The notes below the pieces were generated by a model that did not search any database, had not been told where the DNA came from, and was given only the letters and a program-made list of their open reading frames with translations. This document shows, one piece after another, positions 1 through 64,000 of a DNA stretch of 64,000 nt. Made by a program: the position numbers and the translations under genes. Position 1 is the first letter of the stretch. Each line of letters begins with the position of its first letter. Origin of the DNA: Turneriella parva DSM 21527. GTDB lineage: Bacteria; Spirochaetota; Leptospiria; Turneriellales; Turneriellaceae. Where the stretch lies: positions 930,001-994,000 of the forward strand of contig NC_018020.1 of assembly GCF_000266885.1 (NCBI RefSeq). The letters run 5' to 3'.

Positions 1-832
1 AGAGTGCGCGGGCGTTCTGAAACATCTGCGACGAAAGTTCGGTCGTGAGGTTATTCTTCGCGCCGGCACGCGTCACTACCATACCTGTCGCAACGGTAAT
101 CAGCAGCGAAGGTATCTGCGCCACGAGGCCGTCGCCGATCGTGAGCAGCGTATAGGTCTTCAGCGCGGTTTGCAGGCTTTCACCCCGCATCGCCATTCCG
201 ATAATGAGCCCACCGATCACGTTAATCGCGGTGATGATGAGCCCGACGCGCACATCACCCTGAACGAACTTGGTCGCACCATCCATCTGGCCGTAAAAAT
301 CAACTTCGCGCTGCAGGGCTTCTTTTCGCCGCGTGCCCTCTTCTTCAGTGACTCGACCCGAAGTCATGTCGGCTTCGAGGGCCATCTGTCGGCCTGGCAA
401 CGCATCGAGCGCAAAGCGGGCAGACACTTCTGAGATTCGCGTGGCACCTTTCGTGATGACCATCATCTGCACCAAGACGAGAATAATGAACACGACGAAG
501 CCAATGACATAATTGCCGCCGACGACGAACTCACCAAACGCACGAATCAGCTGGCCCTCAAACGCCGGGCCCTTTGCCAGAATAAGCCGTGTCGACGACA
601 CGTTGAGTGCCAGGCGGTAGACCGTGGTCACGAGCAACAGCGTCGGAAAAACAGAGAATTCTGAAATTTCCCGATTGAACATCGCCGTCAACAGCGCGAC
701 GATAGAAATCATAATACTGATCGCCAGCAAAAAGTCGAGCAGCAGCGCGGGCAAAGGAACAATCAGCATCGCGACAACCGCGATTACCGCGACGCCGAGC
801 ATAATATCACCCTGCTGGTACCACTTCTTCAT
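1..832 (-). CDS. flhA: Flagellar export apparatus protein FlhA (partial, N-terminal part only)
   Basis: FlhA is the large inner-membrane component of the flagellar type III export gate. The frame reads leftwards from an ATG at 832-830 and leaves the window, so about 277 N-terminal residues of roughly 700 are visible. They begin MKKWYQQGDIML, and several hydrophobic segments follow. The conserved FHIPEP-family cytoplasmic loop can be read (FALDALPGRQMALEADM, then TEEEGTRRKEALQREVDF and GAMDGATKFV-like QMDGATKFVQGD). The ATG overlaps the flhB stop (ATGA), indicating translational coupling. The family assignment is firm; the C-terminal export domain lies outside the window. Confidence 0.95.
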   Translation of the reverse strand, partial: MKKWYQQGDIMLGVAVIAVVAMLIVPLPALLLDFLLAISIMISIVALLTAMFNREISEFSVFPTLLLVTTVYRLALNVSSTRLILAKGPAFEGQLIRAFGEFVVGGNYVIGFVVFIILVLVQMMVITKGATRISEVSARFALDALPGRQMALEADMTSGRVTEEEGTRRKEALQREVDFYGQMDGATKFVQGDVRVGLIITAINVIGGLIIGMAMRGESLQTALKTYTLLTIGDGLVAQIPSLLITVATGMVVTRAGAKNNLTTELSSQMFQNARAL

Positions 833-1935
833 GCGACCCGCCGGTTACGCGTAATTTTCTCGGTAAGCGCAGGCAGCGCCGCGACGATTTTGGCGACAAG
901 CTCAAACAGGTTATGCGGCAGAATCTGATTCAAAGCGACATTGTCATAAATGAATCGCGCGAGTGGCTTGTCTTCGACGAGCGGCACTTCATTCTGCCTG
1001 GCCACTTCACGAATGATGCGCGCAATTTCATCTTCGCCTTTTGCCACAAGTTTCGGCGGCGTGCCTTCGAAATCGAGTTCGAATTTGATCGCTACCGCAT
1101 AGTGCGTGGGGTTCGTGATGACGAGGTCGGCTGTGGCGACTGCCTGGCGCATTGAACTGCGCAGAGCTTCTTGCATGCGCTGGCGCTGCCGTGCCTTTAT
1201 CTGCGGGTCACCCTCTTGCTCACGGTATTCTTGCTTCACTTCTTGCTTCGTCATCTTCAGACTTTCGATGAACTGCGAGCGCTGAAAGATGTAATCGGGT
1301 ATCGACATCAGTAGCAAGATGACAATGAGCACAAGAGCGAGCTTGAAGCACATGTACCCGAGCGTGCGCAGCGCCTCGCCCACGCCCATGCGGCCGGTTT
1401 TCATGATGCTCAAAAAATCGTCGCTGATCATGAGGTAGCTGACAAGCCCAATCAGCACAACTTTCACGATCGTTTTCAGCAGATTGATATATATCTGCTT
1501 CGAAAAGAATATGCGCTCAACCATGCGGTTGAAACTGAAAGAAATATTCGAGAGTTTTGGACGCAGCGGTTCGAGCGAAAACATAAAACCAGTCTGCGAC
1601 AGGTTACCGATAATGCCCATGATCATGACAGCCGCAAAAAACGGCGCGAGCATAAAAAAAAGTTCGCGCGAAATCATGAGTACCATGGGCATGAGTGTGG
1701 TTTCGTTGATGGCGCCGAGGCTCGAAAAATTGCCGATGTAAACTTTTGCGAGGCGCGCGATTGAAGAGAGAATCCAGCCGGCGCTGGCGAATAGAACGAT
1801 GAGACCAGCGAGCGAACCCAGCGCGGCGGGTATCTCGGCACTTTTCGGTACGCGGCCTTTTTCGCGTTCGCGGCGGCGACGGGTTTCGGTGGGGTCTTCG
1901 GTGCGACCCTCGTCTTCGGCCGCAAACATCGCCAA
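829..1935 (-). CDS. flhB: Flagellar export switch protein FlhB
   Basis: FlhB is the export-gate protein that switches substrate class after self-cleavage. The frame holds a charged N-terminal segment (EDEGRTEDPT), four membrane segments and a soluble C-terminal domain with the autocleavage motif NPTH. The open frame extends to a TTG at 2085. I place the start at TTG 1935 because GAGGAT lies about 10 bases upstream and because this puts the NPTH asparagine at residue 275, close to its usual place near 269. The longer version would add 50 unrecognised residues. A TTGACA box (2120-2115, minus) lies upstream of 2085. It overlaps flhA by 4 bases. No fliR lies directly upstream. Confidence 0.93.
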   Translation of the reverse strand: MAMFAAEDEGRTEDPTETRRRREREKGRVPKSAEIPAALGSLAGLIVLFASAGWILSSIARLAKVYIGNFSSLGAINETTLMPMVLMISRELFFMLAPFFAAVMIMGIIGNLSQTGFMFSLEPLRPKLSNISFSFNRMVERIFFSKQIYINLLKTIVKVVLIGLVSYLMISDDFLSIMKTGRMGVGEALRTLGYMCFKLALVLIVILLLMSIPDYIFQRSQFIESLKMTKQEVKQEYREQEGDPQIKARQRQRMQEALRSSMRQAVATADLVITNPTHYAVAIKFELDFEGTPPKLVAKGEDEIARIIREVARQNEVPLVEDKPLARFIYDNVALNQILPHNLFELVAKIVAALPALTEKITRNRRVA

Positions 1936-2160
1936 GAGGTCTAGATCCTCATTGACGAATGGCAAAGCAGGTGAGGATATCGATGCGTACTGAAGGTCAG
2001 GAAACAGTTCGTCGGGCCGGCCGCCGAAGAGCCGGTGAATCGGGCGCCAAAGCGCAATTAAGGATAGAATGCACCAGTAGCGCAATAATGCGACATAATA
2101 CAGAATGCGTGGGCTGTCAAGGCTTTAGAGGCGAGTCATTAACTTAGGGTCCTGCGGACT

Positions 2161-3564
2161 TTAGTTAATGACGGACATCTGCTTCCACTTGCCCCCGACG
2201 AAACGGCGCCAGAAGACCGAAGCCTGCACAATGCTGAAAACCGTTGCGGCGCCCCAGGCCCAGTAGACTGCACCAGGCTTGTCTTGAAAGAGCCAAGCCG
2301 GCATAACCATCAGCGGCCAGGGAAGTATCAACGCCACAATCGTCACAAAGCGCGTATCGCCGGCGCCCTTCAGCGAAAACGAGAAGATCAGGTTGACGCT
2401 GTCTGAAATCGTAAACGTCGCCACAAACATGAGAAGATACGGCGCGATAACACTGACCTTAGCCCACATTTCGGCGTCGTTCTTGTTGGCGAACCAGCTG
2501 AGGTAAAACCCGGGAAAAAGAACAAACGTCAGACCCGCCGTTAAGATGTACATGACGGTGACCTGCCAGCCGGCCCAGACGGCGCGCTCGGCCTGGTCGG
2601 GTTTTTTCTCCCCCAGAAACTGGCCGACGAGCACTGAAGTTGCCTGTGCCATGCCCAGCGTTGGCAGAATCGACAGCATCATGATGGTCACGACAATCGA
2701 TGATGCTGAAAGCGCGGCGCTGCCGTCTGCCATGCGGCCGATGAATATCAGAAAGATGCTGAACGCAAGGCCTTCGAGCGCCCACTGCATGCCGCTCGGC
2801 ACGCCAAAGCGGATAAACCTTGCCATGAGTTCATTATTCCATTTCCAGCCTGTGGTCAGCCCATATTCGCGGCGCTCACGGTCGCTGAACACGAGATACA
2901 TGCCGTAGAGCGCCGCGATCGCGGTGCCGATCGCTGTGGCATAACCCGCACCGGCGATTCCCATTTTGGGAAAGCCAAGTTTCCCGAGAATCATGCAATA
3001 ATCGAGAATGGCATTGGCGACAAGACCCACGCCATTAATCTGCATGATCACCTGCGTGCGCCCAAGGCCGGTGAAATAGCCGCTCGCGGCAGCGACGACC
3101 GCCGTCGGCAGCGCCGAAAAGCACATCGCGACAAAATAGTCAACTTCAAGGCGCTGCATGGAGCTCGCATGCCCCATCGCACCGAACACACTACCGGCAA
3201 ATGGTATCAAACCGATAAAAAGCAAACCGCCGATGATGCTCACATAGATTGCCTGCCAGACAGCCGGGCCTATCATTGCGTTGCGGTTTGCGCCGAAATA
3301 CTGCGCCACGAAGGTCGTGACGTAAGAGGCTGTTTGTTGTAAGAGCGCCATGGGAGTCCAGAAGACGCCCATGACGGCCACAGCTGCGCCCATCGCTTCG
3401 GTGGCGTAATCAGCGAGAAACAGACGATCGATTGTCATCTGCAGGTTCCAAAAACTATTGGCGACGATAAGCGGCCACGCGATCTTTAAGATAGCCTTCC
3501 ATCGGCCGGCGCGGCTCGCGGGCAGTTCAGCCATGGGTTCGAGGTTTGTGACAGGTTCAGACAT
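2161..3564 (-). CDS. MATE family efflux transporter
   Basis: A predicted multidrug and toxin extrusion antiporter of 467 residues with about 12 hydrophobic segments and the two-lobed internal repeat of the MATE family (N-lobe near residues 25-235, C-lobe near 250-450). Early polar positions typical of the family are visible in the first helix pair (WPLIVANSFWNLQMTIDRLF). The substrate cannot be read from the sequence. It lies 20 bases downstream of the outer-membrane barrel gene and is the last gene of the long minus-strand run, which suggests co-transcription with the RND module. It uses an ATG start and a TAA stop. Confidence 0.9.
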   Translation of the reverse strand: MSEPVTNLEPMAELPASRAGRWKAILKIAWPLIVANSFWNLQMTIDRLFLADYATEAMGAAVAVMGVFWTPMALLQQTASYVTTFVAQYFGANRNAMIGPAVWQAIYVSIIGGLLFIGLIPFAGSVFGAMGHASSMQRLEVDYFVAMCFSALPTAVVAAASGYFTGLGRTQVIMQINGVGLVANAILDYCMILGKLGFPKMGIAGAGYATAIGTAIAALYGMYLVFSDRERREYGLTTGWKWNNELMARFIRFGVPSGMQWALEGLAFSIFLIFIGRMADGSAALSASSIVVTIMMLSILPTLGMAQATSVLVGQFLGEKKPDQAERAVWAGWQVTVMYILTAGLTFVLFPGFYLSWFANKNDAEMWAKVSVIAPYLLMFVATFTISDSVNLIFSFSLKGAGDTRFVTIVALILPWPLMVMPAWLFQDKPGAVYWAWGAATVFSIVQASVFWRRFVGGKWKQMSVIN

Positions 3565-3584
3565 GAATCTCTCTTTATGGTGGT

Positions 3585-4940
3585 TTATTTGGCCAGGTCG
3601 AATGCGTATGAAAGCTGCAGGTCAACCCTGTCGTACTTGTCGAAAATTCTCAGATCAGGGTCGCCCGAGGCGATCACTACCCCGGTATATTGTACATACG
3701 CGCCGATAGCATCGGTCACCTTGTACGTCAGGTTGAAACGAATCAGCAGGTTGCTGTATTTGAGAAAGGTAAATGCGAAAGAATTGAAGCTAAGCGTATC
3801 GCGCAGAAAGTTCTTCGACCAGCCGAGGGCATACGAGTGCATCGCGGTATCGCGCACGAGCGTGGGGTCGCGCTGCGTCGGCGCCGAGACAGAGTATTCG
3901 AGAATGAGACTGCCATATGCAGTGGTATTGTAGTCGAGCCCGAGCGTGCCCCCGACGACATCGGCTTTCTTCACATCGGCAGGCATGCTGATGAGCTCAC
4001 CCGTCGCCGGGTTGGGCAGCTGCGCCACTGTCTGGTTGAGACGGCCAAACTGGTATGCGCCTTCTGCCTTTAACAACAGACCCGCAAAGGGAAAATTTGC
4101 AGAAAAGCCCGTGGTGTTGTACGCCGCGTGCTGCGCCTCAAAGCGAAAGTTCTGCGGGTTGATGCGAAACAGCGGGTCGCGGTTATAGAACCGCCCGGCA
4201 AAGACCGAGACTGCACCGCCCCCGAAGTATGCGGTGTACTGCGCGCCGCCCTCGACTTCGCGGCCATAGTCTGAGGCTCGATGTATCTCCACACCAGGTA
4301 TCAGTGAATAGGGATGATCGCGGTCGGTATAGCGCGTGAACACCGGGTAAGGAATAAAAATCAGCTGCAGCTCTTGATTCGGCAAAAACCAATCGACCCT
4401 GACCGTGTTTTGCCCGATGCGCGCCTCTTGTGGCTGCGCAAAGAACGCTTTCGTCGCATCGCGCGCCGAGATCACATCCGATACGGGTAAAATATCTGCC
4501 TTGCCCCACACTGTAATGATCTTGCCGACCGAGATAGAAACATTATCGAATGACTTGCGGTAATAGAGCTCGCTCATCAGCGCTTCGAATTCATAGCCGT
4601 TACGCGTGTAGCTGCTATCGTTCTCGATGCGGTACGCGGCGTTATAGCGCGCCCAACCTTCGCCATAAATCTGGCCCCATGAAGCCTGGTGGTCGAGCGT
4701 CAGCGCCGTGAAAGGCCCGAGAAAAACGAAACGATTATCAATCTGGCGGCCCAGCTCCATGACTGCCTTGCCGCGCACCGGCAGTGTAAACTTGCCGTCA
4801 CCTTTTTGTTTCGCAGGTTCTGTCGGTTCTTCAAATTCGAAGTCGTCGCTTGCCGATTTGGTTTCGGCCGGCGACTCAAATTCGAACTCTTGCGCAGAGA
4901 GAATTCTGCTCGCCAACAGCAGTATAGCTAATTTCTTCAA
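3585..4940 (-). CDS. Predicted outer-membrane beta-barrel protein of the RND module
   Basis: A 451-residue exported protein with a short signal peptide ending near residue 16 (LLLASRILSAQ). An acidic linker carries two FEFE-type stretches. The rest is an amphipathic, aromatic-rich region ending in alternating hydrophobic residues, as in outer-membrane barrels. It resembles DUF1302/porin-like proteins found beside MMPL-type RND pumps and LolA-like proteins, but that family name is only a suggestion. The start codon is TTG at 4940. The purine run AGAGGGGGACA just upstream belongs to a palindromic repeat, which therefore seems to supply the ribosome-binding site. The likely role is an outer-membrane partner in lipid or hydrophobic-molecule traffic. 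Confidence 0.72.
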   Translation of the reverse strand: MKKLAILLLASRILSAQEFEFESPAETKSASDDFEFEEPTEPAKQKGDGKFTLPVRGKAVMELGRQIDNRFVFLGPFTALTLDHQASWGQIYGEGWARYNAAYRIENDSSYTRNGYEFEALMSELYYRKSFDNVSISVGKIITVWGKADILPVSDVISARDATKAFFAQPQEARIGQNTVRVDWFLPNQELQLIFIPYPVFTRYTDRDHPYSLIPGVEIHRASDYGREVEGGAQYTAYFGGGAVSVFAGRFYNRDPLFRINPQNFRFEAQHAAYNTTGFSANFPFAGLLLKAEGAYQFGRLNQTVAQLPNPATGELISMPADVKKADVVGGTLGLDYNTTAYGSLILEYSVSAPTQRDPTLVRDTAMHSYALGWSKNFLRDTLSFNSFAFTFLKYSNLLIRFNLTYKVTDAIGAYVQYTGVVIASGDPDLRIFDKYDRVDLQLSYAFDLAK

Positions 4941-4942
4941 GT

Positions 4943-5000
4943 GTCCCCCTCTGCCCTATCGGGCACCTCCCCCGCTTGCGGGGGAGGTCGGGAGGGGGAC
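4943..5000. repeat. GC-rich palindromic repeat, copy B
   Basis: An imperfect palindrome: outer arms GTCCCCCT and AGGGGGAC, inner arms ACCTCCCCCGC and GCGGGGGAGGT, plus a small GCCC-TATC-GGGC side hairpin. It shares this plan with the copies at 18291-18348 and 62784-62838, in inverted orientation relative to the first. It fills most of the 77-base gap between the LolA-like gene and the barrel gene and abuts the barrel gene's TTG start. Confidence 0.85.
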
Positions 5001-5017
5001 ATAGATCGCGTCAGACA

Positions 5018-5944
5018 CTAGCGAATACTGCCCATTTGGCTTTCACGAAACGCGCTGTCTTGTACCGCGCGCGTATCAAACAACGCTTCGGGTATCGGCA
5101 AGTTTATCTTCACCTTTTCGAGTTTCATAAGGCTCATGCGGTTATTCTTATGGTTCACAACAATCAGCTGCCGCGCAACGTGAACACCGCCCACGACCTG
5201 AATGTCTTTTGAGAAAAAGGTTTTGACCAAACGGTTCTGCCGGTCGTAAGAGTCAGACTTGACCGCGATAAAGGTGGATTTATCAACCCACAGAACACCG
5301 CGACCGTACGACGATTTGGGCGCACGTGAAGCAGTCGGAAACGACTCAAGAATATAGCAATCCTTACCGTCGACCTTCTCTTCGCCCAGGTACGAATAGT
5401 TGTAATCGCTCAGGCGAACTTTCTCAATGTCTTCATAAGCAATCTCAGAACCGAACAGCGTACCGGTCTTGGGAGAGTTTGAACTTTCGGCAACGATGCG
5501 CTTGAGTTTCTTGAGCGCTGGCAGATACATCCATTGTTCAGTGTCTTTGCCCGCCTGTTCGTAATCTTTCTGCAAAAAGGCCGAACCTTTTTCGTCGGCG
5601 GGTTCGCTGATAACGCTGAGGCCAATCGTGTCTTCGAGCGCCGGGCCGACGTCTTTGCTGATCGACTCGAATGACTTGGTACGTGCCTGGCCGCTGCACT
5701 TGCGCTTCTCACCCTGCGCCTCAAATGCGCAGGTGATGACCTTCGTCAGGTTGTACGAGGTTTTGCCGTCATCGCGCTTAATCATCTTGCGCGCAATTTC
5801 TTTCGCCTTGGCTGGCTCTTTCAGCTGCTGGGCTGCAAGGGGAAGAATCAGCAGCAAGGCAAGCAATGTCCCCACCCCGCCCTTCAGGCACCCCTCCCCG
5901 CATGCGGGGAGGGGACGGGGGTGGGGAGTCTTTATTTCAGTCAT
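5018..5944 (-). CDS. LolA-like outer-membrane lipoprotein-sorting protein, signal peptide carrying a repeat
   Basis: A predicted periplasmic protein of 308 residues. The body (residues 50-300) resembles the LolA-like lipoprotein-sorting domain that accompanies MMPL pumps. It includes YLPALKKLKRI, the FGSEIAYEDIEK region and a conserved YILESFP strand. Residues 4 to about 27 (PHPRPLPACGEG...) are encoded by a palindromic repeat and precede a normal hydrophobic stretch (TLLALLLILPLAAQ). The ATG overlaps the RND stop (ATGA). A start at the internal TTG encoding Leu28 would give a normal signal peptide and would use repeat sequence as ribosome-binding site. It ends with TAG. Confidence 0.8.
   Translation of the reverse strand: MTEIKTPHPRPLPACGEGCLKGGVGTLLALLLILPLAAQQLKEPAKAKEIARKMIKRDDGKTSYNLTKVITCAFEAQGEKRKCSGQARTKSFESISKDVGPALEDTIGLSVISEPADEKGSAFLQKDYEQAGKDTEQWMYLPALKKLKRIVAESSNSPKTGTLFGSEIAYEDIEKVRLSDYNYSYLGEEKVDGKDCYILESFPTASRAPKSSYGRGVLWVDKSTFIAVKSDSYDRQNRLVKTFFSKDIQVVGGVHVARQLIVVNHKNNRMSLMKLEKVKINLPIPEALFDTRAVQDSAFRESQMGSIR
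5868..5929. repeat. GC-rich palindromic repeat, copy D, inside a coding sequence
   Basis: Outer arms GTCCCCACCCC and GGGGTGGGGA surround a central CCCCTCCCCGC/GCGGGGAGGGG palindrome. A GCCC-TTCAGGC side hairpin is present. It lies within the first codons of the LolA-like gene without breaking its frame. It is the same general plan as copies A-C but with a distinct arm sequence. Confidence 0.85.
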
Positions 5945-8532
5945 GAGTGTGCTCCTATTACCTTTTTGGTTTTTCCGAATACGGTGAGTAGCGCCGGCAA
6001 GAAGAACAGGTCGGCGAAGAGTGCGCTCGATATGGCGATTGCCGAGAGCATTCCGAAGTTTCTGAAGGGAACGTAAACCGAAGGCAGAAAAATCAGAAAA
6101 CCTACGGACAAAATTACCGAGGTGAAGATCATCGCCTGCCCCACTTCTCTGAGGGTCGTCTTGATTGCATCTAGCCTGTCATGGCCTGCGTGCAGCTCGC
6201 CGCGGTAGTGCGTGAGAAAATGAATCGTATCGTCGACGGCGATGCCGATCGCAATCGGCAGCACCAGCAGCGTATCTGAATCGAGTGGAATTTTCGCCCA
6301 CCCGGTCACGCCGACCGTCACCAATATCGGAAAGATATTGGGCAACATCGCGATGATGCCAAAGCGTATGGTGCCATAGATCAGAAACATGATGATCGTG
6401 ATCACAACAAGCGCAAGGCCGAATGACGAAATCTGCGACTGGGTCAAAAAGCCGGTCAGTCTCATCATGATGGGAATTCCGCCCGTTGCGTAATAGCTGA
6501 AATCGGCATTACCTTTCTTGAGAGGTTCGAGGTATTCTTTGAGCCAGCCTTCAACCTGGCTTAAGAACTCTACATATTCGAAAGAACTCTTGTTCACGAC
6601 TTGCAGCGTAATGCGTCCCTTTTCCCAATCATCGTCGGCGAAAAGTTTGCGCGACTCAGGGTCGGCCGAATCATACAGAAGCAGCACCTGCTTTAGCTTC
6701 TGGTTGTCTGCGGGTATCGAATAGAAAGGCGATTCTGTGCCTGCCTTTACAGCGCCGCGACCCATAAGGTTCTTGTGTGCATCTTTTACGGCGTTGACAA
6801 GAGACGTTGTTTTGGTCACGAAATCAGGCCGCTCTTTTTTCGCGCGCTCAGCGAGCTGGTCCATTGCGTTTAAGAGCTGCACATCTTTTAGCCCATCGTT
6901 CTTGCCGGTATTGATGACGATCTCAACGTTTGTCGTGCCGCCGAAATGCTTATCGAGCGTTTCAAAAGTTTCTTTGAAACCGTAACCGGGCTTTACCGAC
7001 TCGAGAAAATTCGTATCGACAATCACCCGGGGATACCCCGTTAGGCTGAGAATCATAATGACGCTGAAAAGCGCGATGATAAACTTAGGCCTCGCCTGCG
7101 TCGACGCCATGATGAAGCCGATAAAGCGCTGAATCTGGCGCTCAAACACACCTTGTACTTTTTCGCCCGTTGCTTTGTCGCGCGAAGCGCCCGGCGCCCA
7201 GATACCGAGCAGGGCCGGTAACAAGAAAATGGTGCCGATATACGCGAACAGAATGCCGCACGAAGCCGCAACGGCGAAATTTCTGATCGGCACGATGGGT
7301 ACGACAATCAGCGAAAGCATGCCCGCAAGAGTTGTCAATGTCGCCAACATGATCGAAATGCCTGACTTTTCATAGGCCTTCGTCAATGCCGGCCTTTTGT
7401 CGAGCGTCACGTTGAAATATTTGTAGCCCGAGATAATGTGCACCGAACTCGAGATGCCCACTGTGAGGTTGAGAATCACGACTATGTTGATCATCATCGT
7501 CATGGTTACATCGGCCAGACCGATCAGGCCGAGGGTCCAGACGACCGACAGCGCGATAATCAGCGTCGGCCAGAGCATCGCCGAAAGCGAACGAAAGGCG
7601 ATCGCGAGAGTCACGAGTATCAAAAGCAGGGCGAGGCCCATGATCATGCCCATCTGCGTCATCATGATATTCATGAAAAACGACGCCACCCAGGGGCCGC
7701 CGCCTATGAGGTAGTCCATGACCTGCGACGAGGGTTCGCCGACGGTTGGGTTGGCCCAGTTGTGCGCCTTCAGCACCTTTTCGAGCTCGGCGTTAAATGC
7801 CATATAATCGGTTGGGTCGGCGCTCTCCATTTTCGGCACCTTATTGCGGTCTTTTTTCGCGGCCTTGTTTTCAGAAAAGTCGAAGTCGTCGGCAGACCCA
7901 GCGGCCTTCTGAGGCTCTTTGCTCTTCTGGATTCGGGCACCGTAGTCGGTGAGAATCATGATCGCGCCGAACTCCGAATTCTTTGAGAAGAAGCTGCCGG
8001 GAAAATCGCGCTGCGCGAATGCAACCTTCTTTATTTCTGCGAGCAGTTTATTGTCGGGAATCGTAAGCCCGATGAACTTGCGGTTCTTGAGCGTATCGTT
8101 TTTCGACTCGAGAAAGTCGGCGCTGACAATCGTGCGAATGCGCGTAATGCGCCCCAGCGGCGAATCTTTCTCTATGCGCTTCTTGTTCAACTCATCTTCA
8201 AGAGCCTTTACCTTTTTGAGGGTTTCTGCCTCGAACACCTCTTTGCCGGCGGGCTTAAACATAATAAGTACGTATTCGTCCGAGCCAAAGAAGTAGCGAA
8301 AACGATGGTAGTCGAGCAGCGAAGAATCACCGGCGTCGAGCCAGGTGTCAAATGTCTGGTCAACCTTCAGATTACCCAGGCCGAAGCTTAGCGCGACAGT
8401 GAGGGCCGCGAAGAAACCAAGAATACTCCAGCGGCGGCGATGCGAGAATTCTGGTATTGCAGTCATGAGTTTCGTGTATTTGTTTAGCCAGCGATCGATG
8501 AATCGCTCTTTTTGTTCGGTCGTCTTGTTCAT
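5941..8532 (-). CDS. MMPL/RND superfamily transporter
   Basis: An 863-residue transporter with the RND plan: an N-terminal membrane helix (about residues 30-50), a large periplasmic loop, a block of five or six helices (about 285-440), a second loop, and a C-terminal helix block (about 690-855). The helices contain the Gly-rich sterol-sensing-like stretches of the MMPL family, and GIAVDDTIHFLTHYR is a typical RND signature. Acidic residues lie in the membrane-proximal segments. The family exports lipids and other hydrophobic molecules; the substrate here is unknown. It is coupled by 4-base overlaps to the SRPBCC gene upstream and the LolA-like gene downstream, which supports one export module. 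Confidence 0.92.
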   Translation of the reverse strand: MNKTTEQKERFIDRWLNKYTKLMTAIPEFSHRRRWSILGFFAALTVALSFGLGNLKVDQTFDTWLDAGDSSLLDYHRFRYFFGSDEYVLIMFKPAGKEVFEAETLKKVKALEDELNKKRIEKDSPLGRITRIRTIVSADFLESKNDTLKNRKFIGLTIPDNKLLAEIKKVAFAQRDFPGSFFSKNSEFGAIMILTDYGARIQKSKEPQKAAGSADDFDFSENKAAKKDRNKVPKMESADPTDYMAFNAELEKVLKAHNWANPTVGEPSSQVMDYLIGGGPWVASFFMNIMMTQMGMIMGLALLLILVTLAIAFRSLSAMLWPTLIIALSVVWTLGLIGLADVTMTMMINIVVILNLTVGISSSVHIISGYKYFNVTLDKRPALTKAYEKSGISIMLATLTTLAGMLSLIVVPIVPIRNFAVAASCGILFAYIGTIFLLPALLGIWAPGASRDKATGEKVQGVFERQIQRFIGFIMASTQARPKFIIALFSVIMILSLTGYPRVIVDTNFLESVKPGYGFKETFETLDKHFGGTTNVEIVINTGKNDGLKDVQLLNAMDQLAERAKKERPDFVTKTTSLVNAVKDAHKNLMGRGAVKAGTESPFYSIPADNQKLKQVLLLYDSADPESRKLFADDDWEKGRITLQVVNKSSFEYVEFLSQVEGWLKEYLEPLKKGNADFSYYATGGIPIMMRLTGFLTQSQISSFGLALVVITIIMFLIYGTIRFGIIAMLPNIFPILVTVGVTGWAKIPLDSDTLLVLPIAIGIAVDDTIHFLTHYRGELHAGHDRLDAIKTTLREVGQAMIFTSVILSVGFLIFLPSVYVPFRNFGMLSAIAISSALFADLFFLPALLTVFGKTKKVIGAHS

Positions 8533-9014
8533 CTGTTCCCTATTTTAGCCTCATTTATTCTTTGCAACACCGCTTCAAGGCGGTCAAAATTTTCTTCGTT
8601 GGCTATTCGAACAAAATCTTTAACCCGTTCATACTCTTCTTGCAATACAAAAGTCATGACAAAATTCACTTGAGTACCCATACCGGCTTTGGTAATTTCG
8701 ATCGACATTCGAAACGCATGTACGGGCTCGATGTGGTCGAACACGATAAGCTCGTTCTGCCTGATCTCAACAAAGCGGCAGAAATTCTCAAAATCACTGC
8801 CATTGGGTGCGTGCATGGTAAAACGCCATATACCACCCGGCTTAAAATCAAACTCATGAAACGTATTTTTAAAGCCGTTCGGCCCCCACCACTCGGCGAG
8901 AAGCGAGGGCTTCGCGAAGCCTTCATACACCGATTCGCGTGAATACGTAATAGTTCGCGTGTTGACGATTGTATGCGGCGAATCGTCGGGTGCCACCAAA
9001 GAATCTGCACTCAT
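8529..9014 (-). CDS. SRPBCC/AHSA1 domain protein 1
   Basis: A 161-residue helix-grip protein of the AHSA1 (activator of Hsp90 ATPase homologue 1-like) group. The hallmark AEWWGPNGF and FDFKPGGIWRFTMHAPNG segments are visible near residues 40-80. Members form a deep hydrophobic cavity that can bind small hydrophobic ligands, but most bacterial members have no known function. It overlaps the RND gene start by 4 bases, so it is probably made together with the pump. A 118-base gap with two hairpins separates it from the next upstream gene, making a possible internal transcription break. Confidence 0.9.
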   Translation of the reverse strand: MSADSLVAPDDSPHTIVNTRTITYSRESVYEGFAKPSLLAEWWGPNGFKNTFHEFDFKPGGIWRFTMHAPNGSDFENFCRFVEIRQNELIVFDHIEPVHAFRMSIEITKAGMGTQVNFVMTFVLQEEYERVKDFVRIANEENFDRLEAVLQRINEAKIGNR

Positions 9015-9032
9015 CAGTTAATCCACCTTGCA

Positions 9033-9080
9033 TTTCTGCATGAAGCAGAAACAAGAGCGAAACGGCTTACAATGTAAGCC
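9033..9080. terminator. Pair of hairpins between SRPBCC genes 2 and 1
   Basis: Two perfect short hairpins follow each other: TTTCTGC-ATGAA-GCAGAAA (9033-9051) and GGCTTAC-AAT-GTAAGCC (9064-9080). They lie in the only gap longer than 100 bases inside the minus-strand run. Neither is followed by a clear U-tract on the minus strand, so they may be attenuating or processing sites rather than classical terminators. Confidence 0.45.
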
Positions 9081-9132
9081 TGTAAAGCATTTTCCGCGAA
9101 TTGGTATCGGATGGCGGCTTTCAGGTTCCATT

Positions 9133-9585
9133 TCATGGCCGCACTCTTTTCAGATAATCTTCGAGCCGGTTAAACATATTCGACCAGCCGCCGTTATTGG
9201 CATCGCGCTGCGAAACTGCAGTGAATGGCGCCTGGCGAAAATGCATGCGTGTCTTGCCGCCCTCGTCAAAGAAACGAATCGTGACAACGTTTTCAACACC
9301 CATGTCGCCTTCGGCTTCCCACACGAAAGTAAACTCGAGAAGTTCGTAAGGTTTAACCTGGCGAAAGACTCCATGCTGCCACAGGTCGCCGCCATAAACC
9401 TCTGAATCGAGGCAGCAACGCCAGGCCCCACCGGGCCGAATGTCCATGTTGACCTGTTTGGCGGGGCAGAACGTCGGGCCCCACCACTCAAGCATACCTT
9501 CGGTCGTCGTCCAAACCCTGAAAACGAGCTCTCGGGGAGCATCAAAGACACGTTCGATAACGAGTTCAGAATCGGCGGTGACCAT
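9133..9585 (-). CDS. SRPBCC/AHSA1 domain protein 2
   Basis: A 150-residue AHSA1-type protein with the N-terminal strand ELVIERVFDAPRELVFRVWT, the EWWGPTF motif near residue 33, the MDIRPGGAWR strand and a C-terminal helix ending FNRLEDYLKR. This is the classical layout for the family. It is 15 bases downstream of a DoxX-like gene. It is one of five SRPBCC proteins in this run. The paralogues are clearly diverged from one another, which suggests separate ligands rather than recent duplication. Confidence 0.92.
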   Translation of the reverse strand: MVTADSELVIERVFDAPRELVFRVWTTTEGMLEWWGPTFCPAKQVNMDIRPGGAWRCCLDSEVYGGDLWQHGVFRQVKPYELLEFTFVWEAEGDMGVENVVTIRFFDEGGKTRMHFRQAPFTAVSQRDANNGGWSNMFNRLEDYLKRVRP

Positions 9586-9600
9586 TTTCTGTAATCTAAT

Positions 9601-9990
9601 TCAGATCAGAGGCCCTGCAAACCGACGGCTTGCTGGCCGAAAGTGCCATGACAACGCAGCGACAACCAGAAAGGCCAGCGGAAATACGACATGTTCAGTG
9701 CCAAAGTTGACCATGTAGTTTGAAAACGCTGCACCGGTCAGGTTTATCAAGATGCCAGCGTAGGCCCATTCTTTGAATAGCGGCGTACGCGGTATCACCA
9801 GAACGACCGCGGCGATCAGTTTCCACACACCGAGCAGCGAGAAAAAGAAAAGGGGATATCCTGCTTTCTGTGCGCCTTCGACAACCTGCGGGCCCTGCTG
9901 CAGGTACATGACACCTGCCATCGCATAGTTGCCGGCGAGCGGCACAGTAAACACCCAATACGCTATCAACCTGATTTTTTCTTTGTTCAT
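9601..9990 (-). CDS. DoxX-like membrane protein 1
   Basis: A 129-residue integral membrane protein with four hydrophobic segments (about residues 8-28, 45-65, 75-95, 98-115) and the GVWKLIAAVVLVIPR stretch typical of DoxX-like proteins. Bacterial DoxX-family proteins are often encoded with SRPBCC and ArsR genes; their biochemical role is not settled. Its ATG overlaps the stop of the upstream DUF1801 gene by 4 bases. Confidence 0.88.
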   Translation of the reverse strand: MNKEKIRLIAYWVFTVPLAGNYAMAGVMYLQQGPQVVEGAQKAGYPLFFFSLLGVWKLIAAVVLVIPRTPLFKEWAYAGILINLTGAAFSNYMVNFGTEHVVFPLAFLVVAALSWHFRPASRRFAGPLI

Positions 9991-10718
9991 TTGTTTTCTC
10001 CGTTTATTTTGTTTGAGGATTTCATGGTTTCACGAAGCTTTGTCTGTCGTAAGTTTTGCGCCACCCTATACTCCACGATTCGTTTAACCAATGCCACCGG
10101 CAGTGGCTTTTCAGCAGTGAAGCGAATGGTCGAGCCGGCTGCCTTGAACGGTTTGAGTTCAGATGCAAAATGCTTCAGTAGCCCTTTATCAATCCCGATC
10201 AGCGAGGCGTGGCTTTTGAAGGCTGCCCAGTGGATAAGCGGACCATTCAGTTTGTAAGTGGGTATGCCGTAGCTGATTTTCTCTTCAGCTTTGGGCGCTG
10301 CCCCGCGAATCGTGGCACGCATCGCTCTTAGAACATCGCGCATGGGGCGCGGCAAAGTTGCAAGATATGCGTTTACCGTAGCTGCTCCAACTGGCTTCTC
10401 TCGGCGCGAGTTGCTCTTCGTTATGCCTGGTTTCAGATTTTTGGGGTTTGTATTGAATGCCAGTCTATGCTTTCTCATAACAACTTTGAGGGCGAGCATC
10501 GCCTTAGGCCCCATGCCGTGTAACGCCATTAGATCCGGCTCGCGCCAGCGGGCCAGATCGCGCAGTGTCGCGATGCCTGCGTTGGCGAGGGCGCGCTGCG
10601 CCGGTGAACCCAATTTGGGAAAATCATCATTGCGTTTTTTCGCCCTCTCACAAACTGGACAAACCGGGCAGTCGCTCGATTTTTCAAAGGAGTGGCCGTT
10701 GGCACAGACTTTTTTCAT
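9987..10718 (-). CDS. Zinc-ribbon/helix-hairpin-helix/DUF1801 fusion protein
   Basis: A three-part protein of 243 residues. Residues 1-30 carry a Cys/His-rich segment (CANGHSF...CPVCPVCE). Residues about 35-85 form a helix-hairpin-helix region (LANAGIATLRDL...LHGMGPKAM) like that of the RNA polymerase alpha C-terminal domain. Residues about 100-230 are a DUF1801/YdhG-like domain (TLPRPMRDVLRAMRATI, SYGIPTYKL). I chose ATG 10718 over the longer frame to 10859 because MKKVCANGH is the recognisable start of such proteins and because it forms an ATGA overlap with the upstream gene. DUF1801 proteins have an SRPBCC-free, YdhG fold of unknown activity. Function is unknown. Confidence 0.85.
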   Translation of the reverse strand: MKKVCANGHSFEKSSDCPVCPVCERAKKRNDDFPKLGSPAQRALANAGIATLRDLARWREPDLMALHGMGPKAMLALKVVMRKHRLAFNTNPKNLKPGITKSNSRREKPVGAATVNAYLATLPRPMRDVLRAMRATIRGAAPKAEEKISYGIPTYKLNGPLIHWAAFKSHASLIGIDKGLLKHFASELKPFKAAGSTIRFTAEKPLPVALVKRIVEYRVAQNLRQTKLRETMKSSNKINGENK

Positions 10719-11002
10719 CGGTCGGGTAAAATTCCCTTCGTAAAGGCAAGGCGTAACTTGGCAGGCTTGATCTCGATATCCAGTAATTTCATCAGAAACT
10801 CCATACGCTTCTCTCGCGTCGCAGTGGTTTTCGCTGAGCCCAGTCTCTGCAAAAACCATTTTCGGGCATCAGAAATCTTGCGCGGCGCGCTGTCGATAAA
10901 ACCAAAGCAAAGGCATTCTTCGACATGGTTCTCAACGAACCATGTTCTGAGCGCCTGCCGATTGGCGAAGTAGAGGCTTTCTGCGTTTTCCAGTTTTGAC
11001 AC
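10715..11002 (-). CDS. Miniature YdeI/OmpD-associated family protein
   Basis: A 95-residue protein whose two ends match the YdeI family: an N-terminal YFANRQALRTWFVENH segment and LCFGFIDS, and a C-terminal SAKTTATREKRMEFLMKLLD helix. As recalled, the family is normally about 150-190 residues, with long segments after the NH motif and after FGWIDS. Both are missing here without a frame break, so this looks like an internally shortened member. It may be a decaying gene or a compact variant. It is packed 1 base from the acetyltransferase gene and overlaps the DUF1801 gene, so translation is probably kept for coupling. Confidence 0.7.
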   Translation of the reverse strand: MSKLENAESLYFANRQALRTWFVENHVEECLCFGFIDSAPRKISDARKWFLQRLGSAKTTATREKRMEFLMKLLDIEIKPAKLRLAFTKGILPDR

Positions 11003-11003
11003 G

Positions 11004-11486
11004 TTAATCTATAGCGATATCGTAATGAAAAACATCTTCTCGCTCACCCATTGATTCATAAAGCTGCCGCGCCGGAAAATCTTCTGCGTTTTTGTCGGCT
11101 TGAACATATATTACCCATGCACCAATATCAGCGGCGATTTTCTTGAGTTCAACAATAAGCGACCGCGCAATGCCGCGGCGCCTGAATTGCTCAAGCACCG
11201 CGAGATCGTAAATATACACTTCGCTGCGCTCCTTTTCAAATTTATCGAGCACGTAGGCGACGAGACCACCGGCCATTTTTCCTTCGACTAGAGTAACGAG
11301 GGCAATGACATGCGGTTTGGCCAGCAGTGCCTGCAGATAAGCATCTGATGGCGGCGCCTGCTGGTAGTGGACGGCATCGTCGAAGGCCTCGGCAAAGAGC
11401 CGGTTGAGCTCGCGGAATGCACCGACATCGCCACGCCCCAGTCGGCGGACGGCAAAGGTTAAGTTTGTGGCCGGCGCATTACTCAT
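11004..11486 (-). CDS. GNAT acetyltransferase resembling AAC(3)-I aminoglycoside 3-N-acetyltransferases
   Basis: A 160-residue GNAT protein. The VYIYDLAVLEQFRRRGIARSLI stretch (strand 4 plus the acetyl-CoA loop) and the later GAWVIYVQAD segment closely resemble AAC(3)-I enzymes, which acetylate the 3-amino group of aminoglycosides. The N-terminal FAEAFDDAVHYQQ...YLQALLAKPHVIALV block fits the same group. The resemblance is from memory, so the substrate is an inference; environmental relatives may acetylate other amines. It lies in the middle of the ArsR-headed gene run, 25 bases after a VOC remnant and 1 base before the YdeI-like gene. Confidence 0.82.
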   Translation of the reverse strand: MSNAPATNLTFAVRRLGRGDVGAFRELNRLFAEAFDDAVHYQQAPPSDAYLQALLAKPHVIALVTLVEGKMAGGLVAYVLDKFEKERSEVYIYDLAVLEQFRRRGIARSLIVELKKIAADIGAWVIYVQADKNAEDFPARQLYESMGEREDVFHYDIAID

Positions 11487-11511
11487 GGAAATTGGTCGTC
11501 CGGCAGCGGAA

Positions 11512-11625
11512 TCAATTACTCGGAATATTAATCATCCAGCCGATGCCGAACTTATCCCTGAAGCATCCCCAATAATCGCCCCACGGCATGTCAGCGATCG
11601 CCATCTCGACAGTGTTGAGTCTCAT
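11512..11625 (-). pseudogene. C-terminal remnant of a PhnB/VOC-family protein
   Basis: A 37-codon frame beginning MRLNTVEMAIADMP and reading WGDYWGCFRDKFGIGWMIN matches the last strand and conserved WGD...DKFGxxWM end of PhnB-like VOC (glyoxalase fold) proteins. The preceding roughly 100 residues of the domain are absent; instead the DoxX gene ends here with an ATGA overlap. It therefore looks like a gene truncated by deletion up to the DoxX stop. A complete PhnB-like gene survives at 13379-13996. Confidence 0.7.
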
Positions 11626-12026
11626 GGTTTTCTCAATGGGAGAAAATTGCGGAATTCCGGCATGCGCAAATAGAGCCCCAGCCAGATGAGAATACCGAAA
11701 TAGACCGGGAAAAGTATGTGGCTTGGCCATGGATTCATGATGCGCACGTGCGCTGAAACCGCCCCGCCGAGATACCCCGTGAGAAGAATCGCCCCGAGAA
11801 TCGCGGTGCGCGGTACCGCATAGAGCAGAACACAGACCAGTAGCGTCGCGCCAATGCCCGGCATGATGTTCATCGGGTACGCGAGCTTCGCCGAATCGGC
11901 CAGCGCTTCGGGTGGCATCTTGTCGAGAAAGAATTTGAGTACGCCGTCAAAGGTGAGGAATGCAATCGCGAGGCCGCTCATTATCCAGCCGGCCCAAAAA
12001 GCTCTTCTTGTCGGTGTTATGTTCAT
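11622..12026 (-). CDS. DoxX-like membrane protein 2
   Basis: A 134-residue membrane protein with four hydrophobic segments and the LLTGYLGGAVSAHVR motif typical of DoxX-like proteins. It is longer and clearly different from the DoxX-like protein at 9601-9990, though both belong to the same broad family. It starts 13 bases after the DUF1428 gene and ends by overlapping the VOC remnant. The juxtaposition of a DoxX, a VOC and SRPBCC genes behind an ArsR regulator is seen in many bacterial genomes, but no shared pathway has been established. Confidence 0.88.
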   Translation of the reverse strand: MNITPTRRAFWAGWIMSGLAIAFLTFDGVLKFFLDKMPPEALADSAKLAYPMNIMPGIGATLLVCVLLYAVPRTAILGAILLTGYLGGAVSAHVRIMNPWPSHILFPVYFGILIWLGLYLRMPEFRNFLPLRKP

Positions 12027-12039
12027 TGGTGTTTCTCTC

Positions 12040-12399
12040 CTATGTATTATCAGTATCTGAAAAAACGGAAAAGCCCCCGAAAATCAGGCGGGCACCGCTG
12101 AACGGCAGTCCCCCGGCCGGGGCCATACGCGGGTCATTCATGATTTTCTGGTTACCTGCATCGCGGGTAGCCTTGTCGGGCCATTCAATCCAGGAAAAAA
12201 CAACACCCTCGTCTGCTTCGGCAATCACGGCCGTGCGAAAGTCGTTGATCTTGCCTTTCTGCAAGTCATCGTTCCATGCCTCGACCACACGCAGTGCACC
12301 GCATTCTAGATAGAGTGCCTTAGCCATCCTGGCCATTTCGAAGTAGGCATCTTTCTTCGCCAACGGCACTGGAATAACGAATCCGTCAATGTAGCTCAT
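12040..12399 (-). CDS. DUF1428 family protein
   Basis: A 119-residue dimeric alpha/beta-barrel (ABM-like) protein. It begins MSYIDGFVIPVP and carries the conserved AYFEMARMAKALYLECGALRVVE and VVFSWIEWPDKATRDAGN segments, which identify DUF1428. The longer frame to 12462 was rejected because MSYIDGF is the normal family start and lies 1 base after the upstream stop. The gene ends with TAG. Function is unknown; some relatives of the fold are monooxygenases, but no catalytic residue can be assigned here. Confidence 0.92.
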   Translation of the reverse strand: MSYIDGFVIPVPLAKKDAYFEMARMAKALYLECGALRVVEAWNDDLQKGKINDFRTAVIAEADEGVVFSWIEWPDKATRDAGNQKIMNDPRMAPAGGLPFSGARLIFGGFSVFSDTDNT

Positions 12400-12400
12400 G

Positions 12401-12877
12401 TCATCCCCCCATCGTCTTGGTATAGGCCACGAGCTGGTCTGCTGCCACCGCCCAGCCGTCATAGAAGCCCATCTTCTCGTGCTGCTCAGTCGCCTCAGGT
12501 GTCCAGTGCCTCGCTATGCCGCGGTAATTGGTCTTGCCATTACCCGAATCTTCAAACTCGAGCACGATTGTCGTCAGCATGGGATTTGCCCCGGGATTCG
12601 GATACCAGCCGGTCCTGAAGGCATTGGTCCAAACCAAACGCGATTCGGGCACGATTTCGAGAAACACTCCGTCGTTGGGGAATTTTTCACCCTCTGGCGA
12701 TTGCATCACATTGAAAAATTCGCCGCCCGGCCGCAGGTCGATACGGCAATCAACCACTTTCCAGGGTGCGGGGCAAAACCAGGGCATGAGGTGCTTGGGT
12801 TCGGTCCAGCAGCGCCAGACGAGGTTTCTCGGTGCATCGAGTACGCGTTCTAATTTTAGTTCGAAATTCTTTTCCAT
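12401..12877 (-). CDS. SRPBCC/AHSA1 domain protein 3
   Basis: A 158-residue SRPBCC protein. It has the family opening LERVLDAPRNLVWRCWTEPKHL, a WFCPAPWKVVDCRIDLRPGGEF core and the C-terminal KMGFYDGWAVAADQLVAYTK helix that lines the cavity entrance. Cys residues in the core strand are unusual compared with the neighbouring copies. It is separated by 3 bases from SRPBCC protein 4 and by 1 base from DUF1428, so it is surely co-transcribed. Ligand and role are unknown. Confidence 0.92.
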   Translation of the reverse strand: MEKNFELKLERVLDAPRNLVWRCWTEPKHLMPWFCPAPWKVVDCRIDLRPGGEFFNVMQSPEGEKFPNDGVFLEIVPESRLVWTNAFRTGWYPNPGANPMLTTIVLEFEDSGNGKTNYRGIARHWTPEATEQHEKMGFYDGWAVAADQLVAYTKTMGG

Positions 12878-12880
12878 GAT

Positions 12881-13363
12881 TCAATCCTTTGATTTCTTCG
12901 CAACAAATGCCGCCAGTTTGTCGAGTGTCTGCATGCCGAATTCGACCGCGCCGAAACCAATCACCGCAGCGCGCCGCTCGGCCGTTGGGTGCAACTGCCG
13001 CAGCGAGACTACGGTCTTCTTGTTTTGCTGCTCATCGAGCGTAATGGTGACGAAGAACCGACCGGGGTCGTCATCGACGTCAGAGCCGTGGTGAAAGGCA
13101 ATGTGGTCGAATGGTGATATTTCAGCATATTCAATGCGGTTGCCATAAATGGTGCCATCGGGCCCTTTAAATTCAAAACGCCAGCGGCCACCGACCTTGA
13201 AGTCGAATTCGAACGTGGTAGTAGTGAACCCAGCGGGGCCGAACCATTCGCCGAGTGCTTCGGCTGTTGAGAAAGCCTCAAAGACCATTTTCTTCTCGGC
13301 CGCAATGACGCGCGTCAGCACAATTTCGCGATTAAGAAGTTCGCGATAGTTAATGTTTTCCAT
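12881..13363 (-). CDS. SRPBCC/AHSA1 domain protein 4
   Basis: A 160-residue AHSA1 protein. It begins with a short leader before the family strand IVLTRVIAAEKKMVFEAF and has the WFGPAGFTTTTFEFDFKVGGRWRF core and a C-terminal helix GMQTLDKLAAFV. It resembles SRPBCC protein 1 most closely in the core, where both have a Pro-Asp/Asn-Gly loop. The palindromic repeat fused to the end of the upstream PhnB-like gene ends 15 bases before its ATG. Confidence 0.92.
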   Translation of the reverse strand: MENINYRELLNREIVLTRVIAAEKKMVFEAFSTAEALGEWFGPAGFTTTTFEFDFKVGGRWRFEFKGPDGTIYGNRIEYAEISPFDHIAFHHGSDVDDDPGRFFVTITLDEQQNKKTVVSLRQLHPTAERRAAVIGFGAVEFGMQTLDKLAAFVAKKSKD

Positions 13364-13376
13364 ACTTTCCCGTTTG

Positions 13377-13463
13377 CCTCACCCCCGCGCCGAAGCGCTC
13401 CCCCTCTCCTTAAGGTGACCCGTTTCGGGTCTCCGTCTTCGGAGAGGGGGTTGGGGGGTGAGG
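13377..13463. repeat. GC-rich palindromic repeat, copy E, forming a protein tail
   Basis: An 87-base element. Outer arms are CCTCACCCCC and GGGGGGTGAGG, inner arms CCCCTCTCC and GGAGAGGGG, and the centre is AAGGTGACCC/GGGTCTCC-like. Its sequence differs from copies A-D but the architecture is the same. It lies at the 3' end of the PhnB-like gene and is translated as that protein's last 27 or so residues. Confidence 0.8.
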
Positions 13464-13996
13464 TTAACCGCTGCTTTCAACGCAGCGATATCAATTTTTC
13501 TCATCTTCAACATGGCCTGCTGCGCGCGGTCAGCAATTGCCTTATCTTTATGTGAGATAAGTTTGAGCAAAATATTCGGCGTTACCTGCCATGAGAGGCC
13601 AAACTTATCTTTCACCCAACCACACATGCTCTCTTCACCGCCGTCGGCCGTGAGCGCATTCCAGTAGTAATCGACTTCCTTTTGCGTTTCCACGCTGATC
13701 ATGAACGACACACCCCAGTTAAACTTGAAATTCGGATGATCGCCGCCGTTGTACGAGAAGAACCGTTGGCCATTGAGCACAAAGTCTGCCTGCATCGGGT
13801 TCGCGCTGAGTATCTTTGAATTCTTGAAAATCTTAGCGTAAAATCTGGCTGCTTCTTCGGGGTTCGCGTTGAACATCAAAAACGGTGTAATCTGGTGAGG
13901 TTTCGCTCCAACATACTTGAGCCCTGTGGCGCCGCTTTTAGATTTAGGTGCCGCCACTTTTTTTGCAGGCTTTTTCTTTGCCTTTTTCGTTGCCAT
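13379..13996 (-). CDS. PhnB-like VOC domain protein with repeat-derived C-terminal tail
   Basis: A 205-residue protein. Residues 1-25 are Lys/Ala-rich (KKAKKKPAKKVAAPKSK), like a nucleic-acid-binding or disordered tail. Residues about 27-178 are a PhnB-like VOC domain (ITPFLMFNANPEEAARFY, RFFSYNGG, then WGVSFMISVETQKEVDYYWNAL and DKFGLSWQVTP), ending with the DIAALKAA helix where such proteins normally stop. Residues about 179-205 (LTPQPPLRRRRPETG...) are encoded by palindromic repeat E. The start touches the stop of SRPBCC gene 5. Metal-binding residues of true glyoxalases are not evident, so no reaction is claimed. Confidence 0.88.
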   Translation of the reverse strand: MATKKAKKKPAKKVAAPKSKSGATGLKYVGAKPHQITPFLMFNANPEEAARFYAKIFKNSKILSANPMQADFVLNGQRFFSYNGGDHPNFKFNWGVSFMISVETQKEVDYYWNALTADGGEESMCGWVKDKFGLSWQVTPNILLKLISHKDKAIADRAQQAMLKMRKIDIAALKAAVNLTPQPPLRRRRPETGHLKERGSASARG

Positions 13997-14412
13997 CAGT
14001 TTGCCTCCGTGTATTTTTTGAAATTGTCCAGAATCGCCTGCCAGCCGCCCTTCTGCATCTCGACGGGATTTTCTGACTCAGCCTCAAAAACGGTGACAAT
14101 GCGGGTTTTGCCCCCGACCTCGGCGAAATCGGTTTCGACCTTACGGCCGTCGGCGATGGTATAGACGATGCGTTTATGGTCGATAACTTCATCGTACGTC
14201 GCCTCAAAATCAAAACCAAAACTGCCGTCTTTGGCCTCCATGCGTGATTTCAACTTACCGCCGGCGCGCAGGTCATTTTCAGCGCTCGGGCATTGCCACG
14301 ATTCGTGCGCAAAATTCCATTGCGTGATGTGCTGCGGCTTATTATAGTAATCCCAAACTTTTTGCACCGGGGCAGCGACCTGCACCTCAATGGTGATTAT
14401 TGTTTTGTCCAT
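13996..14412 (-). CDS. SRPBCC domain protein 5
   Basis: A 138-residue polyketide-cyclase/AHSA1-like protein with ITIEVQVAAPVQKVWDYYNKPQHITQW, the FDFEATYDEVIDHKRIVYTI core and a C-terminal GGWQAILDNFKKY helix. This version has WNFAHESWQCPSAENDL in place of the WWGP motif, marking the subgroup often described as SRPBCC family proteins next to ArsR regulators. It starts 3 bases after the RibD_C-like gene and shares a base with the PhnB-like gene, supporting tight translational coupling. Confidence 0.92.
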   Translation of the reverse strand: MDKTIITIEVQVAAPVQKVWDYYNKPQHITQWNFAHESWQCPSAENDLRAGGKLKSRMEAKDGSFGFDFEATYDEVIDHKRIVYTIADGRKVETDFAEVGGKTRIVTVFEAESENPVEMQKGGWQAILDNFKKYTEAN

Positions 14413-14415
14413 TCT

Positions 14416-15063
14416 TTACTCCTTCTTTGCGAGCAGGTGTAGCGCACCTTCGCCCATGGTATACTCAACTTTCGAAAAACCCAAAGCCGGCAGATCAAGC
14501 CCCTGCAGCAGGCTCTCACCCCTGCCCAAAAGCACCGGCGAAAATGCCAGGTGCATTTCATCAATGGCGCCTGTCTGCAGATATTGCCTGACTGTAGAAA
14601 CGCCGCCACCGATGCGCACATCTTTATTGCCCGCAGCAGCTTTGGCCTGTTGAAGCGCTGACTCAATGCCATCGGTTACAAAGTAGAACGTATTATTGCC
14701 AGCCATACGCAGCGGCTCGCGCTTGTGGTGTGTCAGCACAAAGATCGGCACATGATATGGAGGATTTTCACCCCACCAGCCTTTCCAGTCGTCATTGAGC
14801 CATGAGCCGCGAATCGGTCCAAACATGTTTCGTCCGAGAATCCATGCGCCGACGTTTTCAAAAGATTTTTCAGCGAACGAATTATCTATACCTGTTGTTC
14901 CCTGGTCTGAACCGGCATGCATTGACTGGAAAGTACGCGTGGGAAAAAACCAATTGTGTAATTCCGGGCCACGTTCACCCAGGGGATTTTCCAGGCCCTG
15001 GTTCACGCCAGCTCCGAAACCATCGAGAGAAACCGCAAATGCTGCAACCTTAACCTTACCCAT
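14416..15063 (-). CDS. RibD C-terminal/dihydrofolate-reductase-like protein
   Basis: A 215-residue protein of the RibD_C (DHFR-fold) superfamily. It begins VKVAAFAVSLDGFGAG, has ENVGAWILGRNMFGP, and ends with the nucleotide-binding RIGGGVSTVRQYLQTGAIDEMHLAFSPVLLGRGESLL block. Stand-alone members such as YyaP/YwjB are predicted NADPH-dependent reductases with unknown substrates. It lies between arsR (11-base gap) and SRPBCC protein 5 (3-base gap). True folA activity is unlikely because the folate-binding signature of DHFR is not seen. Confidence 0.88.
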   Translation of the reverse strand: MGKVKVAAFAVSLDGFGAGVNQGLENPLGERGPELHNWFFPTRTFQSMHAGSDQGTTGIDNSFAEKSFENVGAWILGRNMFGPIRGSWLNDDWKGWWGENPPYHVPIFVLTHHKREPLRMAGNNTFYFVTDGIESALQQAKAAAGNKDVRIGGGVSTVRQYLQTGAIDEMHLAFSPVLLGRGESLLQGLDLPALGFSKVEYTMGEGALHLLAKKE

Positions 15064-15074
15064 TGTAGCTCCCC

Positions 15075-15485
15075 CTAAATACCTTCACCTTCAGTGCCGC
15101 CCGTGACACCGGGTTCAGCGCTCGCCTTTATCGCAGGCTGTGCGTCCTTTGCCTGCAGCTTCTGCAAATAAACTTCAAGGCGGTCAAAACTGTCTTCCCA
15201 AAACTTGCGGTACTTCTCGATAAATTCATTCGCCTCTCTGAGCCGCTGCGCTTCGATGCGGCAGCGGCGCCACTGCGCCTCTTTTTCGCGGGTGATGAGC
15301 CCGGCTTTTTCAAGCACCTTAAGATGCTTCGTGATCGCCGGCCCGCTGATCGAAAAGGGTTTCGCGAGCTCTGTCACCGTTGCAGGCCCCTGCCCGAGCC
15401 GCGTGAGCATCGCACGCCGTGTCGGGTCTGCGAGCGCCGCGAACGTGAGGCTCAAATGATCGCCGCCTGAGGTCGTTGTTGTCAT
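15075..15485 (-). CDS. ArsR family transcriptional regulator
   Basis: A 136-residue winged-helix repressor. The core is typical of the ArsR subgroup paired with SRPBCC genes: FAALADPTRRAMLTRLGQGPATVTELAKPF, then the recognition helix SGPAITKHLKVLEKAGLITREKEAQWRRC. The Cys-based ELCVCDL metal site of classical ArsR is absent, so a metal effector is not supported. The C-terminal 25 residues are low in complexity. Its ATG overlaps bolA by 4 bases. Two tandem palindromes upstream of bolA (15778-15809) are good candidates for its autoregulatory operator. Confidence 0.94.
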   Translation of the reverse strand: MTTTTSGGDHLSLTFAALADPTRRAMLTRLGQGPATVTELAKPFSISGPAITKHLKVLEKAGLITREKEAQWRRCRIEAQRLREANEFIEKYRKFWEDSFDRLEVYLQKLQAKDAQPAIKASAEPGVTGGTEGEGI

Positions 15486-15775
15486 GTGGGTGGCCTCGCA
15501 GAAACCTCTTCTATCACAAACGAATGCAGGCCGGCGTCGAATTCGGGTTTGATCGCCTTGAAAATTCGACGCTCGCTCTGCACGCGCGACTCACCGCGAA
15601 AACTGTCGTCGACGATGCGCAGACGGTAATGCGTTTCGCCGCTTTGGCCATGCGCATGGCCGGCATGTTCACGCGAGTCATCAAACAATTGAAAGGCTGC
15701 CGCAGGAAAAGCAGCGCGCAGCAGCTTCTCGAGGCGAACCTGGCGGTTGAATGAGGTGTTTTCTGCCTTTTCCAT
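15482..15775 (-). CDS. bolA: BolA family protein
   Basis: A 97-residue BolA protein. It contains the family core VRLEKLLRAAFPAAAFQLFDDSREHAGHA followed by SGETHYRLRIVDDSFRGESRVQSERRIF and the AGLHSFVIEE end. The conserved His of the C-terminal AGLHS segment and the upstream HAGHA histidines are present; in known members such residues help ligate an Fe-S cluster with monothiol glutaredoxins. BolA is usually found near glutaredoxin or cell-shape genes. Here it is the first gene of the ArsR-headed run, coupled to arsR by an ATGA overlap, which is an unusual setting. Confidence 0.93.
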   Translation of the reverse strand: MEKAENTSFNRQVRLEKLLRAAFPAAAFQLFDDSREHAGHAHGQSGETHYRLRIVDDSFRGESRVQSERRIFKAIKPEFDAGLHSFVIEEVSARPPT

Positions 15776-15777
15776 TA

Positions 15778-15809
15778 TTAACCTATTAGTTAATTAACCT
15801 TTAGGTGAA
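15778..15809. promoter_or_regulatory. Tandem operator-like palindromes upstream of bolA-arsR
   Basis: Two sites of the form TTAACC-N4-GGTTAA lie in a row: TTAACCTATTAGTTAA at 15778-15793 and TTAACCTTTAGGTGAA at 15794-15809. Each matches the dyad in 11 of 12 arm positions. They begin 2 bases upstream of the bolA ATG (15775) and are spaced 16 bases centre to centre. ArsR-type repressors bind such short AT-rich dyads. Binding by the ArsR encoded here is inference. Confidence 0.6.
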
Positions 15810-15937
15810 TTAAGGCGATGGGCACAAACCGTCAAGTGAAAACCAAAAGCACTCAACGGCATACAGAGCCCACTCGTGAAAATTATGATTTACCGCCGTG
15901 GCTGGCTGAGTGACGCTCGCACCGAACGGATGTCGCA

Positions 15938-17023
15938 ATGAGAACGCTTGCAACGCACTGCCTGCTGCTTTTTGTGCTGACTCGCTGCCAGAACACATCG
16001 ACCGACGAATTGCTTGCGGCCACGTCGATAAAGGGCCCGCTGCGGCTCTCACCAGTAAACGCCACGGTCGTAGAATCGCAGACGCTGCAATTTTCGGTGA
16101 CAGGGGGAAATCCCCCTTAGTTGTTTAAGGTTTTCACCGGCGGCGGCTCGGTGTCGGGCTCTGTCTATACCGCCCCGAGTGCGATTGGCTCGGCAGTCGT
16201 GACGGTCAGCGACACCGCAGGCACGAGCCAGGCTTCGCTGATTACAATCGTGAGCAATGCCAATTGCCCCGCGAATTTTATTCCTGTGCCTTTCAACAAC
16301 GCCGTGGGCACGACCGCGAACTTCTGTGTTTCAAAGTATGAAATGAAGTGCAACGGCACATGTTCGGGAGCACCGATCTCAGCTGCGGCTGGCCTGCCCT
16401 GGGTCAGCATCACGCAAACCGATGCGAAAACAGCCTGTGCAACGATGGGCGGTCAATACCACCTAATCACCAATGCCGAGTGGATGACGATTGCGCGAAG
16501 CATCGAAGCAACAGCGACAAACTGGTCGACCGGCACGGTAAACTCAGGCGCGATCAACCGCGGCCATACAGACGGGACACCCGGGGCGACACTCGCTGCC
16601 AGCTCAGATGATGACGCCTGCAATGGTACCGGGCAAAGTTGCACTGTCTTCAACGACCAGCGGCGCACGCACGTGCTGGCGAACGGTCAGACCATATGGG
16701 ATTTTTCGGGCAACGCGAAAGAATTTATCGACTGGCAGCTCACCTCTGATCGGGCGGGCTCTGGCGCGGGTGGCTATGTCGAGCTCAACACGCAGACGGT
16801 AACAACTTCAATGCCTGCAAATACCTTCAAGAGCAACACAACTGCTTTGAATTCTGCGAACGGCATCGGCCTCTACTGGCCGGCAACTGACGGCTCCAAT
16901 GGCTATGCAGCGCGCGGTGGCCACTACAGCAACAACGCACAGGCGGGTATCTACCACCTCGATTTCGGCCAGAACGCCAGTTACACCAGCGCCCAATTTG
17001 GCTTTCGCTGCGTGTACCAATAA
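15938..17023 (+). pseudogene. Lipoprotein with Ig-like and SUMF1-type domain, interrupted by in-frame TAG
   Basis: One reading frame runs from ATG 15938 to TAA 17023 and is broken only by TAG at 16118-16120. Residues 1-17 form a lipoprotein signal (LLLFVLTRC). The Ig-like domain straddles the TAG (LQFSVTGGNPP, stop, LFKVFTGGGSVSG), where a Tyr is normally expected. The rest (FCVSKYEMKC, LITNAEWMTIARSIEA, ANGQTIWDFSGNAKEF, FGFRCVY) is the SUMF1/formylglycine-enzyme-like domain common in surface lipoproteins. A G5-AAAT-C5 hairpin at 16104-16115 lies just before the TAG. Either it is a recent nonsense mutation, or the product depends on readthrough. Confidence 0.82.
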
Positions 17024-17119
17024 CATCATTCAATTCTGAAAGAGCGCCAGGTCAGCCCTAGATGGGCGAAACCACCCCTGATATAGAAATCCATAGGCAA
17101 CCGAACAACCCAAGAAAGA

Positions 17120-17153
17120 ATAAACAATTGTTTACATTATATCTAACACTGTT
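17120..17153 (+). promoter_or_regulatory. Palindromes upstream of the reductase-desaturase operon
   Basis: A perfect 14-base palindrome, TAAACAATTGTTTA (17120-17133), is followed by TAACA-C-TGTTA (17143-17153). Both lie within 60 bases of the reductase ATG, in an AT-rich stretch suitable for a promoter. They are candidate operator sites. No regulator for them is encoded next door. Confidence 0.4.
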
Positions 17154-17178
17154 AACTTGGTTTTGAAATGGGGGATAA

Positions 17179-18291
17179 ATGAACCAAACTGCTCAGACCT
17201 CGCTGATGGATACTTTTAAGCTCTTCGAAAGCTTTCTGCCCGGCTTTGCGCGTACGGGCCTCTTTAGCCCCGGCGGCCTGCGCTACACGGGCGTTGCGCA
17301 ATCGATGTACCGCCCGGTCGCGCTCGTCACACACCGCGCGGCAGAAACCGCCGACACGATTTCGCTGAGCCTCATGCCGCCCTCTGGCTACCCCGCGTTT
17401 CGTGCAGGCCAGCACATCGATGTCGCCGTCGAAATTCGTGGCGTACGCCACGTGCGGCAATACTCCCTGACTGGGGCGCCTGCGCAGTCTGTCAACGGCG
17501 GCTTTGCAAGCGAACCTTTGCGCATCACCGTCAAGCGCCAACATGCGGGCCTCGTTTCAAACTACCTGCACGACCACGCATTCGTCGGCACGCGCCTCGA
17601 AATTTCTGTGCCCAAGGGTGATTTTGTTATTGCAGACCAAGAGGCTTCAGGCTATATCTTCTGCTCTGCCGGCAGCGGCATCACTCCCGTTTACGCAATG
17701 GCGCGCGAACTTCTGAGTGCCGGCAATAAGGAGGATATATACTTTTACCATGCGGCGCGCTCGGCTGAGTCTGTCATCTTTCGTGCTGAGCTCGAACACC
17801 TGGCCGAGACCCATGCGAATTTTTATCCGATTTTCTTTTTCAGTGAAGCAGATGGCAGCGAAAAGCGCCGGCTAAATTTCGAAACTCTCGCACCACTACT
17901 CGGTTCAGAGCTGTCGCAGGCAAAGACCGCAATCTACCTCTGCGGCCCCGGCGATTTTGTGCAAAACCTGCAAGATGGTTTTGCCGCAAAGAAGTTCGCA
18001 TCTGTACACAGTGAATTCTACACGCTGCCGCAGCAAACCGCCGAGGCATCGGTCGTCAATTTTCTGCGCTCGGCAGCCGAACTTGTCACAACAGACAACC
18101 TGCTCGTCGCAGCAGAATCTGCCGGGCTCAAGCCCAAACACGGTTGCCGCCGCGGCATCTGCCACGAGTGCAAGGCGCATAAAAAATCCGGTGCCGTAAA
18201 GAATATACTAACGGGAAAAGTCACGCAGGGTGAAGAAGATATTCAACTCTGTGTGAGCCAGGCAGTGGGAAAAGTAGAGATGGATATCTAG
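17179..18291 (+). CDS. Ferredoxin-NAD(P)H reductase with C-terminal 2Fe-2S domain
   Basis: A 370-residue electron-transfer flavoprotein. The FAD domain shows VRQYSLTG near residue 95 and the NAD(P) domain shows CSAGSGITPVYAMA. The C-terminal plant-type ferredoxin domain carries Cys at 323, 328, 331 and 358 (CX4CX2CX26C). Proteins of this layout pass electrons from NAD(P)H to membrane di-iron desaturases and hydroxylases. The next gene, 73 bases on, is such a desaturase, so the pair probably forms one redox unit, as in the Rv3230c-DesA3 pair of mycobacteria. It ends with TAG; the final G is the first base of repeat A. Confidence 0.93.
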   Translation: MNQTAQTSLMDTFKLFESFLPGFARTGLFSPGGLRYTGVAQSMYRPVALVTHRAAETADTISLSLMPPSGYPAFRAGQHIDVAVEIRGVRHVRQYSLTGAPAQSVNGGFASEPLRITVKRQHAGLVSNYLHDHAFVGTRLEISVPKGDFVIADQEASGYIFCSAGSGITPVYAMARELLSAGNKEDIYFYHAARSAESVIFRAELEHLAETHANFYPIFFFSEADGSEKRRLNFETLAPLLGSELSQAKTAIYLCGPGDFVQNLQDGFAAKKFASVHSEFYTLPQQTAEASVVNFLRSAAELVTTDNLLVAAESAGLKPKHGCRRGICHECKAHKKSGAVKNILTGKVTQGEEDIQLCVSQAVGKVEMDI

Positions 18292-18348
18292 TCCCCCTCC
18301 CAACCTCCCCCGCATGCGGGGGAGGTGCCCGTAAGGGCGGTGGGGGAC
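18291..18348. repeat. GC-rich palindromic repeat, copy A
   Basis: Outer arms GTCCCCC and GGGGGAC, inner arms CCTCCCCCGC and GCGGGGGAGG, and a GCCC-GTAA-GGGC side hairpin. It begins with the last base of the reductase stop codon and ends 16 bases before the desaturase ATG. It therefore occupies almost the whole junction of the operon. Confidence 0.88.
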
Positions 18349-18364
18349 AAAACAGGAGAAAACA

Positions 18365-19492
18365 ATGAAAACGAACCGAAAACTGAGCAAAGAAGAAATC
18401 GAATCATTCGGGGCAGAGCTCGACGCGGTGCGCGCCGAGACGCTCGCAAAAGTCGGCGAAGAAGACGCGAAGTATATTCGCGACATTATTCAGCTGTGCC
18501 GTGACTATGAACTGCTTGGCCGTGAACTTCTAAAGGCCGAGGGGCAAAACCCTGCGGCGTGGCTCAAAGGCACATGGTCGCTCGGTATCGCGAAAATTCT
18601 CGAGAATATGGAAATCGGGCATAACATCATGCACGGCCAATATGACTTCATGAACGACCCTGAAACCCACTCGCAAACCTATGAATGGGACACCGCCTCA
18701 CACTCAGACGGCTGGCGCCATTCGCACAACTATCTGCACCACACATACACGAACATCGTCGGCAAAGACCGTGACCTGGGCTACGGCATTCTGCGCCTCA
18801 CCGACGACGAACCTTGGAAACCCCATCACCTGTTGCAGCCGATCTCCAATACCGCACTTTCGCTGCTGTTCGAATACGGTGTCGCTCTGCACGACCTCGA
18901 GACCGACCGCATCAAAGATGGCGAAAAAGAGCTGACGCTTGAAGAACTCGTGCCTGTATTAAAGAAGATATTTGCACAGGCCGCGAAGGACTATTTGTAT
19001 TTTCCTGCGACTGCAGGCCTGAATGCCATACCGGTTCTGACCGGCAACGTTGCGGCTAACCTGATGCGCAATGTCTGGGCGCATGCAATCATCTTCTGCG
19101 GCCATTTCACCAGCGACGCCGAGACGTTTAAGCAAGAAGAAGTGATCGACGAGAGCCGCGGCGCGTGGTACCTGCGCCAGCTTAAGGGTTCATCAAATCT
19201 CACGGGTGACTGGTGGTTTCACATCTTGACCGGCAACCTCAGCCACCAGATCGAACACCACCTGTTTCCCGATATTCCCGCGTGGCGCTACGCAGAGATG
19301 GCCCCCAAAGTGCGCGCCATCTGCGAAAAATATGGCCAGCACTACAACACCGGCAGCTTTGTGAAACAGTACGGCGAAGTGCTGAAGCGTATCTTCAGGT
19401 ATTCACTGCCCGATAGTTTGTTTGGTAAGAATTCTCTAACAATTGCGCAAAGCGCCCTTCGACCAGCTCAGGGCGACGCACTCACCGGATAA
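18365..19492 (+). CDS. Membrane fatty acid desaturase with repeat-derived C-terminus
   Basis: A 375-residue acyl desaturase with the three His boxes of the membrane di-iron family: HNIMH at residues 86-90, HSHNYLHH at 119-126 and QIEHH at 295-299. It should insert a double bond into acyl chains at the membrane, with electrons from the adjacent reductase. The native C-terminus appears to be near FRYSLPDSLFGKNS. The last 15 or so residues (IAQSALRPAQGDALTG) are encoded by a dispersed repeat that also contains the stop region of the convergent hydrolase gene, giving an 11-base overlap. AGGAG lies 6 bases before the ATG. Confidence 0.93.
   Translation: MKTNRKLSKEEIESFGAELDAVRAETLAKVGEEDAKYIRDIIQLCRDYELLGRELLKAEGQNPAAWLKGTWSLGIAKILENMEIGHNIMHGQYDFMNDPETHSQTYEWDTASHSDGWRHSHNYLHHTYTNIVGKDRDLGYGILRLTDDEPWKPHHLLQPISNTALSLLFEYGVALHDLETDRIKDGEKELTLEELVPVLKKIFAQAAKDYLYFPATAGLNAIPVLTGNVAANLMRNVWAHAIIFCGHFTSDAETFKQEEVIDESRGAWYLRQLKGSSNLTGDWWFHILTGNLSHQIEHHLFPDIPAWRYAEMAPKVRAICEKYGQHYNTGSFVKQYGEVLKRIFRYSLPDSLFGKNSLTIAQSALRPAQGDALTG
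19450..19478. repeat. Dispersed repeat family 2, copy F (CCCTTCGACxxGCTCAGGG)
   Basis: A short inverted repeat with stem CGCCCT/AGGGCG around TCGACCAGCTC. The same core occurs at 61924-61990 and, in a diverged form, at 58824-58852. Here it overlaps the 3' end of the desaturase gene and encodes ALRPAQGDA. Confidence 0.75.
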
Positions 19493-20357
19493 ATTTTTCT
19501 ATCAACTCATTCACCAACACCGGGTGCGAACGCTGCACCCAGTGGTTGGCGTCGACGTAGTGCAGCTGTGCCTGCGGCGCCACGTCAGTGACGTTCGAAT
19601 AGATCTCGGGAGTGATTGCCAGGTCGTGGTTGGGTATAATGACCTGAAGACGGGTATCAATCCTCGTCGGCATCTCAATCCATTCGCCCTGCAGAAGCTC
19701 GCGATAAAGATTCAGAGGATTCACCACATTACGGGAAATGTCGTCTTGCGAAGCCTCGAGCATCGGGTCTTCGGGCGGCACGCCGCCCTGCATCAGCGCG
19801 CGCGGCCACACAAGGCGGCCGAAGTTGTTGAAGATAAAATCGGGCACCTGCGGCATCTGAAAAAGGTAGATGTACCACGACTTCGCAGCCTGCTGCACGC
19901 CTTCGATAATTTTGCCGGGGTTCAGCGACTTGAACTTGGCGAACAGATTCTCGCGCGCGAGCGCCGGGTGCGGGCCACTCACCGCAGTGTACGAGGTAAT
20001 GAGTCTCGCGTATTCTGGACGCGAAGCGAAAACCCAGCTGATGATTGCGCCCCAGTCGTGTGCGACCAGATGAACCTCGGGCGACTTGAGCGCCCTGATT
20101 GCTGCGGCGATCACCGGCAGAATGTTATCGATGTGGTAGCCTTTGCGCTGCGGGGGCGCATCCGAATTGCCGACTCCGGGCAGGTCGATCGCGCCGACAC
20201 GGTACTTTTTCGAAAAATGTTCCATCTGGTGTGACCAGGTATCGTGCGAATCAGGCCAGCCATGAATGAAGAGGATCGCCTTCTGAGACTCAGGGCCGGC
20301 GACCTGCATGCTGATTTTTCCGTAAGATACGGGAACCGAGATATATTCTGATTTCAT
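19482..20357 (-). CDS. Alpha/beta hydrolase of the epoxide-hydrolase/haloalkane type
   Basis: A 291-residue alpha/beta hydrolase. The oxyanion loop HGWPDS is at residues 32-37 and the nucleophile motif AHDWGA is at 99-104, with Asp101 in place of Ser. A nucleophilic Asp is typical of epoxide hydrolases and haloalkane dehalogenases. A C-terminal His is present in the NHWVQRSHP segment. Cap-domain helices lie around 135-215. Next to a desaturase and reductase, epoxy-fatty acids are a possible substrate, but this is only inference. It is convergent with and overlaps the desaturase by 11 bases. Confidence 0.9.
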   Translation of the reverse strand: MKSEYISVPVSYGKISMQVAGPESQKAILFIHGWPDSHDTWSHQMEHFSKKYRVGAIDLPGVGNSDAPPQRKGYHIDNILPVIAAAIRALKSPEVHLVAHDWGAIISWVFASRPEYARLITSYTAVSGPHPALARENLFAKFKSLNPGKIIEGVQQAAKSWYIYLFQMPQVPDFIFNNFGRLVWPRALMQGGVPPEDPMLEASQDDISRNVVNPLNLYRELLQGEWIEMPTRIDTRLQVIIPNHDLAITPEIYSNVTDVAPQAQLHYVDANHWVQRSHPVLVNELIEKFIR

Positions 20358-20399
20358 GTTTGCCCCTTCAATGCGTATGTGAATTCAGAGATTAAAGAG

Positions 20400-20419
20400 G
20401 TTCTTGCACGGTCAAGAAC
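20400..20419. promoter_or_regulatory. Dyad in divergent hydrolase/phnD-like intergenic region
   Basis: GTTCTTG-CACGGT-CAAGAAC, a perfect 7-base dyad with a 6-base spacer, lies 43 bases upstream of the hydrolase ATG and about 95 bases upstream of the PhnD-like gene. The spacing suits a regulator operator, although a leader hairpin for the hydrolase mRNA is equally possible. The remaining bases of this 155-base gap are AT-rich with a TGTTTTTTTAG run. Confidence 0.4.
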
Positions 20420-20512
20420 ATGACGCCTTGTTCATTTTTAGAGGTTGAGTAAGCCCGCGTCCATTTTGGTTGTTTTTTTAGTACGTTTTGGGTAAGCGGT
20501 TGAGCTAAGGGT

Positions 20513-21502
20513 ATGAGATTGTCGCGCGTTCTGAGATCCCCCTTCTTATTTTGTCTTCTGGCGCTATGTTGCCGTGGTGAGGGGCACACTGACGTTTCAG
20601 AAATAGCAGCCGGCAAAAAAGACGAGGTCTATGGCGATCTCGATCTGTCGGCGCGCAACGACGAACCAACGACCGCCGATTCCAAGGCGATCAACTTCGG
20701 TGTCACGCCGTGGGGAGACCCCGCAAAAATGCGCGTCGCGTATCAGCCGCTGGCGGCATACCTTTCAGACAAACTGAAGTCACGAGTGCGTCTCATCATT
20801 GTGCAAGAGTACCGCGAGCTCGTGACCGACCTGAGGCGCGGCATTGTGCAGATCGCGTCGTTTTCACCGGGAGCGTACGCCGATGCACTTGATGAACGCA
20901 TCGACAAAGACTCTGACTATGTGGCGTCGGCACAGCTCGGCGGCAAAAATTATTACCGGGGAATCATTCTGGCGCGCGAAGAATTTGCCGACCTTGCTGC
21001 GCTGAAGAACAGATCGTTTGCTTTTGTCGAAACGGGTTCTTCTTCTGGCTATAAATATCCGCTGGCGCTGTTTTTGAACAAGGGTATTGACCCCTACCGG
21101 CATTTCTCGAAGATATATTTTCTCGGTTCACACCCGAACGTGGTCGAAGCAGTCGTCGGCGGTAAGGTGGATGCAGGCGCCACATGGGACGGCTATATTC
21201 AGGAAAACTATCCGCAGAACCCTCCGGGAGTGCGCGTGATATTGAAGACCGACCCGATTCCATACGATGCAATTGTGGTGAGCAAACGCAAGCGCGCCCC
21301 CACAGCGGCAAACCTGCGAAAAATTCTGGTGTCGCTCAAAGCAGACAGTCTCAGCAAGGCGGGCGAGAAAATTCTGAATAACCAGATTGGCTTTCCCTAT
21401 TCGGGTTATGTCGTGCACTCGCCGCGCATTTACGATATCGTGCGGCAGACGGGCCGCGCTGTGGGCAATTACCGCAAGCCGGCCGAGGCACCGAATGAGT
21501 GA
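20513..21502 (+). CDS. PhnD-like periplasmic substrate-binding lipoprotein
   Basis: A 329-residue protein with a lipoprotein signal (LFCLLALCC). A type 2 periplasmic binding domain follows, of the phosphate/phosphite/phosphonate family: NFGVTPWGDPAKMRVAYQPLAAYLSDKL, SFSPGAYADAL, VETGSSSGYKYPLAL, then GKVDAGATWDGYIQEN. No ABC permease or ATPase is encoded nearby. Instead it overlaps by 8 bases a membrane phosphatase with a sensor domain. This suggests that it presents a ligand to a signalling protein rather than feeding a transporter. The ligand is unknown. Confidence 0.9.
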   Translation: MRLSRVLRSPFLFCLLALCCRGEGHTDVSEIAAGKKDEVYGDLDLSARNDEPTTADSKAINFGVTPWGDPAKMRVAYQPLAAYLSDKLKSRVRLIIVQEYRELVTDLRRGIVQIASFSPGAYADALDERIDKDSDYVASAQLGGKNYYRGIILAREEFADLAALKNRSFAFVETGSSSGYKYPLALFLNKGIDPYRHFSKIYFLGSHPNVVEAVVGGKVDAGATWDGYIQENYPQNPPGVRVILKTDPIPYDAIVVSKRKRAPTAANLRKILVSLKADSLSKAGEKILNNQIGFPYSGYVVHSPRIYDIVRQTGRAVGNYRKPAEAPNE

Positions 21503-23525
21503 GCCAAAACCATCGCTGGCGATTCGGTTATTGCAGCTTCTCGACGAACGAGTCAGCGTACCGGGATGGATAAAACGCCGCATCGAAAAATATTCGGTCG
21601 CGTCAAAGATCAATTTCATTATTCTCACGGCAGTTTTGCCGATGCTGTTTGTTCTCTCGATGATATTCTTGCTGCTGTTCTTTCAGATCAGCAACCAGAT
21701 CGAAGCGACACTCGTGCAGAAAATGGTGTCGACAAAAAACGCGTACAATTTTTACGAACGGACGACACTTGTCTATGCGCGCATTCTTTCTGAGAATATG
21801 TATATAAAGAAAGAGCTGCTGGCTGACACGATAAACGTCGGCCCGATTCTGCGTGTCTGCCGGCAGGTACAATCGAGTGTGTCTTTAAACCGCATCACAA
21901 TTTATGACCGTAAGGGTGTCGTTGTCGTGCGCAGCCACAAACCTTCGGAATTCGGCGAAGACGAGAGCAAGGTACCCGCGATTGAGAACGCGCTTAAAAA
22001 AGGTGAGACAACGGCCGCGCTCGCCCTCGAAAAAGACCAGGTCGTGCTGCAAAATACCGTGCCGGTTTACTTCGACGACGACCGCATCGGGGCCATCACC
22101 GCCGGGTATGTACTCGACCATCAATTTGCGCGCACACTTTCAGACCTGACGCAGTCGGGTATCTTTATCGGCGCAGGTGGCAAGCTCGTGGCAGCTTCGT
22201 ACGCAGGTGACCTCGAAAAAATCACCGATACAAACTATGCGGCAACGAACCGCACCTATTCGATTTCACGCCGTGTGACCTTCAAAGACCGCAATGGCAG
22301 CGAACAATCTGACACGATGGATTTTCGCTTCGTGCCCATCGCCACCCCAACCGCCGCTGATGTACAGAATGCGGGTATCGCGGTCGCCCTTAAACCTTCG
22401 TACCCTCGGTTCTTACTCTATACACTTTTCTGGGGCGCATTCGCCCTGATATTGCTTGTTATTTTTCTCGGTGTCTTGCTCTCATTCAAGATTGGCTACC
22501 GCATTGCGGGGTATGCTTCGGCCGTGTCAGAAGCCATGACGCGCTTTAGTGCCGGAGATCTAAAGACTCGCGTCGACGGCGTCTCTGACGACGAGCTCGG
22601 GCGCGTGGCGCGGGGGTTTAACGAAATGGCTGCCGAACTCGAACGGCGCATTCAATACATACGCGACACCAATGAAAATCTCGAGACAATCATCTCAGAG
22701 CGAACACAAGACCTGGGCGTCGCGCTCAACCACGTCACACAACTTGAAGAGATGCAGCAAGGTGACTATCTGCTGATGTCGCTGCTGCTGAACCCGTTGA
22801 CCGCTTCAGAGTTGAAAATCGGCAAGCTACAGGCCTCATTCTACATGGAGCAAAAAAAGAAGTTCAACTTTAAAGGGCAATCGGGCGAGATTGGCGGCGA
22901 CTATACACTGTTTGCTCCGCTGCTCTTCAAGGGCACAAAAACCAAGTGGCTGTTTTTCTTTAATGGCGATGCAATGGGCAAATCGAGCCAGGGTGCAGCC
23001 GGCGCGTTGATTTGCGGGGTAACACTACAGTCAATTCTGGCCAGATACAAATCTGAATCTGCTTCAGTGAAACCCGAAACGTGGCTGCGAAGCGTTTACC
23101 GCGAGCTCGACCATATTTTCACGCTATTCAAAGGCTCGATGAACATGTCTGCGATTCTCGGGCTGACCAATACTGCCCGTGGCGAGACATATTACATTAA
23201 TGCAGAACATCCGCGATTGGTATTGTTTCGCAAAGGCCGCGCCAGATTTGTCGAAGATGCACAGCGGACGCCAAAACTCGGCTCAACGACCGGCAACAAA
23301 ACGGCGCGCGTTCACTACGTGCACATGAAACCGGGCGACATGCTGTTCGCAGGCTCTGACGGCAAAGACGACCTCGAAATCGCCGGCAGCATCGAGTCAG
23401 ATGACGAAAGGTTCGTGAAGATTGTCGAGGCGGCGCGCGGCGATCTCAATAAAATTCGTGCCGAAATCGACAAGGCCGGAGCGCGCACCGACGACCTGTC
23501 GCTCGTGCGCATATCTCTCGGTTAA
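21495..23525 (+). CDS. Membrane sensor with HAMP domain and SpoIIE/PP2C-type phosphatase
   Basis: A 676-residue signalling protein. The first membrane helix lies near residues 35-60 (INFIILTAVLPMLFVLSMIFLLLFF). A periplasmic Cache-like sensor covers about 65-290, followed by a second helix near 300-325. HAMP follows near 330-385 (RFSAGDLKTRVDGVSDDELGRVARGFNEMA), then a coiled coil, and a PP2C/SpoIIE phosphatase domain from about 425 to the end (GEIGGDYTLFAPL, AMGKSSQGAAGA, GDMLFAGSDGKDD). Such phosphatases usually control anti-sigma antagonists. The start at ATG 21495 was chosen over a longer frame (21387) because it follows GAGG-like purines and overlaps the phnD-like stop. Confidence 0.9.
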   Translation: MSEPKPSLAIRLLQLLDERVSVPGWIKRRIEKYSVASKINFIILTAVLPMLFVLSMIFLLLFFQISNQIEATLVQKMVSTKNAYNFYERTTLVYARILSENMYIKKELLADTINVGPILRVCRQVQSSVSLNRITIYDRKGVVVVRSHKPSEFGEDESKVPAIENALKKGETTAALALEKDQVVLQNTVPVYFDDDRIGAITAGYVLDHQFARTLSDLTQSGIFIGAGGKLVAASYAGDLEKITDTNYAATNRTYSISRRVTFKDRNGSEQSDTMDFRFVPIATPTAADVQNAGIAVALKPSYPRFLLYTLFWGAFALILLVIFLGVLLSFKIGYRIAGYASAVSEAMTRFSAGDLKTRVDGVSDDELGRVARGFNEMAAELERRIQYIRDTNENLETIISERTQDLGVALNHVTQLEEMQQGDYLLMSLLLNPLTASELKIGKLQASFYMEQKKKFNFKGQSGEIGGDYTLFAPLLFKGTKTKWLFFFNGDAMGKSSQGAAGALICGVTLQSILARYKSESASVKPETWLRSVYRELDHIFTLFKGSMNMSAILGLTNTARGETYYINAEHPRLVLFRKGRARFVEDAQRTPKLGSTTGNKTARVHYVHMKPGDMLFAGSDGKDDLEIAGSIESDDERFVKIVEAARGDLNKIRAEIDKAGARTDDLSLVRISLG

Positions 23526-23529
23526 CGCA

Positions 23530-24195
23530 TTAGCGTTTCTGCATGTTTTCTTGCCGAATCTCTCGTTGCAGGCGCCTGATCGTCGCTTGCTTTTCAGGCG
23601 AGGTCCATTCTTTGTCGGTAAAAACCGCTGATCGATAAGGCTGCGTCTTGTAAGTTAAGCGCAGCGCCGAAAGCGCGCCCTGCTGCGCGGCACCGGTGAT
23701 ACCGTCTTCTGGCAGCTTTTCACCCACAATGCCGGGCAAAACGAAAGACCCGCTTGCGCCGGCATCTCGCAACGCTTTGCCATAGACGAAAAAGTACAGT
23801 TGGTGTTCGCCGGCGCCAAGACTTTGGTGCAGCAGCGCCTCGACGAGTGGCCTGCCGGTCTCTGCCATCAGCTGCGTGCGAAAGCTGTAAAAACCAGGTT
23901 GCCGCACGCTGACGCGAAAGAATATTCTGAGCGAACCATGGTGTAACTTTTCACCGGCGAACGCCGTAATAGTTGCGGCGGCCGAAGCATCGCCCGCTAA
24001 AAGAGGCGTTTCAAAAAGCGAAGGATCGTCGCTCTTGAGCAGCCGGTTCGTTTCGGGATACCGGCTGCGCAGCAGATAATCTCTGAGCCGCGTCGCGGCA
24101 GGTATCTCAGTGCCCGAGCCGTCGATTTGCGCTGGCGTCTCTTGAAAGACAGCCATGGTAAGACTGGTGAGCAGAATAGCGCTCCCCACTCTCAT
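23530..24195 (-). CDS. Exported protein of unknown function, paralogue A
   Basis: A 221-residue protein with a signal-like N-terminus (VGSAILLTSLTMAVFQETPAQ). A domain shared with the upstream protein at 24192-25370 covers residues about 85-165. In both proteins a strand with an FRVSV or AEVQV core leads to GFYSFRTQLMAETGRPLVEALLHQSLGAGEHQLYFFVYGKALRDAGASG or its equivalent, then a proline-poor loop and a T-E/Q-YRS..FSD end. It is not recognised as a named family. The two genes overlap by 4 bases and form a bicistron convergent with the phosphatase gene. A periplasmic or surface role is inferred. Confidence 0.7.
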   Translation of the reverse strand: MRVGSAILLTSLTMAVFQETPAQIDGSGTEIPAATRLRDYLLRSRYPETNRLLKSDDPSLFETPLLAGDASAAATITAFAGEKLHHGSLRIFFRVSVRQPGFYSFRTQLMAETGRPLVEALLHQSLGAGEHQLYFFVYGKALRDAGASGSFVLPGIVGEKLPEDGITGAAQQGALSALRLTYKTQPYRSAVFTDKEWTSPEKQATIRRLQREIRQENMQKR

Positions 24196-25370
24196 GGAGT
24201 GTTGGCGAGCTTTTCTAGCTCTGCGATGCGCTCGCTCTTGAATTCAGAATCGTATTCGGCGTCAGAGAATTGGCTCAGCTGGTACTTTTCAGTACGGTAT
24301 TCGCCGAGAAACGGCAGAATACCCCGTTTAATCGGTTCGGTCTGCTGAGTGTTTGCCAGAATGCGCTCGACCTGCTCGGGCGGTAAATTCAGGTCATCGG
24401 GGCTGATCGGCAGATTCATCTGCTGCCCGCGAAGCCCGGTCAGAACGTAGGGGCCGGGTATACGCCGGTCACGCAGAATTTTGCCGAAGAACAGCAGATC
24501 GACCCATTGCGTGCCACCACCAAGCTTCACGTCGGTGCGCGCATGCGCCAGCGGCTCGGGATTATCGGCCATCAAATTTGCCTCGATGCGGTAAGAACCC
24601 GAAAGGCGCACCTGCACTTCGGCTGAAACAATGAGTGAACCATTCTCAAGCCGTTCATGAAACTTGCCGGTGAATTTTGCCGGGGCCTGCGGCGACGAAA
24701 AGAAATGCGTTTTTAATTGGTGGATATAAGACGTCTTCTCTTCGGGCAACGCAAAGTCAACAGTGAGCTCCATATCGCCCCAATCGCTTTGCCGTGGTTT
24801 GAAAAAGAATGAAACTGAAATGGGAGACTTCGCATCGTTTTTGACAACATCGGGCGGCGGTGTGGGAAAAATAACACTCGCTGCGGTGCGCGTGAGTTTG
24901 GTGGCCTTGATATCGGGCAACACAAACTTTCCCGTTTTGAGATTCTGGCATCTCAGCTGCGTCTCGTGCGTCTGGTCTTCGTAAACCGTATGCGCTTCAG
25001 CCTGCAGAACGCACGAGTGCACGGGCTCTTGTGGTTTGCCGTCTTCAATGATCGGCATGGGCTGCATGGGTAGTTCAATAATTTCATGCCGCACCTGATC
25101 GACATCGCCAGCAGTCAGGGGCCTCGAATCGGGAGGGTACTGCGCCCATTCGCGAAAATCCATGAGCACCTTGGCAAACGGTACATCAGATTTTTTTGCC
25201 AGTTCAGCCAGCTCTTGCGTCGGGTCGTCGAAGCCGCTGATGCGCTTTCGCCGCGCCGCTTCACTGCTCGCAGAACTCTCACTACTGCGGCTGCCGAACA
25301 GCCAAAAGACCAGAAGCAGCAGCGCTACCGCAGCACCTGCAATGATAAAGATATTTTTACGATGGATCAT
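24192..25370 (-). CDS. Membrane-anchored exported protein of unknown function, paralogue B
   Basis: A 392-residue protein with one N-terminal membrane helix (about residues 7-26), a Ser/Arg-rich linker and two copies of a strand-rich region. The C-terminal one (about 245-335) contains GSYRIEANLMADNPEPLAHA, LGGGTQWVDLLFFGKILRDR and GPYVLTGLRGQQ, which match paralogue A. Two Cys residues near 120 and 140 (HSCVLQ, LRCQNL) may form a disulfide. No family name is recognised. The long hairpin at 25388-25435 lies just upstream. Confidence 0.72.
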   Translation of the reverse strand: MIHRKNIFIIAGAAVALLLLVFWLFGSRSSESSASSEAARRKRISGFDDPTQELAELAKKSDVPFAKVLMDFREWAQYPPDSRPLTAGDVDQVRHEIIELPMQPMPIIEDGKPQEPVHSCVLQAEAHTVYEDQTHETQLRCQNLKTGKFVLPDIKATKLTRTAASVIFPTPPPDVVKNDAKSPISVSFFFKPRQSDWGDMELTVDFALPEEKTSYIHQLKTHFFSSPQAPAKFTGKFHERLENGSLIVSAEVQVRLSGSYRIEANLMADNPEPLAHARTDVKLGGGTQWVDLLFFGKILRDRRIPGPYVLTGLRGQQMNLPISPDDLNLPPEQVERILANTQQTEPIKRGILPFLGEYRTEKYQLSQFSDAEYDSEFKSERIAELEKLANTP

Positions 25371-25387
25371 GAGAAATAGCCACGGGA

Positions 25388-25435
25388 ATGTCTAATAAGT
25401 CGCCGCTCAGGAGCGGCTCGCGACTTTTTAGACAT
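25388..25435. terminator. Long hairpin after the lipase-like gene
   Basis: A near-perfect foldback: ATGTCTA pairs with TAGACAT, AAGTCGC with GCGACTT, and CGCTC with GAGCG, with one mismatch and a GCTC bulge. It lies 12 bases beyond the lipase-like stop on the minus strand and before the next gene's ATG. No U-tract follows on the minus strand, so it is grouped with the other gene-end palindromes of this window. Confidence 0.6.
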
Positions 25436-25447
25436 CCCCCAAGGCAA

Positions 25448-26314
25448 TCAGTTCGGCGCTGCGCGCGCTATATCTGAGCGGTTCGGGTAGTCGAGGTGCT
25501 TAATCGCGACGCCAGCTGCACTGTGGCGCGGGTGCTGGTAATGGTTCGAATGCGCAGAATAATACTTGGTGCTGCGAAACGGCCAAATACCGGTGGTGAC
25601 GCTTTCACCGCCGCAGCGCGAGAAGCTGACAACGTTGCGATAGCTGCAGGTCGAATGCATCGCGAGCACCGTATCGTGGCTGCCGGGGAAAATCCAGTTG
25701 ATATACCACTCTGGGGTGTTGCCTGCGAGATGATAGAAAGGCGTGCCGTTGGTGAGGTTGTGGTCATAAGACGCGCGCGCTGCGCTGGTCTTCAGCACAT
25801 TCACCGCGTCGGGAAAGTTCAGAAAGAAATTCGACAGGCCGAGAGTGATCACGTTGAGTGTTTGCAGCACCGGGTTGCCGATGTTCGCCAGCTCAGAACC
25901 GCCTTCGGCTGAAACGAGCGAAGTGACGTAGAGCACGTTGTAGATATTTGACCTGTTATAGTTCGCCAAAACGAAACCGGTGGTTAATCCGCCCATTGAA
26001 TGGTTGACGATGCGGCACGACTGGCCGCGGTCGCGGCGGCAATGCGCATTCAGGTTTGCCAAGAGGCGTGTTGAACCGCGTTCTGCGCCGGCAACTGTCG
26101 GGTTAAAGCGGCCGTCGTAGCCGGTGTGCACGACTGGGGTCGAATTATCCTGAACACCCCAGTAGCTGGTGCAGGTCGATTTGCCCTGGCAGGTCTTTGC
26201 CGTTTCGGTCTTTTGTACCGAGAAATGAAAACCGTGAACGTAGATCGTGGTCGTCGCTCCGAAAGCCGCCCCGGTAAAGCCGAGAGTGGCCAGAAAGATC
26301 AGAACTTTTTTCAT
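25448..26314 (-). CDS. Secreted lipase/esterase-like alpha/beta hydrolase
   Basis: A 288-residue exported hydrolase. The signal peptide is MKKVLIFLATLGFTGAAFGA. It has an early YVHGFHFS oxyanion-type segment, and the nucleophile elbow is VNHSMGGL, a variant of GxSxG with Asn in the first position. Cys pairs (TCQGKSTC, HCRRDRGQSC, TCSYRNVVSFSRC) suggest disulfides in the periplasm or outside. Asp and His candidates lie in FPGSHDT and SNHYQHPRH. The start at ATG 26314 was chosen because GAGGAT lies 8 bases upstream and the signal peptide follows. The natural substrate is unknown; an esterase or lipase of the LipA type is likely. Confidence 0.85.
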   Translation of the reverse strand: MKKVLIFLATLGFTGAAFGATTTIYVHGFHFSVQKTETAKTCQGKSTCTSYWGVQDNSTPVVHTGYDGRFNPTVAGAERGSTRLLANLNAHCRRDRGQSCRIVNHSMGGLTTGFVLANYNRSNIYNVLYVTSLVSAEGGSELANIGNPVLQTLNVITLGLSNFFLNFPDAVNVLKTSAARASYDHNLTNGTPFYHLAGNTPEWYINWIFPGSHDTVLAMHSTCSYRNVVSFSRCGGESVTTGIWPFRSTKYYSAHSNHYQHPRHSAAGVAIKHLDYPNRSDIARAAPN

Positions 26315-26415
26315 CGAAGAATCCTCTTCACATTTTGATACACATATATGCGGCACCAGACCATAAGAGCGCCAAAAATTTTAGCATTGCATCATTCAGT
26401 TGCCAAACATAGTAG

Positions 26416-26429
26416 TGAACACTCGTTCA
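26416..26429. promoter_or_regulatory. Operator-like dyad upstream of plsC
   Basis: TGAAC-ACTC-GTTCA, a 14-base dyad about 50 bases before the plsC ATG. The same GAAC-N4-GTTC form occurs before the cyclopropane synthase gene (28436-28447). Both genes act on membrane lipids, so a shared TetR-type or FabR/DesT-like regulator is a reasonable inference. Confidence 0.45.
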
Positions 26430-26480
26430 GCAACAGGATTAATATTGCAACCCGCCGGGTAAAACCGGCATCTAATTTAC

Positions 26481-27260
26481 ATGAACCTTTTTCAGGGTGA
26501 CACCTATGCCACCCCTGCCGACCAGCGCACCGACTGGCAAGACTATGCGCTGCTGCGCTCGCGCTGGTGGCTCTACGCACGCTTCGTCGGCACGGTTTTT
26601 AAATCACGCAAACTGATAGAAGAGAATCGTTATGGTAATGACAACTGGGCCGAAACCTCGCTCGATGTCATGCGTGCCATTGAGGCCGTGGGCGGGCGTT
26701 TCGAAATCAGCGGGATAGATAACCTGCGCAAAGCCGAAGGGCCACTGGTCATCATCGCCAACCACATGAGCGCACTCGAAACATTCGTCTTGCCCTGCAT
26801 CGTGACGCCGATTAAGCCGACGACGTTCGTCGTGAAAGAGAAACTCATGCGCGGCGTCTTCTTTGGCAAGATCATGAAGTCGCGTAACCCGATCGTCGTC
26901 GGCCGCGAAAATGCACGCGAAGATATGGAGATTGTGCTGCGCGAAGGCGAGAAGCGCCTGAAAGGCGGCCTGTCTGTGATTTTGTTTCCCGAAGGCACGA
27001 GACAAAAATCATTCGTGCCTGAGAATTTCAACTCGCTCGGCACCAAACTCGCCAAACGCGCGGGGGTCAAGGTTCTGCCGGTCGCACTCAAAACCGACTT
27101 CTGGAGCAATGGCCGCATTCTCAAAGGGTTCGGCCCGTTGAAGCGCCAGCGGCGCATTCATATTGCGTTTGGTGAAGCAATCGACGTAGATAAAAGAGAA
27201 AAAGAAACCCACCAGAAAGTGGTGGATTTCATCTCACAGAATTTCTCGCGCTGGGCTTAA
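26481..27260 (+). CDS. plsC: 1-acyl-sn-glycerol-3-phosphate acyltransferase (PlsC family)
   Basis: A 259-residue acyltransferase that should add the second acyl chain in phosphatidate synthesis at the inner membrane face. Motif I NHMSALE is at residues 94-100, a NHX4E variant of the usual NHX4D. Motif III is LFPEGTRQK near 168. A basic FVVKEKL segment and a PVALKT end also fit. A long N-terminal extension of about 80 residues precedes the catalytic domain. It is convergent with the cyclopropane synthase gene, and a palindrome fills the junction. The Glu variant is known in some family members, so activity is likely. Confidence 0.88.
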   Translation: MNLFQGDTYATPADQRTDWQDYALLRSRWWLYARFVGTVFKSRKLIEENRYGNDNWAETSLDVMRAIEAVGGRFEISGIDNLRKAEGPLVIIANHMSALETFVLPCIVTPIKPTTFVVKEKLMRGVFFGKIMKSRNPIVVGRENAREDMEIVLREGEKRLKGGLSVILFPEGTRQKSFVPENFNSLGTKLAKRAGVKVLPVALKTDFWSNGRILKGFGPLKRQRRIHIAFGEAIDVDKREKETHQKVVDFISQNFSRWA

Positions 27261-27286
27261 AAGACTTTCGCTTAAGCGAAAGTCTT
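27261..27286. terminator. Perfect 26-base palindrome between convergent plsC and cfa genes
   Basis: AAGACTTTCGCTT is directly followed by its reverse complement AAGCGAAAGTCTT, with no loop and CTTAAG at the centre. It begins on the base after the plsC stop and contains the stop codon of the cyclopropane synthase gene (27274-27272, minus). It can serve both convergent genes. A short T-rich stretch (CTTTC) follows on the plus strand. Confidence 0.75.
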
Positions 27287-28393
27287 CTTTCCGATAAACC
27301 GTTTGCGATTGAACTTTGGTCGGTTCTTATGCGCAACAATCTGATAACAGGTCGCATGGCCCTCTTCGGCGATGTTGGTCGACCAGGCGAGAAATGCATC
27401 CCACAATCTGAACCAGTAGGGGCTATACGCGCCGAGAATCTTGTCTTCGTTGCTCAGCCAGTTTTCATGCCACTGGTTGAGTGTGCGGGAATAGTGAATG
27501 CCAATCGTCTCGACGCTGCGCACTTCGAAACGCGCCTTTTCGAGTTTAGCGACGTACCACTTCAGCGGCATGCTCGCATCTGCCCCCGGAAAGATGTATT
27601 TATTCATGAATAGACCCCAGACGAGGCTCTCCATGTTCCAGAGGCCCGCTTTGAGGCCTGCTACCTGCTGGTAATAGATACCGTCGTCGTCGAGCAGGTT
27701 ATAAATCTGCTTCATGAACTTGTTGAAGTTTTTCACGCCCACGTGTTCGGCCATTTCAACGCAGGTAATTTTATCGAACTTCTGTCTCGGTATGTCACGG
27801 TAGTCGATTTTCAAAACGTTAACTTTGCCCTGAAGCTTCTGTTTCACGATCTGCTCGCTGATATACTGGTAACCCTGTTCTGCAATCGTGACGCCGGTAA
27901 CCTGCGCGCCGTATTTTTTAGCGGAGTTATAGAGCAACGTGCCCCAACCACAACCGATATCGAGCATTTTGTCGCCTTTTTGAAGGAGAATCTTCTCGGC
28001 GATCAGGTCAATCTTGTTCTGCTGCGCCTGCTCAAGCGTTTCTCTGCCCGTCTTGTAAATACCACTGGTGTAGACCATGGGTTTGCCGAGAAACCAAGAG
28101 AAGAAATCGTTGCCAATATCGTAGTGGTCTTGCGCGATGCGCGTGTCTTGCGCTTTAGAATGAATAATTACCTGCGGGAGAAATTTCGTCAGCAAGAAGC
28201 TGTAGTGTGAAGATACAAACCTGAAATCAAATATTTCATGCTTGTGCTTCAAAAGCTTTGCAAATGTGTCGACGGTAAGGTCTATATCACCCGCGATGTA
28301 GTCTTCGACAACGCGCGTGATGGGTACTGTTTTCTGTTGGTAGCGCCGGGTTAAAGAGTTCTTCTTTACGCGAACGAAATCTGCTATTCTCAT
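27272..28393 (-). CDS. Cyclopropane-fatty-acyl-phospholipid synthase family methyltransferase
   Basis: A 373-residue SAM-dependent enzyme that methylates or cyclopropanates double bonds in membrane lipids. It contains QDHYDIGNDFFSWFLGKPMVYTSG, the SAM motif LDIGCGWGTLLYNSAKKYGAQVTGVTIAEQGY, VEMAEHVG and the YYQQVAG/FPGA region of the family. The start was taken at ATG 28393 (MRIADFVRVKK); the frame continues to 28429 without support. In this window a desaturase is also encoded, so a substrate supply is plausible. The operator-like dyad at 28436-28447 lies upstream. Confidence 0.92.
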   Translation of the reverse strand: MRIADFVRVKKNSLTRRYQQKTVPITRVVEDYIAGDIDLTVDTFAKLLKHKHEIFDFRFVSSHYSFLLTKFLPQVIIHSKAQDTRIAQDHYDIGNDFFSWFLGKPMVYTSGIYKTGRETLEQAQQNKIDLIAEKILLQKGDKMLDIGCGWGTLLYNSAKKYGAQVTGVTIAEQGYQYISEQIVKQKLQGKVNVLKIDYRDIPRQKFDKITCVEMAEHVGVKNFNKFMKQIYNLLDDDGIYYQQVAGLKAGLWNMESLVWGLFMNKYIFPGADASMPLKWYVAKLEKARFEVRSVETIGIHYSRTLNQWHENWLSNEDKILGAYSPYWFRLWDAFLAWSTNIAEEGHATCYQIVAHKNRPKFNRKRFIGKKTFA

Positions 28394-28435
28394 AAATGAT
28401 AGACTGTACGCGAGACCTGCTGGCAACACTCAATT

Positions 28436-28447
28436 GAACAAACGTTC
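28436..28447. promoter_or_regulatory. Operator-like dyad upstream of the cyclopropane synthase gene
   Basis: GAAC-AAAC-GTTC, 43 bases before the ATG on the minus strand. It has the same arms and spacing as the site before plsC. Confidence 0.4.
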
Positions 28448-28449
28448 GC

Positions 28450-28489
28450 AATAACTGACGCTGGCGTCAGTTATTTAACGCTGTTAAAT
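28450..28489. terminator. Two adjoining palindromes after the hemerythrin gene
   Basis: AATAACTGACGC-TG-GCGTCAGTTATT (28450-28475) has perfect 12-base arms. It shares three bases with ATTTAAC-GCT-GTTAAAT (28473-28489). They lie immediately beyond the hemerythrin stop at 28493 and before the cyclopropane synthase promoter region. They probably form the end of the hemerythrin transcript, again without a U-tract. Confidence 0.55.
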
Positions 28490-28492
28490 TTC

Positions 28493-29020
28493 TTAGTTGC
28501 CTTTGAGAATTCTGGGAAAAAGCAACTCGCTCTCGATTTGCATGTGCTCTTCGAGGTCATTCGTCAGTTGGCGCAGTTTGTAAGAAAGCCTTGCGAGCAC
28601 GGGAATAAATCCGCCCTTTTTTGAAAGCTGGTCAGCGAGTTTTTTCACACGCTCAATCTCTTCTTCGTGGTGCTGGTGCTCTTCGAGCATGTGCTTAATC
28701 GGCCCGGTGTAGGTGCGCGCGACTTCGTCGCGGTTCTTGCCCGAGTGATCGAGCTCGCGAATCCAGGGAAACAGAATCTGCTCTTCGTCGTGCAGGTGCA
28801 TCACCATGTCGCGGTGGTATTTTTTCCAGAGCGCCGCGAGCTCGGCGAGCTCTTCAGGCGGCTCTTGTACTTCTTTCTGAGCGAGCACAATAAGGTCGTC
28901 GATCTCTTCCATAATGTTGCGGGTGAATTCGTGGTGCGTCGCGATCAGGTAGCTCATCACCTGCACGTTACTGTACTCGGGAATCGCGTTGCCGATGAAA
29001 TTGGGGTCAGCTGTTTTCAT
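28493..29020 (-). CDS. Hemerythrin-domain protein (possible Fe-S cluster repair type)
   Basis: A 175-residue four-helix bundle protein. The His/Glu ligands expected for a di-iron hemerythrin site are visible: IATHHEFTR, MVMHLHDEEQILFPWI, LEEHQHHEEE and EEHMQIESELLFPRI. The spacing resembles RIC/YtfE and ScdA-like repair proteins, but the N-terminal Cys-containing ScdA domain is absent. It may bind oxygen or nitric oxide, or repair iron-sulfur clusters. The start was set at MKTADPNF (29020), since the longer frame to 29071 has no supporting ribosome-binding site and adds an unusual hydrophobic piece. Confidence 0.88.
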   Translation of the reverse strand: MKTADPNFIGNAIPEYSNVQVMSYLIATHHEFTRNIMEEIDDLIVLAQKEVQEPPEELAELAALWKKYHRDMVMHLHDEEQILFPWIRELDHSGKNRDEVARTYTGPIKHMLEEHQHHEEEIERVKKLADQLSKKGGFIPVLARLSYKLRQLTNDLEEHMQIESELLFPRILKGN

Positions 29021-29159
29021 GAACACCTCAGTAGCCGACGAATAGAGCGGAGCGATCAGCCTGTCAAACAATTCTCGACTTATGGAGCGTTATATCTTTA
29101 ATTAGGTTGACGGCCAGTCTCTGCATGCCCGCGGTTTGCGCTGGCATGGCATCGCCCAA

Positions 29160-30425
29160 ATGAAAATACCTGAACTCCTCATGCCTGCCGGTAGCCCGCA
29201 CAAGCTTCGGGTTGCCATTGAGTACGGTGCCGATGCAGTCTATTGCGGCGTACCCCGCTACTCATTGCGCGCGCGGGAAAACGAGTTTCGCCTGCACAAC
29301 CTGGGCGAGGCGGTCGAATTCGTGCGCGCGCGCGGCAAGAAGATCTACTTCACCGTCAATGCGATACCGCGCAACTCGAAGGTGCCCGGCTACCTGCGCT
29401 ACCTCAAGGCCATGGCGGAGCTCAAACCTGACGGGCTCATCATGGCTGATCCGGGTCTCATCATGATCACCCGCGATAATTTTCCCGACCTGCCGGTGCA
29501 TATCTCGGTACAGGCAAACGTGATGAATTTCGCGGCGGTCGAGTTCTGGCACAGGTTCGGGGCCAAACGCGTGATACTCTCGCGCGAGGTCACGCTCGCA
29601 GAAGTGAGGGAAATCCGCCAGCGCTGCCCCGACATGGAGATCGAGGTCTTTGTGCACGGTTCGATCTGCATTGCACACAGCGGGCGTTGCTTCATGAGCA
29701 ATTACTTCAAGAACCGCGACGCCAACCAGGGCGCGTGCAACAACGCGTGCCGCGACCAGTACCAGGTCTATCTCATGAACCCCGAGAAAGAAGATGCGCA
29801 AATGGAGCTCATCAGCTCTGACGAAGGCACTTTTCTCATGAATTCAAAAGACCTGCGCGCGATCGAATTTCTCGATGAACTCACGGAAATCGGCGTCGAT
29901 TCGATCAAGGTCGAAGGCCGCACGAAGAATGACTACTACGCCGCAATGATTGCGCGCACATACCGGCGCGCGCTCGACGATATTCGTGACGGCAAATCGT
30001 TCGACCGCCGGTTACTGACCGAACTCGACAAGGTGGCGTCGCGCAAGTATTTCTCGGGTTTTCTGACCCGGGGCATGGAAGATCGGGTGCCTGAAGATGA
30101 GCGCGATTTCCAAAACGAAGAAGGGAACACGCACTACCAGTCACACCACTACGCCGGCTGCGTCAAACGCCAGGATGCCGACGGTATCGCATGGTTTGAC
30201 CTGAAAACCCGGCTCACCGAAGGTGACGAACTCGAAGTTTTTTTTCCGGGACAATTTGAATCCAAGTTGGCAACGGCGGGTAAGATTCTGCGCAATGGCA
30301 GCGAACACACTGTGCTGAGCGGTGGCATCGGCGAGGTGGGTATGTACCTGCCGTTTGCCGTACCGGAAAATGCATTTCTCGCGCGAGTGATGACCGATTA
30401 TTTGACCGCTGCAGCGCCCAAATAA
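29160..30425 (+). CDS. trhP: Peptidase U32-family protein, TrhP/YegQ type (tRNA hydroxylation)
   Basis: A 421-residue U32 protein. It begins KIPELLMPAGSPHKLRVAIEYGADAVYCG, has MADPGLIMI, VHGSICIAHSGRCFMSNYF and ACNNACRDQY, and the FLMNSKDL motif. The four Cys in the two central motifs are probably Fe-S ligands. In E. coli, TrhP makes 5-hydroxyuridine at tRNA position 34 using prephenate. Names involving collagenase or protease are historical. The start ATG 29160 was preferred to 29136. The C-terminal codons and stop lie inside a 40-base palindrome. Confidence 0.9.
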   Translation: MKIPELLMPAGSPHKLRVAIEYGADAVYCGVPRYSLRARENEFRLHNLGEAVEFVRARGKKIYFTVNAIPRNSKVPGYLRYLKAMAELKPDGLIMADPGLIMITRDNFPDLPVHISVQANVMNFAAVEFWHRFGAKRVILSREVTLAEVREIRQRCPDMEIEVFVHGSICIAHSGRCFMSNYFKNRDANQGACNNACRDQYQVYLMNPEKEDAQMELISSDEGTFLMNSKDLRAIEFLDELTEIGVDSIKVEGRTKNDYYAAMIARTYRRALDDIRDGKSFDRRLLTELDKVASRKYFSGFLTRGMEDRVPEDERDFQNEEGNTHYQSHHYAGCVKRQDADGIAWFDLKTRLTEGDELEVFFPGQFESKLATAGKILRNGSEHTVLSGGIGEVGMYLPFAVPENAFLARVMTDYLTAAAPK

Positions 30426-30431
30426 TCGGTC
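30392..30431. terminator. 40-base near-perfect palindrome covering the trhP stop
   Basis: Outer arms GACCGATTATTTG (30392-30404) and CAAATAATCGGTC (30419-30431) are perfect inverses, and the centre CGCTGCAGCG is itself palindromic. Only two base pairs in the full 40-base foldback fail. The right arm contains the TAA stop codon, so the last 11 codons of the gene are part of the hairpin. Confidence 0.65.
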
Positions 30432-30434
30432 GAG

Positions 30435-31280
30435 TTATTCTGATTTCGCCAAAGCCGTCGGGCTCGCAAAAAGCTGGCGCAGCTTTTGCCTGAGCTTCGG
30501 TGCGCGCCACGCGTCGCGAAACATATCGGCGAATTCGTGAAATTGAATCTTGAACCAGTTGTGCGTCGCAAGGTTCTTGGTCAGGCCATAGCGCACCGGC
30601 AGCGTCTCGGGTACGAATGTCTTGAAGAGCCTGTCCCAAATTATGAAGATGCCACCGTAGTTCGTGTCGATGTATTCTGGGTTCGAGCCATGGTGCACGC
30701 GGTGGTGCGAGGGAGTGTTCATGACATATTCCAGGGGGCCCAAGGTGCGAATCGTCTCGGTGTGAATCCAGTACTGGTAAAGAAGACTCACCGACATCTG
30801 TATCAGAATCCAGTGCGGGGGAAATCCCACAAAGGCGACGGGTAACCAAAACGGTGTTTCAATGATCGGCGCTGTCCACGATTGCCTGAGCGCAGTTGCC
30901 AAATGGTAACGTTGGCTTGAATGGTGCACGACATGCGTGCCCCATAAAAAGCGGATCTCGTGCGCCAGACGGTGCATCCAGTAAAACGCGAAGTCGTCGA
31001 GAACAACGAGCACAATCCACGCGGCCCAGACCGGCGTACTCTCAAAGTGTTTCGGCCCGGCATCGTAACAGAGCTTCAAGAGCCAGATAAAAACAAAGTT
31101 CCAGAAAAATCGCACGACGAGACTGCCGAGCCCACCGGAGAGACTTGCGGCTGTGTCGGCGACTTCGTATGCGCGTTTCTGTTTCCACAGCACGAGATTC
31201 TCGATGCCCATGGTGATGATGTAGAAAGGTATCGCGAGAATCGTCGGTTCTTCTTCAATATATTGAATCAGCTGTTCCAT
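30435..31280 (-). CDS. Fatty acid hydroxylase/sterol desaturase superfamily protein
   Basis: A 281-residue membrane di-iron oxygenase. His motifs are HRLAH near residue 103, HVVHHSSQRYH near 114-125 and HRVHHG near 192. Hydrophobic segments lie near 10-30, 50-70, 80-100 and 145-165. Family members hydroxylate or desaturate sterols, ceramides, carotenoids or ether lipids; the substrate here is not known. It is co-transcribed with and overlaps the TetR gene by one base (TAATG), so a lipid signal probably controls its level. Confidence 0.92.
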   Translation of the reverse strand: MEQLIQYIEEEPTILAIPFYIITMGIENLVLWKQKRAYEVADTAASLSGGLGSLVVRFFWNFVFIWLLKLCYDAGPKHFESTPVWAAWIVLVVLDDFAFYWMHRLAHEIRFLWGTHVVHHSSQRYHLATALRQSWTAPIIETPFWLPVAFVGFPPHWILIQMSVSLLYQYWIHTETIRTLGPLEYVMNTPSHHRVHHGSNPEYIDTNYGGIFIIWDRLFKTFVPETLPVRYGLTKNLATHNWFKIQFHEFADMFRDAWRAPKLRQKLRQLFASPTALAKSE

Positions 31281-31900
31281 TATTTTCTCCCGGTTATTGA
31301 ATCGCTTAAGTTTGCGTTGCCTTGCGCAGCGATGAGCGCAACGAAGGTGCGCACGAGCCGCATAATTTCGCGCTCGATGAAATCGTCGGCGATCAGGTGC
31401 TTTTCAGTGGCAATTCCCTGCATCAGGTAAATGACTGCGTGCGCCGCGCTGCGCAGCATCGCCTGCGACTCTGCCGGAAACGCCTGCCCGATCAGCGCAT
31501 GCGTGTTAAGGCGATGCTGCTCGATGATCGGCTGAATTGCTTCTTTGAGATCGGCATCGGCCGACGATTCGGCAAAAAGTCTTGAGACCGCTATGAAATC
31601 CGCCGAACGAAACCAGGTTTCAAGGTCGTCGACGATGCGCATGAGATCGGGTTCGCACGCCTCGCCCAGCAAGCAGTTAAAATCGCGAATAACTTTATCA
31701 AACAGATAGTGCGTGGCGCCGGCGACGGCAGCAGTCTTGCTGGGGTAATAGCGAAAGAGCGCGCCCTGCGAAACGCCCGCAGCTTCGGCGATGTCGGTGG
31801 TGGTGAGGCGACTGAAGCCCTTGTTCACAATGCACGCAACGGTCGCAGCGTGTAGTTTTTTCAGGGTCTGTTGGCGCCGCTCAGCTTGGGTCTGCCGCAT
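31280..31900 (-). CDS. TetR family transcriptional regulator
   Basis: A 206-residue TetR protein. It has a typical N-terminal helix-turn-helix, VNKGFSRLTTTDIAEAAGVSQGALFRYYPSKTAAVAGA. The C-terminal ligand-binding domain is helical and carries a Cys near residue 75 (LLGEACEPDL). It begins the two-gene operon with the hydroxylase. The perfect palindrome AGTGACTAGTCACT, 26 bases upstream of its ATG, is a likely autoregulatory operator. The inducer is unknown, but a hydrophobic acyl or sterol compound would suit the partner gene. Confidence 0.92.
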   Translation of the reverse strand: MRQTQAERRQQTLKKLHAATVACIVNKGFSRLTTTDIAEAAGVSQGALFRYYPSKTAAVAGATHYLFDKVIRDFNCLLGEACEPDLMRIVDDLETWFRSADFIAVSRLFAESSADADLKEAIQPIIEQHRLNTHALIGQAFPAESQAMLRSAAHAVIYLMQGIATEKHLIADDFIEREIMRLVRTFVALIAAQGNANLSDSITGRK

Positions 31901-31925
31901 AGGGCGGTTTATTGGCTCTATACAT

Positions 31926-31939
31926 AGTGACTAGTCACT
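31926..31939. promoter_or_regulatory. Perfect operator-like palindrome upstream of tetR
   Basis: AGTGACTAGTCACT, a perfect 14-base palindrome, lies between the tetR start (31900, minus) and the AbrB promoter (31983 on, plus). TetR-family proteins often bind such sites in their own promoters. Confidence 0.6.
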
Positions 31940-31982
31940 TTTTATAATTCAAATCTCAATGCTTGTTTAGAAATGCTTTTTA

Positions 31983-32011
31983 TTGACAATTCCTTACCAC
32001 GTACTGATACT
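31983..32011 (+). promoter_or_regulatory. Sigma-70-like promoter of the AbrB/PIN pair
   Basis: TTGACA (31983-31988) and GATACT (32006-32011) are separated by 17 bases. AAGGA lies shortly before the ATG at 32021. This is the clearest promoter in the window. Confidence 0.6.
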
Positions 32012-32020
32012 GTAAGGACA

Positions 32021-32260
32021 ATGACGTCCAAGATTACCTCGAAATACCAAGTCACGATTCCCAAACGGATTCGAGACCGCATGCACCTGGAGATCAACAG
32101 CGCAATCGAATGGGTAGTTGAGGGTGGCAAGGTTGTCGTCAAAAAAGCAGAATCACCGATTTTGAAATACCGCGGCTTCATCAAAACGGGACCGGGTGAT
32201 ATCGATGCAGATATCGCCGCCGCTCGTGACAATTATCTCAAGAGCAAATTTGGCAAATGA
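32021..32260 (+). CDS. AbrB/SpoVT-type antitoxin
   Basis: A 79-residue protein with an N-terminal swapped-hairpin DNA-binding domain, TSKITSKYQVTIPKRIRDRMHL...EWVVEGGKVVVKK, as in AbrB/MazE antitoxins. A C-terminal tail (YRGFIKTGPGDIDADIAAARDNYLKS) would wrap the toxin. The start at ATG 32021 is supported by AAGGA and by the promoter just upstream; the longer frame from 31973 would run into the promoter. The stop overlaps the PIN gene start by 4 bases, as usual in toxin-antitoxin operons, and the complex probably represses its own promoter. Confidence 0.92.
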   Translation: MTSKITSKYQVTIPKRIRDRMHLEINSAIEWVVEGGKVVVKKAESPILKYRGFIKTGPGDIDADIAAARDNYLKSKFGK

Positions 32261-32676
32261 AATCTTACGTGATCGACACGAATTGCATACTCTCGTACGT
32301 TACCGATCGTAATACGCAACAACAGGCAATAATGCAGCCTTATTTTGAACAATGCTCCAATGGAACTGTTCAGTTTTTTATTCTTGAGAGCGTTAAGGTC
32401 GAGATGGTTTACGTATTAGATCGGGTCTACCGCGTACCAAAGCCCACAATTGGCCAGCTACTCAGAGACCTTTTCAGCTCACCGGGAATCAACTATGCAG
32501 TGAATACCGACGAGACCGAAGAGTTTGCGTTTTGGCCAGACAAAGTCAAAGACTACGGAGACGCAGTGCTTGCGCATTACGCGAAAAAAAGCCAGCTACC
32601 CGTCATGACTTTCGACCGGGATTTTGCAGGCCAGCTTAAGCACCTTTCGATCAAACACGTCTACTTGAAATCTTAG
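32257..32676 (+). CDS. PIN-domain toxin (VapC-like ribonuclease)
   Basis: A 139-residue PIN-domain protein. Acidic residues typical of the Mg-dependent ribonuclease site can be placed at Asp7 (YVIDTN), Glu44 or Glu49 (FILESVKVEM), Asp102 (YGDAVLAHYA) and Asp120 (MTFDRDF). Known PIN toxins cleave tRNA or rRNA. Pairing with an AbrB-type rather than a RHH or Phd antitoxin is known among VapBC modules. The gene ends with TAG, and a hairpin with AGAAGC/GCTTCT and GGCCT/AGGCC stems follows at 32676-32705. Confidence 0.9.
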   Translation: MKSYVIDTNCILSYVTDRNTQQQAIMQPYFEQCSNGTVQFFILESVKVEMVYVLDRVYRVPKPTIGQLLRDLFSSPGINYAVNTDETEEFAFWPDKVKDYGDAVLAHYAKKSQLPVMTFDRDFAGQLKHLSIKHVYLKS

Positions 32677-32705
32677 AAGCTCATGGCCTATTCAGGCCGG
32701 CTTCT
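32676..32705 (+). terminator. Hairpin after the toxin gene
   Basis: AGAAGC pairs with GCTTCT and, inside, GGCCT pairs with AGGCC around an ATTC loop; an asymmetric TCAT/G bulge separates them. It starts with the toxin stop region and is not followed by a U-tract. Confidence 0.45.
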
Positions 32706-32791
32706 GCTTGCGCGCAGCGCCTGACCAGCGGCGGTTTGGGACTTTTTAGAGAAACCCTGATTACGATTCGATCTTTCGGCTACCCGGTAAA

Positions 32792-33559
32792 CTACCTACT
32801 GCAACGTAGAGAAAGCAAATCTGCCTGAAATTCCATCGGCACACCAGGCTGCAGCTCAGTGCCCTGAAAGCTCTTATCGATAATCTTTCGTACTCCAAGG
32901 CCGACGCGCTTTGCCATTTCGGCTGGCAATGGTGAAATTGTGCGCACGTTGACGCGCGCCCCCGACGTAGTGCCGGTCAGACGACGCAAGTGTGGCCCGT
33001 AGTATTTTCCCTTGGCGCTCTTCTTCTTTTCGTGCTGCCAATCGGTATCAAAGATGATCATTTCGCCAAGACGCAGCGAAAATTGTTCTTTGCCGAGACT
33101 AGCAGACGGGCGGCCCTTGCCGTTGTGCATATTGTCAGAGCGTTCGACTACGACATTGCAGCGAAACTGCAAATCTGCAGCGGCGAGTGGTTCTGGCGCC
33201 GCTTCGAGCGCGAGCAGATCTCCCTTCACGCTTTCGCTCGTACCCGGAAAAACGCGAATCTGTGATTCTGCAGTTGGCGATGTGCGCAAATAGGCGATAA
33301 TCATGTGAGTGCCCTTGTTGGTGATTTTACGCAAGTGCGATCCATAACGCGTTTTGCCGTCCCATTTTTTTTTCTCGTGTTTCCAGTCCGTTTCAAACTC
33401 GACCAATGCACCTGCTGGCACATCAATCTCCTCTGGCCCGAGAACAGGCCTGGATGCAAACGCGCCGTCTCCACGCTCATAGATCACTTGGACTGAATGG
33501 AGAGAAGCCGTGAAAAGTATGAATGCCGTAACAGAAGCAAATCTGAATCGCTGGAGCAT
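32792..33559 (-). CDS. Exported protein with a duplicated TDWxHEKKK domain, function unknown
   Basis: A 255-residue protein with a signal peptide (ASVTAFILFTASLHS). It has two related halves of about 110 residues. In the first, ALVEFETDWKHEKKKWDG leads to YGSHLRKITNKG; in the second, EMIIFDTDWQHEKKKSAK leads to YYGPHLRRLTG. Both halves also start with similar GDGAFASRPVLG and HNGKGRPSASLG segments. No family is recognised. The invariant Asp-Trp-His-Glu-Lys-Lys-Lys and the His-Leu-Arg positions suggest a conserved binding surface in the periplasm or on the surface. Confidence 0.75.
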   Translation of the reverse strand: MLQRFRFASVTAFILFTASLHSVQVIYERGDGAFASRPVLGPEEIDVPAGALVEFETDWKHEKKKWDGKTRYGSHLRKITNKGTHMIIAYLRTSPTAESQIRVFPGTSESVKGDLLALEAAPEPLAAADLQFRCNVVVERSDNMHNGKGRPSASLGKEQFSLRLGEMIIFDTDWQHEKKKSAKGKYYGPHLRRLTGTTSGARVNVRTISPLPAEMAKRVGLGVRKIIDKSFQGTELQPGVPMEFQADLLSLRCSR

Positions 33560-33635
33560 GATATATGCGGCAGAAATAAGCGACGAGCGTCAATTTAAAT
33601 TTTGTAGCGGGTGCGCTGCGTGTACGGGCAGCTCG

Positions 33636-34334
33636 CTAGACTCCCTTCACCCCATACCACGCACAAATCATGAACGCTTGAAAAAACCGCACTGGTAGCC
33701 GAATACCGCTGGCCCTCAGAATACTCTCTGTCTCTGCAGGCGGCAAGACTGTCAGCATTTCGCGCAGTTGCACCGAAAGGTTGGCGATTGATTGAGGTGT
33801 GGCGCCCATGAGCGCCTGCACCGCCTGCCAGTTCTTGAGCATCGGCGTAAACTCTGGCGAATCGAGGTCGAAGCTGATTTCAGTGTTGATCAACATGCCG
33901 TTGGGCTTCAGGCGATCAGACATCGCCTTATAGAAGTCGAGCCTTTCGCCGCGCTTCACGAAATGCGCGACCAGAACGCTTAGGGCGATGTCAAAGTCCT
34001 CGCGCAGCGGTAGCCCGTGAACGTAACCGTGCACGAGTTCGCAGCGGCCAGAGACACCAGCTGCCGCAAGTCTTTCGCGGCAGACATCGAGCATTCCCTG
34101 CGCAGGGTCGACGCCCACGAATGTCCATTCGGGAAACGTCTCAGCTAAAGACAGAATTTCGGCGCCGGTACCGACTCCGACACAGAGCACGCGCGCGCGT
34201 AGCGGTGCGTCTTTGAGCACCAGTCGAATGAGAAAATGCATGTTCTCTGAAATGGCTGAAAGCTGTTGGTTGCGCTCGTCATATGCTTTTGCGGTGTTTG
34301 AGAAATGGTCAATAATGGGATTGTCGGCCTTCAT
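33636..34334 (-). CDS. Class I SAM-dependent methyltransferase
   Basis: A 232-residue methyltransferase. It starts ADNPIIDHFSNTAKAYDERNQQLSAISENMHFLI, has the SAM-binding VLCVGVGTGAEILSLAETFPEWTFVGVDPAQGML, and VLVAHFVK as the motif IV region. The fold is clear but the substrate is not. The layout resembles methyltransferases of the UbiE/Coq5 and TrmO-like broad group, so no specific reaction is proposed. Confidence 0.88.
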   Translation of the reverse strand: MKADNPIIDHFSNTAKAYDERNQQLSAISENMHFLIRLVLKDAPLRARVLCVGVGTGAEILSLAETFPEWTFVGVDPAQGMLDVCRERLAAAGVSGRCELVHGYVHGLPLREDFDIALSVLVAHFVKRGERLDFYKAMSDRLKPNGMLINTEISFDLDSPEFTPMLKNWQAVQALMGATPQSIANLSVQLREMLTVLPPAETESILRASGIRLPVRFFQAFMICAWYGVKGV

Positions 34335-34362
34335 GTTTTGGCGTAGCTAAAAAATAATCTTC

Positions 34363-34908
34363 TTAAAATAACAATCCTATACCCAAACCACCAGAGATGC
34401 CTGTAGTGTAGCCGTAATTGTAACCGTATTCATAGTAGCCCATGCCGAGCTCGCCATGCACGCTAAACCTCGAGGCGAGCACGAGCTCGAAACCCAGGTT
34501 CACGCCCGCATGAATATACTGGGTATTGAATCTGCTTTGGCTATAGCTGTAACCCCAATATGAAATCGCGGGGGCAATGTAGCTACGCATGTATGTGTTC
34601 GGCCCGGTAACGACCTGAAAGATATTAAAATGCACATCTGTGCCGATATTATAGAAAGTCTCGGTTGAATACTGTGACTTCGAAGGAAACGCCATGCCTG
34701 TCAGGCGGGCGTGCACCAACTCACCAAACGCATATTTGTATGTGACTCCCAGCCCGCCAATACTCGAGGCCTGAATGCCAACAACGTGTGGCCGACGTTT
34801 GTACGGATTCTCACCTTCAGATTGCGGCTGAGCGGATGCGGTCTGCGCGAATACTTGCAGCGAAAATACAGTTGCGAACATTAAACCGGTTATGATAGAC
34901 TTCGACAT
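34363..34908 (-). CDS. Small predicted outer-membrane protein
   Basis: A 181-residue exported protein with the signal peptide ITGLMFATVFSLQVFAQTASAQ. Tyr/Gly-rich amphipathic strands follow (YKYAFGELVHARLTG, FNTQYIHAGVNLGFELVL, MGYYEYGYNYGYTTGISGGLGIGLLF). The last residues alternate and end in Phe, as in OmpA-like 8-stranded barrels. It is not assigned to a named family. A 93-base gap upstream, in which I see nothing distinct, separates it from the large lipoprotein gene. Confidence 0.65.
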   Translation of the reverse strand: MSKSIITGLMFATVFSLQVFAQTASAQPQSEGENPYKRRPHVVGIQASSIGGLGVTYKYAFGELVHARLTGMAFPSKSQYSTETFYNIGTDVHFNIFQVVTGPNTYMRSYIAPAISYWGYSYSQSRFNTQYIHAGVNLGFELVLASRFSVHGELGMGYYEYGYNYGYTTGISGGLGIGLLF

Positions 34909-35001
34909 GAAGCATTCGCAAACCTTATGGGCAGTGAGTCAACAGAAAAGCAGCGATTACACTGGTTAAGCATTTCCGAGCTCGTCGAGGTCTGGCGGCT
35001 G

Positions 35002-37347
35002 TCAGAAATTCGCCCCGACGCAATCGGGGTCTGAGGGTGAGGTTTTACATAGTGGCCATGCGGTCGCGCGGGCACTGGAAGCATCGATTGTGCCGCTGCT
35101 GGTTCCGCAGCTGCCGCCAGTGTTGCTGCCATCACAGATGCCCATTGCCGTTTGGCCCGAAACGGCTCCAACCCAGTGGTTGTTTGTGAAGTTTAAAGTA
35201 CCTGCGGCTGCATAAAATACGTTGTTTCCGTTCGTGGCCGTGTTAGAGACGAACTGGTTATGGTTGACAGTCGCTGTAGTGCCGGTTGCGAATATGGCAC
35301 CACCTCTGACAGCTGCGTTTGTCGTGAACAGATTGTATGTCACTGTATTGTTGTTCCCGAACGTGAGCGCTCCCCCATTACTCAGGTTGCCAGTGCTGGT
35401 ATTGCCAGAAAAGGTATTGCGCGTCAGCGTGTTACCGAAGCCGTTGATTACCAGCGCTCCGCCGAATGAGCCGGCTGTCACGGCTGTCGCCGTATTGCCT
35501 GAAAATATGTTATTGATGACATTGTTGTTATTGGATAGCAGGTAGGCTGCAGCTCCGTGAGCGGTATTTGTCAGAGAAATAAAATTACCCTGAAAGGTAT
35601 TACCGGTCATCACATTAAAATCGCCCACAATGTAGAGTGCGCCACCCTGATGATTGCTCTGTGCCGAACTCAATGAGTTGTTGATGAACTGGGACGAGGT
35701 GATGATATTGGCGTCGCCGGCAAGATAGGCTGCACCACCTCGAAGAAAATTGGCCACGTGCGTTACAGAGTTGTTAAAGAACTTAGCAGAGTAAATTGCT
35801 GCCCGCTGTGTGGCGTACAAGCCACCACCGTAGAGAGTCGTGGCCACGGTGTTATTGAGGATGAGCGTATTTCTCAGGACGATCTGCTTGCCAGCAGCTT
35901 GATTCGCCGAGATGCCTGCGCCATTTGTGGTTGTCGTGCGATTGTTCTGAATGGTGCAATTGTCGAGATAGAGCGACTCAGCCGTCGTAATGCCGGGACC
36001 AGCGTATTCAACGATCACATATTGCAGCAGACTACCGCTACTGTAATTGTCTGAAGTTATCGTACTGCCGACGGCCCCTGTGGCAAAAATAATTCCGCCC
36101 CAATTGCCCGGCGTGGGTGAGGCGTTGGCTGAGGTGAAGACGACCTGCGCGCTCTGAGTGCCTTGCGCGGTTAAAGCACCACCGCTCGCCACCGTTATCG
36201 AGAATGTCGGGTTTACCAGGACAACCGTACCCGCCGAGATCGTCAGGGCACCTGTAATCGAGACATTTCCCGTGACACAGTAAGGGCTCTGGGCTGGTGT
36301 CCACGTTTCTGAAGTCACTGTTCCCGCGACTGAGGTCGTACAGCCGCTGGGTACAGCAGTCGTCGTCGCCTGGTACTGCAAGGTGCCCAGATTGTCCTGC
36401 ACGATGACCCGGTAGCTGTAAGTTTGGCCGGCGATTAGTCCGGCGGTATCCGTATAGTTTGCCGTCGGCAGGTAGATGGTACTCAGAAGCTGAAACCCGC
36501 TGCCAGAATCGCGGTACACCAGTGCCTGCGTTGTACCTGTGGGATAGTTCCACGTCACGCGGATTGCCGCCGCGGACTGGGCAAATGCCGCGAGCGCTAC
36601 GCTATCAAAGTAGACCTGAAACGTATTCGACAGTCCGCTCAGAGTCGCCGTGACCGAGTCTACGGCTCTCAGCTGCAGGCTCGTGTAAGAATCGGAAAGC
36701 GTGACCGAAACGGTAGCAACCCCGTTGACAAAACCTGTAACCGAAGAAGGAGTGATTGTTCCAGCGACGAGGTATGTACTCAGGTTGACCGTGCCATTGT
36801 ACGCCGTGTTGGTGGTATTATCTGAATTGGTCGCGGTTATCGTCAGATCAAACGGCTGGCCTTTGAACGCAGTACCAGGCGCAACAAGTTTGAATTGATT
36901 GAACACCACCTGCGAGCTTGCAGTGATGTTATTGCTGACAGTGGTGAATGAGGCATCGGTTGAATCTGTCACCCTCAACAGAATCACTTCTGTCGAGTTA
37001 AGGCTCAACGACGGATTATTGTACACCACGGTAAAATTCTGCGTGCCCAAAAACCATCCGCCGCCCGTGACACTCGAGAGTGTACCGCCGCCAACCTGCA
37101 GCGTGAGGTTTACCGGGTTCTGGTATTCTTGCTGTATACCTTCAGGTCGCACAGTATTGGTCGCCGTTATCGTCACTGTGAATGGTTGCCCCACGGTAAT
37201 CGGCGACGGCGCGGTGATCCTGAGACCCTTCGTGCCGCCGCTGGGAAATTTGAGATTGAGAATGTCGCTCGTAGAATAATCTTTGCAGGCGAAAAGCAGT
37301 GCGGCGATCAAAAAGAAGATCGTTCGATAAAATGCGTTGCGGGCCAT
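35002..37347 (-). CDS. Large lipoprotein with Ig-like, fibronectin-like and beta-helix regions
   Basis: A 781-residue surface-type lipoprotein. The signal ends in a lipobox (IAALLFAC) at about residue 21. Two tandem Ig-like domains cover about 35-150 and 150-245 (each begins LRITAPSPITVGQPFTVTITAT or LVAPGTAFKGQPFDLTITAT). A fibronectin III-like domain lies near 250-335, followed by a right-handed parallel beta-helix from about 385 to 740. This is built from Asn-rich repeats such as VITSSQFINNSLS, VMTGNTFQGN and VINNIFSGNTAT, as in Pmp-like and pectate-lyase-like proteins. Adhesion or polysaccharide binding is likely, but no catalytic residues were identified. Confidence 0.85.
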   Translation of the reverse strand: MARNAFYRTIFFLIAALLFACKDYSTSDILNLKFPSGGTKGLRITAPSPITVGQPFTVTITATNTVRPEGIQQEYQNPVNLTLQVGGGTLSSVTGGGWFLGTQNFTVVYNNPSLSLNSTEVILLRVTDSTDASFTTVSNNITASSQVVFNQFKLVAPGTAFKGQPFDLTITATNSDNTTNTAYNGTVNLSTYLVAGTITPSSVTGFVNGVATVSVTLSDSYTSLQLRAVDSVTATLSGLSNTFQVYFDSVALAAFAQSAAAIRVTWNYPTGTTQALVYRDSGSGFQLLSTIYLPTANYTDTAGLIAGQTYSYRVIVQDNLGTLQYQATTTAVPSGCTTSVAGTVTSETWTPAQSPYCVTGNVSITGALTISAGTVVLVNPTFSITVASGGALTAQGTQSAQVVFTSANASPTPGNWGGIIFATGAVGSTITSDNYSSGSLLQYVIVEYAGPGITTAESLYLDNCTIQNNRTTTTNGAGISANQAAGKQIVLRNTLILNNTVATTLYGGGLYATQRAAIYSAKFFNNSVTHVANFLRGGAAYLAGDANIITSSQFINNSLSSAQSNHQGGALYIVGDFNVMTGNTFQGNFISLTNTAHGAAAYLLSNNNNVINNIFSGNTATAVTAGSFGGALVINGFGNTLTRNTFSGNTSTGNLSNGGALTFGNNNTVTYNLFTTNAAVRGGAIFATGTTATVNHNQFVSNTATNGNNVFYAAAGTLNFTNNHWVGAVSGQTAMGICDGSNTGGSCGTSSGTIDASSARATAWPLCKTSPSDPDCVGANF

Positions 37348-37421
37348 AGTACGATTTCTACGGCTGAAACCGAAGCTGTGAAGTTGACCGCGTCAACCGA
37401 TATGAATCTGAAGCACCCCCC

Positions 37422-38330
37422 CTAATCAGGGGGTAATTCTTTCTGACTTTGACTAGAGTGCGGTGCGCTTAAGAAGAACAAATGCCCTGCCTCAGACCAG
37501 ACCACGCCTGCGGTAACGATAACTGCACCGAAGACACCGCGATTACTGAAAGGCTCGAGTGCAAGCAAGAAAGCGTATGCTGTCGCAAATACCGGTTCGA
37601 GCGCAAATATAACCCCCGCACGCGAGGGTGTCGTGAGCGGTTGAAAGCGCATCTGCAGCATGATCACAAACACCGTTCCCGGCAGAGTCAGGTACAAGAG
37701 CGCTAGCCACAGGTCGAGCGCGGGGGGCACATAGACGCCCTTGCCGAAAGCCATGGGTAAAGCCAGAAAAGCGACGGTAAGGCTTTGCAAAGTCGCGAGC
37801 GGCCTGCGCGTTTCGGCGTTACTCCACGCACCAACGCCGATAATGTAGGCGCTGAAGGCTGCAGCACACGCGAGGGTGAGCCAGTCGCCATAGTTCCAGT
37901 CCATGAAGCCTTCAGGCGAAGTCAGGTAATAGAGCCCTGCGAGCACGAGCACTGCGCCAGCCAGCGTGTAGCGCGAAGGCAGGCGCCGGTAGAGAATAAA
38001 ATAAAGAATCGGCGTAAACAGCACGAGCAATTCAGTGATAAACGCGGAGCGCGACGTTGTCGTGTATTCAAGCCCCATCGATTGCAGGGTGAAACCGATG
38101 AAAAAGAAGAAGCCGAGAATGGCGCCGCGCAGCCAAATGACCGGCGCCACACGAAATGCCGCGCGGCGATAGAGTACCGCAAAAATGATACCGGCAACGG
38201 CGAAGCGAAACGCAACGATGATCCAGGGTGTCGTGAAAGAGAGCGCAACTTTGACCGCGGGAAAAGTGCCACCCCAGATGACTGTGCAGAGCACCAGCAT
38301 CGTCTCGGGTCGGTAAAGTGCCTTTCGCAC
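37422..38330 (-). CDS. EamA/DMT family transporter
   Basis: A 302-residue inner-membrane protein with ten hydrophobic segments arranged as two EamA repeats. The first starts LCTVIWGGTFPAVKVAL and the second begins DWLTLACAAAFSAYIIGVGAWS. Typical DMT motifs such as AFRFAVAG and ALEPVFA are present. It probably exports a small metabolite or amino acid; the substrate is unknown. It lies 6 bases downstream of SMC. Its stop codon sits inside a C5/G5 hairpin (CCCCC-TGATTA-GGGGG on the minus strand). Confidence 0.9.
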   Translation of the reverse strand: MRKALYRPETMLVLCTVIWGGTFPAVKVALSFTTPWIIVAFRFAVAGIIFAVLYRRAAFRVAPVIWLRGAILGFFFFIGFTLQSMGLEYTTTSRSAFITELLVLFTPILYFILYRRLPSRYTLAGAVLVLAGLYYLTSPEGFMDWNYGDWLTLACAAAFSAYIIGVGAWSNAETRRPLATLQSLTVAFLALPMAFGKGVYVPPALDLWLALLYLTLPGTVFVIMLQMRFQPLTTPSRAGVIFALEPVFATAYAFLLALEPFSNRGVFGAVIVTAGVVWSEAGHLFFLSAPHSSQSQKELPPD

Positions 38331-38336
38331 TTTGCC

Positions 38337-41093
38337 CTAGCCGACAACGGCTTTGCTGAGTTCGACGCTGAGCAGTGTGCTGACGCCGGGTTCGTTCATA
38401 GTGACGCCGTAAAGAACCTGCGCCTTGCCCATGGTCTTCTTATTGTGCGTGATGAGAATGAACTGCGTGTTTCGCGCGAACTCATCGAGCAGCGTGAGAA
38501 AACGCCCGACGTTCTGCTCGTCGAGCGGTGCATCTATTTCGTCGAGCACGCAGAACGGCGAAGAGCGCACCATGTAGATGGCGAACATGAGCGCAATTGC
38601 AGTCATTGCCTTCTCGCCACCTGACATCAGCCTCATCGACTTGGTCTTTTTACCCGGCGGCGTGGCTTCAATTTCAATACCACTCGCCAGCGGACGGTCG
38701 GGTTCAAGCAGGTCGAGCTTCGCCTGGCCACCGTTGAAGAGTTTTCCGAATATTTCGGCGAAGTTATGGTTGATCTGCTCGAAAGATTCGCGAAACAGCG
38801 TTTCAGATTTAGCCTGAATCTCTGCCATCACCTTTTTGATGTCTTCTTGCGCCCTGAGAATATCGTCGACCTGCGTCTGCTGGTGGTCGTACATCTCTTT
38901 TATATGCCGGTGCTCTTCGATGGCAAGCTGGTTAATCTGCCCCAGGGCAGAAATGCCGCGCTGCAGTTCGGTCAACTTCTCTTTTTCATCGGCAAGTTGC
39001 ATCTTGCCCGAGGTAAACTGTGCAGAGAGCTCTTGCCAGGTTAATGTATAATCGTTGTAGATATTCTGCAGCAGAATATCGCGCGAGCCGCCGAGTGCGC
39101 CGATTTTGCCCTCGAGCTCGTTGATCGCCGTAAAGACTTCATCGGTTTTGCCGCTTTCGTTCTTCATCGTCTGCACAAGTTCGCGGCGCTTCTCTTCAGC
39201 CTTTTGAATATCGCGCTCGATGCCGGCAATGCGCTGCGTCTCTTTCTCGATGCTGCTCTTGAGTTTCTCAACTTCGCGCGTGAGGTTTTTCTGTTCTTGT
39301 GCAAGCTGCACAACGGAGCGGTCAATTTCGGTAAACTGAGCCCGCACAAAGCCCATATTGCTCTCTTCGTTGGCGATCTGGCCTGCGAGGTTCTTTTCTT
39401 TCTCTTTAACGCTCGTGATCTCGACATTCAGTGATTTGATATCACCGAGCAGCTTTTCACGCTCTTGTTTATTGGCAGATGTTTCGTCGGCGAGTTGCAG
39501 CTTGCGGGCAGTCAGCCTCGCGCTTTCTTTGGTCGTCAGGTCAATCTGCTTCTCGAGTGCGGTAATCTCTTCGTCGAGCTCTTCTTTGCGTGAGTGCACT
39601 CCGCCCTTCTCGAACAAGATCTCATAGAGACCACGGCTCATCTCGGCAAGCAGGTGTGCCTTCTCGCTGATCTTTTCGAAGATGCGGCTGTCTTTGACGC
39701 GTTGCAGATCTTTGCGCATCTGCGGTAGGTGGTCGTCTGGCGCAGCGAGAATCGCTTCAAGCGATGCGGATGTCTCGTTGCAATAGAGCTCTATCTCAGT
39801 AAATGCCTGCTCGCGGTTTTTGGCGGTTTTTTCCCAACGGCTTTTTTCGGCTTTGAGTGAGTCGAGCAGCTCGCGAATCGTTTCTTCTTGGCGGGCATGA
39901 ACCTCGTTGAGTTTCTTGGTTGCCTCTGCCTTTTCAGCCTCAAGGCGCAGCAAGTCGGCGTCGGCAGCGGCCGATTCTTCTGCGCATTCGTCGATGCGTT
40001 TTTGCAGGCGCGCAATCTCTTTCTGTATGTCTGACACCTTCAGATCGAGCTTCAACGTGAACTGGTTCTGTTCGGCGGCCTCGGCCTTGAGTTCTTTGAT
40101 ACGCTTTTCGAACTTGCCGATGCGCTCTTTGAGGCCGGCGAGCTGTGACGAGAATGAGGCCTTCTGCGTTTCTTTTTCTTCGATCTTCTGGCCGAGCTGC
40201 GCAATCTGCAGATTCGCCATCTGGCTCGACGTGTCTTTCTTGTGCAATTCTTCTTTAAGCGTGCGTTCGTCTTCGTCAAGCGCGGCCAGGCGCTCTTGCA
40301 TCTGAATCAGCTTCTGCTGAATCTTTTCTTTCTCGCCATGACGGCGGCTGAGCTTTTCTTTCAGGTCTTCGAGCTTGTCATTTGAATCGCGCACCATCAG
40401 GTAGCGAATCTTGAGGTCATGGTCTTTATATTTCGCCATGAGCGAATTATACTCGGCGGTCTTTTTCGCCTGCGCTTCTTTAATCTTGAGCTCGCGTTCG
40501 AGCTCGCGCTGAATATCTTGAATGCGGGTGAGGTTGAGCTGCGTGTTCTCGAGGTTCTTCTCAGCTTCTTCGCGCTGCGCCTTAAAGCGCGAAACGCCGG
40601 CAGCCTCTTCGAATATGAGGCGGCGGTCTTCGGGCTTGCTCGACAGAATCTGGTCCATGCGGCCCTGTTCCATGAACGAATAAGACGACTTGCCAATGCC
40701 CGTGTCGCGAAACAGGTCTTCGATCTCTTTGAGCGCCACACGGCTATCGTTGATGAAATACTGGCTCTGGCCGTCGCGGTAAAGCCGGCGGCCGACTTTG
40801 ACGTCGTCGGTGTCGATTTTTAGTAAGCGAAGACGATTGTCGAATGTGAGAGAAACCTGCGCGAAGTTTGCTGGTTTACGGGTGCTCGTGCCAGCGAAGA
40901 TGACGTCTTCCATCTTTTCGCCGCGCATGGTCTTGACCGATTTCTCGCCCAGCACCCATTTGAGACTATCGAGAATATTCGACTTGCCGCAGCCGTTCGG
41001 GCCGACAACGGCGCTGACCGAAGTGCTGAACGACACCTTGATCTTGTCGGCGAACGACTTAAAGCCGAGTATTTCGAGTTCTTTGAGTAGCAT
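38337..41093 (-). CDS. smc: Short SMC-type chromosome segregation ATPase
   Basis: A 918-residue SMC-family ATPase. The N-terminal head has Walker A GPNGCGKSNI near residue 32 and a Q-loop region. The C-terminal head has the signature LMSGGEKAMTAIALMF and Walker B FCVLDEIDAPLDEQN. Both arms are long coiled coils. Bacterial SMC is usually about 1150-1190 residues with a globular hinge of some 150 residues in the middle. Here the middle (about 400-520) contains no obvious Gly-rich hinge, only a short segment around KISEKAHLLAEMSRGLYEILF. The protein may use a reduced hinge. It would compact the chromosome with ScpAB. Confidence 0.9.
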   Translation of the reverse strand: MLLKELEILGFKSFADKIKVSFSTSVSAVVGPNGCGKSNILDSLKWVLGEKSVKTMRGEKMEDVIFAGTSTRKPANFAQVSLTFDNRLRLLKIDTDDVKVGRRLYRDGQSQYFINDSRVALKEIEDLFRDTGIGKSSYSFMEQGRMDQILSSKPEDRRLIFEEAAGVSRFKAQREEAEKNLENTQLNLTRIQDIQRELERELKIKEAQAKKTAEYNSLMAKYKDHDLKIRYLMVRDSNDKLEDLKEKLSRRHGEKEKIQQKLIQMQERLAALDEDERTLKEELHKKDTSSQMANLQIAQLGQKIEEKETQKASFSSQLAGLKERIGKFEKRIKELKAEAAEQNQFTLKLDLKVSDIQKEIARLQKRIDECAEESAAADADLLRLEAEKAEATKKLNEVHARQEETIRELLDSLKAEKSRWEKTAKNREQAFTEIELYCNETSASLEAILAAPDDHLPQMRKDLQRVKDSRIFEKISEKAHLLAEMSRGLYEILFEKGGVHSRKEELDEEITALEKQIDLTTKESARLTARKLQLADETSANKQEREKLLGDIKSLNVEITSVKEKEKNLAGQIANEESNMGFVRAQFTEIDRSVVQLAQEQKNLTREVEKLKSSIEKETQRIAGIERDIQKAEEKRRELVQTMKNESGKTDEVFTAINELEGKIGALGGSRDILLQNIYNDYTLTWQELSAQFTSGKMQLADEKEKLTELQRGISALGQINQLAIEEHRHIKEMYDHQQTQVDDILRAQEDIKKVMAEIQAKSETLFRESFEQINHNFAEIFGKLFNGGQAKLDLLEPDRPLASGIEIEATPPGKKTKSMRLMSGGEKAMTAIALMFAIYMVRSSPFCVLDEIDAPLDEQNVGRFLTLLDEFARNTQFILITHNKKTMGKAQVLYGVTMNEPGVSTLLSVELSKAVVG

Positions 41094-41131
41094 TATGCTT
41101 GAAGCCGTGTGCTCAGTTCTCTCATCACCTT

Positions 41132-42817
41132 ATGGCCCTCGGCCAAGTTACGGGAAAATTCGCCACCTACCGTTTCGGCTATGAAGATGGCCGGTTTTCT
41201 ATTTTCGCCGACACCGAAAAGCTAAAAGGCCATTCGCTCGTCAGCCCCCGCGACCCCGTGCGCGAAGCCGAACGCCACATCGGCACCTTCAGGCTAAAAC
41301 CGGGTATGCTGGCCCTCGTCGCCGGGGTCGGCCATCTGCCGATGCTCGAAATGCTGGTCGAACAGCTGAACACCCGGGACGGCCAGGGGGGATTAATCAT
41401 CGCCTTCGAGGCCGATACCGAACTGTACCTTGCACTCAAAAAAGCCCGCCCCGACATCTTCGCCGATGTGGCAGTCATTGTTCCCGAAAACGCCACGGTC
41501 ATCGCCGAGCTCGTTGAGCGGCTCGACGTCGAAAACTTCATCGGCTACAGGGCATTCGAAAACCGCGGCAGCGTCGAACTGAATAGCTCTTTTTACGCCC
41601 AGGCAATCGCCGACTTTAAACAAAAGCTGGCATCGCGCTTTTCTGATCTTTTTACAAGGTTGGAGTTCGAAGAGCGCTGGGTATTTAACGCCCTCAGCAA
41701 GTTGCCGCTGCTTTCTTCTGCAAGGCCCGTCTCTGCACTCTTTGGGCTCGGCAAAGGTTCTGAAGCTATTCTGGTTTCAACCGGGCCGTCGCTGCGGTCG
41801 ACCATTGAGAATCTGAAGGCAGTGAAAGATAAATATTTCATCGCGTGCGCCGATTCGGCATACCGTGTGCTCGTGCGTTCGGGTATAAATCCTCATTTGG
41901 TGTTTTCGCTCGATAGCCAGGCGCACACGACGAAACATTTTGGCCTGTTGCCGCGCGGCAAGCCGGGTAACTTTCCTCTGCTCGTCTGCGATGCGGTCTC
42001 GAACCCTGTGGTGGCGCGCGACTGGCGGGGCGAAATGGCAATTTCATTCACCGCGCAATACATCGATGACCGCCGCGTCGTCAGCCCCGGGTGCGACTAC
42101 CTCGAAGAGCAGCGAATCTTTGCGGGTGCCGGCGAGCTGATACCTGGCGACCTGCAGTCGGGCGGCTCGGTTGCAACTTCGATCTTTGATCTTCTGCGCC
42201 TCATGCAGTTCGACCGCATCATTTTTCTTGGACAAGATCTCGCTTACACGAACCGCGAGATACACACCCCGGGCACGCACCATACCGACGAATGGCTCGC
42301 GCGCACGACCAATCGCCTGCAGCCGCTTGAGAATATTAACGAGCGGGTGCTACGCCGGCGCCACACCAAGCGCGAAGTTTCGCTGACCGGCAGGCCCATC
42401 GTGACTGACTATATACTCTCGCTTTACCGCGACTGGTTCGTGACAGCAATGCAGCGCATCGACAACAAGGTTGCCAATGCTACGGGTGACGGTCTGCAGA
42501 TTCCCGGGGCCGAGCGGCTTTCAGAAATTGAGGCATCCCCGGCGGGTGATCTGCAGGTTTTGCTGAAAGCTTATTTGAACTCAGCACTTCTGTCTGTCGA
42601 CACGGAAAAACTCGGCGAGATCAGCAAGCGCATCGCGTCAGCGCGCCGGCACGAGCTGCCTGCTGAATCACTTTCTTTCATGCGCTATGTAGGCCGAAAG
42701 TTCTCCATCAAAGCGACACGTACGCCCGAAAGCCGCCCCGCGCTGCTCACGAAACAACGCACACGGCAGAAAAACTTCTTGCGCAAACTTGCGACGAAGC
42801 TGGGGGCCAATGCCTGA
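41132..42817 (+). CDS. DUF115/MptE-like (Maf-type) protein
   Basis: A 561-residue protein of the DUF115 group, which includes Maf flagellin-modification proteins and 6-hydroxymethylpterin pyrophosphokinase-like enzymes. It has AILVSTGPSLRSTIENLKAVKDKYFIACADSAYRVLVRSGINPHLVFSLDSQ and the downstream IFLGQDLAYTNREIHTPGTHHTDEW block. Maf proteins transfer nonulosonic acids to flagellin; with flagellar genes in the window such a role is plausible. A TTG at 41099 opens a longer frame; I prefer ATG 41132, which leaves 38 bases to divergent smc. Its stop overlaps the RND gene by 8 bases. Confidence 0.85.
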   Translation: MALGQVTGKFATYRFGYEDGRFSIFADTEKLKGHSLVSPRDPVREAERHIGTFRLKPGMLALVAGVGHLPMLEMLVEQLNTRDGQGGLIIAFEADTELYLALKKARPDIFADVAVIVPENATVIAELVERLDVENFIGYRAFENRGSVELNSSFYAQAIADFKQKLASRFSDLFTRLEFEERWVFNALSKLPLLSSARPVSALFGLGKGSEAILVSTGPSLRSTIENLKAVKDKYFIACADSAYRVLVRSGINPHLVFSLDSQAHTTKHFGLLPRGKPGNFPLLVCDAVSNPVVARDWRGEMAISFTAQYIDDRRVVSPGCDYLEEQRIFAGAGELIPGDLQSGGSVATSIFDLLRLMQFDRIIFLGQDLAYTNREIHTPGTHHTDEWLARTTNRLQPLENINERVLRRRHTKREVSLTGRPIVTDYILSLYRDWFVTAMQRIDNKVANATGDGLQIPGAERLSEIEASPAGDLQVLLKAYLNSALLSVDTEKLGEISKRIASARRHELPAESLSFMRYVGRKFSIKATRTPESRPALLTKQRTRQKNFLRKLATKLGANA

Positions 42818-45299
42818 ATACCTGCAGCCAACACCAGAGAAGACGCCAAAGGGCGCACTGGCGAAAATCATCAGCGCCGCCGCCGACCGTTTCTGGCCGT
42901 TCTGGCTTTTTCATATCAGACGGTATGCGTGGCTCGTGCTCGCGCTGCTCATCGTCACTTCGTTCATCGGCTACCGTTATGGCCGCCGCATTCGCATCGA
43001 CACAAACCTGCTGAATCTTTTGCCCAAAGAAACCGAGTCGCTGCAGCGGCTGCAGGCGTTACGCGAACGCTCTGACATCAAGGGTGTTCTCGTCGTTTCA
43101 TTTTCATCTGAGGCCAGACTCGACGAAGAAACTTTGCTTTCGGCTGCGCGACAGCTCGAGGCAACAGTGGCCGCCAACGATTTTCTTAAGACCAACACCA
43201 GCCGCGTGATCTATGAAGTGCCCGGCGGCTTTTTGCAACGATATTCTTTGTATTATGCAGAGATCGAAGACCTCGAGAAGGTTTATGCCCGTCTCAAGGC
43301 GACGATCGACCAGGCAAAGCGCAGTGAGAACCCATACTTCGAAGATCTGGAACAGGCGGCCCCGTCGCGCTTTTATGTCGGTGACATTCTCAACAAATAC
43401 CGCAAGAAATATCTGAGCGGCAACGCATTCATTGACGCCGAAAAAAAGCGGATTTCGATTCTACTGTCGCTCAAGACCGCGCCCGACAATATTCAATTTT
43501 CACAGTCGCTCATTTCGACGCTTAAAGACAGTCTCACACCTTACGCCCAAGAACATGCGCTGAAACTGCATTTCAGCGGCAGGTACGCCGACGATGTCGC
43601 CAAACAAAAACAGCTCGCAGAAGATATCAACCAGTCGACGACGATTACTCTGCTGATTCTGGCAGCTTCGCTCATCATCTTCTTTCGTTCGATGCGGGTC
43701 ATTCTCGTGATCGGACTGCCGGTGATCGCGGCGCTTGGCTACACCTACTTTACCGCCTGGTACTTCATGGGCCAGATCAGTATCATCAGCTCTTTTTTGA
43801 CCGCAATTCTGCTCGGACTCGGCGTCGATTACGGCATTCACCTGTTCGCCCGATACAAAAGTGAAAGGCTTAAACAGCGCGGCATGACCCAGGCTCTCGA
43901 AATAACAATGCGCAACCTGTTTCGCGGGCTCAGCTTCGGCATGATCAGCACCGCCGCGGTGTTTCTGACGTTGAGCTTTTCGCGTTTTATCGCCTTTGCT
44001 GAATTTGGCAAGATCGCCTTCTCGGGCATTGTGTTCTTCTTTATCGCGTTCATCTTGTATTTTCCGGCTTTGGTTTTTCTGACAGAGAAATTCTCTCAGG
44101 GCACGACCGAACCATCGCATATGCTTGAAAAGACCCGCAAGATACGCGGCTGGCACGTGACGCTCATTGCCATGATCTCGGTCATCGGCATCGTGACGGT
44201 GGTGAATCCGCCCTTTGAATATGACTTCTTTGAACTCGATCAGGTCGACAGAACGGCGCGCAAGACTGCACTCACCTCAGAAGATGCGCAGTTCACGATT
44301 ATGGAGAACCGTCGCCACATGGTGATTTACCAGTTCGACAGCCTGGCCGAACTCGCGGCGACAGAAGAGAATCTGCGGCAGCGCGCCGGCAGCGGTGAGT
44401 TTCACAGCATACGCGACCTGATACCGGCAAATACAGCTGCGAAACAAAAGATCTTGAGCGCTATTCACCAGCAGCTGCGGCAGGCAGAAGTCTACAGTTT
44501 GCTGAAGCTCGACACTGAGAATTTGCGCAAGATTCGCGTGGGTCTGGCGATGACCTCAGCCCCGCCACCGACAGTAAGTGATATTCCCGAGGCGTTTAAG
44601 CAGCACCTGATTGTGAAGGGAAATTACTTCTTGTATATTTTCACGCGCGACACGAGCGCGATGCGGCGCGGTGTTCTCGATTTTGCAGCTAACTACCGCG
44701 AAGCGTGCAGCGCTCCGATTACCGATGCAAAGAGCTGCCCGCCTGAAAAGCGGTACCGCGGTATTTCAGACCTCTACGTGCTCGACGATATTCTGCAGAC
44801 AGTGATGAGCGATCTGTTGCGTGAAATATTACTCATTGCAATTGTCATAGCGATCATCGTGCTGTCGATGACGCGCCGCGTTGCGGGTGTGACGCTGATT
44901 CTCGCGCCGCTGATCGCCGGCCTTTTGGGGCTCTTTGCGCTCGTCGGGGTGAGCCACCAGATTGCGAACGTTTGGCTGTTCGAATTTAACTACATCAATC
45001 TGCTCGCGATACCGATTCTTTTGGGTGTCGGCATCGACAACGGTATTTATCTCTATTCACACGCGCGTGAACTGGGTCTTTCTCAGGTGAACCACATCAT
45101 GACCAGTACCGGCGGCTCGATATTCATTTCGAATTTCACCACGGCTATGGGGTTTTTGTCGCTGACGATCTCAAGCCACGTCGGGCTCGCCTCGTTTGGC
45201 TTCGTGACCTTTGTGGGCATGCTGTGTATTTTTTACGCGTACCGGCTGCTTTTTCCCGCTCTGGCGCGATTCTTTCAAAAGCTTGAGGCTGAGATTTGA
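42810..45299 (+). CDS. RND/MMPL superfamily transporter (HpnN-like)
   Basis: An 829-residue transporter. One N-terminal helix (about 40-60) is followed by a large periplasmic loop (60-275), six helices (about 280-445), a second loop (about 465-670) and six more helices to the C-terminus. The motifs LGLGVDYGIHLFARYK and LLGVGIDNGIYLYSHAR are equivalent in the two halves. It resembles hopanoid or lipid transporters of the HpnN group, but the substrate is unknown. The start ATG 42810 follows GGGGGCC and overlaps the DUF115 gene. It differs from the RND protein at 5941-8532. Confidence 0.9.
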   Translation: MPEYLQPTPEKTPKGALAKIISAAADRFWPFWLFHIRRYAWLVLALLIVTSFIGYRYGRRIRIDTNLLNLLPKETESLQRLQALRERSDIKGVLVVSFSSEARLDEETLLSAARQLEATVAANDFLKTNTSRVIYEVPGGFLQRYSLYYAEIEDLEKVYARLKATIDQAKRSENPYFEDLEQAAPSRFYVGDILNKYRKKYLSGNAFIDAEKKRISILLSLKTAPDNIQFSQSLISTLKDSLTPYAQEHALKLHFSGRYADDVAKQKQLAEDINQSTTITLLILAASLIIFFRSMRVILVIGLPVIAALGYTYFTAWYFMGQISIISSFLTAILLGLGVDYGIHLFARYKSERLKQRGMTQALEITMRNLFRGLSFGMISTAAVFLTLSFSRFIAFAEFGKIAFSGIVFFFIAFILYFPALVFLTEKFSQGTTEPSHMLEKTRKIRGWHVTLIAMISVIGIVTVVNPPFEYDFFELDQVDRTARKTALTSEDAQFTIMENRRHMVIYQFDSLAELAATEENLRQRAGSGEFHSIRDLIPANTAAKQKILSAIHQQLRQAEVYSLLKLDTENLRKIRVGLAMTSAPPPTVSDIPEAFKQHLIVKGNYFLYIFTRDTSAMRRGVLDFAANYREACSAPITDAKSCPPEKRYRGISDLYVLDDILQTVMSDLLREILLIAIVIAIIVLSMTRRVAGVTLILAPLIAGLLGLFALVGVSHQIANVWLFEFNYINLLAIPILLGVGIDNGIYLYSHARELGLSQVNHIMTSTGGSIFISNFTTAMGFLSLTISSHVGLASFGFVTFVGMLCIFYAYRLLFPALARFFQKLEAEI

Positions 45300-45850
45300 A
45301 GCGCTCGGCGGTTTGGGCTGTTACCGGATTTATTCTGACCTTTTCGCTGCGCGGCCAAAGCTACGAGCTGAAGCCTGAAAAAGAGGCCATTGCCAAAATC
45401 GAAGCCGCGGCCGCATCTGCAGATAACGCTACCCTCGTCAGCGAATGCGACCGCCTGCTCGAAAACCACCACATCAGTGCCTATGCCTGGTTTCTTTGCG
45501 GCAAACATCTGTTATCGGTGAAGACCAATGATCTGAAACTGGCGCGCGCATATACCCGCACGGCCTACGTGCGTCTCGAAAAAGCCACTCGCGATTTCAA
45601 GCGCACGGGAAAACAACTCTATCTTGCTCTTGACGGTGAGCAGTACATGGGGCTCGCCGCGATGCTGCTCGGCGATCTCGACCGCGCCCAGGTACATTTT
45701 CGGAGTGTCTTGGCGCGCGACAACCGTATGGCTTCTGCCTGGTACAATCTGGGAGTTATTTATGAACTGAAAGGCCTGAACGAAGAGTCGATGCGGTCGT
45801 TTGACCGCTACCTGCGCGTCGTTGGCGCGAGCAAAGAAAGCGAATTCTAA
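45296..45850 (+). CDS. Exported tetratricopeptide-repeat protein
   Basis: A 184-residue protein with a signal peptide (AVWAVTGFILTFSLRGQ). TPR-like helices include the canonical GDLDRAQVHFRSVLARDNRMASAWYNLGVIYELKGLNEESMRSFDRYL at the C-terminus. It starts with TTG at 45296, overlapping the RND stop (TTGA), with GAGG 7 bases upstream. It is probably a periplasmic scaffold partner of the RND protein. Confidence 0.82.
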   Translation: MKRSAVWAVTGFILTFSLRGQSYELKPEKEAIAKIEAAAASADNATLVSECDRLLENHHISAYAWFLCGKHLLSVKTNDLKLARAYTRTAYVRLEKATRDFKRTGKQLYLALDGEQYMGLAAMLLGDLDRAQVHFRSVLARDNRMASAWYNLGVIYELKGLNEESMRSFDRYLRVVGASKESEF

Positions 45851-45858
45851 TCGCGCCG

Positions 45859-46539
45859 CTATTTCAGGTCTTGGTTGGCTTTTTTCCAGCTGTCTGATTT
45901 TTCATGCTGCTGGTGTTCGTCGTGCAGCGATTTCATCGGCTCGCCCTTGAGATCGATCTTCTCTTTTTTGACATCGCTGCCATCGTAGCGCAAGGCCGTG
46001 CCGGCATTGAGTTCAATATCATTCAAAAAGTCTTGCATCATCAGGTTCGGGTCACTCTGCAAACCCGTCTCGCGCACAAAATCAGTCATAATAACCTTGC
46101 CGGTAAAAAGAACAAGTCGGGTCTGCGACTTGCTCGCTTCGACGGTAAAGCCAGTACCCCGCACGCCGGCAGTCACGACCGGGGTCTTGATCGCCCATTT
46201 ACCCGAAGCATCGCGGCCCGACTTTCTGAACAGCATACTGATTGCACCGTCGGTCTGGTAATATTGCGAACCGGGGCGAATTTCGAGCGAGGTATTCTGG
46301 TTCATGAAAAACGATGCCCCATCAGACATTTGCACACCAACTTTGGCCTTGGCTTTGGTGACGACCGTGTCGCCTTCTCTGAGCACTGTGCCCAATTTCA
46401 ACCCGGTGGTTTTACCTGAACTCTTAATTTCCGCATTGCCCGAGAGATATGTCACGCGCCCTTCAACCGCACAAAGTGTGCCTGTCGCCAACAGCAAGAT
46501 GGCAGCAAAAACTTGTTTCAGGTTCGCGTGCATTTTCAT
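45859..46539 (-). CDS. FecR-domain exported protein
   Basis: A 226-residue protein with a signal peptide ending near CAVEG. The FecR domain runs from about residue 27 to 160: GRVTYLSGNAEIKSSGKTTGLKLGTVLREGDTVVTKAKAKVGVQMSDG, then FFMNQNTSLEI and TPVVTAGVRGTGFTV. The C-terminus is charged and Lys/Asp/His-rich (DEHQQHEKSDSWKK). Such proteins occur on the cell surface or in the periplasm, often without FecI. The gene lies 9 bases downstream of the broken outer-membrane protein gene, so both probably form one unit. Confidence 0.85.
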   Translation of the reverse strand: MKMHANLKQVFAAILLLATGTLCAVEGRVTYLSGNAEIKSSGKTTGLKLGTVLREGDTVVTKAKAKVGVQMSDGASFFMNQNTSLEIRPGSQYYQTDGAISMLFRKSGRDASGKWAIKTPVVTAGVRGTGFTVEASKSQTRLVLFTGKVIMTDFVRETGLQSDPNLMMQDFLNDIELNAGTALRYDGSDVKKEKIDLKGEPMKSLHDEHQQHEKSDSWKKANQDLK

Positions 46540-46548
46540 ATTACCTCT

Positions 46549-47931
46549 CTAGTAGTGATAACGTGCCGACACAGCGCTGAAAAACGTGTCGAGCTTAAAG
46601 GCATTGGCGTTCATCGCAAAATCAATGTTCACCTTATCGGCGGGCGTCCAGCCTAAGCCCATCGCGACGATCAGTTCGTCTTCGCCGAAGAATGCACGGT
46701 CGGTCGTGATGGTCTGTGTCGCGGTCTTATCGGTGCTGGTCTTGTTTGAGAAAACATTCTTGCGTACACCCATACGCGTTTTGAAGGTTTCAAAAGTCTT
46801 GTGCTCAACCGCAACCCCAACGGGTATGTAGAAATGGTCTTTCTCGAACGACAGGTTACTCTGCGTCACGTTATTCACCGATGTATATGTGACGGATGCA
46901 GTGCCTACACCGGCTGAATAAATTACCTTGAGCTTGCCCTCTTGAAACATCTGGTGGTAAGCTGCGTCTAGCGCGATGTTCAATGCGGATGCAGAAGCGC
47001 CATGCGAGATCGCCGTCGCGGCAAGGTTGGCGCCGCGAATTTCATAGGGCATCTTATACTGGTCGAAATTAGCTGCAATGATCAGGCGGTCTTGACCCAC
47101 TGGCATAACATACCGTCCAAGAAAACCGATCGATGGGGCCGCCGAACTTTTGACGGTTGTATTTTCACTGCCCGTCGTGGTTGTCGTGTTGTATTCGATA
47201 TTCATAAGCGGCAGGTCGCTCGAAAGCGACAGGTCGAGATAACCCGGCCCGAGGTTTTTCCACTGCACACCGAGGCCGACACCAATATTGTGCGCACTCA
47301 TCATGTATTTTGCGACGGTGCCGGTCGCAGCGACCGCCGTATCGACGCCGTTACGCATGTTTGCGTAGCTGACCCGCAGACCGAGATTCAGGTCGCCCAT
47401 CGCCATACCATACATGAGGTCGAGATTGCCGAAACCTTTGTTCGTTTTGTTAAGAATGCCAAGCTGTGCCCCGGTGAAATCACCGGCGTACCCGGTGACG
47501 CCGCTCGTAAGACCGCCCGCCTGCGGAAATTTATCGAACAACGCCTGAGTTGACCCGAGCGCGCTGTTGGCGTTGAGCGGTCGTCGTACGAAGACTGCCA
47601 GCTTTTGGTTCGCTGGCAGAGGCACGGTCGCACCACCCCAGACAAGGTTAGCGCCGAGCCAGCCTTCGAGATAGGCAGTGCCATAGTTCATCAGCTGGCC
47701 GGGGTTCATGAACATGTTCATATCAGATTCAATGAGACGGTTCGGTACGCCCAACCCACGGGTCTGAGTATCGAGCGGCTGGTTAACGCCGTTAATATCT
47801 GAGAGGTAACAATTATCAGATGAGCCAGCGGCACACACCGTCGGGTCGGTCGCTGTTGCCGGCGGTTCGGCAAACACCGTCGCCGGTATCGCGCTCTAGA
47901 GTAACAGAAGAACACGAGAAAAACTTTTCAT
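46549..47931 (-). pseudogene. Outer-membrane barrel protein with in-frame TAG in its signal peptide
   Basis: The open part encodes about 440 residues of an outer-membrane protein. It shows Gly/Asn-rich strands, two Cys near the N-terminus (VCAAGSSDNC) and a final YHY. The frame begins only at GTG 47877, within the expected signal peptide. Upstream, in the same frame, ATG 47931 starts MKSFSRVLLLL, then TAG at 47898-47896, then SAIPATVFAEPP. Replacing the TAG by a sense codon gives a perfect signal peptide cleaved at VFA/EPP. It is therefore either a recent nonsense mutation or an expression switch by readthrough. The fold is not a recognised named family. Confidence 0.8.
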
Positions 47932-48024
47932 AGCTCAAGGTATCGCGCCAAAGCAGAGCGTCAAGTTTGTTTGCTGAGATTTATTTCGGACACCACAGAC
48001 AAGTACATTGCCGAACCTTACGGT

Positions 48025-48783
48025 TTATTTGCGCCGATGCTTCTTGCCTGTCGCGAAAACACCTTGCTTCTTGTTCCAGGTGAACTCTACCCAGGTCGGA
48101 AAATCCAGGGTGTTGCCAATCGCTGCCTTTTCATCATGGTTCAACTTTTCGTTCAGGCTGAGCGCTGCTTCGACGCCGAATCTGTTCTTGGTAGTGTCAC
48201 AATAGGCGCTGATCGCCGTGCCTTTTCTGGGCAACTGGTACGTCGGCAAAATTCCTGCGTCGCCCGCGCTCGCAAGTTGCGGTAACTGATAGAAGCGCTT
48301 CAGCGTAGCCGGTGAAGCCAGATCTCGGCAGTGAACCTGGGGCAAGAGCCCCGCTATTGGTTCGAGTCTACCGTGATTCAGCTGGTAGAATTTTAGTTCG
48401 CTGCGATAGGTATCCATATCGTTTTCATAGTAATGCGCGAGAATGGCCCCTTTGCCTTCAGGAAAATAAATCGCAAATTCATGACGCACAGAACCTGCAC
48501 CAGTACCCGTATCCACAAAAGCGGCATAACCGTTGGAGATATCGACTTTAGCGATGCCATCGTCGTCAAACCCCGGGTCTTCAACCCAGGTCTGCAGCCA
48601 TTTGCCGTTCTGGCTGCGCAACGAATCGGGCTTCAGTTTGTTGATGAGTTCGACGATCGTCGGTTTAGGTTCGGTGGCGCGCATTACAGAGATACCGGCT
48701 CCGAGCGAAAGTATCAAACCTGCAAATGCAGCGATTTTTCGTGGGCAGCGAAACTTGGCGATCATGTCATCAGACTTCGCCAC
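48025..48783 (-). CDS. Exported protein of unknown function
   Basis: A 252-residue protein with an N-terminal hydrophobic segment (KIAAFAGLILSLGAGISVM) that may be a signal peptide or anchor. The body includes ELINKLKPDSLRSQNGKWLQTWVEDPGFDDDG, VRHEFAIYFPEGKGAILAHYYEND and a basic C-terminus (GKKHRRK). Two Cys lie near VHCRDL and AYCDTT. No family is recognised. An internal ATG (residue 7) is an equally possible start. It stands alone between the broken barrel gene and a 228-base gap. Confidence 0.6.
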   Translation of the reverse strand: MAKSDDMIAKFRCPRKIAAFAGLILSLGAGISVMRATEPKPTIVELINKLKPDSLRSQNGKWLQTWVEDPGFDDDGIAKVDISNGYAAFVDTGTGAGSVRHEFAIYFPEGKGAILAHYYENDMDTYRSELKFYQLNHGRLEPIAGLLPQVHCRDLASPATLKRFYQLPQLASAGDAGILPTYQLPRKGTAISAYCDTTKNRFGVEAALSLNEKLNHDEKAAIGNTLDFPTWVEFTWNKKQGVFATGKKHRRK

Positions 48784-48916
48784 CTGCCGATGCGACGTAA
48801 AGGCATAAGCCTATGTGTATAACGGTCTCAGATAAAAATCTGGGGCAGATTGGGATACATAACTCGCTGCAGCACGCACCTGCCATTGCCCGAGCACCCT
48901 GTCAACAAACCTCCGG

Positions 48917-48942
48917 GCACCTCTGCGCCCTCCGTGGTTTAA
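48917..48942. repeat. Possible dispersed CTCTGCGCCCTCCGTGGTTTAA element
   Basis: The 228-base gap at 48784-49011 contains a GCACCTCTGCGCCCTCCGTG stretch followed by GTTTAA. It resembles a short sequence that recurs in intergenic regions of unrelated bacterial genomes. Only one copy was noticed here, so the call rests on recall. Otherwise the gap shows no gene. Confidence 0.25.
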
Positions 48943-49011
48943 TTTCTCCCATTTTATTCCAGATGCCTGCGTAAACATTGACCGACCAAACCAACTCTGA
49001 AAGTCAGCTCC

Positions 49012-49728
49012 ATGGATCTTCAATGCAGACGCTGCCATAAGCCCATTGCCGCCGATGGCATCAATATTCAGCAGATGATCGCCAAGTGCGGCGCTTGTGG
49101 CGCTGTGTTTACGTTTAACCCGGGTGACGCCGCAGCGCCAGACAAACCTCGTGCGGCGAGGGGGGTGATTCCGATTCCCGCCCGTTGGAAAATGAGCCAA
49201 GAGGGCGGTGCGTTGGTGTTTTCAAACCGCTGGTTCCGGCCGGTATTTATTTTTCTCGCAGTCTTCTGCGTCGTGTGGGATAGCTTCTTGGTCTTGTGGT
49301 ATTCACTCTCACTCGGTAGCGGCGACGGCACCCCTTCTGCATTCTCTGTCATTTTTTTGGTGTTTCCGCTGCTACACGTCGCCGTCGGTCTGGGCCTGAC
49401 GTATTACACCATCGCGGGGTTTATCAACACCACAACGATCACAGTCGACCGCGGCAGCCTGAGGCTGCGGCATTTTCCGCTGCCATGGCTTTATTCGGGC
49501 ACCATCGCCACGCATGAGATCGACCAGATATTCTGCAAAGAGACCGTGCAGACCAACAAAGGCACTGCCTGGTACCGTTATGCGGTGAGCGTGCTGCTCA
49601 AGAACGGCCGCGAACGCAAACTGATAGCCAACCTCGACGCGCCCGAAGAGGCGCTCTACCTCGAAGCCGAAATTGAAAAGTTTCTCGGCATCACCGACCG
49701 TGCCGTGGCGGGTGAGTACAAGGGATAG
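49012..49728 (+). CDS. Zinc-ribbon membrane protein of unknown function
   Basis: A 238-residue protein. Residues 1-30 form a CxxC...CxxC zinc ribbon (LQCRRCHKPI, AKCGACGAVF). Two membrane helices (about 80-100 and 110-140) follow. A C-terminal cytoplasmic region has TTTITVDRGSLRLRHFPLPWLYSG, resembling a PH-like membrane-linked domain, and ends in DAPEEALYLEAEIEKFLG. The gene starts ATG 49012 and ends with TAG. No specific role is known. Confidence 0.78.
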   Translation: MDLQCRRCHKPIAADGINIQQMIAKCGACGAVFTFNPGDAAAPDKPRAARGVIPIPARWKMSQEGGALVFSNRWFRPVFIFLAVFCVVWDSFLVLWYSLSLGSGDGTPSAFSVIFLVFPLLHVAVGLGLTYYTIAGFINTTTITVDRGSLRLRHFPLPWLYSGTIATHEIDQIFCKETVQTNKGTAWYRYAVSVLLKNGRERKLIANLDAPEEALYLEAEIEKFLGITDRAVAGEYKG

Positions 49729-49751
49729 AGGGTCCCTGAAAAACGAACCCG

Positions 49752-50609
49752 TTATTCAGGCAAAGGTATTCGATCAGTTTCGTGCGGTACGATGCCCATG
49801 GCATTCGCCTTCCAGTCGGCTTTTGCCTTTTCGATTCGCTCTTTAGAACTCGAGACAAAGTTCCACCAGAGATGGCGCGCTTCGGCATGTTTCTTGCCGC
49901 CGAGCAAAACCCCGCGCGCAGCAGAGGGGGATTCAAGACGAATCTCAGAGGCCGAACCGAAGACAATCATAGATCCCACTTTTGCTTCAAGGCCGTCGAC
50001 TGTGAACGAACCTTGCGAAACATAGAGCGCACCTTCTTGCCCTGCAGGTAGCTGCAGATCGATCGTTGCCGCCTCGCGCGCGCGCACATCGGCATAAAAA
50101 AGCGGCGAGTGTGTTTTTACGGGCGAGATCTTGCCCATGAGCGAACCAGCGATCAGCCGGATTTCGTAACCTGCACCGGCAAGCACCGGTATCACGTCTG
50201 CCCCGTAGTGGTCAAAAGCCGGCTCGGTTTCTTCATGTTCGACCGGCAGCGACACCCATGTCTGAATACCTTCAATCTGGTTGTGGCCGTCTTCGATAAG
50301 CGAGTGTTCGCTGTGCACAATGCCCCGGCCCGCCGTCATCCAGTTGACTTCGCCGGGGCGAATGGGTAGCTCGGTGCCAAGGCTGTCGCGGTGGCGAATG
50401 ACGCCGCTGTAGAGATAGGTTATCGTCGAAAGCCCAATATGCGGGTGCGGCCTCACCGTCAGTTCGTCGCCTGTCTTGATTGTCGCAGGCCCGAAATGAT
50501 CGACAAATACAAAAGGCCCTACCGTACGCGCGTCGATGTGCGGTAGAATGCGCAGCACCTGAAAACCGTCGCCAAGATCTTTGAATTTTCCGCTAATGAT
50601 TCGGGCCAT
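49752..50609 (-). CDS. Pirin family protein
   Basis: A 285-residue bicupin of the pirin family. The N-terminal cupin carries the metal-binding HPHIGLSTITYLYSG and HSEHSL segments with VDHFGPA before them, and the C-terminal Pirin_C domain has HSPLFYADVRAREAATIDLQLP and GVLLGGKKHAEAR. Some bacterial pirins are quercetinases, others regulators; which applies is not clear. It is followed by a charged C-terminal helix (SSSKERIEKAKADW). It diverges from the sensor kinase gene at 50699. Confidence 0.92.
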   Translation of the reverse strand: MARIISGKFKDLGDGFQVLRILPHIDARTVGPFVFVDHFGPATIKTGDELTVRPHPHIGLSTITYLYSGVIRHRDSLGTELPIRPGEVNWMTAGRGIVHSEHSLIEDGHNQIEGIQTWVSLPVEHEETEPAFDHYGADVIPVLAGAGYEIRLIAGSLMGKISPVKTHSPLFYADVRAREAATIDLQLPAGQEGALYVSQGSFTVDGLEAKVGSMIVFGSASEIRLESPSAARGVLLGGKKHAEARHLWWNFVSSSKERIEKAKADWKANAMGIVPHETDRIPLPE

Positions 50610-50698
50610 GGCTCAATCTAAGCAGAGGTTCGGTCAGCATCCATTTTTCTTCTTTGCTGAATGTCACCTCTGGTTCAGTGGGACATTCATCTACCGAT

Positions 50699-52765
50699 AT
50701 GACCGACCACAGAAACAGGCGTCTGGAAGCACAGCTGGTCGAGGCCGGCAAATGGCACAGTATACTCGTGATTGCACTCGCGATCGCAGTGCTCATCAGC
50801 TGGCAGCTCGACTGGCGCATTGTGAAACAGCCGATCGCCAAATTTGTTTCGATGAACCCGCTGACGGCGGTTTTCTTCATTCTGAGCGGATTCATCTACC
50901 TTCTGCAGCTGCGCGCGCCAGAAAAGAGGTTCGTGCAGCCGCTGGTTTTGTTTTTGACATTTGTTATCGTTGTGCCCTCTGCGTTGCGGCTGGCAGAGAT
51001 CTTCTGGGGTCTTGAATTCAAGGTCGACCAGATTCTGTTCGCGAGCAAACTTGCCGATGAAGTCGTCAACAACATACCCAATCGTGTAGCGCCGAATACG
51101 GCCACCTGCTTCGTACTGCTCGCACCCGCGATGGCTTTGCTGAACAAAAAAAGCAGAGCCGCGGCCTATGCCGCGCAGGTGGGTGGCACGGCAGTGCTTG
51201 CAATTTCAGTGCTGAGCCTTCTGGGCTATCTGTACCAGGTGCCCGAATTCTACGGACCTCTGGTGAAATATACACCGATGGCGATACATACAGCGCTGTG
51301 CTTTTTCGTTATGGCGCTTTCGGTGCTTTATGCAACGCCCGAGCGTGGCTTCGTCGGCGTCTTCACGAAGCGCCTCGCGGGCAGCAAATCAGCGCTGCTG
51401 CTGATACCGGCGATCTTCGTCGTGCCCGTTGTGTTTGGCTATCTGCGACTGCGCGGCCGCTGGGGTGAAGAATATCCCGTTGAATTCGGCGTCGCGGTAT
51501 TGATTTTACTCATCATGGTGGTACTCTTTTCGCTCGCCTGGCTGAACGCAAGGGTACTCAACAAACAGCATGCGCTACTGCTTGCATCAGAAGCAAAACT
51601 TGAATTATTCAATAAACAACTGGAATCGAAGGTGCAAGAAAAGGCCTCAGCTATCTTGCGAACCGAAAGCAGATTGAAGCATATTCTCGATTCGATGCTC
51701 GAAGGCATTCAGATCATCGACCGCAACTGGGTGTATCTTTATGTGAACGAAGCCGTCAGCAAACAGGCACAAAAACCGGTCAGCGAGCTCTTGGGCAAGC
51801 GCTTTCTCGACCTGTATCCCGGCGTAGAAAAAACCGATCTGTTTTCTACTCTGATGCACACGATGCAACAGCGCGAGCCAAGGCATCTCGAAACCCCGTT
51901 CGAGCATGCAGACGGTCGGGTCGGCTGGTATGAAATGAGCATTCAGCCAATTCCAGAGGGCATTTTTATCCTTACGATCGATATCACCGAAAGGCATAAG
52001 GCACGCGAAGAACTGGTCGAGGCGAACGAACAACTTGAAATCAAGGTGGCTGAGCGCACCGCGCAACTCAAAAACATCAATACCGAACTCGAAGCTTTTT
52101 CCTATTCGGTATCGCATGATCTGAAAGGGCCGCTGCACACCCTCGAGGGTTATGCGGCCATGCTCGAAAAAATGGCCGGTAGCTCACTCACCCCTCAGGC
52201 ACTCGAGATTCTGATTTCAATGCGCGCGCAGGTCAAACGCATGGAAAGACTGATACAAGATCTGCTCGACCTCGCAAAGCTCGGCACTCAGGCTATTAGG
52301 GCAGAGCAGGTCGACATGCGCGCACTCGTCGGCGACGTCGTCGCCGAAGCCAGCCACCGTGCGTTTACAACCGCATCGGTCAACGTTCAAGAGCTGCACC
52401 ACGTGACCGCAGACAAAGAACTGCTGCGCCAGGTTTTTTACAACCTCATCAGCAATGCCCTTAAATATTCGTCGCGCAGCGAGAGGCCCCATGTCGAAAT
52501 CTATTCTGAGCAGAACGAGCGCGAAACAACCTATCACGTCAGAGACAATGGAGTCGGTTACGACATGGCGCTGGCTGATAAACTGTTTTCGCCCTTTCAG
52601 AGGTTGCACAAAACGAGCGATTTTGAAGGCAGTGGCATAGGCCTTGCTATCGTACAGCGTATTGTACACAAACATGGTGGCAGGGTCTGGGCGACTTCAA
52701 GCCCGGGCAACGGCGCGACTTTTAGTATCAGTATTCCGCGGGCGCTGCAGGTATCGGCGGCTTAG
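50699..52765 (+). CDS. Sensor histidine kinase with integral membrane input domain and PAS domain
   Basis: A 688-residue kinase. Residues about 20-300 hold eight hydrophobic segments like a MASE-type sensory region. A short coiled coil leads to a PAS domain near 325-450 (LDSMLEGIQIIDRNWVYLYVNEAVSK ... ITERHKAREEL). The dimerisation/phosphoacceptor motif is SYSVSHDLKGPLHTLEGYA. The HATPase region contains VFYNLISNALKYS, DNGVGYDM and GSGIGLAIVQRI. No response regulator is adjacent. I chose ATG 50699 over the longer 50654 frame. Ends with TAG. Confidence 0.92.
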   Translation: MTDHRNRRLEAQLVEAGKWHSILVIALAIAVLISWQLDWRIVKQPIAKFVSMNPLTAVFFILSGFIYLLQLRAPEKRFVQPLVLFLTFVIVVPSALRLAEIFWGLEFKVDQILFASKLADEVVNNIPNRVAPNTATCFVLLAPAMALLNKKSRAAAYAAQVGGTAVLAISVLSLLGYLYQVPEFYGPLVKYTPMAIHTALCFFVMALSVLYATPERGFVGVFTKRLAGSKSALLLIPAIFVVPVVFGYLRLRGRWGEEYPVEFGVAVLILLIMVVLFSLAWLNARVLNKQHALLLASEAKLELFNKQLESKVQEKASAILRTESRLKHILDSMLEGIQIIDRNWVYLYVNEAVSKQAQKPVSELLGKRFLDLYPGVEKTDLFSTLMHTMQQREPRHLETPFEHADGRVGWYEMSIQPIPEGIFILTIDITERHKAREELVEANEQLEIKVAERTAQLKNINTELEAFSYSVSHDLKGPLHTLEGYAAMLEKMAGSSLTPQALEILISMRAQVKRMERLIQDLLDLAKLGTQAIRAEQVDMRALVGDVVAEASHRAFTTASVNVQELHHVTADKELLRQVFYNLISNALKYSSRSERPHVEIYSEQNERETTYHVRDNGVGYDMALADKLFSPFQRLHKTSDFEGSGIGLAIVQRIVHKHGGRVWATSSPGNGATFSISIPRALQVSAA

Positions 52766-52828
52766 ATTGAACGCTCAAAAATTGACACGCCCTGCCGCCC
52801 GGGGGCGATCTACCCCTATGGAGGCCAC

Positions 52829-53233
52829 ATGAGACTTATCGCTGCACTTACCTCGGCCCTGCTTACCTGCGGGTTGGCCGCGCAAGACAAGCCCCTGCCT
52901 GTACTGCAATACGTCGACGGCCACGGCAACTCGTACGAATTCACGCAAGACGGATCAACCTACGTACTCGATTTTGCCCCTGTCAAAAAAGACATGAAGT
53001 CGCGCAAATATGACGGCGGTGAACCCGCCACACGCCGGTTAAGCAAAGACCGATTCGATACCGTTCTTGCCCGCATGGACGAGGCAATCAAGAAGAAGCG
53101 TCTCGCCCGCAGCCGTGACCGCGGCACAGCGCTGATCATAAAAGAGAGTAAGGGCGACTTCAAAGAGTATATTTTGCCTGAAGGCAGCAAAGACATCAAA
53201 GAAATCGAAGCCCTACTTTACACGTTGTTCTAG
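52829..53233 (+). CDS. Small exported protein of unknown function
   Basis: A 134-residue protein with signal peptide MRLIAALTSALLTCGLAAQ and a lysine-rich body (KKDMKSRKYDGGEPATRRLSKDRF, EAIKKKRLARSRDRGTALIIKESKGDF). It may be periplasmic. No family is recognised. GGAGGCC lies before the ATG. Its TAG stop ends on the first base of the long palindrome at 53233-53277. Confidence 0.65.
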   Translation: MRLIAALTSALLTCGLAAQDKPLPVLQYVDGHGNSYEFTQDGSTYVLDFAPVKKDMKSRKYDGGEPATRRLSKDRFDTVLARMDEAIKKKRLARSRDRGTALIIKESKGDFKEYILPEGSKDIKEIEALLYTLF

Positions 53234-53277
53234 TTTCATATTTTATGGTGCGCTGCGCGCACCATAAAATATGAAAC
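53233..53277. repeat. 21-bp-arm perfect palindrome filling the gap before the DUF2071 gene
   Basis: Arms 53233-53253 and 53257-53277 are perfect inverted copies (GTTTCATATTTTATGGTGCG plus one base on the left) around a TGC loop. The left arm starts on the last base of the upstream stop codon, and the right arm includes the ATG at 53271-53273 of the next gene. In RNA, the start codon would be buried in the stem. Confidence 0.85.
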
Positions 53278-53987
53278 GTCCCTTTCTCACTGCCAAGTGG
53301 CAAAATCTTTTCATGGCAAATTACGAGGTCGCGCAGTCGCTGCTCGAAAAATTCGTACCGGCCGGCACAGAACTCGACCTGTTTCAAGGCAAGGCACTGG
53401 TCTCGCTCGTCGCCTTTCAGTTTCAGCAAACGCGGGTGAAAGGCTTCAAAGTTCCCTGGCATGTTAATTTTCCCGAAATTAATCTGCGCTTTTATCTGAA
53501 GCGAGTGCATGAGGGTGAACTGCGCCGGGGTGTTGCGTTCATTCGGGAAATTGTGCCGCGCCAAGCGATTACTCTGGTGGCCAATCTACTCTTCAACGAA
53601 AACTATGTCACGCGCAAGATGGCAGAGCGCGTGCGCGTGGCTGATAATCAGCTCAAAGCGGTGTACACATTCGTCGAAGAAGACCGCACACAGACGATCA
53701 GCGCCGTGTCGGGTATATATCCGCAAAATCTGAAACCCGGCAGCCTCGAAGATTTCATCACCGAACACTACTATGGTTACACCGGCGGCCAGGGCCAGCG
53801 CACAATCGAGTACCGCGTTGAACACCCGTCGTGGCGCACCTACACTCTGCAGGACTATCGCGTCGACGTCGACTTCGGCGCAGTTTATGGCGAGGCGTGG
53901 TCGCGCCTGACGGGCATGAAGCCGCACTCTGTGTTGCTGGCTGAAGGCTCAGACGTCAGTGTGTATGCCGGCGAGAAACTTACTTAG
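53271..53987 (+). CDS. DUF2071/YqjF family protein
   Basis: A 238-residue protein of the YqjF (DUF2071) group. The family start PFLTAKWQNLFMANYEVAQSLLEKFVPAGTELDLFQG is complete, followed by KALVSLVAFQFQQTRVKG, VNFPEINLRFYLKR, RGVAFIREIVPR and LLFNENYVTRKM. This supports ATG 53271 rather than the internal ATG at 53313. There is no Shine-Dalgarno sequence; instead the start is within the palindrome. Members have an acetoacetate-decarboxylase-like fold, but their role is unknown. It ends 1 base before the ligA start and uses TAG as stop. Confidence 0.88.
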   Translation: MKRPFLTAKWQNLFMANYEVAQSLLEKFVPAGTELDLFQGKALVSLVAFQFQQTRVKGFKVPWHVNFPEINLRFYLKRVHEGELRRGVAFIREIVPRQAITLVANLLFNENYVTRKMAERVRVADNQLKAVYTFVEEDRTQTISAVSGIYPQNLKPGSLEDFITEHYYGYTGGQGQRTIEYRVEHPSWRTYTLQDYRVDVDFGAVYGEAWSRLTGMKPHSVLLAEGSDVSVYAGEKLT

Positions 53988-53988
53988 T

Positions 53989-56022
53989 ATGCCCAAAAGA
54001 ATAAAAAGTGCACGGAACGCCGCCGACTTTTCAGCCGGCGACTATGCACAGCTGATCGACGAACTCTATTACCATAACCGCAAGTATTATCTCGAAGATG
54101 AACCTGAAATCTCTGACGCCGAATATGATGAGAAGATGCGCCTGCTGCAGCAGGTTGAGGCGCTGCACCCTGAATGGCTGAGGCCCGATTCGCCGACGCA
54201 AAAAGTCGGCGGTGAAGTTCGCGAAGATTTTGCCGAGGTGAAGCACGACCCGCCGATGATGAGCCTCGACAACGCGATGAACCTTGAAGAACTCAGGGCC
54301 TTTCACGACCGCCTCGTGAAGGCGGGCATTAAAGAACCCGTCTACCACGTAGAACCGAAATTTGACGGGCTCGCGATCGACCTCGTTTACGAGAACGGTG
54401 TGCTCGTTGTCGGGTCAACGCGCGGCAACGGCGAGGTCGGCGAAGACATCACGCACAACGTCAAGACGGTAAAGAATGTTCCGCTGCGGCTCATGGTCGA
54501 TAGCCCGCCCGCGAAGGTCACGATTCGTGGTGAAGTGATTATCAAGCTGGCCGACTTTCAAAAGATCAACGAACGCCAGGCCAAAGACGGCAAAAAGCTT
54601 TTCGCAAACCCCCGCAACACCGCCGCCGGTGCGCTGAGGCAGCAAGACTCCTCGCAGGCGAAAGATAAAATGCTGTCGTTTTTCCCGTACACGCTCGCAA
54701 AATTCGACGACCCCAAGAAGCGTTTCGCGAAAGAAATGCGCAAACAAGATTCTATCTGGAAATCGGTCTTTCCAGAATTAGGATTCAGAACTTCGGCGTA
54801 CCACCTGACGGCAGATTTTGACGGCGTCGCGAAGTATTACGAAGAGATGATCGTGAGCCGAGCCAACATCGAGTACGACCTCGATGGGCTCGTGATTAAG
54901 CTGAACGACACCACCGAATGGGAAAACTTTGGCGCGACGACGAAAGCACCACGCTGGGCGATCGCACTGAAGTTTCCCGCGCGATCGGGGGTCACGAAAC
55001 TCGAACGTGTAGTCTATCAGGTCGGGCGCACAGGTGTTGTTACGCCCGTGGCCGAACTCACACCGATAAACCTCGGCGGCGTCATGGTCGCTCGCGCTTC
55101 TCTGCACAATGCCGACGAGATCGAGCGCCTCGGCTTGCACGAGGGCGACTATGTCGAGGTTGTGCGTTCGGGCGATGTAATACCCAAAGTTGTGGCGGCA
55201 GTGGCCGACAAGCGTGCTAAAAAGGCCAAACCCGTTGCGTTCGTCAAAAAATGCCCATCGTGCGGCAGACCGCTCGAACGTGAAGACGTGTTCTTTCGCT
55301 GCGTGAATGCGGCCTGCCCCGAAATGAACGAGGCGTTTCTGCAGTTCTTTGTCTCCAAAAACGGGCTCGATATCGAATCATTGGGAGCCGAATGGGTTGC
55401 GAAACTCTACCAGAACAAAGTGATATCCGACTATGCTGATTTGTTCGCCGTAACCAAGGCCGACCTCTTGCAATTTGAGGGCATGGGCGAAATTCTCGCG
55501 GCGAAAATTTTGCAGTCGATCGACGCACGCCGCAAAATTTCATTCAGCAAACTGCTGACCGCCGTGGGCATACCGAACGTGGGCGAGCATGTGGCATCGA
55601 TTCTGGCCGATCATTTTGCCGGTCCCGAGGCGCTTGCCGAGGCAACCGAAACCGAGCTGACCGCGATTCACGAGATCGGCCCCGGCACTGCCGCCTCGGT
55701 GCAGCAATGGTTCGCCGACAAGGTCAATAAAGCGCGGCTGAAGAAGCTTGTGAAAAACGGTGTCGAAATTGTGCGCGAAGAACGCGCAAAAATCTCTGAC
55801 GCATTCGTGGGCAAAAGCTTTGTTTTTACCGGAACCTTGACACAATTCACACGCGATGGGGCCGAAGCAGAGGTTAAGGCCCGTGGCGGCCGGGCATCGT
55901 CGTCGGTCAGTAAAAAAACCGATTTCGTTGTGGTGGGGGCCGATGCGGGCAGTAAGGCGCAAAAAGCAAAAGAGCTGGGAGTGCCAATAATAAGCGAAGC
56001 AGAGTTCGCCGCTATGCTCTAA
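53989..56022 (+). CDS. ligA: NAD-dependent DNA ligase LigA
   Basis: A 677-residue ligase that seals nicks with NAD+. The adenylation motif is EPKFDGLAID with Lys124 as the attacked residue; STRGNGEVGEDIT and the OB-fold follow. The zinc finger is CPSCGRPLEREDVFFRCVNAACPE, helix-hairpin-helix motifs are around 500-590, and a C-terminal BRCT domain is FVGKSFVFTGTLTQFTRDGAEAEVKARGGR. The start MPKRIKSARN at 53989 is 1 base beyond the DUF2071 stop. Length and motifs are normal, so it is likely the essential replicative ligase. Confidence 0.97.
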   Translation: MPKRIKSARNAADFSAGDYAQLIDELYYHNRKYYLEDEPEISDAEYDEKMRLLQQVEALHPEWLRPDSPTQKVGGEVREDFAEVKHDPPMMSLDNAMNLEELRAFHDRLVKAGIKEPVYHVEPKFDGLAIDLVYENGVLVVGSTRGNGEVGEDITHNVKTVKNVPLRLMVDSPPAKVTIRGEVIIKLADFQKINERQAKDGKKLFANPRNTAAGALRQQDSSQAKDKMLSFFPYTLAKFDDPKKRFAKEMRKQDSIWKSVFPELGFRTSAYHLTADFDGVAKYYEEMIVSRANIEYDLDGLVIKLNDTTEWENFGATTKAPRWAIALKFPARSGVTKLERVVYQVGRTGVVTPVAELTPINLGGVMVARASLHNADEIERLGLHEGDYVEVVRSGDVIPKVVAAVADKRAKKAKPVAFVKKCPSCGRPLEREDVFFRCVNAACPEMNEAFLQFFVSKNGLDIESLGAEWVAKLYQNKVISDYADLFAVTKADLLQFEGMGEILAAKILQSIDARRKISFSKLLTAVGIPNVGEHVASILADHFAGPEALAEATETELTAIHEIGPGTAASVQQWFADKVNKARLKKLVKNGVEIVREERAKISDAFVGKSFVFTGTLTQFTRDGAEAEVKARGGRASSSVSKKTDFVVVGADAGSKAQKAKELGVPIISEAEFAAML

Positions 56023-56033
56023 TTTCGCTGTTC

Positions 56034-56075
56034 GCGCCAATAAGCTATGGGCTTAAGCCCATAGCTTATTGGCGC
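56034..56075. repeat. Perfect 42-base palindrome directly before murE
   Basis: The left half (GCGCCAATAAGCTATGGGCT plus T) is followed without a loop by its exact reverse complement, with CTTAAG at the centre. It lies 11 bases after the ligA stop and ends 1 base before the murE ATG at 56077. No Shine-Dalgarno sequence is seen in between. Confidence 0.88.
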
Positions 56076-56076
56076 T

Positions 56077-57618
56077 ATGAAAGCAGTCGCAACAGACTTT
56101 ACCCGTCCCATTTGGGAATCTCTCGGCTGGGAAGCGTTCGGCGTTGAAGACCGCGTCGAAATCAAGTCGGTGACCCAAGATAGCCGCGAAGTGAAAAAAG
56201 GCTCAGCTTTTTTTGCATACGACGGCAGCAAGGTCAGCGGCAAAGACTTCATCTGGGAGGCCTTCGACAAGCAGGCGGCAGCCGTTTTTATCGACCGCGA
56301 ATATAAAGACGAGATATTTCGCGACGCGCGCTATAACCTGCACTTGCCAATATTCTTCACCCCTGATTTTCTGAGGGCCGCAGGCAGAACGATTTCATTC
56401 TTTTTCGGCGAACCCACGCGCTACATGGCCTGTGTCGGCGTCACCGGCACAAACGGCAAGACAACCATCGCGCACTCGCTGTACCAGGCGCTGAACCAGC
56501 TGGGCAAAACCTCAATGTATATTGGCACTCTGGGTATGGAGGTTTCACGCCATAAGACTGTGACGGGCATGACGACCCCCGACACGGTGACCCTGCAGAG
56601 TATGCTGCACCAGGGCCAGAAGCAGAAGGCCCTTTATGCATGCCTTGAAACCAGTTCGCATGGTTTGGCGCAAGGGCGACTCGAAGGCATCAACTTTCAG
56701 ATTGGTATTTTTACGAACCTGACGCAAGACCATCTCGACTACCACCGCAACATGGAGTCGTATTACCGGGCGAAGCGCCGGCTCTTTGAATACATGCTGT
56801 TCTCTTCACGCAAGCAGCCCGAATCTGCGAAGGGTGCCGTCATCTGTATCGATGACGACTACGGGCGCCGCCTGTACCTTTGGCTCAAGAGCCAAACACC
56901 TTCTTTCCCGGTTATTTCGCTGAGCCTGCGCGACAAGACAGCAGACGCCTACATCACCGATGTCGAAGCGACTTTCGACGGTTACAGCTGCGTGCTGGTA
57001 TTTGCCCAGAAGAGTTACTTTATCAAAACACGATTGCTCGGTCGCTTCAACCTCATGAATCTTTCGTCAGCGTTTCTGGCATTACTCTGCCTCGGCTTCG
57101 GCACAGAAGAAGCCCTCGCCGCAATTCAGCAGGTCGAACCTGTACCCGGTCGCTTTGAAGTGTTGCGCGGCAAAGAGCAGCGCGCGGTCATCATCGACTA
57201 TGCACACTCGCCCGACGCGCTTGCCAAGGTGCTCGAGACCGCACAAGAACTCACGCCCGCGCGTGTCATCGGCCTCTTCGGCTGCGGCGGCGACCGCGAC
57301 AAAGACAAACGCCCACAGATGGCAGAGGTCGCGAGTCTGCATTCAGACCTGTGCATTCTCACCAATGACAATCCGCGCAGCGAAGACCCGAAGAATATCA
57401 TCGAAGATATGCGCAAGGGTCTAAAGACCGCGCGCTATCTGGTGATCTCAGACCGCGAGAAGGCGATTCGCGCTGGCTTACAGATTCTCGGACCAAGACA
57501 GGTGCTGGTGATCGCCGGCAAAGGCCATGAGGATTACCAGATTATCGGCAATAAGACGCTGCACTTTTCAGACCGCGACACTGCACTAAAGTTAATGGGC
57601 TCTTTAAAAATCAGGTAA
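56077..57618 (+). CDS. murE: UDP-N-acetylmuramoyl-tripeptide synthetase MurE (meso-DAP type)
   Basis: A 513-residue Mur ligase that adds the third amino acid to the peptidoglycan precursor in the cytoplasm. The ATP-binding motif VTGTNGKTT is at residues 122-130, TTPDTVTLQ follows, and a carbamylated-lysine region is near AKRRLFEYMLF. The DNPRSEDP motif near 431 points to meso-diaminopimelate as substrate rather than lysine. A C-terminal GKGHEDYQI completes the family pattern. The unusual feature is the 42-base palindrome immediately before the start. It is convergent with a lipoprotein gene 18 bases on. Confidence 0.96.
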   Translation: MKAVATDFTRPIWESLGWEAFGVEDRVEIKSVTQDSREVKKGSAFFAYDGSKVSGKDFIWEAFDKQAAAVFIDREYKDEIFRDARYNLHLPIFFTPDFLRAAGRTISFFFGEPTRYMACVGVTGTNGKTTIAHSLYQALNQLGKTSMYIGTLGMEVSRHKTVTGMTTPDTVTLQSMLHQGQKQKALYACLETSSHGLAQGRLEGINFQIGIFTNLTQDHLDYHRNMESYYRAKRRLFEYMLFSSRKQPESAKGAVICIDDDYGRRLYLWLKSQTPSFPVISLSLRDKTADAYITDVEATFDGYSCVLVFAQKSYFIKTRLLGRFNLMNLSSAFLALLCLGFGTEEALAAIQQVEPVPGRFEVLRGKEQRAVIIDYAHSPDALAKVLETAQELTPARVIGLFGCGGDRDKDKRPQMAEVASLHSDLCILTNDNPRSEDPKNIIEDMRKGLKTARYLVISDREKAIRAGLQILGPRQVLVIAGKGHEDYQIIGNKTLHFSDRDTALKLMGSLKIR

Positions 57619-57636
57619 TCTGAGAACGCGCCGAGA

Positions 57637-58470
57637 CTAAGGGCATCCGCTTATCTGCACCGTTGCTGTCGCGCCCGTACCACCGCCACCGGTAATGCTT
57701 ACCGTTGTATCCGTGCCATAGCCTGACCCGCCCGAAGTAATGCTCGCAGAGGCAACGCTGGTCGGCGCCAGATTGGCAAACGCTGTTGCTCCACTACCAC
57801 CGCCACCAGAGATAGTCACAGTAGGTGGTGATGTATAACCTGAACCCGAACCCGTAAGCGTCAGCGAGGCTACACTTCCATTGCCAAGATTTGCGATCAC
57901 ATTACCGGCAGTGCCCGGCCCCAGCGGCGCGAGGCCTACAGTACACATTGAGGAGTACCCTGTCCCCCCAGACTGAACCATTGCCGTGCCAATTTGCCCA
58001 GCAGTCACAGTAACCCCCGCTATTGCACCTGTGCCCCCACCTCCGGTACAGTTGCAAGGGTAAGGGCCGCCGGTGGTGTATCCGGTACCGGGTGCACCCA
58101 CTGCGAACGAGGTTACCGTATAACTCATGACAGGCGTTGCCGACGCACCTGTGCCTCCACCGCCCGAAACATTTACAGTGCCACTAAACGCTGGCCCTGT
58201 AAAGCCAGTGCCACCAGAGTTGACTGTGTAGCTGGCGACTGTCGTCGGCGTGAGCAATGCCGAGAAAGTGGCACCAGTCCCCGAACCATTTGCTGTGATT
58301 GTGGGCACCGTTGTGAAGTTTGTGCCACCCGAAGTTACAGTGACGCTCGCAATGGGGCCGGTGCATGCACCCGGCGCACCTGACTTTGAAGTGGCGGGTT
58401 TGTCGAAGCCTTCCCAGCTCTGGCAGTGACATAATAATAATACTGTAAATAAGAGGCAATGGCGAAACAT
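57637..58470 (-). CDS. Gly/Thr-rich repeat lipoprotein
   Basis: A 277-residue lipoprotein. The signal has a lipobox-like LLLC at about residue 14. The body consists of at least five degenerate repeats of about 35 residues based on (T)SGGTGYTxxPTVTISGGGGTGATATA, e.g. LTGSGSGYTSPPTVTISGGGGS and ITSGGSGYGTDTTVSITGGGGT. Such repeats occur in phage tail-fibre-like and surface proteins. Two Cys lie in one repeat (YPCNCTGG). It was probably expanded by slipped replication. It is convergent with murE. Its function is not known, and adhesive or structural roles are only guesses. Confidence 0.8.
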   Translation of the reverse strand: MFRHCLLFTVLLLCHCQSWEGFDKPATSKSGAPGACTGPIASVTVTSGGTNFTTVPTITANGSGTGATFSALLTPTTVASYTVNSGGTGFTGPAFSGTVNVSGGGGTGASATPVMSYTVTSFAVGAPGTGYTTGGPYPCNCTGGGGTGAIAGVTVTAGQIGTAMVQSGGTGYSSMCTVGLAPLGPGTAGNVIANLGNGSVASLTLTGSGSGYTSPPTVTISGGGGSGATAFANLAPTSVASASITSGGSGYGTDTTVSITGGGGTGATATVQISGCP

Positions 58471-58535
58471 GCATTAGAATTATCGCCAAGGCGACAGCGT
58501 AAACGCCATTTTTTTGGCTGGGAATATGGCAGGCG

Positions 58536-58811
58536 TTAAGGCTTCAGATATTTACGGTCGAACCAGAACGTACCGAACGGCAGACACGAAAGCACCCAGC
58601 ATAATATCAATTGAGTCTCTGGCCACTTTTCCCTGAGAAAAAGAATAAACGCCCAGACGCAATAAACCACAAAGAGTAATCCATGCAGCGAGCCGACGAT
58701 TCTGACTGCGAGGGGTTGGCCCAAATAGTATTTGAGCGGCATGGCGACGCCCATGAGCAGCAGAAATGAAATTCCCTCGAGGTAACCCAGCAGGCGAAAC
58801 GATGTCAACAA
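58536..58811 (-). CDS. DUF3817 family membrane protein
   Basis: A 91-residue integral membrane protein with three or four helices. Its opening FRLLGYLEGISFLLLMGVAMPLKY and VGSLHGLLFVVYC identify the DUF3817 group (often called conserved integral membrane protein). The function is unknown. Repeat copy H lies just upstream. Confidence 0.88.
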   Translation of the reverse strand: MLTSFRLLGYLEGISFLLLMGVAMPLKYYLGQPLAVRIVGSLHGLLFVVYCVWAFILFLREKWPETQLILCWVLSCLPFGTFWFDRKYLKP

Positions 58812-58823
58812 TCCAATTCACCA

Positions 58824-58852
58824 GCCCTTCGATACGCTGCGCTACTCAGGGC
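58824..58852. repeat. Dispersed repeat family 2, copy H
   Basis: GCCCTTCGATACGCTGCGCT followed by ACTCAGGGC. It is a diverged form of the core at 19450-19478, lying between nuoD and the DUF3817 gene. Confidence 0.6.
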
Positions 58853-58859
58853 GGGCTCC

Positions 58860-60134
58860 TTAGCAGTCTAATTCACCTGCGATGACGTTCATCGAGCTCA
58901 TGTTCGCGATCGCGTCGGCCAAGAGGCCTCCCGTCACCATTTCGGGAAATGCCTGATAATACCAGAAGCAAGGCCGGCGCACGTGCACGCGCCACGGGCT
59001 CTTTTTGCCGCGCGAGACGATTGTGAAACCGAGTTCGCCGTTAGCCGCTTCGGTCGAGAAATAGTGTTCGCCGGTCGGCACCTCGATACCGTGCATGATA
59101 ATCTTGAAGTGATAGATCAGGTCTTCCATTGAAGTGTAGACTTTGTGCTTTGGCGGCAGATAGGCGTGCGGCAAATCGGCGTGGTATGCCCCTTCGGGAA
59201 TGTTGTTCACGAGCTGGCCAATGATGCGCAGCGACTGGCGCATTTCTTCGAGGCGCACGAGGTAACGGTCGTAGACGCCGCCGTCTTCGCCGATCGGCAC
59301 ATCGAAGTCGACCTGGTCGTAATACATGTAAGGCGAACTCACCCTGACATCGTAGTCGACGCCCGCAGCGCGCAGGTTCGGGCCCGTGAAACCATAGGCG
59401 AGAGCGCGCTCGCCCGATATTTTACCGACTCCTCGCGTGCGGTCATAAAAGATGCGAGACTTAGTCAGCAGAGTGTCGGTCTCGTTCAGCACCTTCGGAA
59501 AAGTTTTTAAGAACTTTTTGACATCCTCAACAAACTGAGGATATATATCTTTCTCAAGACCGCCGACCCTGCAAAAGGTATTCGTCAAACGTGCGCCCGT
59601 CATTTTCTCGAGAATCTGGTAGATGTCTTCACGTTTGTGAAACATATAAAGAAAAGACGCGAACGCGCCCAGGTCGACGCCGAGAATGCCGAGACAGATA
59701 ATGTGGTCGATGATGCGTGAAAGCTCAGAAATGATCATTCGCACAACGAGGGCTTTGGGCGGCGCAGTGATGCCCATCATCGACTCGACCGCGAGAATCC
59801 AGCCGATGTTGTTCATCGGCGTCGAGACATAGTTCATGCGGTCGGTGCAGACGAGAAATTGATTGTAGCCATAGTGCTCGCCGAGCTTTTCGAAGCAGCG
59901 GTGCACATAGCCCGTGTGAATATCGACCGACTCGATGGTTTCGCCGTTCAGAATGAGATGGTTTTCCAAAATACCATGAGTTGCCGGGTGCGAGGGGCCC
60001 AGGTTAATGCGCATGCGGCCGTCGGGCAGCTCACCCACGCGCACACCCGGTTGGGTCACTGGCAGCCAGCGCGTGCCGTCACCTGCGGGCAGGTTCGTGA
60101 AGTTACGGTTGTTCGCGTTGACTTCGCCTTGCAT
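58860..60134 (-). CDS. nuoD: NADH-quinone oxidoreductase subunit D
   Basis: A 424-residue complex I 49-kDa subunit. It has the family block [27 protein letters not shown] and [30 protein letters not shown], then [59 protein letters not shown] and [10 protein letters not shown]. The His and Tyr that line the quinone site (HPATHG, YGYNQF) are present. Ser replaces the usual Gln in GPQHP. No other nuo subunit is adjacent, so it is a stray copy or the nuo genes are scattered. It ends at the edge of repeat H. Confidence 0.94.
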
Positions 60135-60176
60135 AGCTAAGGCGTCCCGATCATCTCGCTGTCACGTAAATTGTTT

Positions 60177-60215
60177 TTCGACTCTTCGTTTCCCTTCGGG
60201 AAACAGAGAGTCGAA
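60177..60215. terminator. Hairpin between DUF3592-like gene and nuoD
   Basis: TTCGACTCT pairs with AGAGTCGAA; inside, GTTTCCC pairs with GGGAAAC around a TTC loop, with a TC/AG bulge. It lies 3 bases beyond the upstream gene's stop on the minus strand. The T-run is on the wrong side for a minus-strand terminator. Confidence 0.6.
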
Positions 60216-60218
60216 TGA

Positions 60219-60689
60219 CTATAACTCAACCTTGCCAAAACGCCGTACCAGCGTCCGCGCCAGAAGCAGCATCAACAGGCCCACAACTGCTGTGATAAGC
60301 CGCAGATAATCTGGAGTAAAGCTGACCGATGACACGATCAGCGACGGGTCTTGCTGGTACACAACGACTGTGACTGCATCACCCGGCAGCGGGTTTCGCG
60401 CGAAGGCCAGAAAGCAACCACTGATGAGGTACGGGTCTTGAGAAAAACCCGGCACGCGGTAATTATAAGCACAATCACTCTGGCCGATACCGCGCGAGCT
60501 CGTATTTGAAGTGGCAAAGCGTACCTTGCTCACGAACTGCGCCTGTATCTTTTCGCCTGTGCTGTAACGCACCAGATTCACGACCGGCCCCAGCACCTGG
60601 CCAAAGAACATGAAAGCTCCGATGTAAGGCAGATATTTGTAAAGCCACCTCATAAATTTTGCGTCGTAATCTGCATTGGCCATGGGCAT
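60219..60689 (-). CDS. DUF3592-like membrane protein
   Basis: A 156-residue protein with an N-terminal helix (about 18-40) and a C-terminal helix (about 122-142). The region between them has the DUF3592-like pattern CAYNYRVPGFSQDPY...ISGCFLAFARNPLPGDAVTVVVYQQDPSLIVSS, two Cys and SNTSSRGIGQSD. Its function is unknown. Two ATGs (60689 and 60683) can start the frame. Confidence 0.65.
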   Translation of the reverse strand: MPMANADYDAKFMRWLYKYLPYIGAFMFFGQVLGPVVNLVRYSTGEKIQAQFVSKVRFATSNTSSRGIGQSDCAYNYRVPGFSQDPYLISGCFLAFARNPLPGDAVTVVVYQQDPSLIVSSVSFTPDYLRLITAVVGLLMLLLARTLVRRFGKVEL

Positions 60690-60864
60690 TCAAAATTCGC
60701 TCACGAAGCCTGCGTCAAGCCAAATGCGGTCGCACGAAAACGAGATATTTTTGGCACCGGCAAGGCGGCACGCACTTCTTTTTGGTATGGTAAATTCTCG
60801 GCAATGAATTGACTTACTATGTCGGCCATCAGGCTTGCAATGTAGGGTTTAGGATCGCCGATCG

Positions 60865-61923
60865 ATGATAAAAGTTACGCAGCTACAGCAGGTACACCAG
60901 GTACTCAATACGGTCATGGGCAAAAAACCGTGCTCGCTGCTCGTTGAGGGCGCAGAGCACCCTGCGGGTTTTATCTCGTACGCGCACCTCGATTCAGGTC
61001 TTGAGCTCAAGATTCGCACACAATTTCTTGATTCGCCGCTCGAAAGGCGGGTACTGATTCGCCACAACAAGAAGCGCATCGTCGCCGTCTGTGCTTTTCT
61101 GCTGCGCAACGGCCCGACCGAGATTCTGCGCCCGCATGCGCTCGAAATCACCGACGATACGCTCAAAGATGTTTCTGAAACTGATAATTCATCGCGTTTT
61201 TTTATGACGAACCTGACTTCGTCGAAAGAAATTGCATTCGTTATCGAGGCAAACAAGAAAAAAGTCAACGGATTTGTGATCAACTTCTTTGACAGCGAAA
61301 TCAAGCAGCTTGTACCGTATCACAAGATATTTCTGGGTAGCGGAGAAACGAGCGACATGCGACTTAAGCACCTGCAGAAGAACCCGCGCATCATCTATTA
61401 CAGCCCCGAACCGCCGGCGAAGTTTAATCCCCGCCAGTATTTTCCGCAGGATATCTACCTTTCAGAGATTCAGAAGAGCGATCTTAAGGTGCCGGCAAAC
61501 CTGCAGGCCGAAGTCACCGTACCAATTCTCTATAAAACAAAGATACCCATCGGTTATATACAGATCAACATGCCGCGCTTTGTCGACGAGGTTTTGTTGC
61601 AGACTGTAAAAAAGATCGGTGTTGCGCTCGAAACCCAGCTGCGCAAAGTTGGCCTCGTCTTTGAAGAACCAAAACCCTTACCGATTCAGCAACTCGACAT
61701 GAAAGGGCTTGAGCTTGAATTCTCAGACCGCCTGCTACTGCGCCATTTTCAGCCGGGCCTCACTGACCTCTTTCGTATTCAAAAGGCGCAAGACAGCATC
61801 GGCCAGTTTTCGGCGGTTGTCACGAAAAGCGTCAATCTCGGCAGCGGCAAAACCCGTGCGACACTCGAGTTTCAAGAGATGGACGCGATGTCAGAGTTGA
61901 ACCTGGAAGAGGCGTTAAAATGA
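60865..61923 (+). CDS. DUF1577-like protein, possible PilZ-type end
   Basis: A 352-residue soluble protein resembling the DUF1577 group, which I recall mainly from Leptospira. The N-terminal half (GAEHPAGFISYAHLDSGLELKIRTQFLDSPLERRVLIRHNKKRI) has a strand-rich PilZ/YcgR-like look; the middle contains FHKIFLGSGETSDMRLKHL-like sequence. The C-terminal part (LPIQQLDMKGLELEFSDRLLLRHFQPG) is reminiscent of a PilZ domain, but the RxxxR and D/NxSxxG c-di-GMP motifs are only partly matched. A role in c-di-GMP sensing is therefore a guess. It starts with a TTGACT-like promoter element near 60807. Confidence 0.65.
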   Translation: MIKVTQLQQVHQVLNTVMGKKPCSLLVEGAEHPAGFISYAHLDSGLELKIRTQFLDSPLERRVLIRHNKKRIVAVCAFLLRNGPTEILRPHALEITDDTLKDVSETDNSSRFFMTNLTSSKEIAFVIEANKKKVNGFVINFFDSEIKQLVPYHKIFLGSGETSDMRLKHLQKNPRIIYYSPEPPAKFNPRQYFPQDIYLSEIQKSDLKVPANLQAEVTVPILYKTKIPIGYIQINMPRFVDEVLLQTVKKIGVALETQLRKVGLVFEEPKPLPIQQLDMKGLELEFSDRLLLRHFQPGLTDLFRIQKAQDSIGQFSAVVTKSVNLGSGKTRATLEFQEMDAMSELNLEEALK

Positions 61924-61990
61924 TTTGTCATGCTGAGCCTGTCGAAGCATGATCAGAATTGCCACCCTTCGACGAGCTCAGGGTGACAAA
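61924..61990. repeat. Dispersed repeat family 2, copy G (long inverted pair)
   Basis: TTTGTCATGCTGAGCCTGTC at the left pairs, with a few mismatches, with GACGAGCTCAGGGTGACAAA at the right, enclosing a GCATGATCAGAATTGCCACCC-type loop. It starts exactly after the DUF1577-like stop and ends 6 bases before the convergent gene's stop, so it fills the junction. Confidence 0.75.
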
Positions 61991-61995
61991 AGCAT

Positions 61996-62778
61996 TCAAA
62001 GCCCTAACTTCTTCTGTGCCCTCAGCGCTAGCCCATGCTGTGCCCAATCGGTGAGGCGAAAGTCGGCGACGACCGCATCGAGCTTTGCAATGATCGCCGA
62101 TGCCTTGAGCTTGTCAGCGTCGATCAATGAATCGAGATTTGTCTTGAGTTCGTTCGTGATGCCTGTCAGGCACATCGCGGCGGTTTGTAAGAACTTGCGG
62201 TCGGCGTCGTCTCGGCCCGCCTCGCCCCATTTTTGCAACTGGGCAACATAGGCGGCAAGAAACGCGGTCATGCGCATCGGCGGTTTATAGATAAAACGTT
62301 CTAAATCCGCCAGATAAAAACGGATTTCGCCCCACTCTTTTCGCCCCTGAAAAACGTAGCGCAGCTCAGACTCGATATCGGGAAAAAGATTCGAAACCGC
62401 GCCCACGAGCCGACGGCATTCGAGCGTCGCCAGCGGATGAAAAAAGACGTCGGGGTAGTGCGCAATCAGCGCATCGTTGGCAGCCATAATCTCGCGCATG
62501 CGCGCGTCGGCTTCTTCTTGCCGCTTGCGTTTGGCCGCTTCTTCTTCGCCCTTCTCTTGCATCTGCTTGAAAAAGTTCATCTCGTCGAGAATAAAGCGTT
62601 GAAAATCTGACTGGTTCGCCCGCTGAAAGCTAATGCGGTTCTCGAGCAGCTGGCTGTCAAATAGCCTCGCACCATATTGCTGCTGCGCCTTGCGGTACTT
62701 TTCGCGCAATTTGTCGAGAATCTGTACCTTGCTCTCGGCTGTGTAGACTTCTTTTTTTTGTTTTGCTTTGAAGAACAT
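61996..62778 (-). CDS. Coiled-coil protein of unknown function
   Basis: A 260-residue soluble protein. The N-terminal half is mostly helical and charged, with a probable coiled coil over about residues 50-110 (FILDEMNFFKQMQEKGEEEAAKRKRQEEADARMREI). The C-terminal half is a compact helical domain ending TDWAQHGLALRAQKKLGL. No family is recognised. The start was set at MFFKAKQKK (62778). The frame can be extended by 10 codons to 62808, but those codons (MRGRLGGGHT) belong to repeat C. Confidence 0.7.
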   Translation of the reverse strand: MFFKAKQKKEVYTAESKVQILDKLREKYRKAQQQYGARLFDSQLLENRISFQRANQSDFQRFILDEMNFFKQMQEKGEEEAAKRKRQEEADARMREIMAANDALIAHYPDVFFHPLATLECRRLVGAVSNLFPDIESELRYVFQGRKEWGEIRFYLADLERFIYKPPMRMTAFLAAYVAQLQKWGEAGRDDADRKFLQTAAMCLTGITNELKTNLDSLIDADKLKASAIIAKLDAVVADFRLTDWAQHGLALRAQKKLGL

Positions 62779-62783
62779 CGTGT

Positions 62784-62838
62784 GTCCCCCTCCCAGCCTC
62801 CCCCGCATGCGGGGGAGGTGCCAGAGGCGGAGGGGGAT
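62784..62838. repeat. GC-rich palindromic repeat, copy C
   Basis: Outer arms GTCCCCCTCC and GGAGGGGGAT, inner CCTCCCCCGC/GCGGGGGAGG. It starts 6 bases upstream of the ATG of the coiled-coil gene on the minus strand, so its GGGAGGGGGACAC stretch is at ribosome-binding distance. Confidence 0.85.
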
Positions 62839-62879
62839 AAATTACTTGTCCCCCTTCATTATCGGCAAGAAATCTACCC

Positions 62880-63731
62880 ATGTTAGAAAATACGCCGAGT
62901 CGCACGGCAGAAGTGGTCGCCCTCATTCGGGCGCTCGAGAATACGTATTATGGCGAAACGAGCCTCTTGAAAGACAGGTATGCGGCGCGCTTTCTTTCTG
63001 ATTTCTACATGGCCATCTTCAACCGGCTCTCGATTCTGCCGGAGTTCACCTCGTTCTTCGTCAATGCCGCCAGCCTCGGCCTTTTCGACTTTATCACATT
63101 GCGGCACGCATTCATGGATAACTACGTACGCCGCTTCGCGCACAAAGTGCCGGTCGCGCTGCTCGGTGCGGGCTATGATTCACGCGCGCTGCGGCTCGCC
63201 GACGACATCAAACACGGCGTGTGGGAGTTCGATTTTCCCGCGACGCAACGCCGCAAGAAGTTCTATCTGCGCAACGAACGCATTACCGGTGAAGCTCCGC
63301 ATTATATCGAAGCAGACTTTATGAAAGAGTCACTGACCGAAATTTTTGAACGCTCGGGTATGCAGAAGACTGCGACGCTCGTGCTTTGGGAAGGCGTTTC
63401 GATGTATGTCAGCGAGGCAGTGGTGCGCGACACGCTAACCGCATGCCGCGACTATTTCGGCGCCGGCACGCTGGTCGTTTTCGACTACTGGCACAGCAAA
63501 ATGACCGACCCCGTAAAGAACCTGGCGGTACAGGTGATGCCGTTCATTATGGACATCGTCTACAATGAGCGTTTCACCTACGGGGCGACACCACAAGAGA
63601 TGCGCGCCGTCGCCATGGAATGCGGTGCTAAAAAATTTGAATCTTTGAACGGACAGCAGATCATGAAAAAGCTAACACTCACCTCGCGCCTGCCGCTGGC
63701 ATCAGCCTCGCTGGCCGTCGTGGAGTTTTGA
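62880..63731 (+). CDS. LCM-family SAM-dependent methyltransferase
   Basis: A 283-residue methyltransferase of the leucine-carboxyl-methyltransferase-like group common in bacteria. It has SRTAEVVALIRALENTYYGETSLLKDRYAARFL at the start, the SAM-binding LLGAGYDSRALRL, WEFDFPATQRRKKFYL and VLWEGVSMYVSEAVVRDTL. The substrate is unknown; bacterial members methylate polyketides or other carboxylates. It begins 42 bases after repeat C and ends 6 bases before the next gene. Confidence 0.9.
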   Translation: MLENTPSRTAEVVALIRALENTYYGETSLLKDRYAARFLSDFYMAIFNRLSILPEFTSFFVNAASLGLFDFITLRHAFMDNYVRRFAHKVPVALLGAGYDSRALRLADDIKHGVWEFDFPATQRRKKFYLRNERITGEAPHYIEADFMKESLTEIFERSGMQKTATLVLWEGVSMYVSEAVVRDTLTACRDYFGAGTLVVFDYWHSKMTDPVKNLAVQVMPFIMDIVYNERFTYGATPQEMRAVAMECGAKKFESLNGQQIMKKLTLTSRLPLASASLAVVEF

Positions 63732-63737
63732 GGTAAT

Positions 63738-64000
63738 ATGAACAAAGAATCACTCATTGAAGAGCTGAAAGAGACCCTCGTTACCAACAGCGACCTAAGT
63801 TTTCTCGCGTCACTCGACGAGAGCACGCTCGAGAAAGTGCACAAAGAGATTCACGACTATATTCATCGAACCGAAGAGCTGCAGAAGCCCGTTTTCAAGG
63901 TTATGGCCGTGGCGACGCAGTTTATACCGAATTTTATAATCGCCAAGCTCGCGCACGACTATCTGACGCCGTATATCATCGCACAGGTCGTGATCTACAT
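63738..64000 (+). CDS. Partial protein of unknown function (N-terminal 87 residues)
   Basis: An ATG at 63738, with GAGGTAAT just before it, opens a frame that runs off the right end. The visible part begins MNKESLIEELKETLVTNSDL, has a charged helical segment (STLEKVHKEIHDYIHRTEELQ) and then a hydrophobic stretch (FIPNFIIAKLAHDYLTPYII). It may be a membrane-associated protein. No family is recognised from this fragment. Confidence 0.7.
   Translation, partial: MNKESLIEELKETLVTNSDLSFLASLDESTLEKVHKEIHDYIHRTEELQKPVFKVMAVATQFIPNFIIAKLAHDYLTPYIIAQVVIY

Follow-up and report, generated by a model that had tools for sequence, protein, structure and literature searches.

Results

The porin-like locus and its in-frame stop

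Turneriella parva is a free-living spirochaete. The genome of T. parva DSM 21527 consists of two contigs with 4,409,302 bases, 4,384,015 of them in the chromosome, and the window analyzed here is the stretch C1:930001-994000, 64,000 nucleotides long. On its minus strand lies a porin-like outer-membrane protein gene with an amber codon in its signal peptide, followed by a gene for an exported FecR-domain protein (Table 1). Translation from the ATG at 47931 gives MKSFSRVLLLL, the TAG at 47898-47896, SAIPATVFA/EPPATATDP... and then a 442-codon body, all in one frame, in agreement with the coordinates and frame of the initial annotation. The body 3' of the TAG is intact, without any decay. The GTG at 47877 sits in frame in the C-region of the signal peptide, 21 nt 3' of the TAG, and a product started there would omit the signal peptide and lack an export signal, as had been proposed from the sequence. 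We rejected the rescue of the leader by a single frameshift, as neither alternative frame in the region of the TAG yields a signal peptide.

Table 1. Features of the porin-like locus and of the other interrupted genes. Positions are those of the window unless a contig is given.
Feature	Position	Strand	Remark
Porin-like outer-membrane protein gene	46549..47931	-	461 codons, both stops counted; broken at codon 12
ATG start codon of the porin-like gene	47929..47931	-	aligned with the G003 ATG
In-frame TAG, codon 12, within the hydrophobic core of the signal peptide	47896..47898	-	sense codon in G003
Signal peptide region of the porin-like gene, 21 codons, predicted cleavage VFA/EPP	47869..47931	-	sequence pattern
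GTG, first in-frame start past the TAG	47875..47877	-	predicted product without signal peptide
Terminator of the porin-like gene, TAG	46549..46551	-	frame continues into the FecR gene
Putative promoter, TTGACG (47964-47959), 16 nt, TACCTT (47942-47937)	47937..47964	-	TTGACR position conserved
FecR-domain exported protein, downstream, same transcription direction	45859..46539	-	Pfam FecR, E 2.6e-12
Lipoprotein-like gene, in-frame TAG 16118-16120	15941..17023	+	G003 homologue open across the TAG point
Alginate_exp-type outer-membrane barrel protein gene, in-frame TAA	C1:3301204 (L068:1204)	+	G001 and G006 homologues continuous

The downstream FecR protein shows weak LipL45-like similarity and has an omega of 0.04. 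Upstream of the porin-like gene, a TTGACR element is found 33-36 nt 5' of the ATG in five members of the genus (T. parva, G003, G006, G002 and G001). This spacing puts the likely transcription start near the ATG, and therefore suggests a near-leaderless mRNA for the porin-like gene. The related Leptospira interrogans commonly has leaderless mRNAs (PMC5243855). The promoter reading is a suggestion only, because a consensus promoter scan did not call the T. parva TTGACG site. A search for known RNA families near the gene found none. The 10-base word GCGCGATACC occurs at 47948-47939 (minus strand), just 5' of the start, and again at 47894-47885 (minus strand), directly 3' of the TAG; it is absent from these two places in G003, and the repeat may be due to chance.

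The mature protein has no Pfam family. A nine-sequence profile matches the 'Major outer membrane protein' chains 9ga1 and 9gf0 with an E of 6e-5, a partial match that covers the C-terminal 100 residues, and the NCBIfam PopA porin-like match is weak (E 0.006). The likeness to PopA-type proteins consists of these two matches. Unlike PopA, the T. parva protein falls below the PopA cut-off and belongs to a spirochaete family found in Turneriella and a few relatives. An AlphaFold model of the protein from three sequences has a pLDDT of 27, too low for a fold search. The signal peptide, the RYHY C-terminus and the profile matches fit a porin-like barrel, a predicted fold read from sequence. By pattern, a Sec signal peptide is present in the relatives and interrupted in T. 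parva.

The same gene in relatives

A protein search with the porin-like body covered 60 related genomes and found one copy in T. parva and homologues in 8 other genomes. According to a profile search, the gene is single-copy in each genome checked. A paralogue that could compensate for the lost protein was sought in the T. parva genome by both protein and profile searches, and none was found. No plasmid homologues were found, and an exact-match search of public genomes with the leader DNA returned no match.

The closest relative, G003, is a metagenome-assembled Spirochaetota genome (contig JAKQXK010000049.1). Its body is about 95% identical to that of T. parva across all 442 residues, and its leader, MKNSLRILIFISMTLPVAVFADPP, aligns without gaps, in the same frame and at the same length, with a sense codon opposite the T. 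parva TAG. The G003 signal peptide has the same length and cleavage site (VFA/DPP). Because G003 has a same-frame, same-length leader and a 95% identical body, the interrupted leader is more than a chance resemblance, and the stop-free G003 leader bears out the earlier claim of a true signal peptide broken by the TAG. All relatives with leader sequence (G003, G004, G006, G002, G001, G009 and G058) lack an internal stop in it. In G049 the match begins further in, and the open segment preceding it is also stop-free. The TAG at codon 12 is thus not conserved across relatives. The gene order of upstream gene, porin-like gene and FecR gene is kept in G003. The porin-like gene ends in TAA in G003 and in TAG in G004.

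Selection and the age of the stop

Across 416 codons of the mature region, T. parva and G003 differ by 157 synonymous and 18 non-synonymous changes, giving a dS of 0.875, a dN of 0.019 and an omega of 0.022. Polarizing the amino-acid changes by outgroups assigns 9 to T. parva and 5 to G003 and leaves 4 ambiguous, with no significant T. parva excess. By a rough calculation that assumes equal branches, neutrality along the full T. parva branch would predict 0.44 x 944 = ~413 non-synonymous changes. If all 13 possible T. parva changes are counted, neutrality can have held for no more than about 5% of the branch, again roughly and on the same assumption. Given the strong purifying selection and the lack of a significant T. 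parva-specific excess, the stop is probably young, no older than roughly 5% of the age of the lineage if the gene has been dead since. The omega of 0.022 and the 9 versus 5 changes mean that either the stop is too young for relaxed selection to show or the gene is still functional. For the signal peptide, the omega against G003 is 0.58, a value from only 20 codons that is too short to interpret. Divergent signal peptides are common.

Decoding of TAG in T. parva

Termination at UAG and UAA depends on RF1. The T. parva RF1 gene (prfA) is intact, with an uninterrupted frame and a score of 465 bits against a cut-off of 423. In T. parva and G003, the RF2-like match (prfB region, L046 and L044) carries an in-frame TAA at the same place near the 5' end, which probably lies upstream of the true start.

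An Infernal search finds 38 tRNA genes above the cut-off and one fragment. The published genome of type strain H (DSM 21527; CP002959/CP002960) also lists 38 tRNA genes, together with 30 pseudogenes (PMC3746428). The initial annotation had called for a search for a suppressor tRNA(CUA), and typing by ARAGORN places no CUA anticodon among the 38. It had also named a missing protein product together with a missing suppressor tRNA as the mark of a plain pseudogene, and the second half of this condition holds for these 38 genes. A suppressor candidate at C1:1819671-1819727 (L055, about 671-727), with CTA near the anticodon loop, was rejected since its anticodon position reads TCT. This sub-threshold match is a truncated copy of tRNA-Arg(TCT), identical at 48/49 bases to the intact gene just upstream and without its 3' part.

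TAG is also a routine terminator, closing 124 of the 533 ORFs (about 23%) in a 704-kb sample of the genome; a smaller sample with longer ORFs gives 41 of 191. TAG also closes the porin-like gene itself, with the frame open into the FecR gene, so efficient suppression would yield a porin-FecR fusion.

Other interrupted genes

The same 704-kb sample was scanned for interrupted leaders. The scan took in 512 ORFs of at least 150 aa, of which 190 have a signal-peptide-like start. Within these 704 kb, the porin-like gene is the only convincing case of an ATG-started leader with an internal stop and no alternative intact leader, and there is no excess of TAG-interrupted signal peptides. Two further formal matches (L066 and L077) have no leader of their own and look chance-like by eye.

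The initial annotation counted a second TAG-interrupted surface protein in the 64 kb, and our analysis supports this. The TAG at 16118-16120 falls in the stretch for the N-terminal part of an exported, lipoprotein-like protein with a lipobox-like LTRC, and the G003 homologue is uninterrupted. A third case is an Alginate_exp-type gene broken by TAA. The pieces on either side of the TAA match the homologues of relatives in one frame, and the T. parva genome has two other, uninterrupted homologues of the gene. Codon usage alone is too noisy to detect interruptions, yet it led to this case. Since a TAA, not a TAG, interrupts this third exported-protein gene, the breaks are not confined to amber codons. 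The three interrupted exported genes are a case of scattered nonsense mutation, not of amber-specific recoding.

Discussion

Our data make it probable that the single-copy porin-like gene carries a nonsense mutation that is recent or was acquired in culture, and that the allele is null for the exported protein. In this account, codon 12 would have been turned into TAG by a recent mutation in the sequenced type strain. Translation would begin at the ATG at 47931 and RF1 would terminate at codon 12, releasing an 11-residue peptide, so that little or no porin-like protein would be exported. If ribosomes re-initiated at the downstream GTG, the resulting protein would stay unexported. The allele would be, in effect, a fresh pseudogene that has not yet decayed and that possibly arose in culture since isolation. 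The undecayed body also fits a protein that is still made. In addition, the lack of other family members in the genome and the conserved promoter-like element upstream speak against a null allele.

In a rival reading, a near-cognate tRNA would misread the stop in a few percent of cases and the allele would be down-regulating, with reduced amounts of the full signal peptide and of exported porin. The body is intact and strongly constrained and the gene is single-copy, as this reading would have it, and such cases have been proposed from surveys of bacterial genomes. Belinky et al. 2021 (PMC7918605) argued that many bacterial in-frame stops with low omega are tolerated via readthrough, and the downstream omega far below 1 is common to their stops under purifying selection and to T. 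parva. However, this argument is not transferable, because the T. parva stop is private to one genome and its low omega comes from evolution before the stop. Most of the constraint reflects the period that preceded the mutation, the TAG is conserved in no relative, which leaves no evidence of selection keeping it, and no known RNA element lies nearby; we therefore regard readthrough as unlikely. It is quite unlikely that the TAG is a tolerated regulatory stop, with inefficient readthrough in the signal peptide of a near-leaderless mRNA setting a low level of exported porin. If so, the allele would be expressed, not dead.

A sequencing or assembly error, with a true sense codon and an intact gene, is very unlikely. 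An error would explain the intact body, and the published bound of <1 in 100,000 (PMC3746428) still leaves room for as many as some tens of errors in a genome. However, this is a finished genome polished with 1,675x Illumina and 47x 454 data (PMC3746428), such data deal best with errors of this type, isolated substitutions outside homopolymers, and three affected exported genes would require several independent errors. We consider it highly improbable that ribosomes terminate at the TAG, resume translation at or near GTG 47877 and so make a 442-residue protein that serves a new role without being exported. The GTG is in frame and close to the stop, and could be chosen as the gene start by an annotator, but the product would have no signal peptide, whereas the porin-like body needs export, and all relatives with leader sequence have a signal-peptide-like leader. 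Genome-wide amber suppression, in which a tRNA(CUA) would insert an amino acid at TAG and the cell would produce both TAG-interrupted surface proteins, was suggested by the occurrence of two such proteins within 64 kb. Against the proposed rescue stand the absence of a tRNA(CUA) among the 38 tRNA genes, the intact RF1, the use of TAG as a terminator in this gene as elsewhere, the fusion of porin to FecR that it would cause, the lack of the codon 12 TAG in relatives and the exported gene broken by TAA, and it is almost certainly wrong. Known amber-recoding systems (suppressor tRNA(CUA), pyrrolysine, TAG-sense code) share the in-frame TAG with T. parva. Unlike them, T. parva has no tRNA(CUA), retains RF1 and uses TAG as a routine terminator.

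Young bacterial nonsense pseudogenes likewise have one substitution-type stop, intact orthologues, no further decay and a lineage-specific distribution. Compared with them, a recent nonsense mutation in the porin-like gene has nothing distinctive except the placement of the stop in the signal peptide. Because of this placement, annotators may take the downstream GTG as the start and overlook the break, and an automated start call there would mask the defect.

The interrupted porin-like gene should not be taken as a sign of recoding in spirochaetes. A highly conserved surface protein, made by the relatives of T. parva, is probably missing from its type strain. Therefore, work on surface biology or porins that relies on this strain may mislead.
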